A stretch of DNA of 28,869 nt from a virus, in IMG/VR virus record IMGVR_UViG_3300043429_000335, positions 1 to 28,869 of that record; one strand, 5' to 3'. Shown here one piece after another: positions 1 through 28,869 of the stretch (position 1 is the stretch's first letter; each line of letters starts with the position of its first letter). The notes below the pieces were generated by a model. That model worked only from the letters and a program-made list of their open reading frames with translations. It was not told the origin of the DNA and searched no databases. Made by a program: the position numbers and the translations under genes.

Positions 1-2
1 CC

Positions 3-1070
3 TGCGCCATCATTGACGAAGCAGCGCAGATTGTTGACCGCAACTCAATTGAGGTTTTGCACTCTGGCATGGTGGCACGACAAAACCCGCTGCGGGTCTA
101 CATCACCACAGCCAGCTTTACCAAGGAAACCAAGTTTTACGAAGATATGCAGATGCTGGAAGCGATGCTGTCCGGGGAAGCGGAAGATAACCCCCGATGG
201 TTCGGCCTGCTCTACAGCCTAGATCCTGGCGATGATTGGCGCGATCCTACAACCTGGGCTAAGGCAAACCCCATGCACGGCATCAGCGTTTTTGAGGAAG
301 CAATCGCACAAAGGGCAGATGAGGCAAAGCACAAGCCAGCGGCGCTAAATGAATTTCTTTGCAAGACTTTAAACCTGTACGTCAGTGCAAACAGCGCCTG
401 GGTGGACAGGAATTATTGGGATGATCCCCAATGCAACATCCTGACCCAGCGAGAGCCTGAAAATGTGTTTATAGGCTTTGACTTGGCGGCAGTGCGCGAC
501 CTTAATGCGGTCTGCACTTTGAAGCGTTTTAGCGAAAACGATTTTGAGGCCGAGTTTAAGTTTTTTATGCCAGAGGAAGGTTATTCACTAATCCCTAAGC
601 ACTATGCCGACATTTTTCGGGTTGCCCGTCAATCGGGCATTTTGCACATCACAGAAGGCAACGTGATGGATGATCGGGAAATTAGCGATTACATCATTCA
701 GCAAGCCAATAAATACACAGTAACTGAAATTGGCTATGACGCATACAACGCAGCGTCATTGGTTGCAAGGCTGCATGAATCTGGTTTGCCGGTGAAAAAG
801 GTGGGTCAGGGTATGGCGGTGCTTAGCAATCCATCAAAGCACGTTGAAAAATTGATTATGCAGCACAGCATAAAGCACAATCAAAATCCGTTTGTTGGCT
901 GGCAGTTAGGAAACTGCGAAGTCTATGAAGATGTGAACGGAAACGTAAAGGTTCGCAAGAATGAAGCTGACAAAAGTGCGAAAGTAGATGGTATTATTGC
1001 CCTTATTATTGCCATGCATTGCAGTTTGGATCACCCTGCAATGTCTGGATTTGGTTTCCGCACCTTGTAA
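3..1070 (+). CDS. Terminase large subunit, C-terminal part (cut by window edge)
   Basis: ATPase-nuclease that packages phage DNA into the prohead and cuts it. The open frame runs in from the left edge. Its first codons read CAIIDEA, a Walker B motif with the catalytic Asp-Glu pair, followed by a stretch ending in VYITTASFTKET that fits the ATPase coupling region. The nuclease half shows FIGFDLAAVRDLNAV (first metal-binding Asp), EIGYDAYNA, and a late KVDGIIALIIA (last acidic residue), the order expected in HK97-type Terminase_1 proteins. The Walker A part lies outside the window. The stop is 9 bases before the portal start, and an AAGGA overlapping the stop serves the portal. The family call is firm; the exact subfamily is inferred. 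Confidence 0.93.
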   Translation, partial: CAIIDEAAQIVDRNSIEVLHSGMVARQNPLRVYITTASFTKETKFYEDMQMLEAMLSGEAEDNPRWFGLLYSLDPGDDWRDPTTWAKANPMHGISVFEEAIAQRADEAKHKPAALNEFLCKTLNLYVSANSAWVDRNYWDDPQCNILTQREPENVFIGFDLAAVRDLNAVCTLKRFSENDFEAEFKFFMPEEGYSLIPKHYADIFRVARQSGILHITEGNVMDDREISDYIIQQANKYTVTEIGYDAYNAASLVARLHESGLPVKKVGQGMAVLSNPSKHVEKLIMQHSIKHNQNPFVGWQLGNCEVYEDVNGNVKVRKNEADKSAKVDGIIALIIAMHCSLDHPAMSGFGFRTL

Positions 1071-1079
1071 GGAAGCATC

Positions 1080-2489
1080 ATGAAAATCCCAGGAATCCCC
1101 GAAATTTTTCAGCGTAAAGGCGCAAAAGCCAACGAATCTAATACGCTGTATGGGCAGACGGCCCTGGGAAACAATATCGTTTATCAGGGGGACAACAAGC
1201 GGCCCACTGTAAATACGCAAATTCTGTACGTCACCACATCCAGCACAACGGATGCAGGGCGACCAGTAGATACTAGCCTGCTTTCTCGCAATAGTACGGT
1301 TATGTCATGCGTTGCGGTAAAGGCTCGGGCTATTTCCCAACTGCCAATCAAAATTATGGCTAAAGCCGACGATGGCACATATGTGGATGCCATTTGTTCG
1401 GACAAAGTTGGTTCGCGGGATAAAGCAAAAGCCAAATCAGTATTGGGATTGTTGGAAAACCCTAACAATTTCCAAAGCCAATATGAATTCTGGTATCAAT
1501 TCATGATGTGGCATGAAATGCTTGGCGAAGCTTTTACCCTTTGGTGGAGAAAAGACCAAGACAACCCAAGCCAGACCCCGCTGGAAATGTATATTTTGGA
1601 CAGCACCCTAATTGCTGTCACTATCACCCCTGCTCGATACCCGTCTTATCGTCTTAGCACTCCAAGCTATGGATTTAGCAAAGATGAGCCGCTAGCATCG
1701 CATCAGGTGATGCACGTTAAAGATCAAGCGTGGCAAGGTTCTGCCGGTTTTAACAAAGGCATTTTGGCGGCTGAATTGGTGGGTTTGGATCAGGACATTG
1801 ATCTTTACGCCAATTACGTCATGCTAAACGGAGCAAAGCCCAGCGGTTTGTTTATTACCGAACAGGTAATCCCGGACAGCAAATATAAAGAGATTGCAGC
1901 GCGGCTAAAAGAAGCATGGTCTAGCATGGTCGGAAGCCAAAAGACCGACAAGAGCAAGCCGGGACAAGGAATGCTGCTCGATCAGGGCATGAAATACGAA
2001 GCCCTTAAACCTTTGACCTTGCAAGATACGGATTTGGCAAATCTGAAGCTGCAAACCATGAAGCGGATTTGTGCGGTGTATGGTGTTCCCCCGTCTATGG
2101 TGGGTGTTGGCGATAGCAAATACAACAACACTCAAACCATGCTGGATGAATTCTACAAATCGACGATGTATCCGGTTTTGGTCAATGTCCAGCAAAAGCT
2201 TAAACAGCAATTGTTTAACGGATACCCAAATCTTTATATTGAGTTTGATACAAAGAATTTCCTAAAAGGAGCGCCCCTGGATCAAATGAATTTTGCTCAG
2301 GCAGGCGTTACTAATAGCATCATGACACCCAACGAAGCTAGGGAATATCTTGGGATGCCTAAAATAGACGGCGGTGATGAAATGCAAAGCAAGGCAAAAC
2401 CAGCAGAACCAATTGCAGGCACTAGCCCACAGGATACAGGCGGCGGCGGCGGTAATCAGACCCGGAAAATGAATATAGGTTCAAAATAA
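1080..2489 (+). CDS. Portal protein, HK97 family
   Basis: Dodecameric ring at the unique capsid vertex through which DNA enters and to which the neck binds. The length (469 aa) is normal for the HK97 portal family. Recognisable stretches include SRNSTVMSCVAVKARAISQL near residues 68-87, a central YGVPPSMVGVGD segment, and MTPNEAREYLGMP near the C-terminus; these are standard portal motifs. The tail is Gly-rich and low complexity (GGGGGNQTRK). The start follows AAGGA with seven bases of spacing. The stop TAA shares its last A with the ATG of the next gene (TAATG), which is a GIY-YIG endonuclease rather than the expected protease, so a mobile gene sits inside the head operon. Confidence 0.93.
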   Translation: MKIPGIPEIFQRKGAKANESNTLYGQTALGNNIVYQGDNKRPTVNTQILYVTTSSTTDAGRPVDTSLLSRNSTVMSCVAVKARAISQLPIKIMAKADDGTYVDAICSDKVGSRDKAKAKSVLGLLENPNNFQSQYEFWYQFMMWHEMLGEAFTLWWRKDQDNPSQTPLEMYILDSTLIAVTITPARYPSYRLSTPSYGFSKDEPLASHQVMHVKDQAWQGSAGFNKGILAAELVGLDQDIDLYANYVMLNGAKPSGLFITEQVIPDSKYKEIAARLKEAWSSMVGSQKTDKSKPGQGMLLDQGMKYEALKPLTLQDTDLANLKLQTMKRICAVYGVPPSMVGVGDSKYNNTQTMLDEFYKSTMYPVLVNVQQKLKQQLFNGYPNLYIEFDTKNFLKGAPLDQMNFAQAGVTNSIMTPNEAREYLGMPKIDGGDEMQSKAKPAEPIAGTSPQDTGGGGGNQTRKMNIGSK

Positions 2490-3133
2490 TGTTCTATACC
2501 TACGCGCATTACAAGCCAAATGATGATGTGTTTTACATTGGAAAAGGCACTAAAAATCGGGCTTGGAGCGAACGAAGAAATCCACATTGGAAAAACATTG
2601 TTGCCAAAAACAAAGGTTATAAAGTAGAAATTCTCGCTAAATGGCCGACTGAACAAGAGGCGTTAGACCATGAGCGTTTTTTAATTGAATGTTTTCGTCA
2701 AATGGGTGCAAGGCTTGCCAATATAAGTGATGGCGGCAAGGGGCAAGCTGGCGTCAAAATGTCTCAAGACACTAGACGCAAAATGTCAGAAGCACACAAA
2801 AACAAATCAAAATCTATAGAACATAGACAAAGTTTTTCCGAGTCCATGAAAAAGCGCCCTAAAGAATATTGGGACAAAGTTCAAGCGGCTTTAAATTCCG
2901 AAAAAGTTAAATCAAAAGTATCTAAATTGCGTAGCGGGTCAAATAACGGTAATTTTTTGGGCGAGATTACCGCAACGAGTATTTTTACAGGTGAATCAAT
3001 TGTATGCGTGGGAACCAAACAGCTAAAGGCCGCTGGTTTCATCCCAAGTTGTGTTTATCAAGCATTACAAGGGCGAACCAAGACACACAAAGGGTATGTT
3101 TTTACAAGGATTAATTGTCTTGAAAAAACATGA
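2489..3133 (+). CDS. Free-standing GIY-YIG homing endonuclease with NUMOD3 repeats
   Basis: Probable mobile DNA endonuclease of 214 aa. The N-terminus reads FYTYAHY, then VFYIGKGTKNRAW, matching the paired GIY and YIG strands; Glu62 in DHERFLIE fits the catalytic acid. Residues about 91-127 carry SQDTRRKMSEAHKNK and a second similar stretch, typical of NUMOD3 DNA-binding repeats, and the rest of the C-terminus is Lys/Ser/Thr-rich. The ATG overlaps the portal stop, and the end overlaps the next small ORF by four bases (ATGA). There is no split gene on either side, so this looks free-standing rather than intron-borne. It plays no expected part in virion assembly. Confidence 0.88.
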   Translation: MFYTYAHYKPNDDVFYIGKGTKNRAWSERRNPHWKNIVAKNKGYKVEILAKWPTEQEALDHERFLIECFRQMGARLANISDGGKGQAGVKMSQDTRRKMSEAHKNKSKSIEHRQSFSESMKKRPKEYWDKVQAALNSEKVKSKVSKLRSGSNNGNFLGEITATSIFTGESIVCVGTKQLKAAGFIPSCVYQALQGRTKTHKGYVFTRINCLEKT

Positions 3134-3345
3134 GCTTGATTTTTAAAATAGTGGTAGCATCGTTGGCAACCTATAAGCCAACCGATGCACCGCCTAAGCG
3201 CGGCAGGCCACCGAAAACAATACACGATATAGATAAATCTAAAATCGGTGAGGTAATACATGACCAAACAAATGTTGATTCTGTGCGAAGCAAAACTACA
3301 AACAGAAGCGCAGCAAAGCGGAAAAGCCCCAACCGGAAAAATTGA
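3130..3345 (+). CDS. Small basic protein of unknown function (uncertain)
   Basis: A 71-residue ORF whose ATG overlaps the endonuclease stop (ATGA) and whose 3' end overlaps the protease gene by 86 bases in another frame. A hydrophobic start (MSLIFKIVVASLATY) is followed by PPKRGRPPKT, which resembles an AT-hook (Arg-Gly-Arg-Pro core). The region from 3134 to 3259 would otherwise be a gap inside a tightly packed operon, which favours a real gene, but the last 28 residues lie over the protease frame and look compositionally arbitrary. I do not recognise a family. It could be a native small gene, or a remnant left when the endonuclease inserted. Confidence 0.45.
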   Translation: MSLIFKIVVASLATYKPTDAPPKRGRPPKTIHDIDKSKIGEVIHDQTNVDSVRSKTTNRSAAKRKSPNRKN

Positions 3346-4063
3346 AGCACGGGTTACAACCTGGGGGCCGCGAGAGGGCGCGGATGGTAGGCGTTTCTTC
3401 TATAAGGCCGAGGGCTTTATGGATTGGGCCAAAGAATTTACAGGGTCTGGTCGGCCATTGCCCATGTTTGTCAATCATTCAGCGGATCAAATCCCTGTTG
3501 GCGAATGGACAGAATTTGCGTTTGATGATGAGGGCATGACGGCCACCGGCAGGCTGTACATGAACACCAGTCAAGGCGCAGACCTTTATAACGTCATGAC
3601 CGAAAGCCCCGCAATGTTTGGCGGCGTTTCTGTTGGCGCCTATGCTGAAGAATATCAATGGGTCAAAGAGGATGGTTCGGTGTTTCCCGCAGGATCTGGT
3701 GAATATTGGGATGAAGGTTATTTCCAAATCACCAAAGGCGGTTTGCGCGAAGTGTCCGTAGTTATGTACCCTAACAATCCTGCTGCCGAAGTTCAAAAGC
3801 TGGAATTTTTCCGGCCTGACGGTTCGGCTGATCTAAAAATTTTGGAAAAGGCACTGCGCGAGGCAGGGCTGTCCAAGAAAGATGCGGTCACTGCCGCATC
3901 TACTTTCAAGAAAGTTTTGGAGCAGCGCGAAGCTGTTGCAAGCAATCTTGAATCTGCGCCGAATCAGGGCGATCCTGATGCGGAAGTGACCGAAGCGGCA
4001 ATACTCGCAGCACTTGAACAGCGAGAATTGCTAAATGCTCTTAATGCCCGTTTGAAAGGTTAA
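3260..4063 (+). CDS. Prohead maturation protease, HK97 (U35/S78-like) family
   Basis: Serine protease that clips the capsid delta domain and then itself during head maturation. The 267-residue product shows the family's landmarks in order: PMFVNHSADQIPVG with the probable catalytic His73, AMFGGVSVGAYAEE with the probable nucleophile Ser124, and GGLREVSVVMYPNNPAAEV with a conserved Glu164. The C-terminal third (about residues 185-267) is charged and helical, as expected of a linker or scaffold-associated tail. The start is chosen for GGTGAGG six bases upstream of the ATG. The stop lies two bases before the capsid start, and this adjacency supports the role. Assignment of individual catalytic residues is by family pattern. 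Confidence 0.9.
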   Translation: MTKQMLILCEAKLQTEAQQSGKAPTGKIEARVTTWGPREGADGRRFFYKAEGFMDWAKEFTGSGRPLPMFVNHSADQIPVGEWTEFAFDDEGMTATGRLYMNTSQGADLYNVMTESPAMFGGVSVGAYAEEYQWVKEDGSVFPAGSGEYWDEGYFQITKGGLREVSVVMYPNNPAAEVQKLEFFRPDGSADLKILEKALREAGLSKKDAVTAASTFKKVLEQREAVASNLESAPNQGDPDAEVTEAAILAALEQRELLNALNARLKG

Positions 4064-4065
4064 TC

Positions 4066-5415
4066 ATGCTCGACAAAATTATCGAAAAAGTTGATGCTAT
4101 TGCAGCATCCAACGAAGCAAAAATCAGCGAAATCACGGCGGCTGCTGAAGCCAAAGTGGATGCAGCAAAAGCCGAACTGACCGAAAAAGTCGCAGCTTTG
4201 GAAGCCAAAATTTCCACCCTGCAAGCCCCTGCTTACATCGAGCGCACTAGCCCGAGCGTTCGCAAAGAAGTCAACAAATCGGTGCGCGAACAACTCAAGC
4301 AAGTTGTTTCGGGCAAATCGCAGTTTGAAAAAGAACTGAAGATTTTTGCTAATGAAGCCGAAATGCAAGCTTATCTGAGCGAAGCATCTGCTCTGACAGG
4401 CGGCGGTAATAACCAAGGTGGCCGCACCGCCTATGATCCGGTGTTCCGTGCGCTGCGTCTGGCTAATCCCCTGCGTGGTTTGTCTCGCACCGTTGCTACT
4501 GATGGTTCTAGCTATCAGTTTCGCGTGAAGACCGGCAACGCTGGCGCACAGTGGGGCTATGGCATTCAAAACAACGGCGCTGCCACAACTGAAGACACCA
4601 GCATTTGGCAAATTGTGCTGAAGGATATTAACGTCCAATTCCCGATCCGCACTGCGGCTCTGGATGACATTGATGGCCTGGAAGCCAACGTGGTTGACGA
4701 TATGTTGGCTGAATTCGCACAAAGCGAAGCCCTGTCCATGATTGCCAACAACGACCAGTCTGGAACCGGCACATCCGTTGCAACTGGTGGCGCTGACGGT
4801 CTGCGTGGTCTGGATCAGTATCCTGGCGCTAACGCTGTTTATGCTGGCGGCACGTTCAGCACATCGGCTTTCGGCACTAGCGGCACTGGCTCTACCAGCG
4901 GTCTGCACAATGTGGCAACCTATGACCAGATCACCACCAACGGCAACACCGTTGGCGCAAACAACATCACCTATAACGATGTTATCAATCTGATCTATGC
5001 GCTGCCGCAGCAGTACTGGACTGAATCGGCTAAGTTTGTCATCAGCCCGATTTTGCTCAACGGCATTCGGAACCTGAAAGACAACAACGGCGCACCGATT
5101 TTCAATCGTAATGAGGGTCTGTCGGTTGAGGGCATCGTCGGCCAGTTGCTCGGCTTTGATGTTGTCGTTAACAAGTATCTGGACACCCCATCGCAAACCA
5201 CCACTGGTTCGGCTGGCACAACTAGCCTGTACCCGATGTACTTTGCCGATTGGAGCCGGTTCCATACCATTATCGACCGCCTGAATATGGTTATGCGTAG
5301 ATACGACCAGACGCTGCCCGGCTTTATCACCTTCTTTGGTGAAAAACGTCTGGCTACATCTGTGCGCGATCCGTTCGCTGGTGTGCGTTATCGTTCCACT
5401 GCGACAGCGACCTAA
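4066..5415 (+). CDS. Major capsid protein 1, HK97 fold, with delta domain
   Basis: Main shell protein. Residues 1 to about 105 are Ala/Glu/Lys-rich with heptad-like coiled coil (AAAEAKVDAAKAELTEKV), matching the delta domain that acts as an internal scaffold and is removed by the protease. The probable cleavage zone is near EASALTGG (106-113). After it come ANPLRGL, KTGNAGAQWGY, FPIRTAALDD, a helix containing DDMLAEFAQSEALSM, and the terminal GFITFFGEKR...VRDPFAGVRY, typical of HK97-fold capsids. Length 449 aa; the mature form would be roughly 340 aa. A strong hairpin terminator follows the stop. A full-length antisense frame exists over this gene but looks like a codon-bias shadow. Confidence 0.93.
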   Translation: MLDKIIEKVDAIAASNEAKISEITAAAEAKVDAAKAELTEKVAALEAKISTLQAPAYIERTSPSVRKEVNKSVREQLKQVVSGKSQFEKELKIFANEAEMQAYLSEASALTGGGNNQGGRTAYDPVFRALRLANPLRGLSRTVATDGSSYQFRVKTGNAGAQWGYGIQNNGAATTEDTSIWQIVLKDINVQFPIRTAALDDIDGLEANVVDDMLAEFAQSEALSMIANNDQSGTGTSVATGGADGLRGLDQYPGANAVYAGGTFSTSAFGTSGTGSTSGLHNVATYDQITTNGNTVGANNITYNDVINLIYALPQQYWTESAKFVISPILLNGIRNLKDNNGAPIFNRNEGLSVEGIVGQLLGFDVVVNKYLDTPSQTTTGSAGTTSLYPMYFADWSRFHTIIDRLNMVMRRYDQTLPGFITFFGEKRLATSVRDPFAGVRYRSTATAT

Positions 5416-5428
5416 TTGCGTTGCCCTT

Positions 5429-5456
5429 GGCGGGGGGTTCGCCCCCTGCCTTTTTT
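5429..5456 (+). terminator. Intrinsic terminator between the two capsid genes
   Basis: A nine-pair stem (5429-5437 with 5442-5450, one G-T pair) closes a TTCG tetraloop and is followed directly by six T residues, then C. This is a textbook Rho-independent terminator. It sits 14 bases after the first capsid stop and 24 bases before the second capsid ATG, so it likely caps abundant capsid mRNA and reduces read-through into the second capsid gene and the connector genes. Confidence 0.85.
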
Positions 5457-5479
5457 CAAGCAATTAAATTGGACAAATC

Positions 5480-6496
5480 ATGAACACCAGCGAAAAAATC
5501 CTGAACGGTATTAAACAGGCAATCACAGAAGGCAAAGAAGCCACTATTGATTTGCGCGAGGCATCTGCTCTAACCGGCTCGGGTTCTGGTGTCGGTGGTA
5601 ATGTTGTCTTTGATGATGCGTTTGCTGCGCTGCGTTACGCAAACCCATTGCGAATGATGGCGCGAGAGGTTCCGGTTATTGGATCGGATATGCAGTTTGT
5701 CGCTAAGACAGGTAATGCTGCTAACAGCACAAATCCTTGGGGCTACACTTTTACCCCTAACAGCGGCTCCCCCAACATTAATACAAGCATCTGGCAGCTT
5801 CCTGTCCGGGTAGTGGTTGCTCAAATGCCAATCCGCACGGCTGTATTGTCAGACGTTAATAATCTTGATGCTACCCTGGCCGATGACCTTGCGCTTGAAT
5901 TCGCCCAGCTAGAGGGCGCATCAATGGTGCAGAACAACGATCAATCTGGATCGACCACAACCAGCACGGGCGCAGAAAGCGGTCTGCGTGGTTTGGATAT
6001 GTACGTTAGTGGCGCAGCTAGTGCTTATGGCACATCTGGCGTAAACATCACTAATGGCATTCATACCATCGCAACGGTTTCGCTGGGCGGTTCGGCTGTC
6101 ACCTACAACAAGGTGGTGGATATGGTCAATGCGTTGCCCTCTCAGTATTGGGCACTCCCAGGCACTGCTTGGCATATGACCCCGACAATGATTCAGACGC
6201 TGCGTCAGTTGAAAGATTTGCAGGGCTTGCCGCTGTTCCTTGAAATTGGCGACAAAGACGGTTCTGCTGTTGGCAATGTGTTTGGGTTCCCGGTTATTGC
6301 CAATCCCTATTTGACCAACGCATTTCCGATCTATCTAGGCAACTGGCCCAGGTTCCTGACCATTGGCGACACTGAGCAAATGACCATTAAATCGTTTGAG
6401 CAGACTAGCCCAGGCTTTATCACCATGTTTGCGGAAAAGCGGGTGGTGTCGTCGGTGCGCGATCCCTTTGCTGGTGTCCGTATGAGCGCGGCCTAA
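5480..6496 (+). CDS. Major capsid protein 2, HK97-fold paralog without delta domain
   Basis: A 338-residue paralog of the preceding capsid protein. Shared landmarks run the whole length: EASALTG (27-33 here, 106-112 in the first), ANPLR, KTGNA, TSIWQ, PIRTA, LEFAQ/AEFAQ, NNDQSG, GLRGLD, ALPSQYW/ALPQQYW, and SSVRDPFAGVR/TSVRDPFAGVR at the end. It keeps only about 26 residues before the EASALTG block instead of about 105, so the coiled-coil scaffold part is missing. It follows the terminator and has only a weak GGA upstream of the ATG. It may co-assemble as a minor shell or vertex protein, or be a domesticated duplicate. Capsid homology is firm; the role is inference. Confidence 0.88.
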   Translation: MNTSEKILNGIKQAITEGKEATIDLREASALTGSGSGVGGNVVFDDAFAALRYANPLRMMAREVPVIGSDMQFVAKTGNAANSTNPWGYTFTPNSGSPNINTSIWQLPVRVVVAQMPIRTAVLSDVNNLDATLADDLALEFAQLEGASMVQNNDQSGSTTTSTGAESGLRGLDMYVSGAASAYGTSGVNITNGIHTIATVSLGGSAVTYNKVVDMVNALPSQYWALPGTAWHMTPTMIQTLRQLKDLQGLPLFLEIGDKDGSAVGNVFGFPVIANPYLTNAFPIYLGNWPRFLTIGDTEQMTIKSFEQTSPGFITMFAEKRVVSSVRDPFAGVRMSAA

Positions 6497-6509
6497 TTGG
6501 GGGCAAAGC

Positions 6510-7178
6510 ATGACGATTGAACAGGTCGGTTATCTAAATTACGGTGCGCCGACACGCAATCCGTTCAATTACGAAAAAGTCGAGCAAATTGGGCGCGACA
6601 TTGCGACCCAATGGCTTGATACTGAGAGCATTGCTCAGCAGCTAAACTTGTTTGAGGATCAATCGCAAGACGGATATCTTGAATCACTGGAATTGGCTGT
6701 TCGGCAGGCCATCGAGGATTTTTTGGGAATGTCCATATTCCCAACGCAATACCGTGTCTGGTACAACGCATCGTCGCTGTACGGGACACCGTTGACGCTG
6801 GATCTGCCTGAAGTTTCGCAAAATCAATCCCCGTCCTTGTCTGGAGTGCAAATTAACTCCGTCAAATACTGGACACAAGCGACACCGCCTGTTCTTGTGA
6901 CCGTGGCGGCTAATCAGTACTATTACGACAACAGCGGGAACAAAGTTGTTTTGCAAAGCTTGCCAAGCAATTTGAATACCGCAATGACAAGCCCTGTTTA
7001 TTGCGAATACACGACAGCGGCAAACCCGTTGGCTCAGTATCCGGTAATCAAACAAGCTGGATTGCTTTTGTTTGTGCATCTGTACAACAACCGAAGCAAT
7101 ACAACCGAAAGCACCTTGAGAGAAATTCCATTCGGTGTTGCTACTTTGCTGCGGCCTTACAAACCACTGGTGATGTGA
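6510..7178 (+). CDS. Head-tail adaptor (gp6-like connector)
   Basis: Probable adaptor ring that docks under the portal and closes the head with the stopper. The 222-residue product has an acidic helical N-terminal half (about 35-75, ESLELAVRQAIEDFLGM) and the C-terminal signature QAGLLLFVHLYNNRSNT...IPFGVATLLRPYKPLVM, which matches the alpha-helical core of gp6-like connectors (helix, Tyr-x-x-Arg, then Ile-Pro-x-Gly-Val and an LL-x-Pro-Tyr end). A long beta-rich insertion (about residues 85-160) makes it roughly twice the length of the smallest family members. GGGGGC lies upstream of the ATG. The position directly after the capsid genes supports the call. Confidence 0.8.
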   Translation: MTIEQVGYLNYGAPTRNPFNYEKVEQIGRDIATQWLDTESIAQQLNLFEDQSQDGYLESLELAVRQAIEDFLGMSIFPTQYRVWYNASSLYGTPLTLDLPEVSQNQSPSLSGVQINSVKYWTQATPPVLVTVAANQYYYDNSGNKVVLQSLPSNLNTAMTSPVYCEYTTAANPLAQYPVIKQAGLLLFVHLYNNRSNTTESTLREIPFGVATLLRPYKPLVM

Positions 7179-7179
7179 A

Positions 7180-7524
7180 ATGTCAATCAAGCGATATGAA
7201 AATATCGACGTTAATAACCTGACATTTTCAAAATCAGGTTTTGGTGAGCAGCAGACTACGCAAGCCAAATGGTTTGCTACTCGGGCTATTGTGGGTGATG
7301 TATCAAACAGTCTGAAAATTAGCGAAAAATATAGGCTCTATCAGGATTTGGTGAATTTCACAATCCATTACACGCCAAACGCTAAAACCATTGTAGATAA
7401 CCAAAATCTATATTCCATCACATGGCGCGGCCATGATTGGCGCATAACTGATGCTCGGGAATCGAACGATAGGATGAGCGTCAAACTGCTTTGCTATCGT
7501 ACAGATCCGGTTACGGCGGTCTAA
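7180..7524 (+). CDS. Head closure / stopper protein (gp7 or SPP1 gp16-like)
   Basis: A 114-residue beta-rich protein starting one base after the adaptor stop and abutting the next gene. The C-terminal half, YSITWRGHDWRITDARESND followed by LLCYR, matches the short beta-barrel head-closure family, in which the last strands read roughly W-x-I-x-D/A and end in an arginine-containing strand. Stoppers form a ring under the adaptor and hold packaged DNA in place until the tail joins. The call rests on gene order, size and the C-terminal pattern; sequence alone is not decisive. Confidence 0.65.
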   Translation: MSIKRYENIDVNNLTFSKSGFGEQQTTQAKWFATRAIVGDVSNSLKISEKYRLYQDLVNFTIHYTPNAKTIVDNQNLYSITWRGHDWRITDARESNDRMSVKLLCYRTDPVTAV

Positions 7525-7944
7525 ATGGCACAAACAAACCCGCTAACTCTAGGGCAGACAATCCAATATCAATTGGAGCAAGTGGTTACGCCTGTGCCTG
7601 TGTATGCGGCTTTCAATCGTAACTTTGCCACACAGCCAAAATTTGTGACCTGGATGCTGCGAAACATCCATCAACCGGTTTATACAGGCCAGACGCAAAG
7701 CAATAAAGGCATTGATACGCCAATTTTTCAAATCTCGGTTTTTACGCAAAAAATCGAGGATGGTTTCACGGTGTCCAATCAGATCATGCAAGCTATGCAC
7801 GGGTATAGCGGAATGTTTGGCAATCCATCTGCTGGCGGGTTTTTTGTTGCAAAGTTGGATTTAAGTTGGCTTTACAACACATTCAACAACGACGAAAATC
7901 TGGCGCAAGTGGTTATTGATGCCACCATGTATATACCGAACTGA
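7525..7944 (+). CDS. Probable tail terminator / tail completion protein
   Basis: A 139-residue protein that starts immediately after the stopper stop and precedes the tail tube gene by 41 bases. An N-terminal helix (LTLGQTIQYQLEQ) is followed by an alternating beta pattern, with PIFQISVFTQ and a helix EDGFTVSNQIMQAMHG in the middle, then LDLSWLYNTFNNDENLAQVVIDATM. Helix-strand order, the 'x-S-V-F-T' strand and the size resemble small tail terminators such as lambda gpU or HK97 gp11-like proteins, which cap the tail tube and join it to the head. Assignment is by size, position and fold pattern; no catalytic motif exists in this family. Confidence 0.6.
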   Translation: MAQTNPLTLGQTIQYQLEQVVTPVPVYAAFNRNFATQPKFVTWMLRNIHQPVYTGQTQSNKGIDTPIFQISVFTQKIEDGFTVSNQIMQAMHGYSGMFGNPSAGGFFVAKLDLSWLYNTFNNDENLAQVVIDATMYIPN

Positions 7945-7966
7945 TAAGACACTAACTTTCACCAAC

Positions 7967-7978
7967 CCTTTGCAAAGG
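7967..7978 (+). promoter_or_regulatory. Perfect palindrome containing the tail tube gene's ribosome binding site
   Basis: CCTTTGCAAAGG is a perfect 12-base inverted repeat, and its right half (AAAGGA with the next base) is the Shine-Dalgarno sequence for the ATG at 7986. It could be a weak mRNA pairing element or a duplex-DNA binding site that tunes tail tube expression. It may also be chance. Confidence 0.3.
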
Positions 7979-7985
7979 AAAAATC

Positions 7986-8516
7986 ATGGCTCTTATCAAT
8001 AAAGTCCTTCCTGGTTATGTTGCAACCTTGTGGATGCAAGATGAAGTAAACCCCACCCCTCTGACCGATGCTCAATTGTCTACATGGACAGCGCAAGTAG
8101 CCAACCTGATTGGCGCATCGGCTGGCGGTACTGGCACTGGCTCTACTTGCCTGCAAATTCCCGTGGAAAACATTCCCCCGTTTGGCGCTGATGATGCGGT
8201 GGCGGCGTATGCGGTTGCCGGTGCGCGTACTGGTGCAAAGATCACTACACAAAACCAAGTGACCAGCATGGCAATCACTGCCGCCTGGAACCCTGCTGAT
8301 CCTGCTCTGTTGCTGATCCGTGGCGATGGTTACAGCGGTTCGGTTATCCGTACCTATGTCGTAGCTGTCTATGATGGCACGGACACCGTAGCTTATGCGT
8401 TTAATGCTCGGGTGGGCGGCATGACTTGGGACTTTAACACAGCAACCGAGAGCAAGTTTAATTTCACCCTGCACCCCGTTGGCGGCAACAGCTACGGCTG
8501 GTCAAACAACACCTAA
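7986..8516 (+). CDS. Major tail tube protein
   Basis: Probable subunit of the hexameric rings that make up the flexible tail tube. The 176-residue product starts MALINKVLPGYVATLWMQDE, is poor in charge and rich in Ala/Gly/Thr, and has alternating strands (VTSMAITAAW, VIRTYVVAVYDG, VAYAFNARVGGMTWDF, ATESKFNFTLHPVG), as expected for the tail tube beta-sandwich. It has a strong ribosome binding site (AAAGGA), consistent with a highly expressed structural protein, and its own hairpin immediately downstream. Gene order (after tail terminator, before chaperones and tape measure) supports it. Sequence identity to named tube proteins is not obvious to me. Confidence 0.7.
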   Translation: MALINKVLPGYVATLWMQDEVNPTPLTDAQLSTWTAQVANLIGASAGGTGTGSTCLQIPVENIPPFGADDAVAAYAVAGARTGAKITTQNQVTSMAITAAWNPADPALLLIRGDGYSGSVIRTYVVAVYDGTDTVAYAFNARVGGMTWDFNTATESKFNFTLHPVGGNSYGWSNNT

Positions 8517-8524
8517 CCAATGAT

Positions 8525-8548
8525 TGCCTCACCCTTTGGGGTGAGGCA
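8525..8548 (+). terminator. Perfect 10-bp hairpin after the tail tube gene, no U-tract
   Basis: A ten-pair perfect stem (8525-8534 with 8539-8548) closes a TTTG loop. It begins nine bases after the tail tube stop. The following bases are TCATCAAG, not a T run, so it may stabilise the 3' end of the tube mRNA or attenuate transcription rather than act as a classical terminator. It lies upstream of the better start of the next gene. Confidence 0.55.
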
Positions 8549-8558
8549 TCATCAAGAT

Positions 8559-8792
8559 ATGATCCAACACGATATTAAAACCAGCGATGACCTGCTTAAT
8601 TTTTTGGCTGTACAGGCCGAAAAAGACGGTAAGCAATGGTTCGGCTATTTTCAGCAGCGCATGACAGGCGTTAGCCTTGCTCATCAAATTGCGGCGCGTC
8701 ATGCTGACAAAATGACCCCCGCAGAAGTTGTTAGCTACGTCAAAGAGCTAAACAACGAAATTTTTCACCGCATCATCAAGCCTGGGGCATAG
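8559..8792 (+). CDS. Small tail-region protein of unknown function
   Basis: A 77-residue, mostly helical and charged protein (HDIKTSDDLLNFLAVQAEKD ... MTPAEVVSYVKELNNEIFHR). The frame is open from an ATG at 8520, but that start would run translation through the 10-bp hairpin; the ATG at 8559, just past the hairpin, is more likely even though its Shine-Dalgarno is weak. It ends one base before the gp10-like gene. I do not recognise a family. Its place between tail tube and chaperones suggests a minor neck or tail role, but nothing in the sequence shows one. Confidence 0.6.
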   Translation: MIQHDIKTSDDLLNFLAVQAEKDGKQWFGYFQQRMTGVSLAHQIAARHADKMTPAEVVSYVKELNNEIFHRIIKPGA

Positions 8793-8793
8793 C

Positions 8794-9339
8794 ATGGGCA
8801 TAACCATCAAGCTAGAAGGCATTGGCGAGGTGGATAAAGCATTGCGCCAGCTAGAGGCTGATTTCGGTCAAAAGGAAAGCGCCAAAAGGGTTTTGGTTCC
8901 TGCTGTCAGGGAATCGCTACGACCCGTGCTAAATCAAGCCATAGCAAACGCACCAAAGGAAACCGGGGGTCTGGCCTTGTCATTGCAGATTGAGGCGCGT
9001 AGGCCCACCAGCAGGGACAGGCGCAGCAAGTACATTACGCAGACAGATACGGTCATTGGGGCGGTGACAACGGCATCAGCAAAAAAGCTGGCAAAGATGA
9101 GCGAAGGCAAAGGGCTATTGTCTGCACGGCGCAAGCTTAAAAAGCTGGGATTTGAAAATGCGGAAGCGTTTACCGGCGTTGCATCTGATGCTAGGGCGGT
9201 TGCTCAAGAGTTTGGATCGGCTAGGAATCCTGCAACACCATATCTTAGGCCAGCACTGGAGGCTAACGCACAATCAACCGTAAACAACTTGGCTCAAATT
9301 TTGGCAAGACGAATCAACGAATATAGAAGCAAACGATAA
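8794..9339 (+). CDS. HK97 gp10-like head-tail joining / neck protein
   Basis: A 181-residue basic protein starting one base after its upstream neighbour. The N-terminus IKLEGIGEVDKALRQLEADF, the central NAPKETGGLALSLQ and the C-terminal QEFGSARNPATPYLRPALEA are the recognisable signature of HK97 gp10-like proteins (Glu-Phe-Gly, then Pro-x-x-Pro-Tyr/Phe-Leu-Arg-Pro-Ala). The family usually sits between the stopper and the tail terminator; here it lies after the tail tube gene, a less common order. An extra Lys-rich insertion (about residues 85-125) makes it longer than the usual ~130-150. The family is well supported; its exact function in the neck is inferred. Confidence 0.75.
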   Translation: MGITIKLEGIGEVDKALRQLEADFGQKESAKRVLVPAVRESLRPVLNQAIANAPKETGGLALSLQIEARRPTSRDRRSKYITQTDTVIGAVTTASAKKLAKMSEGKGLLSARRKLKKLGFENAEAFTGVASDARAVAQEFGSARNPATPYLRPALEANAQSTVNNLAQILARRINEYRSKR

Positions 9340-9342
9340 AAC

Positions 9343-9831
9343 ATGACAAAACTATCAAAAGCACTTGGCGAAAAATATCAAGCAAAACGCACAAACATTT
9401 TTACCCGTTCTTTTGAATTGGGTGGACATACATTTAAGGTTCGGATTCCATTTGTAGCGGAATCAGACCAGATTTATCAAAAGGTCAATAATCCAAATGA
9501 GGCGCATATTGAACGGATTTATCAGCAGTTGACTGAACCGCTTATGGCGCTAAAAGACCAAGCCACACCAGATGCCGAAATCGAATATCAAGAAAAAGAT
9601 ATTGTGGTTAAAGGTCGGTCAATGCGGGAGGCGGCTAAAAATAAAGCCATGACTGAAAATCGGGTGGTTGAATATATTAAGCTGCTTGTGCCCGAACAGC
9701 CAGATATGAATCTTGATGATTTGACCTATGAGGAGGTAGAAGCGGAATTCCCCTGGACGGTTCAAATCGCATTGATTGAAAAAATCAGCGAAGCAATTAG
9801 CCCAGGTTACAAGGAAACAAGGGGAAACTGA
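9343..9831 (+). CDS. Tail assembly chaperone, gpG-like (zero-frame product)
   Basis: A 162-residue cytoplasmic chaperone expected to coat the tape measure protein during tail assembly and leave before completion. It is soluble, acidic and helical, with FELGGHTFKVRIPFVAESDQ near the N-terminus and NLDDLTYEEVEAEFPWTVQI near the end; no virion motif is visible. It directly precedes a short gpT-like frame and the tape measure gene. Its last codons are GGA AAC followed at once by TGA, inside the slippery heptamer G GGA AAC, so a minority of ribosomes should continue in the -1 frame to give a gpGT-like fusion. Confidence 0.75.
   Translation: MTKLSKALGEKYQAKRTNIFTRSFELGGHTFKVRIPFVAESDQIYQKVNNPNEAHIERIYQQLTEPLMALKDQATPDAEIEYQEKDIVVKGRSMREAAKNKAMTENRVVEYIKLLVPEQPDMNLDDLTYEEVEAEFPWTVQIALIEKISEAISPGYKETRGN
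9822..9828 (+). promoter_or_regulatory. Programmed -1 ribosomal frameshift site (G GGA AAC)
   Basis: A canonical X XXY YYZ heptamer in the correct phase for the gpG-like gene. After slipping, tRNAs re-pair on GGG and AAA, and reading continues CTG ATT GGC TCA into the downstream frame, which is open from 9801 because the last upstream stop in it is at 9798-9800. The zero-frame TGA follows the heptamer immediately. Lambda uses G GGA AAG at the same position. The predicted fusion is 162 + 118 = 280 residues, ending at 10184. I did not identify a stimulatory hairpin. Confidence 0.82.
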
Positions 9832-10184
9832 TTGGCTCATTGAGGACGCAGATTGAATGCGCCATGATCTTCAATGGGCACACTCACGACACATTGGCGC
9901 AACTGGACGAAATGACCATGCTGCAAATACAAACCATGTACGCAGACGGTCTGATTGGCAATCAAGGGTTGTTGGTTACTTTGGGGCAATTAACGGCTGG
10001 AGTGTTCAACTATATGCGGCCAGCAAATGCCCCTGATTACAAGCTATCCAAAATTTTAGGCTCGGCGTATGATTACATAGTGCCACCATTAAGCCCTGAG
10101 CAGCAAGCAGAAGCGAACAGCAATGCCCTAAAAACATTCATGATGGCAGCGCCAGGGTTTAATAAAGACAGGTTCAAATCATGA
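9828..10184 (+). CDS. gpT-like extension of the tail assembly chaperone
   Basis: Downstream half of the gpGT-type chaperone, made mainly by -1 frameshifting at 9822-9828. Read alone, the frame has only a TTG (9840) or an internal ATG (9864) as possible starts, neither with a good Shine-Dalgarno, which fits production as a fusion. The 118-residue extension contains LAQLDEMTMLQIQTMYADGL, a Pro/Tyr segment (YDYIVPPLSPEQQAEANSNA) and a basic end. In lambda the T part binds the tail tube protein while the G part holds the tape measure. The stop overlaps the tape measure ATG by four bases (ATGA). Confidence 0.72.
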   Translation: MIGSLRTQIECAMIFNGHTHDTLAQLDEMTMLQIQTMYADGLIGNQGLLVTLGQLTAGVFNYMRPANAPDYKLSKILGSAYDYIVPPLSPEQQAEANSNALKTFMMAAPGFNKDRFKS

Positions 10185-12202
10185 CAAATTTTATCGGGCG
10201 GCTTGGTGTTACTTTGGGTCTTGATAGCGCGGAATTTTCTCGCGGGATTGATGGCGCAAGTAAAAAGCTAGAACAGCTAGCAGCATCGGCCAAACGATAT
10301 GGTTCTTTGGCGGGAACCGCATTGGTTGCCGCATCTACAGCAGCGATTGCCTATGCCGATGAATTGGTGGACGTTGCCAATGCAAACGATGTAGCCATTT
10401 CGTCCATCATCCAATTGCGTGATGCTTTGGCAAAAAGCGGAGGCGAAGCAGGTAACGCATCTAAGTTCCTGTCCAGCTTTACCCAATACATCGACAAAGC
10501 TGCCGAGGGATCTTTTGAGGCGCAGAAAACGTTAAAAGGTTTGGGCATTTCCCTGCAAGACCTAAAAACGCTAAGCATTGATGAATTGTTCAGGAAGGCT
10601 GCAATTGGGCTTTCTCAGATGGATGATTCGCTAACTCGCAGCGCAAAAGGGATGGAAGTTTTTGGCAAATCCTTTAAGGGGGTTGATGCCAGGGGTTTTG
10701 CCGAAGAACTGAGTAAGGCGACGACAGTATCAAAAGAGCATGAGGAAGGAATTAGAGCTGCCGCTGATGCTTACGATATGCTGGCCGAAAAAAGCCGTAG
10801 GGCTATGGAAGGTTTGGCCGCGACAGTTGGCCCAGCAATTAAATCGGCAATCGAAAATTTTGATAAGTTGATTGCCGCAATGAAAATTAGCGGCGAGGAA
10901 ATCGACAAGGTTGCTAAAAAATATGAATTATCTTTTTCGCGTGGCGGTTTCAAAAGACCCGGACAAGAAAAAGAAACTGTTTTGCCGGGGCTTTCAGCAG
11001 AGCAACAAGACGCAATGTTTGCTGACAGGGCTAAGCCTGCTAGCAGGGTTGTAACAGCCGGTGTTAATAAAGAGGCAGAAGCTGAGCGTAAACGCCAGCA
11101 GGAAAATTGGGCAAAAGGTTATTTGGCGGTACAGCAAGAAATCCGCGAAGGTAACGAAGCAATTGCAAAACAAGCAACCGAATTAGCGCAAAAAGAAATT
11201 GACGAAATCGAGCGCAGGCGGCAAATCACAATTAAAGCGCGAAAAGATGAAGCGGAAGAAATCATAGAAGGCAATAGGTTAATTGTTGAACAAGGTGGAG
11301 AGTATCAAAAAGCAAATGCCCAACTTGTTACCCGCCAAGCAGCAGAAGCTGAATTAATTAATCGTCAAAAAATCACGTTGGATTTGGCCGATAAAGGCTT
11401 GCTGATGAAAGCTAGGGAATATCAGTTCGCACAAGAAATTTTGGCAATTCAATTTAGATATGCTGATGCGGTCAAAGAAATAAAAGCTAATGAATCATTG
11501 TCATTTGCCGACAAAGAAGCGGCATTGTTGCGGCTTAAAGCTTTGACCGAATCAGAATTTGAAGTAGCCAAACAACGATTGGCATTGGCTGAAAAAATGC
11601 AAAACGCCACATTTGGCGAAGGCTTTTTTGTTGCCATGATTCAAGCGGCCCAAAACGCTACAACTGCATTTCAATACGGGCAGCAGGCGTTTGAATCCAT
11701 GATGGGCAATATGGGCAATGCGCTAAATCAATTTGTACAAACTGGCAAACTCAATTTTAAGGATTTAGCAAAAAGCATCATTCAAGACTTGATTGCGATC
11801 CAACTAAGAGCGCAGGCAACGGCGTTATTTTCTCGATTTATTGGCGGGATGTTTGGCGGTGGTGCAGTAGTTGGCCCAGGCATGGCGGCAGAAGCCCTGC
11901 CATCGGGGTTTAATCAGTATTTGGCAGCACGGGCAGAAGGTGGGCCGGTGTCAGGAAATAGCCCGTATCTGGTGGGAGAGCGCGGCCCGGAATTGTTTGT
12001 GCCCAACCGTAGCGGAACAATTGTTCCCACCCATCAGCTATCAGGTGCAATGGGGGGCCAGACAATCAACTACAACGGCCCATTTATTCAAAACATGAGT
12101 GCGATTGACACACAATCTGGAATTCAGTTTTTGACGCAAAATAAACAGGCTGTGTGGGCGGCAAACCAAAGCGCACAGCGGTCATTACCCGTGAGCCGAT
12201 AA
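10181..12202 (+). CDS. Tail tape measure protein
   Basis: Sets tail length and travels ahead of the DNA during injection. At 673 residues it implies a fairly short tail for a siphovirus-like phage. The N-terminus (IGRLGVTLGLDSAEFSRGID) is typical of tape measure proteins; residues about 300-470 are strongly charged coiled coil; the C-terminal part has GKLNFKDLAKSIIQDLIAIQ, the lambda gpH C-terminal signature, then a Gly/Ala/Met hydrophobic stretch and AEGGPVSGNSPYLVGERGPE with FVPNRSGTIVP, another common tape measure end motif. Translation is coupled to the chaperone extension by an ATGA overlap. A weaker hydrophobic stretch lies near residues 40-60. Confidence 0.93.
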   Translation: MTNFIGRLGVTLGLDSAEFSRGIDGASKKLEQLAASAKRYGSLAGTALVAASTAAIAYADELVDVANANDVAISSIIQLRDALAKSGGEAGNASKFLSSFTQYIDKAAEGSFEAQKTLKGLGISLQDLKTLSIDELFRKAAIGLSQMDDSLTRSAKGMEVFGKSFKGVDARGFAEELSKATTVSKEHEEGIRAAADAYDMLAEKSRRAMEGLAATVGPAIKSAIENFDKLIAAMKISGEEIDKVAKKYELSFSRGGFKRPGQEKETVLPGLSAEQQDAMFADRAKPASRVVTAGVNKEAEAERKRQQENWAKGYLAVQQEIREGNEAIAKQATELAQKEIDEIERRRQITIKARKDEAEEIIEGNRLIVEQGGEYQKANAQLVTRQAAEAELINRQKITLDLADKGLLMKAREYQFAQEILAIQFRYADAVKEIKANESLSFADKEAALLRLKALTESEFEVAKQRLALAEKMQNATFGEGFFVAMIQAAQNATTAFQYGQQAFESMMGNMGNALNQFVQTGKLNFKDLAKSIIQDLIAIQLRAQATALFSRFIGGMFGGGAVVGPGMAAEALPSGFNQYLAARAEGGPVSGNSPYLVGERGPELFVPNRSGTIVPTHQLSGAMGGQTINYNGPFIQNMSAIDTQSGIQFLTQNKQAVWAANQSAQRSLPVSR

Positions 12203-12203
12203 C

Positions 12204-12884
12204 ATGAGCCTACAAACAATCCTTTCTATCTGCGAATCTGTTGGGATCAATGACCAGCGGTTTGTAGGCCAGACGCTAAGTCGCAATCAAAAGCTGACCA
12301 CATCAGAAATTTTGACGGTGGTTCCATTTCAGTTTGAATTGCGACCAATGAATTATTTGCTGTATTCGCAAAATCGCACGACCTTAAACAGCTTGCGGAT
12401 TCCTGACAAATCGTTGCAGCAATATCTAAACTTTGGTCAAACGGGGTGGCTTAACTACGTCAAATACCAAGGCCAAATGACCTCAGTGCAAATTGGCAAT
12501 TGTTTATGGCAAGTATCAAGCGCAAACAAAACTTTGGTTTTGGGGGCGTTGCCTGCGTTGTCGTCTACGGATTATTTATTCCGAGTAGGTGATTTTGTTC
12601 AGGTCGGTTTGTATTCATACATTGTCACTGCTGATGTGCAGCGCGGAAGCGGAAGCACGGTTAATGTGCCGGTGCATCGAAATTTGATAGTGGCGCTAAC
12701 AAGCACTGTTCCTTGTGTAGCCGGTGAGTTTGGAACCACCGTAGCGATGGGCGGCACAACTTACACAGGGGTCACTTTCCCGGTTGTGCTTAGGGAATAT
12801 CCCACATATAACCTTGTGCCAATCACTAATGATTCTTTCATTAGTTGGTCGGGGCCATTCAAGGCATTGGAGCAGGTGCTATGA
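12204..12884 (+). CDS. Distal tail / minor tail protein A
   Basis: A 226-residue protein starting one base after the tape measure stop. It is rich in Leu/Val/Thr/Gln and reads as mostly beta strand; the end, NDSFISWSGPFKALEQVL, resembles the conserved end of small tail-tip proteins that follow the tape measure gene in many siphoviruses and gene transfer agents. By position it corresponds to the distal tail ring (lambda gpM/gpL region or GTA gp12 slot). Its stop overlaps the ATG of the next gene (ATGA), implying coupled synthesis with that protein. Function is inferred from position. Confidence 0.62.
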   Translation: MSLQTILSICESVGINDQRFVGQTLSRNQKLTTSEILTVVPFQFELRPMNYLLYSQNRTTLNSLRIPDKSLQQYLNFGQTGWLNYVKYQGQMTSVQIGNCLWQVSSANKTLVLGALPALSSTDYLFRVGDFVQVGLYSYIVTADVQRGSGSTVNVPVHRNLIVALTSTVPCVAGEFGTTVAMGGTTYTGVTFPVVLREYPTYNLVPITNDSFISWSGPFKALEQVL

Positions 12885-13486
12885 ATGTCATTGCACCAGT
12901 TGAAGGAACTAGCAATATCCGCATTGCGGATTTTTTGCGAATCACAACAACTAGCGGCACTTATCTGATGACCACTGCGCCATCGGATATGACCATTGCG
13001 GCTGTTGATGCTAGCCCGTTTCAATCAGTCGGCACGTTGCTGGCGATCGGTGAAGTCCAGCGAGATATTAAATCAACGGCAAATGACACCACTGTTACGC
13101 TGTCGGGCATTGACACAGCGATGTTAGGTTTTGTTCTTGGGCAAAATGTCAAAGGCTCACCAATTCAGCTTTGGCACGGATTCTTTGACACAAACGGCGC
13201 ATTGATTACTACGGGCGGCACCGGTGGCCTGTATCAGTATTTCAACGGCATCATTACTTCATTCTCAATCGGTGAACAATGGATGGATGAGGCCCGAATG
13301 TATGTTGGTTCAATTAGCGTTTCTGCATCCTCAATTCAGTTGATTTTGCAAAACAGAATTGCAGGCCGATACACAAATAATAGTAGCTGGCAGTTTTACA
13401 ACAGCGGCGACACATCAATGAATCGAGTTCCGTTCATTGAAACAATTAACTATCAATTCGGCAAAGATGCGCCCCCTAATTCGTAA
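12881..13486 (+). CDS. Tail tip / hub protein B
   Basis: A 201-residue product from the ATG at 12881, which overlaps the previous stop. The longer open frame from 12845 is less likely, because it would add residues lying over the upstream gene. The C-terminal half contains YFNGIITSFSIGEQWMDEAR, then a strand region, and RIAGRYTNNSSWQFYN with DTSMNRV, a pattern seen in small tail-tip proteins that precede the large gpJ-like gene (Gly-Arg-x-Thr-Asn and Asp-x-Ser-Met, then a Phe-Gly-Lys end, here FGKDAPPNS). It probably forms part of the tip ring between tape measure and central hub. It overlaps the GNAT gene by 20 bases. Confidence 0.62.
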   Translation: MNVIAPVEGTSNIRIADFLRITTTSGTYLMTTAPSDMTIAAVDASPFQSVGTLLAIGEVQRDIKSTANDTTVTLSGIDTAMLGFVLGQNVKGSPIQLWHGFFDTNGALITTGGTGGLYQYFNGIITSFSIGEQWMDEARMYVGSISVSASSIQLILQNRIAGRYTNNSSWQFYNSGDTSMNRVPFIETINYQFGKDAPPNS

Positions 13487-13922
13487 AGCATCGCCATTTG
13501 ATATTGAGCAGATCCTAGACAGACTGCGGGATTACCGTTCCCATATGCCTTATGGGTTCTTGGCAGATGCTGATGACGCAGAACACATTAAAACGATGCT
13601 CACGCAATTGATGGCGGGGCAAGGTGTGGTGATAGTGGCAGAGCAGGAAAAACGCATTGTGGGCGTTTTAATCGCAGGCGTGATGCCCTCTATCTGGTCG
13701 CCTAAGCATCTGATGCTAACGGAATTTGCCTACTGGGTTGATGAGAAAGCCAGGGGCGGCACGACAGGCTATAGATTGTTGCGCGAGTATTTAGACGAAG
13801 CGGTTAAGATGCGGGAAGCTGGCAGAATTGCTAATTGCTTTATCAGCAAGATGGTAAACAGTCCCGATCTAAATTATGAGCGTTTCGGCTTTCAAAAACT
13901 TGAAGAATTCTGGGTGATGTAA
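13467..13922 (+). CDS. GNAT-fold acetyltransferase-like protein in the tail-tip cluster
   Basis: A 151-residue protein from ATG 13467. GNAT features appear in order: an N-terminal strand-helix (LIRKASPFDIEQILDRLRDY), the strand pair VVIVAEQEKRIVGVLIAG, a strand ending in TEFAYWVDEKARGGTTGYRL whose Arg-Gly-Gly-Thr-Thr-Gly fits the acetyl-CoA pyrophosphate loop, and the closing NYERFGFQKLEEFWVM typical of GNAT C-termini. It sits between hub protein B and the gpJ-like protein, where many phages carry an NlpC/P60 tail peptidase. It might modify a virion protein or have lost catalysis and become structural; acetyltransferase-like small virion proteins occur in other phages (for example T7 gp13). 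Its substrate is unknown. Confidence 0.78.
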   Translation: MRPLIRKASPFDIEQILDRLRDYRSHMPYGFLADADDAEHIKTMLTQLMAGQGVVIVAEQEKRIVGVLIAGVMPSIWSPKHLMLTEFAYWVDEKARGGTTGYRLLREYLDEAVKMREAGRIANCFISKMVNSPDLNYERFGFQKLEEFWVM

Positions 13923-16900
13923 TGCCGGGATCAATCATTGTTTCCTATTTTACCGGGGTTGCTGCTGCAAAATTTACTTTTGCAATGACGGCGGCAGCGT
14001 TTGCAATCAACATGGTTGCATCGTCAATTATTAGCAAAGCGTTTGCCCCCAAAGGATTTGGAACCAATGACGCTACCCCTAACCCTGGAAGTCCAACACA
14101 AGTCCCCCCCGCTGGAAGCAATAAAGTTCCGGTGGTGTATGGCAGTTCGTATGTTGGCGGCATCATCACTGATCTAAGCATCACTAGCAACAACCAACGG
14201 CTTTATTACGTCATGACCTTGTGTGAGGTCACAAACACAGAGCCAGGGCAAACGCCTGACACAATAAGTTTTGGTAATATTTATTGGGGCGGCAAACGAT
14301 GCGTATTTGATGTAACAGATCAATATAAAGTTATTGGTTTGTTAGATGAGTCAACCGGAATAACTGATTACGCAGTAGCAGGCAAACTAAACATTTATTT
14401 GTTTAGAAATGGTTCGTCGTCTGGCGTTAATACGGCGCAAACGGCAATCCAGATTATGAGCAATGGCGATTTAGTGTATCAATGGGATGCCACTAAATTA
14501 ATGTCAAATGTGGCATTTGCTATTGTCGAAATTACCTATAGTCAAACTGCAAATTTGACGGGATTGCAGCCGACCAGATTTCAAATTATTAACAGTAGAA
14601 CCAATCCAGGCGATTGCATTGCTGATTATTTGCAATCTACAAGATACGGTGCGGCGCTAACAACAGCGCAAATTGATTACACCAGTTTGTCGGCTTTAAA
14701 CAGCTATAGCGCAACTCCGGTTGTTTACACCACATATTCCGGTGGCTCAGCTTTTCAACCAAGATTCAGGTTTGACGGTGTAGTTAGCACAGATGCAACT
14801 GTAATGGACAACATACAGGCGATGGCATCTTGTGCAGATTGCTTGATCCGCTACAACGAAATCACCGCTAAATGGGGCGTGATTGTTCAATCGTCTACCT
14901 ATAGTGTGGCGATGGACATAAACGATTCTCGCATGGTGTCGGCAATTCAAATTTCACCAATTGATTTGTCGGCCAGCTATAACATTATTGAGGTTAAATT
15001 CCCTGACGGGACAAACCAAGATTCTTTTAATACGGCACTTTATAACCTAGCGGTAATCAACCCGTCTTTGCTTTATCCAAACGAACCAGTCAATAAGCAA
15101 ACGGTAAATCTGAATTTGATTAATAACAGCGTTCGGGCGCAAGTTATTGCCAATCGTTTGTTGGAGGCGGCGCGGGAAGATTTGCAGATTAAGGTCAACA
15201 TCAATTATTCTGGCTTGCAATTGGAAGCCGGAGATATTGTGACCGTTACTAATGCAAATTATGGATGGGCTGCAAAATTGTTCAGGGTTGCTCAGGTTGT
15301 AGAGCAATTCAGTTCAGACGGGCAAATAACTGCAAGTTTGACGCTGATGGAATTTAACCCAGCGGTTTATGACGATAAAAACGTCACGCAATTTACACCC
15401 GCACCGAATACCGGCATTGGTTCGCCATTGGGCTTTGGTGTTATTCCCGCGCCAACAATCACAGGATTGCAACCAAGCGCGGCGGTTCCGTCTTTTGGCG
15501 TAGCAGTCACGGCGGCATCAGCGGGAATTAGCCAATACGCCGAAGTTTGGTATTCGGCTTTTTCAAGCCCTACAGATGCTCAGCGCATCTTTGCTGGAAC
15601 AACGGCAGTAAATCCTGGCGGCAATCCCTACAACCCAGGCACAAGCATGGGTGTTGTCACGCTAACGGAAATTCCTCAAGGTGATTGGTATTTCTTTAGC
15701 AGGATGGTCAATGCATTGGGCAGCAGCGTTTTTAGCCCTGCATCAAGCGTACTGGTTTGGCGACCACTGACATTTCAATATGTTGATCGTTATATTGCTG
15801 TAGCCTATGCCGACAATGCAACCGGCACAGTTGGCTTTAGCACAAACCCAAGAAACAAAGCCTATTTCGGTTTGTACAACAACGCCACTGCTAATCCTCC
15901 GGGCGGCGGGGCCAGCGAATACACATGGTATCAAGCTAGCAGCAATTTTGGCTCGACTAATTACCTGCTGTTTTCCAATCGTCAAAACCGCAAATTCAGT
16001 TTTGACATTGGCGGCGCAGCGCAGTCAAATCAAACCGGAACATTTGTTCCGACTGATACGGCTAAATTTGACACATCATTGTGGTCTGGATTGCCGGATG
16101 GAAGCAATTACATAGATTTAGACGCACGAACCGGACAGCTAACAAGAATCGGATCAACATCAGTTAGTAGTGCCGATGGTTTGTTAAACGTCACCAACAA
16201 TGTCAATGGCTCCATGATTGTTTCTCTGGAGCGATTCCTTAATTTTGGATCTGGCGTTTATAGTAAAACATTTAACGCAGCAACATTAACTATTGATGTT
16301 TTTGGGCGGGTGGTCGGATTTACGCAGCCAGATGCGTTTTATTTTACCGAAACAATTTTTTCAGCGACAGCAGGTCAAACCAGTTTTGCGGTAACTCATG
16401 TAGTTGGCAATGTTCTGGTTTATCGCAATGGCGTTTTGCTCAGCACAAGCGAATATAGCGAGACTACAACAACTGTTGTTATGAACAATGCCTGTGCTGC
16501 TGGCGAAATAGTGGTAGTGCTTAATATGAGAGCAGTTAGCACGGACGCATATTATGAACCATTGGAAACCGCAGTTAATACGGTCGGCAGCAGCAGTGTT
16601 GTTTATACTGATGCGCCATATCAGTTGATTGAAGCTGGCGATATTATTACCTTTTCCAATACTGGCTCACCTACACAATATACGGTTTCAACGGTCAACA
16701 CCACAACCAAAACAATTACGTTTACAACGACCTTGGCGGGAGTAACGGCGGGATTGCCGATTTATCGCTATCGAGCAGCGGGGAGCGCATATCGGCCATT
16801 CAGTAGGGTAGAGGTTGACGTTACCGGCATTTCAACTTATACCCCCACAGAAATTTCCATTCTCAATGGTTTTGAATTGCTGTTTGTTAACGGCACATCA

Positions 16901-17239
16901 TTGAATGAAATTGATTACGATTTGACTCCACCAGCAATCGGCGGTTTTCCTGGTGCTTTAACAGGTAGGTTAATCATCATTCAGATGGCAGCAAATAATC
17001 TTGGCGTTCCTGCGTCAAACATTACGAATACGGTGGCGTATTCCACAAATGGGGCGTTGTCCTACACATTCCCGAACAACCCGCTATCAATGCAACTGTA
17101 CGCAAACGGCGCATTGTTTGCCAAAGGTAGTAGCTACGATTACACTGCGACTAGTGCGGGATACAACCTGACAAGCGCCATCAATAACAATTTCACTTTG
17201 CTAAATCAGCAGACCTTTGCCCGAGATGGTGCAGCGTAA
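13922..17239 (+). CDS. Central tail tip protein, gpJ-like (host recognition hub)
   Basis: The largest product here, 1105 residues, forming the tail tip that contacts the cell. The first ~45 residues are hydrophobic (VAAAKFTFAMTAAAFAINMV), followed by a Pro-rich linker and NKVPVVYGSSYVGGIITDLS, a hallmark of gpJ-type tip proteins. A fibronectin-like stretch lies at about 505-605 (SASAGISQYAEVWYSA-type strands ending VFSPASSVLVW). Residues about 806-872 hold the fibre module FSATAGQTSFAVTHVVGNVL...VYRNGVLL, and a Thr/Ser-rich tail fills the rest. The ATG overlaps the GNAT stop by one base. The length equals that of lambda gpJ to within a few percent. C-terminal parts probably determine receptor choice. 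Confidence 0.88.
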   Translation: MPGSIIVSYFTGVAAAKFTFAMTAAAFAINMVASSIISKAFAPKGFGTNDATPNPGSPTQVPPAGSNKVPVVYGSSYVGGIITDLSITSNNQRLYYVMTLCEVTNTEPGQTPDTISFGNIYWGGKRCVFDVTDQYKVIGLLDESTGITDYAVAGKLNIYLFRNGSSSGVNTAQTAIQIMSNGDLVYQWDATKLMSNVAFAIVEITYSQTANLTGLQPTRFQIINSRTNPGDCIADYLQSTRYGAALTTAQIDYTSLSALNSYSATPVVYTTYSGGSAFQPRFRFDGVVSTDATVMDNIQAMASCADCLIRYNEITAKWGVIVQSSTYSVAMDINDSRMVSAIQISPIDLSASYNIIEVKFPDGTNQDSFNTALYNLAVINPSLLYPNEPVNKQTVNLNLINNSVRAQVIANRLLEAAREDLQIKVNINYSGLQLEAGDIVTVTNANYGWAAKLFRVAQVVEQFSSDGQITASLTLMEFNPAVYDDKNVTQFTPAPNTGIGSPLGFGVIPAPTITGLQPSAAVPSFGVAVTAASAGISQYAEVWYSAFSSPTDAQRIFAGTTAVNPGGNPYNPGTSMGVVTLTEIPQGDWYFFSRMVNALGSSVFSPASSVLVWRPLTFQYVDRYIAVAYADNATGTVGFSTNPRNKAYFGLYNNATANPPGGGASEYTWYQASSNFGSTNYLLFSNRQNRKFSFDIGGAAQSNQTGTFVPTDTAKFDTSLWSGLPDGSNYIDLDARTGQLTRIGSTSVSSADGLLNVTNNVNGSMIVSLERFLNFGSGVYSKTFNAATLTIDVFGRVVGFTQPDAFYFTETIFSATAGQTSFAVTHVVGNVLVYRNGVLLSTSEYSETTTTVVMNNACAAGEIVVVLNMRAVSTDAYYEPLETAVNTVGSSSVVYTDAPYQLIEAGDIITFSNTGSPTQYTVSTVNTTTKTITFTTTLAGVTAGLPIYRYRAAGSAYRPFSRVEVDVTGISTYTPTEISILNGFELLFVNGTSLNEIDYDLTPPAIGGFPGALTGRLIIIQMAANNLGVPASNITNTVAYSTNGALSYTFPNNPLSMQLYANGALFAKGSSYDYTATSAGYNLTSAINNNFTLLNQQTFARDGAA

Positions 17240-17248
17240 GGACACAAC

Positions 17249-17593
17249 ATGACCCAGGCATACAACCTATCGCAGCTTGCCAACAACCTGAACCCATCGG
17301 GTCAGCTAGATGCTCAAGACGGTTTGATTAATGCTGTTCCTGTTGCCAACGGCGGCACAGGGGCGTCATCTGTTGCGGGAGCGCAAGCAAATTTAAGCGT
17401 TCCATCTATAACCGGCAGTGGAGCGTCTGGCGATTGGAATATTAGATCAATCGGAATTAAAACAACAAATTTCACCGTTGAAGAATCAGGCGGTAATCTG
17501 ATTTTCAAATACGGCGCAACGACCATTGCATCTATGTCGTCGGCGGGAATTTTTACTGTCGCCAGCGATGTTGTCGGTGGCGGTACACCTTAA
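17249..17593 (+). CDS. Short tail fibre / tip-associated protein
   Basis: A 114-residue, Gly/Ser/Ala-rich protein containing VPVANGGTGASSVAGAQANL, the Gly-Gly-Thr-Gly-Ala motif common in phage fibre shafts and fibre N-termini. The C-terminal part is alternating strands (NFTVEESGGNLIFKYGATTI). It starts after AAGGACA, ten bases past the gpJ-like stop, and is followed by two more small structural genes. It is too short to be a complete fibre and may be an adaptor or the detached N-terminal module of one. Confidence 0.62.
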   Translation: MTQAYNLSQLANNLNPSGQLDAQDGLINAVPVANGGTGASSVAGAQANLSVPSITGSGASGDWNIRSIGIKTTNFTVEESGGNLIFKYGATTIASMSSAGIFTVASDVVGGGTP

Positions 17594-17602
17594 GGAGCGA
17601 TC

Positions 17603-17995
17603 ATGGCAACCACATTGCGAAGTACAGATATTTTATTCAATGATTCAACAACGCAAAGCACAGCGTTTACAGGGTTTCCAACTACAAACGGAGCCGTTGG
17701 CACTTATGTACTGGCTTTTTATAATCTTGCACATAGCAGTTCATTAGCTATTGGCACGACTGTTGCGGGATCAACGCTATATAGGGCAACTGATCCGGGG
17801 AATGGCAGTGAAACAATGATAAGCGCGGTGGGGACTGGAACTTTAACTTCGCAGTTTGAATTATATACAACTGCCTATTTCGGAGCCACATCTTTAAGTT
17901 TAAGCGGGACATGGCGTAATATGACATTTATTAAAAATAATAGTGGGTTAGGTAACAGTTATTATTTTATGGGTCTTTTTGTCCGGGTAAGTTAA
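17603..17995 (+). CDS. Small tail structural protein, possible fibre head
   Basis: A 130-residue Ser/Thr/Gly-rich protein with repeated short strands (YVLAFYNLAHSSSLAIGTTV, TGTLTSQFELYTTAYFG) and an aromatic end (YYFMGLFVRVS). It begins after TAAGGAG with a good spacing. The composition, and the 'strand ending in hydrophobic aromatic residues' pattern of the C-terminus, resemble receptor-facing domains of phage fibres. I do not recognise a named family. It belongs to the fibre cassette by position. Confidence 0.55.
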   Translation: MATTLRSTDILFNDSTTQSTAFTGFPTTNGAVGTYVLAFYNLAHSSSLAIGTTVAGSTLYRATDPGNGSETMISAVGTGTLTSQFELYTTAYFGATSLSLSGTWRNMTFIKNNSGLGNSYYFMGLFVRVS

Positions 17996-18005
17996 GGAAT
18001 AAATC

Positions 18006-18434
18006 ATGACATATTCACAAGTCAAAAATCCCGTGTGGGCAAACGCCGAACATACCCTGATTGACTGTCAAGTAGATTTTGATGCGCTTGATGATGATTT
18101 TGTACCTTTCACGGCATCGCCAACTGATTCAACATCTTACGGCCCCGAAATTTTTGCTGCTTGCGTAGCCGGTACTTATGGGCCTATTGGCGCTTATGTG
18201 CCGCCCCCGCCCCCGCCCCCGCCATCGGCAGAGCAAAACAAAGCCAAGGCAGTGCAATTGCTGTCCGAGACTGATTGGGTAAATCAACCTGATGTTGTTG
18301 ATCCAAACGTAAATCCACATCTGCTAAACCATGCTGATTTCATATCTTATCGAGCAGCTTTGCGGTCAATTGCAGTGAATCCTCAAGCCGGTGATTTGTC
18401 TTGGCCTACAAAACCGCAAGAGCAGTGGTCATAA
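18006..18434 (+). CDS. Tail fibre assembly-like protein
   Basis: A 142-residue protein. The C-terminal half, LLSETDWVNQPDVVDPNVNP then FISYRAALRSIAVNPQAGDL and a WPTKPQEQW end, is the recognisable tail fibre assembly / XkdW-like pattern (Leu-Leu-x-x-Thr-Asp-Trp, Tyr-Arg-x-x-Leu-Arg, Trp-Pro-x-x-Pro). The N-terminal ~62 residues form a separate domain joined by a run of eight prolines, encoded by a (CCGCCC) repeat. Such proteins act as fibre chaperones or occasionally stay in the virion. It starts after AAGGAATAAATC and lies next to the fibre genes, supporting the role. Confidence 0.68.
   Translation: MTYSQVKNPVWANAEHTLIDCQVDFDALDDDFVPFTASPTDSTSYGPEIFAACVAGTYGPIGAYVPPPPPPPPSAEQNKAKAVQLLSETDWVNQPDVVDPNVNPHLLNHADFISYRAALRSIAVNPQAGDLSWPTKPQEQWS
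18201..18223. repeat. CCGCCC hexanucleotide tandem repeat (poly-proline linker)
   Basis: About 3.8 copies of a six-base unit encode eight consecutive prolines. Each unit adds two prolines without changing frame, so slippage could vary linker length. The opposite strand has three runs of five G separated by single C bases. Confidence 0.8.
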
Positions 18435-18454
18435 AGCCTAGACACATTTATTCA

Positions 18455-18471
18455 TCAGATTGATAATCTGA
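18455..18471 (+). other. Seven-bp hairpin in the 105-base gap before the next fibre gene
   Basis: TCAGATT pairs with AATCTGA around a GAT loop. No T tract follows. The gap from 18435 to 18539 otherwise holds no ORF and no promoter that I can defend; it ends in GGGGAAG, the ribosome binding site for the gene at 18540. Confidence 0.4.
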
Positions 18472-18539
18472 ACACAAGACAAGATCCGTTACGCTGAGAG
18501 TAATCGGCGGCGCGTCAACACCCGAGAATTGGGGAAGTA

Positions 18540-19028
18540 ATGGCTGTCTTTAATAAAAATTCGCTGACGCAGGTGTCGGGCTTTGATAACCCAATCATTG
18601 CCGGTGAGCTTGTCTGGCAACAACGGACATTCTGGAATCTTGCGCTGACCGGTGAGGACAATATAACGCCTGTCAACCTGACCGGCGCAACGATTGACGC
18701 ACAAATCGTTCGGCGCACACTCTCAAACGTCAAGGACACCCGCTACGGGTTGTCGTTCGACATTGGCAACTACACGCCAACACCGACACCGATTAACTTG
18801 AGCATCGCTAATCGCAACGATGCTTTGGGTCAGTTCACGCTGCTGATTGATGATTCATCTTGGGGCTTGATTAGCAGTGATGTTGCGCTAGCAATCAACG
18901 ATTTAAACGGCGCAGGATTCTCGGGGCGAATCAAAATTAGTTTCCCAGCGGTGGGCGCAACGCCAGCCGAAGACAACATCATTTTTCTGTTTTTCATCGT
19001 CAGATCAGACGCAATCGTAAAAGTGTAA
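18540..19028 (+). CDS. Baseplate/fibre-associated structural protein (Ig-like pattern)
   Basis: A 162-residue protein with strands ELVWQQRTFWNLALTGED, ITPVNLTGATIDAQIVRRTL, DALGQFTLLIDDSSW and the hydrophobic DNIIFLFFIVRSDAIVKV end. The 'W-x-L-x-L, then V-N-L-T-G-A-T-I-x-A-Q-I' strand pair resembles the N-terminal Ig-like domain of phage upper baseplate/receptor-binding proteins. It starts after GGGGAAGTA. It precedes two small fibre-related genes and may attach fibres to the tip. The family call is tentative; the structural role is supported by context and composition. Confidence 0.6.
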   Translation: MAVFNKNSLTQVSGFDNPIIAGELVWQQRTFWNLALTGEDNITPVNLTGATIDAQIVRRTLSNVKDTRYGLSFDIGNYTPTPTPINLSIANRNDALGQFTLLIDDSSWGLISSDVALAINDLNGAGFSGRIKISFPAVGATPAEDNIIFLFFIVRSDAIVKV

Positions 19029-19037
19029 GGGGCAAGC

Positions 19038-19340
19038 ATGGCGAACATTACCGTTCAAGCCGTCCCAAGCAGCACGACAGTCAATGTTCTGGACGGGAAC
19101 AACATTACCGCAGCAATTCAAAGCGGTTCAGAAATTAACGTGCAAGTCACGCCACAGGCGCGACAGGTTGTCAATGTCAATCGCGGCGTGGCTGGGCCTG
19201 CTGGCCCACCTGGGCCAAACACAATTGGCGGTTATCCGATCAGCATCACAAGCGCAGCAAATTACGATGCGTTGATGTTTGTCAGTAATCAATGGGTCAA
19301 TGTGCCGCAAACCGAAATCGCAGACGGCGGTAATTTTTAA
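19038..19340 (+). CDS. Small fibre protein with a minimal collagen-like stretch
   Basis: A 100-residue protein with an N-terminal beta-like half (ITVQAVPSSTTVNVLDGNNI), a basic segment (QARQVVNVNRG) and then VAGPAGPPGPN, a three-to-four-triplet Gly-X-Y stretch, followed by IGGYPISITSAANYDALMF and QWVNVP. The last part resembles the 'tip joins shaft' region seen in collagen-containing phage fibres. It begins after AAGGGGCAAGC and may be an adaptor carrying the same chemistry as the large collagen-like fibre downstream. Confidence 0.6.
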   Translation: MANITVQAVPSSTTVNVLDGNNITAAIQSGSEINVQVTPQARQVVNVNRGVAGPAGPPGPNTIGGYPISITSAANYDALMFVSNQWVNVPQTEIADGGNF

Positions 19341-19350
19341 GGGGTAAATC

Positions 19351-20550
19351 ATGGCTAACACTATCCGCATTAAACGCAGGGCCAACGGTGGCGGCGCTGG
19401 CGCACCTACAACGCTGGCAAATGCTGAAATGGCGTTTAACGAACAGACTAATATTCTGTACTACGGCACGGGCACAGGCGGCAGCGGTGGTTCGGCTACG
19501 TCGATCATCCCGATTGCTGGTAATGGTGCTTTTGTTGATGTAAGCACTAATCAAACGATTGGCGGCGTAAAGACGTTTAGCAGCCCCGTTGCTGCTGACA
19601 TTACAGGCAACGCTGCAACAGCCACTAGCGCGACCACAGCAGGCACGGCAACGCAAGCCAATCAACTGACTACGGCGCGTACCATTAGCGTAAGTTCGGA
19701 TGCTACGGGTTCAGCAAGTTTTGACGGGTCTGCAAATGCTGACATTGCGCTGACGCTGGCAACGGTGAATAGCAACGTAGGCGCATTTACCAAGATCACG
19801 GTCAACGCCAAAGGTCTTGCTACAGCGGCAAGCCAAGCAAGCCTGACCGACCTAGCTGCGCCGACAGCGAATTTCAGCATGAACGGCTTTACGCTCAGCA
19901 ACTTGCCTGAGCCGGTGAATCCGCAAGACGCAGCGACAAAAAATTATGTTGATGGCATTGCACAAGGTTTGCACGTTCATGCATCCTGCGAAGCCGGTAC
20001 AACAGCATCCCTTGCAAGCATCACAGGCGGCACAGTTACCTATAACAACGGCGCGTCTGGTGTTGGAGCTACGCTGACTTTTAGCAATCCCCTGACGGTG
20101 CTGGACGGCGTAACGCTAAGTCCAGGTTTCCGCATTCTGGTCAAGAATGAATCTAACCTTGCCAATAATGGTATTTACGTTTACACAAGTTCCACAGTTC
20201 TGACTCGAGCAAGCGACTTTGACACCGCAGCGGAAATTGCTGGCGGCGACTTTACGTTTGTGTCGGGCGGCACGGTGCTTGATAACACCGGCTGGGTTCA
20301 AACTGAACCTTGCAATGTGATTGGCACTGACCCTATCGAGTTTGTGCAATTCAGCGGCGCAGGAACCTACACCGCAGGCACGGGTCTGACGCTAACCGGC
20401 AATCAATTTAGCATCACCAATACAGCAGTTACGGCTGCAACGTATGGCAATGTCAACGGCACTCAAACGGTTGTGTTTACGGTCAATGCACAAGGCCAAC
20501 TGACCGCAGCGGCAACCTATGACATTAACGTAGACGGCGGCACATACTGA
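19351..20550 (+). CDS. Tail fibre protein
   Basis: A 399-residue fibre. The start IRIKRRANGGGAGAPTTLAN with EMAFNEQTNILYYGTG is a common phage fibre N-terminal anchor. The shaft region (about 70-200) shows QTIGGVKTFSSPVAADITGN, a widespread 'x-x-I-x-G-x-K-T-F' fibre repeat, and LPEPVNPQDAATKNYVDGIA, the 'AATKxYVD' fibre motif. The C-terminal part is Gly/Thr/Asn-rich. It has GGGGTAAATC upstream of the ATG. Its N-terminal anchor is related to that of the next fibre (MANxIxxKR), so both may bind the same site on the tip. No chaperone domain is visible at its end. Confidence 0.82.
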   Translation: MANTIRIKRRANGGGAGAPTTLANAEMAFNEQTNILYYGTGTGGSGGSATSIIPIAGNGAFVDVSTNQTIGGVKTFSSPVAADITGNAATATSATTAGTATQANQLTTARTISVSSDATGSASFDGSANADIALTLATVNSNVGAFTKITVNAKGLATAASQASLTDLAAPTANFSMNGFTLSNLPEPVNPQDAATKNYVDGIAQGLHVHASCEAGTTASLASITGGTVTYNNGASGVGATLTFSNPLTVLDGVTLSPGFRILVKNESNLANNGIYVYTSSTVLTRASDFDTAAEIAGGDFTFVSGGTVLDNTGWVQTEPCNVIGTDPIEFVQFSGAGTYTAGTGLTLTGNQFSITNTAVTAATYGNVNGTQTVVFTVNAQGQLTAAATYDINVDGGTY

Positions 20551-20589
20551 CGCATCATCCCGGCTACATAGCCAAGAAGGGGAAGCCAT

Positions 20590-23024
<2,435 letters not shown>

Positions 23025-23028
<4 letters not shown>

Positions 23029-23570
23029 CACATCTGCCAATTTGGTATCTGAAAACAATTTCCCCCGAAGACTGTGATAAAGCAATTGATGAGCTAGGCA
23101 AATTCGCAACGAAAGATGCAACGATGGGCAGCGATGGCGAGTCAAAATCGCATCAACATCGCAATACATCAGTGGTGTTTGCCCCGTTTAATTATTGGCT
23201 GTCGCAGCAATTGACCGATGTGGCGTATGAGGCCAACAAAACTTGCGGCTGGGATTACGACATTGACGGCCGCGAAGCAATCCAGTTGGCTAAATACGCG
23301 GAGGGGCAGCACTACCATTGGCACGTTGATACGTTCACGCTAGCAGGCAGGCCGACAGACCGCAAAATCACTTGCGTGGCGTTGCTAAACGATACGAGCG
23401 AATGGGAAGGCGGGGAATTGCAACTGCGTTTGTATGACGAATACAAAGTGCCATTGGAAAAAGGCACTGTAGTTGCGTTCCCATCTATTTTGGAACACAG
23501 GGTAACGCCTGTATTGAAAGGATTTCGCTACACGGCGACAATCTGGTTTAATGGCCCGAGGTTTAGATGA
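23025..23570 (+). CDS. 2OG-Fe(II) oxygenase, PKHD / prolyl hydroxylase type
   Basis: A 181-residue non-haem iron dioxygenase. The metal triad is visible: HVD at 100-102 (in HYHWHVDTF) and His158 (in LEHRVTPV), with Arg168 ten residues later ([10 protein letters not shown]) positioned to bind 2-oxoglutarate. [10 protein letters not shown] and KGTVVAFPS between them are typical family strands. Members hydroxylate prolines or other residues using O2 and 2-oxoglutarate. Its ATG overlaps the stop of the collagen-like fibre (ATGA), so the two are co-translated; the fibre's Gly-X-Y blocks are an obvious candidate substrate. The catalytic family is firm, the substrate is inference; other phage PKHD enzymes have no known target. 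Confidence 0.88.
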
Positions 23571-23746
23571 TGGCAACAATTAACGAAACAGAAGCAAGGC
23601 TAAATTCACACGAAGCAATTTGTGCGGTTCGCTATGATGCAATCAACGCAAGGCTTAAACGTATCGAAGGCATCTTGCTAAAAACAGCCGCAGTTATGCT
23701 GATTTCTATGGCTGGCGTTATTTGGGCGGCAGTTATTAAAGTGTAA
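23567..23746 (+). CDS. Small membrane protein, XhlA-like, probable lysis component
   Basis: A 59-residue gene starting at an ATGATG that overlaps the oxygenase stop. The first ~36 residues form an amphipathic charged helix (INETEARLNSHEAICAVRYD, then AINARLKRIEGI), followed by one membrane segment at about 38-57 (LLKTAAVMLISMAGVIWAAV). Charged coiled coil plus one C-terminal membrane helix, ending two bases before the next gene in a lysis cassette, fits XhlA-like/haemolysin-type small holin partners. Either ATG (59 or 58 residues) could be used. A spanin-like role is less likely because no lipobox is present. Confidence 0.72.
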   Translation: MMATINETEARLNSHEAICAVRYDAINARLKRIEGILLKTAAVMLISMAGVIWAAVIKV

Positions 23747-23748
23747 TC

Positions 23749-24225
23749 ATGATTGATCCAATCACAGCCTTAGCAGCCGTATCTAGCGCGGTTAACCTTG
23801 TTAAAAAGGCTGTGAAGACCGTCCAGGATGTGCAAAGCCTGGGGCCAGTGCTGGGTCAATATTTTGATGCAAAAGCACAAGCCATTGAGATAGTCGAAAA
23901 AGCCAAGACGGGTGGCTTTAAGGGGTCATCACTCGGCAAAGCTTTGGAGCTGGAACTAGCACTAGAGCAGGCCAGGGAATTTGAAGAACAGGTGAAGATG
24001 CTGTTCTTTCAATCAAACAAAATGGATGTTTGGCAGCGCATTACAGCCCGTGCGAAACAAATGGAAGCTGACGCAGCTAGAGCCGAGCGCAGGCGCAAAG
24101 AGGCTCAAAAGCGCAGGCAGGATGAAATTGACGAAATCTTTTTGATTGGCGTTGCGGTGCTGACCACATTAACCGTTCTTGGAATCACTTTTTATTTTGT
24201 GATGGAAGCCCTACAAAGGAACTAG
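23749..24225 (+). CDS. Coiled-coil protein with C-terminal membrane anchor
   Basis: A 158-residue protein: an N-terminal hydrophobic/helical part (ITALAAVSSAVNLVKKAVKT), a Gly-rich spacer, then a long charged helix (about 75-128, ending in a strongly basic Arg/Lys/Glu stretch) and a single membrane helix at about 130-151 (FLIGVAVLTTLTVLGITFYF). It lies between the small XhlA-like protein and the holin. It could be a lysis regulator or a membrane-tethered partner of the holin; it has the reverse arrangement of a classical inner-membrane spanin (membrane helix at the C-terminus, not the N-terminus). I recall similar unnamed proteins in other phages but no assigned function. Confidence 0.7.
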   Translation: MIDPITALAAVSSAVNLVKKAVKTVQDVQSLGPVLGQYFDAKAQAIEIVEKAKTGGFKGSSLGKALELELALEQAREFEEQVKMLFFQSNKMDVWQRITARAKQMEADAARAERRRKEAQKRRQDEIDEIFLIGVAVLTTLTVLGITFYFVMEALQRN

Positions 24226-24226
24226 C

Positions 24227-24718
24227 ATGGATTTAATCAATATCCTTAAATCGGTTGCTCCGGGGCTTGCTACGGCTGTTGCTGGGCCATTGGGCGGCAT
24301 TGCTGTTAAAGCCATTGCCGACAAGCTTGGCGTAGAAAATGAAGTGGCAGCGGTTGCCCAGGCTATTGCAGGCGATCCCGATGCGGCGCGAAAGCTGGCT
24401 GAAATTGATCTAGCCCAATTTAAGGCAGAAGCTGAAGACCGGCATAGCGCAAGACAAATGCAAATTGCTGCGCTGCAACAGGAAGACAGAGTAGCCAAAA
24501 ATTTTATCTATTGGTATGCATGGTATTGGGGCGTTGGATCTACCCTGTACTTTTTTTGCGTGACCTTTTTGGAAATGCCGCAAGGTGGTCGGGACTTTGC
24601 CAACATCATTTTGGGCTTTTTGCTGGGTACGGCTGTAGCAACCATCATCAGCTTTTTTTACGGCTCTAGCAAAAGCAGTAAAGACAAAACAGATGCACTT
24701 GTGCAGGAACTGAAATGA
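24227..24718 (+). CDS. Holin, GTA-type (3TM) family
   Basis: A 163-residue membrane protein. A Gly/Ala-rich hydrophobic N-terminus (APGLATAVAGPLGGIAVKAI, about 10-30), then a DPDAARKLAEIDLAQFKAEA stretch, then two clear membrane helices at about 93-115 (FIYWYAWYWGVGSTLYFFCV) and 124-146 (FANIILGFLLGTAVATIISF). This order matches the three-helix GTA holin family, in which a 'GxxxxxKxxADKLG' start and 'DPEAxxKLAE' segment are characteristic. Holins make the inner-membrane holes that release the endolysin. The stop overlaps the endolysin ATG by four bases, consistent with a holin-endolysin pair. Confidence 0.82.
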   Translation: MDLINILKSVAPGLATAVAGPLGGIAVKAIADKLGVENEVAAVAQAIAGDPDAARKLAEIDLAQFKAEAEDRHSARQMQIAALQQEDRVAKNFIYWYAWYWGVGSTLYFFCVTFLEMPQGGRDFANIILGFLLGTAVATIISFFYGSSKSSKDKTDALVQELK

Positions 24719-25224
24719 AACACAACTGGGAAGAAGCACTAGCGCACGTTCTCAAATATGAGGGCGGTTACGTCAACCATCCCGCTGACCCTGGCGGCAT
24801 GACAAATCTAGGAGTGACGAAGCGTGTATGGGAAGAATGGACAGGAAAACCAGCGACTGAATCTGATATGCGATCCCTCACCCCTGAAATGGTTAGCCCG
24901 TTGTATAGGAAGCGGTTTTGGGATGTTGTTCGCGGGGATGATCTTCCTAGCGGGGTTGATCTTTGCGTTTTCGATTGTGCTGTCAATGCTGGCCCTGGTC
25001 GGGCTAGTAAATTTCTACAGCAGGTTGTCGGAGTATTAGCCGATGGTCAGATAGGGCCAAAAACCTTGGCGGCGGTAACTGCAAAACCGGCTGATGATGT
25101 AATTGCTGCTTTTTGTGATTTGCGGGAGGCGCACTTTAAAAGCCTGTCCACCTTTGCCACATTCGGAAAAGGCTGGATGAACAGGCTTTCAAGTGTTGAG
25201 GCAGCATCAAGCAACATGGCTTAA
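24715..25224 (+). CDS. Endolysin, GH108 N-acetylmuramidase
   Basis: Cell-wall hydrolase of 169 residues. YEGGYVNHPADPGGMTNLGV (15-34) holds the catalytic Glu16 in the Glu-Gly-Gly signature of glycoside hydrolase family 108, and the C-terminal half (VDLCVFDCAVNAGPGRASKF then LADGQIGPKTL) is the associated peptidoglycan-binding domain. The full family length is present. There is no signal peptide, so it depends on the upstream holin. Its last 18 bases overlap a gene on the opposite strand, the convergence point of the two transcription units. A hydrophobic ORF in another frame lies inside it (24824-25039). Confidence 0.92.
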   Translation: MKHNWEEALAHVLKYEGGYVNHPADPGGMTNLGVTKRVWEEWTGKPATESDMRSLTPEMVSPLYRKRFWDVVRGDDLPSGVDLCVFDCAVNAGPGRASKFLQQVVGVLADGQIGPKTLAAVTAKPADDVIAAFCDLREAHFKSLSTFATFGKGWMNRLSSVEAASSNMA

Positions 25225-25515
25225 ATAAGCGGCTCTCATGACCCGCTGATTGCGCCCTGATTTACATCGTTTTGTGCCGACAATTTCGATAAAGCCTTTA
25301 TCAAGTAAGGCTCGATACCTTGCTGTCACCGACGAATAAGGCAGATTTGGGAACATGGCTTGTACATCATCACTAATGCAGCCAATCACCCCAAAGCTTT
25401 TGATGGCCTCATACACCATTGATTCCAATTTATTTGTATCGACAGCCAAAGCGGATTCGTGCGATGTTGCTGGGTCATAGCGGCGCACAAGTTTATTGGG
25501 CAATGTGCCGAACAT
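25207..25515 (-). CDS. Small winged-helix-like DNA-binding protein
   Basis: A 102-residue protein, last gene of the minus-strand unit. After a basic N-terminus, LESMVYEAIKSFGVIGCISD and VQAMFPNLPYSSVTARYRAL then LLDKGFIEIVGTKRCKSGRN read like a helix-turn-helix with a beta wing (recognition helix SSVTARYRALLDKG, wing ending at CKSGRNQRVM). The start overlaps the stop of the upstream gene by one base (TAATG on the minus strand), implying coupled translation. It overlaps the endolysin end by 18 bases. A regulatory or replication-associated DNA-binding role is plausible; I cannot name the family. Confidence 0.68.
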   Translation of the reverse strand: MFGTLPNKLVRRYDPATSHESALAVDTNKLESMVYEAIKSFGVIGCISDDVQAMFPNLPYSSVTARYRALLDKGFIEIVGTKRCKSGRNQRVMRAAYLSHVA

Positions 25516-25868
25516 TACGCAATCCTCAAAATTTCGATTGATTGGCTATTCTCACTCATGCAGGTGGTGTGAGTTCCGTTCCCGTAGTTCTTGCAAATCC
25601 AGCTAGACAATGTGCGCTGAATAACTTCAATCGGATAATTTCCAATTGGAAAAACCTGCACATCACCAACGGCAAGGTCTTTGAAATAGGTTCGGCAATA
25701 GTTAGTCAATTCGCCATATTCATAAGCACTTGGCTTGCGTTTGCGCTGCTCCGCAATTTCCAAATCACCATGCTTTTTTCCGTCTGCATCAATGATGGCA
25801 TATCGAGCGCCGATTGCATTGAGCAGCACAATTGCTTTTTTCAGAGTTGATTGTTTAATCTGTTCCAT
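25515..25868 (-). CDS. Probable DNA-associated protein of unknown function
   Basis: A 117-residue protein with a basic segment (EQRKRKPSAYEYGELTNYCR) and a C-terminal part GNYPIEVIQRTLSSWICKNY. A strong Shine-Dalgarno (AGGACA, spacing about six) precedes the ATG. The N-terminal SIT (LKKAIVLLNAIGARYAIIDA) looks like a helix then strand. It precedes the winged-helix gene in a translationally coupled pair, and lies 88 bases downstream of the cysteine-rich peptide gene. I do not recognise a family; the basic segment and the neighbours suggest DNA work. Confidence 0.65.
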   Translation of the reverse strand: MEQIKQSTLKKAIVLLNAIGARYAIIDADGKKHGDLEIAEQRKRKPSAYEYGELTNYCRTYFKDLAVGDVQVFPIGNYPIEVIQRTLSSWICKNYGNGTHTTCMSENSQSIEILRIA

Positions 25869-25956
25869 GTCTTGTCCTATCTTGTAAAAGGTGGGCCTAC
25901 TTGCTGCATTTGGCCCCCGCTACGCAGTTGCACATCAGTCGCTTTCGGCCCAATGA

Positions 25957-26106
25957 TTAAAAACAGTTGGTAGTGCAGTTACCGCCATAACAGCAAGTAG
26001 TACACATAATGGTTCGTCCATTGCTAAAAATGGTGTGCGTTGAGCATTGTGCCCATGCTCCAGTGCATACAAGAGCAATGCCGATAGCGGCAAAAAAGCG
26101 TTTCAT
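25957..26106 (-). CDS. Cysteine-rich exported microprotein
   Basis: A 49-residue gene. MKRFFAAIGIALVCTGAWAQ is a signal peptide: two positive residues, a hydrophobic core and an Ala-Trp-Ala cleavage site. The predicted mature peptide is about 30 residues with six cysteines (CSTH..., then IMCTTCCYGGNC and TNCF). The ATG follows a good Shine-Dalgarno (GAAAGGA, seven bases away), and it begins 11 bases after the stop of the SSB-like gene, so it is part of that operon. The family is unknown to me. It could act in the periplasm or outer surface during infection, with disulphides or a bound metal; that is inference. Confidence 0.78.
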   Translation of the reverse strand: MKRFFAAIGIALVCTGAWAQCSTHTIFSNGRTIMCTTCCYGGNCTTNCF

Positions 26107-26117
26107 GTTAGTTCCTT

Positions 26118-26378
26118 TCAAAATGGCACGTTGTCGAAGTCATCATCAGCAGGCAGTCCCTCATAAGTGGACTTTTGTTTTTGTTCTCTCGGTTTGCTTG
26201 GAAAAGCTTTCATGTACCCCGTCCATTTTTCCCCGACAGGGATGCTATCTAGCTTAATCGTTACGGAGCCGTTTTCGTCAATCCACATTGAGCCATGTTG
26301 CGACCAATAGGTTTTCTGTGTGCCATCAGATGTTTTGTATTCCCTGGCGGCGTATTTAATGTCGTACTGTTTTTTCAT
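26118..26378 (-). CDS. Single-stranded DNA-binding-like protein with acidic tip
   Basis: An 86-residue protein. The body is strand-rich (YDIKYAAREYKTSDGTQKTY, then GSMWIDENGSVTIKLDSIPV) in a pattern like small OB-fold single-strand binders, and it ends in ADDDFDNVPF, closely resembling the acidic Asp-Asp-x-x-Pro-Phe tip that SSB proteins use to recruit partners. It is shorter than bacterial SSB (about 170) and lacks an obvious long linker, though a Lys/Gln-rich stretch (PREQKQKSTY) precedes the tip. Translation is coupled to the exonuclease by ATGA. In an operon with ERF and exonuclease it is best read as the single-strand binder of the recombination module; the OB-fold is an inference. Confidence 0.62.
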   Translation of the reverse strand: MKKQYDIKYAAREYKTSDGTQKTYWSQHGSMWIDENGSVTIKLDSIPVGEKWTGYMKAFPSKPREQKQKSTYEGLPADDDFDNVPF

Positions 26379-26989
26379 TGAAAAAGGTCTTTCAGTTGAT
26401 TGACCTTGCCATCAAGTTCAGCAAGGAATTTAACGATTTCCGATTCCATCTTTTGAATGAAATCGTTATCGCGGCGTACACGGGTCATGAATAATTGACC
26501 TTTAGCTGGCATCCGGGGATCAAACACAACATAGTCACACCATTGCCGACCAGTGCAAGCCATCTGCATCTGCATCTGTGCGTTGTATTTTGCTGGGACG
26601 GTCTGGTTTAACAGTGCTTCAATCATGCCAGCGGTGTTAGGACATTTAATTTCGACTAGCCCATCATCCCCCACCAAGCCATCAGGAGAAGCCCCACAGC
26701 CGTCAATCGTTGGATGAGGCACAAACCCGCATTCATCAACCATTGTGCCCGTAGCGATTTCATAAGCGGCCCTGGCGAACGGTTCCTGCTCAGTGCCCCA
26801 TTGCATTGCGGCATTGCTGTAGCTTTCCTGCTTTTGGCCGGTAAGCCGTTCAACGATCAATTGCGCCATGAGGTTTTCACGGCTGGCGGCATAGCCTGAC
26901 TTTGTAGTAGCCATCAGGTCGGCAACACGGCTTGCTGTGACGCGACCTAATCGAGCGGCAAACCATTCGTCGGTGCGTTGTTCATCCAT
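26375..26989 (-). CDS. YqaJ / lambda-exonuclease family nuclease
   Basis: A 204-residue 5'-3' exonuclease expected to resect double-strand ends for recombination. AARLGRVTASRVADLMAT and MQWGTEQEPFARAAYEIATG, then CGASPDGLVGDDGLVEIKCP hold the PD-(D/E)xK active site (Asp103, Glu113, Lys115, with an upstream Glu67). YNAQMQMQMACTGRQWCDYV supplies the conserved Gln-rich helix of the family. The length is normal. It is coupled on the downstream side to the SSB-like gene (ATGA) and overlaps an upstream 74-residue gene by eight bases. Together with ERF it gives an exonuclease-annealase pair as in lambda Red. Confidence 0.9.
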   Translation of the reverse strand: MDEQRTDEWFAARLGRVTASRVADLMATTKSGYAASRENLMAQLIVERLTGQKQESYSNAAMQWGTEQEPFARAAYEIATGTMVDECGFVPHPTIDGCGASPDGLVGDDGLVEIKCPNTAGMIEALLNQTVPAKYNAQMQMQMACTGRQWCDYVVFDPRMPAKGQLFMTRVRRDNDFIQKMESEIVKFLAELDGKVNQLKDLFQ

Positions 26990-27206
26990 TTTTTACCTTT
27001 AATTGTTCAGCAATTCTTTCAATAGCATCAGCGCAACTAATGCCCAAAGCTTTTTTAATCAACAACAATGATTGATTGATTATTTCGTCGTAAGTGCCTG
27101 GATCACTTTCTTTGATTGCTTCCAGCGTAAATTGAGCATCTTGTAATGCTTCTAAATCTGCGCTGTTAACGCAATAAAGTAATTCAATGTCCGGATCATT
27201 GCCCAT
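26982..27206 (-). CDS. Small acidic protein between ERF and exonuclease
   Basis: A 74-residue acidic helical protein starting at ATG 27206 (MGNDPDIELLYCVNSADLEA). A longer frame from 27260 exists, but its extra part lies inside the ERF gene and is basic and unlike the rest. The gene overlaps the ERF stop by 11 bases, with AGGAAAAGG a little upstream, and overlaps the exonuclease start by eight. No motif is recognised. A role assisting recombination is suggested only by its position. Confidence 0.65.
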   Translation of the reverse strand: MGNDPDIELLYCVNSADLEALQDAQFTLEAIKESDPGTYDEIINQSLLLIKKALGISCADAIERIAEQLKVKNG

Positions 27207-27777
27207 TGGCCTGCACCTTTTCCTGTTTGGCCTTTTCGATTCTGGCTTTCTTTGCGGCAATTACCTTAGCCTGCCAAGACGCATCACCCTCACAAGCTGC
27301 ATACGCCAGGGCATAAGCGTTGTTCAGTTCGTCACTGTTGGCGCTGTCGGCAATGTCGGCTATGTGAGCCGCCATCGTAGAGGCGCTAATGCTGGCCTTA
27401 GCGGGTCGTGTAGCGGCGTTGCCATCGTCGTCCTCTGGAGCGATGCCGCAAGCGGCCATGAGTGAAGCCCTGCGCCCATAGGTAAGTGCGGACATAAATC
27501 CTTGAGGATCATTTTTAGAAGCAGGAAAATATAACTTTCCACATTCAAGCATTTCACCTGATTCATGCACAAAAATAGTTTCCACCATAATTCCGGTGGC
27601 ATTTTCATAGTTTTTTTGAAGCAAAAAAATACCGTTATTGTTTAAAGCGTCAATTACTGATTCAACGCACATTGATAAATCAGCATACTTTGAACGAAAA
27701 TGCGGATTTATTGATGTTTTCAATGCTGGGCCAAATTCCCGCTGGGCTTTCACTAAAGCCGTTGCTATGTTTTTCAA
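27196..27777 (-). CDS. ERF family single-strand annealing protein
   Basis: A recombinase that anneals complementary single strands. LKTSINPHFRSKYADLSMCV and IDALNNNGIFLLQKN, then VETIFVHESGEMLECGKLYF and GFMSALTYGRRASLMAACGI are the standard ERF blocks (Asn-Pro-x-Phe-x-Ser-x-Tyr-Ala-Asp-Leu, the His-x-Ser-Gly-Glu strand, the Thr-Tyr-x-x-Arg helix). The C-terminal third is Ala/Lys-rich. The start is a TTG at 27777 six bases after AAGGAG; a TTG at 27783 is too close to that site. Its ribosome binding site lies inside the end of the HNH endonuclease gene, so the two are translationally linked. Product about 193 residues. Confidence 0.88.
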   Translation of the reverse strand: MKNIATALVKAQREFGPALKTSINPHFRSKYADLSMCVESVIDALNNNGIFLLQKNYENATGIMVETIFVHESGEMLECGKLYFPASKNDPQGFMSALTYGRRASLMAACGIAPEDDDGNAATRPAKASISASTMAAHIADIADSANSDELNNAYALAYAACEGDASWQAKVIAAKKARIEKAKQEKVQANGQ

Positions 27778-28274
27778 TTCCAACTCCTTTTTGTTGCTGC
27801 TCTAAATGCTGTCATTGTTGAAACATTAAATTGTTTTGCTAATTTGCTGTATGAAATTCCTAGTTTTTTGCGTAGTTCACGAATTAAATTTACTTGCTCA
27901 AAAGTTAATTTAGCCATCGCGTTTTTTGCGCCATTGCCATATGTGCCATGCAAAATTTTGTCTTGGGCGTTTTCGGAAGCAGTTCCCCATTTCAAATTTG
28001 ATGCTTTGTTGTTTTGATTGTTTCCATCAAGATGACGGCATTGATAATTTTTTTGCTGAGGTTCATTAAATAATTCACAAACAGTTCTATGAATATAAAT
28101 TTTTTTTGAGCCTTTAACGGCAATGGCTTTATAACCAGATTGACCACAAGGCGTTCCTTTTAAAAATCTAAATTTTCCATTTTTTAAAGACATAACCTCT
28201 CCATTTTTAGAGAAATAATAATCTTTATAAATTGGATGTTGTTTCCAATTGGTATCCAAAACGCTTGTTGCCAT
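27774..28274 (-). CDS. HNH homing endonuclease (NUMOD4-like plus HNH)
   Basis: A 166-residue mobile endonuclease. YKDYYFSKNGEVMSLKNGKF matches the NUMOD4-type N-terminal module; residues about 60-106, IHRTVCELFN then CRHLDGNNQNNKASNLKWGT and SENAQDK, form the HNH core (His62, His81, Asn93 candidates); the C-terminus LTFEQVNLIRELRKKLGISY then SKLAKQFNVSTMTAFRAAT is a helix-turn-helix DNA-binding domain. It is AT-rich and Lys/Asn-rich compared with its neighbours, a sign of separate origin. It precedes ERF and overlaps its start by four bases. It is free-standing; no split host gene is apparent. Confidence 0.87.
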   Translation of the reverse strand: MATSVLDTNWKQHPIYKDYYFSKNGEVMSLKNGKFRFLKGTPCGQSGYKAIAVKGSKKIYIHRTVCELFNEPQQKNYQCRHLDGNNQNNKASNLKWGTASENAQDKILHGTYGNGAKNAMAKLTFEQVNLIRELRKKLGISYSKLAKQFNVSTMTAFRAATKRSWN

Positions 28275-28293
28275 GATTGCAATTCCTTACAAG

Positions 28294-28315
28294 TGATTGA
28301 TTAACAATCATACCA
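28294..28315 (-). promoter_or_regulatory. Candidate extended -10 with overlapping inverted repeat
   Basis: On the minus strand TGG TATGAT (28315-28307) resembles an extended -10 box, and TGATTG-N5-CAATCA (28294-28310) is an inverted repeat overlapping its downstream half, in the gap between the 65-residue gene and the HNH gene. No convincing -35 is seen. It could serve the HNH-ERF-exonuclease operon; the repeat might alternatively be a small RNA hairpin. Confidence 0.28.
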
Positions 28316-28325
28316 TGCTTATAAG

Positions 28326-28523
28326 TTAGGTAGGATCAAGCTCTTTTTGCAGTTGCTCTAGCTGATCTGCCTTGTATTGAAGCAAAGCAGCAAATTCCCG
28401 AATCTTTGCCGACAAAGCGCCGACTTCCCAAGCTAGGCGGTCGGCCTGCTCTGCTGGAGTGCGATACAAAATGTGGCTTGTATCGTTGATGCTTTTTAGG
28501 ATGTAGTCTGTATCAATGTGCAT
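28326..28523 (-). CDS. Small coiled-coil protein of unknown function
   Basis: A 65-residue product from the ATG at 28523, which has a good AGAGGA ribosome binding site about seven bases away; the longer frame to 28655 lacks one and would run over the neighbouring gene. The second half (EQADRLAWEVGALSAKIREF, then AALLQYKADQLEQLQKELD) is a clear amphipathic coiled coil. It overlaps the upstream 54-residue gene by 11 bases. The family is unknown; it may be a small adaptor or regulator in the early gene block. Confidence 0.68.
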   Translation of the reverse strand: MHIDTDYILKSINDTSHILYRTPAEQADRLAWEVGALSAKIREFAALLQYKADQLEQLQKELDPT

Positions 28524-28677
28524 TTGGTTTCCTCTCGATGTGTTTGGCAAGTAGCCACCTATCACCCAATCGGCGTACCGATTGAATCCATTTGCGCTGA
28601 TTGGCGCGATTGATTGCCGATGGAACATGGGGACTGTTCCACAAGGCGCGAACATGAGAAAGCATCCGGGTTTTCAT
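28513..28677 (-). CDS. Small basic Trp/Arg-rich protein
   Basis: A 54-residue gene whose ATG overlaps the stop of the preceding minus-strand gene (ATGA) and whose 3' end overlaps the coiled-coil gene by 11 bases. The sequence is strongly basic: MLSHVRALWNSPHVPSAINR then ANQRKWIQSVRRLGDRWLLA and a KHIERKP end. The run of Trp-Ile-x-Ser-Val-Arg-x-Leu-Gly-Asp-Arg-Trp-Leu-Leu-Ala looks conserved rather than accidental; I recall similar unnamed short proteins in phages of beta- and gammaproteobacteria but cannot name a family. Nucleic acid or membrane-surface binding is possible from the charge. Confidence 0.62.
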   Translation of the reverse strand: MKTRMLSHVRALWNSPHVPSAINRANQRKWIQSVRRLGDRWLLAKHIERKPNAH

Positions 28678-28868
28678 TCTTTGGTGTGTTTCATTGATAA
28701 AAGTTTGTTTTCAGCAACATCAGCGGGAATCAATTCAGCGCAATCAGGGATTACAGGATCATCGAAATTGCGACTTACATTTGGCCCCCTGGGTCGATTT
28801 TTACCGGCTGGGGCGCAAAGAATTACAGAACCGTCCTGCAACGGTGTAGCGACTAAGTAATGAAATCC
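28674..28868 (-). CDS. Partial unknown gene at the right edge
   Basis: An open frame of 64 codons entering from the right edge, with no stop before the window ends and no convincing start inside it. It reads GFHYLVATPLQDGSVILCAP then AGKNRPRGPNVSRNFDDPVI and so on to the stop at 28674-28676. Its stop shares bases with the ATG of the 54-residue gene (ATGA), which supports a real gene. The N-terminus is missing, and no family is recognised. Confidence 0.55.
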   Translation of the reverse strand, partial: GFHYLVATPLQDGSVILCAPAGKNRPRGPNVSRNFDDPVIPDCAELIPADVAENKLLSMKHTKE

Positions 28869-28869
28869 G

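Follow-up and report, generated by a model that had tools for sequence, protein, structure and literature searches.

We found that a stretch of viral DNA of 28,869 nucleotides (IMG/VR record IMGVR_UViG_3300043429_000335; all of it is referred to below as the window) carries two adjacent, intact genes, capA and capB, which encode HK97-fold capsid paralogs, and that this capsid pair is constant across a clade of phages. We propose, at a probability of roughly 0.6, that CapA forms the hexons and CapB the pentons of the head, like gp23 and gp24 of T4, in an arrangement that would have arisen separately in a siphophage of ~38 kb. The proposal draws on the paralogy of the two proteins, their fixed order, an old duplication, selection on both genes, a terminator between them, unequal codon bias, insertions in the A domain, and the precedent of T4.

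A tandem pair of HK97-fold capsid genes

The head genes run in the order terminase, portal, S78 prohead protease, CapA, CapB, and head–tail adaptor Ad1 (Table 1). The tandem capsid reading frames of the original prediction were both recovered, as were the sequence blocks that it had noted in the two proteins; BLASTP aligns CapA and CapB with 43% identity over 342 positions (E 3e-85), covering the mature region from just upstream of EASALTG in both to near the C-terminus. Against a Pfam gathering cut-off of 24.2 bits, CapA scores 96.5 bits and CapB 84.1 bits with Phage_capsid (PF05065), which is also matched at E <=0.01 by 33 of 38 CapB relatives. PF05065 is the only Pfam family that either protein matches at this threshold, and neither matches the T4-type capsid family. 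The nearest relative of CapA is CapB, and vice versa.

Table 1. Features of the capsid region (positions are those of the window)
Feature	Position	Strand	Evidence
S78 prohead protease gene	3260..4063	+	PF04586 E 4e-08; PHROG head maturation protease; immediately 5' of capA
capA, major capsid protein, proposed hexon subunit, 449 aa	4066..5415	+	PF05065 E 2.4e-27; Nc 41.4; dN/dS 0.12
CapA N-terminal extension (residues 1-104), proposed delta (scaffold) domain	4066..4377	+	Missing from CapB; predicted helix 2-50
Intrinsic terminator in the capA/capB gap, GGCGGGGGGTTCGCCCCCTGCC + TTTTTT	5429..5456	+	Hairpin and T run
capB, second HK97-fold capsid protein, proposed penton subunit, 338 aa	5480..6496	+	PF05065 E 1.5e-23; HK97 fold of model
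CapB short conserved N-terminus (~residues 1-24), possible short propeptide	5480..5551	+	Conserved in alignment; model helix 3-17
Head–tail adaptor (Ad1-like) gene, immediately 3' of capB	6510..7178	+	PF05135, phrog_40

The predicted structure of CapB (model pLDDT 68) has the HK97 fold, with a Foldseek E of 3e-15 and a Z of 19.4 to the capsid of the Rhodobacter capsulatus gene transfer agent (RcGTA; 6TB9, 6TBA); the structure-based comparison was made with the CapB model alone, that of CapA being too poor. The RcGTA capsid is the nearest solved capsid both by structure and by sequence (CapA profile E 2e-07), while differing in that its oblate head, of T=3 type, takes both pentamers and hexamers from one capsid gene (PMC7296036). 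The fold of HK97 gp5 is likewise common to CapB (8fqk, Z 16.2). The 50 best structural matches of CapB include no T4 chain, a result that is uninformative on kinship.

Different N-termini and A domains

As had been predicted, the two proteins differ in the number of residues ahead of EASALTG, ~104 in CapA and 24–26 in CapB. The long helical N-terminal extension expected of a self-scaffolding capsid protein is found in CapA, where the long helix is predicted with moderate confidence, but not in CapB (~24 residues). Within CapA, dN/dS is 0.16 for the extension versus 0.10 for the mature part. The claim that one paralog lacks the delta domain is right for this long helical part and too strong for the N-terminus as a whole, which CapB retains in a short form conserved across its relatives (consensus MxITEKILxGIKQAI). 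Because this segment is conserved and CapB retains the EAS motif, close to the presumed cleavage site of CapA, it may be a short propeptide.

In the mature region, 32 of the 37 columns in which CapA is longer fall in the A domain (domain limits were drawn by us from the CapB model), and the E-loop, spine helix, and P domain have nearly the same length in both proteins. The A domain forms the capsomer centre in the HK97 fold. The length difference is consistent with different capsomer symmetries, without being proof of them. In T4, some of the gp23 mutations that bypass gp24, so that gp23 replaces it in pentamers, map to the A domain (PMC9958956).

Conservation, age, and selection

The phages belong to a widespread group of small freshwater phages (~38 kb), in which one cultured phage stands beside hundreds of relatives from metagenomes. 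We compared 187 loci, which came from four scans of viral and genome collections and from the cultured phage P19250A (a few contigs occur twice). Both genes are present in all 178 fetched loci with room for two; when the window is included, 178 of 188 sequences carry CapA and then CapB, and each of the remaining 10 ends at a contig edge. The 154 complete pairs represent 122 distinct protein pairs. The protease lies 5' of capA in 144/144 loci with room for it, and the adaptor directly 3' of capB in 146/146. No close relative with one capsid gene of the pair was found in the viral contigs, genomes, and phage records searched; distant phages carry one capsid gene downstream of the protease. One trait of a two-component shell of T4 type, as defined by function, is seen here, a conserved pair of capsid paralogs in a single phage.

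The only cultured member found, Methylophilaceae phage P19250A (KX815270), is a siphophage of 38.7 kb that has the same pair in the same order, with CapA 60% and CapB 56% identical to those of the window and a hairpin between the genes. In its record CapB is annotated as "hypothetical protein," and the pair goes unrecognised there. Phage Venkman (MT375522), described as syntenic with P19250A (PMC8163748), was considered as a second cultured example and rejected; its annotated head module combines a scaffolding protein with just one capsid gene, an unrelated one, and no relative of CapA or CapB was found in it.

The alignment of relatives also dates the duplication. A tree without outgroup divides CapA from CapB at one fully supported branch, and trees built for each protein by itself are congruent (Mantel r 0.61; none of 999 permutations reached this value). 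Our first tree, rooted on the nearest single-capsid phages, which are very distant, placed the root inside CapA. We do not trust this rooting, because a tree with CapA held together has a likelihood 9.3 higher and is not rejected (p-AU 0.68). Taken together, the one-branch split, the congruent trees, and the more likely CapA-together tree show that a single duplication predates the radiation of the sampled clade and that the pair has been mostly co-inherited.

Strong purifying selection acts on both genes, with median dN/dS values of ~0.12 for each and values below 1 for CapB in 168 of 168 pairs. CapB showed neither relaxed selection nor a recurrent frameshift in relatives, signs that would have spoken against a distinct shell role for it. 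The co-occurrence of both genes and the dN/dS values rule out a pseudogene or an assembly artefact.

Expression signals between the two genes

The gap of 64 nt between capA and capB contains an intrinsic-terminator hairpin followed by a run of six T. Terminator-like sites are not in excess in the first 20 kb of the window (26 found versus 25.8 expected in shuffles), and the weight of this one therefore lies in its conservation. A strict scan for a hairpin plus T run was passed by 95 of the 101 distinct sequences that follow capA, with 59 different hairpin sequences among them, as compared to 5/114 after capB and 54/1737 random stretches of the same loci. A G+C-rich hairpin is visible by eye in the six that did not pass, of which two (L145, L146) are without the T run.

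Codon usage points in the same direction. The Nc of capA is the lowest, and its codon bias hence the strongest, among the 20 window genes checked, while capB (52.0) is close to the adaptor (52.4) and in this respect resembles the connector genes. The Nc of capA is below that of capB in 145 of 154 genomes. The conserved terminator and the unequal codon bias suggest that CapA is produced in excess over CapB, possibly in large excess; these signals give the direction of the ratio alone, and any scarce capsid component would fit them.

Other features of the loci

A gene resembling GIY-YIG homing endonucleases (phrog_314, E 4e-18) lies between portal and protease in the window (2489–3133). Such a gene occupies this site in just 4 of 110 loci with room for it, which indicates a recent, patchy insertion. 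In a single contig (L022, identical with L099), capA has an in-frame TAG at codon 150 (around 4030 of L022) next to an intact capB, which we attribute to a sequencing error or a damaged genome.

Further downstream, the region 20590–23570 of the window encodes a collagen-like protein with GPTGPT repeats (PF01391, E 3e-29) and a Peptidase_S74 chaperone domain (PF13884), whose gene is overlapped by 4 nt by that of a 2OG-Fe(II) oxygenase (PF13640, E 3e-19). The combination hints at a prolyl hydroxylase with a collagen-like phage fibre as its substrate. A GNAT acetyltransferase-like gene (PF00583, E 9e-05; 13437–13922) is located within the tail cluster, just 5' of a J-like host specificity gene.

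Proposed shell and alternative roles of CapB

We propose that two HK97-fold paralogs make up the siphophage head. CapA would be the abundant, self-scaffolding subunit, whose long N-terminal extension would serve as the delta domain and be removed near EASALTG by the S78 prohead protease, and its hexamers would form the faces. Transcription would mostly end at the hairpin between the genes, so that less CapB is made. CapB would enter the prohead lattice under the scaffold of CapA, as pentamers at the eleven non-portal vertices, and would lose a short N-terminal peptide at most. A T=7 head, which is suggested by the genome size of ~38 kb, as in HK97, would require 360 copies of CapA and 55 of CapB.

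T4 offers the closest functional parallel, as it also has two paralogous HK97-fold proteins in one phage, and its vertex protein gp24 is a low-copy component (55 copies) with a propeptide of 10 residues versus 65 for gp23 (PMC5694885, PMC9958956). The two systems differ in several respects. The pair described here belongs to a different capsid family, PF05065, and its members share 43% identity, as compared to ~17–20% for gp23 and gp24. T4 is a large myophage whose scaffold forms a core of its own, whereas here a ~38-kb siphophage carries a delta-type extension. With the terminator, the codon bias, and the A-domain length differences in its favor, the suggestion in the original prediction that CapB acts like gp24 is the best-supported reading, in which we infer both that CapB is part of the virion and that it sits in the pentons.

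The HK97 operon resembles the window in that a protease is followed by a capsid protein bearing its delta domain at the N-terminus, by a terminator (annotated as putative in HK97), and by the adaptor Ad1; it differs in that one gp5 makes both hexamers and pentamers, and the window has an extra capsid gene between terminator and adaptor. To our knowledge, a single protein serves both capsomers in all other well-studied HK97-type phages, and a dedicated penton protein is for this reason not needed in principle.

In the main rival to the penton role, CapA and CapB assemble together into mixed capsomers in varying proportions, and CapB tunes shell stability without filling a fixed position. With 43% identity between them, the two subunits could make compatible contacts, and a cellular example exists in the two-component Family 2B encapsulin of Streptomyces lydicus (9bje, 9bix), whose paired genes encode two HK97-fold proteins of one shell that form seemingly random hetero-pentamers (PMC12407261) and whose structures occur among the structural matches of the CapB model. 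This encapsulin is a cellular compartment with neither portal nor protease. Mixed capsomers are rather unlikely, given the strict geometry that portal-bearing phage heads require and the unequal expression signals and difference in A-domain length, which suggest separate capsomers.

The low codon bias that capB shares with the adaptor gene, and its position next to that gene in every locus with room, would also suit a special site for CapB, such as the neck or the capsomer ring that surrounds the portal, with a few delta-less copies helping there to fit the twelve-fold portal into a five-fold vertex. We consider this improbable, as tandem duplication alone explains the gene position, CapB retains a full-length mature capsid fold, and other siphophages fit their portals without such a protein. 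Lower still stands the idea that CapB is redundant, alternative, or absent from the virion (as a duplicate kept for dosage, a regulator of assembly, or the subunit of a second head size): duplicates can persist for dosage or alternative use and the packaging of CapB is presumed, but the duplication is old, the trees are congruent, dN/dS is 0.12, no relative has lost the gene, CapB is without a long delta domain to scaffold a separate head, and the earlier suggestion that it sets a different capsid size found no support, since both genes are in every phage and the longest related contigs cluster at ~36–41 kb with no sign of two genome sizes.

Implications

The HK97 fold is known, as is the concept of a vertex paralog; the conserved terminator between capA and capB is new. 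According to a 2025 paper, T4 alone among viruses assigns separate roles to two HK97-fold proteins (PMC12407261), a 2026 review linked single-protein shells to small genomes (PMC13185644), and we found no published dual HK97-fold siphophage of this kind in the open-access literature. As CapA and CapB are both members of PF05065 and each is the nearest relative of the other, the pair would have an origin separate from that of gp23 and gp24. Whether these phages, with ~38-kb genomes and a delta-domain capsid protein, represent a second, independently evolved division of labour between hexons and pentons in tailed phages is in our estimate an even bet. In this reading, duplication of the capsid gene to a place beyond its own terminator could have yielded, in one event, both a delta-less subunit and a low expression suited to pentons.

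If the proposal is true, pentons can form from a subunit without a delta domain of its own. Because the identity of CapA and CapB is far above that of gp23 and gp24, the clade offers a clearer case than T4 for asking which changes convert a hexon subunit to a penton subunit, and it also bears on whether a penton subunit requires its own scaffold domain.
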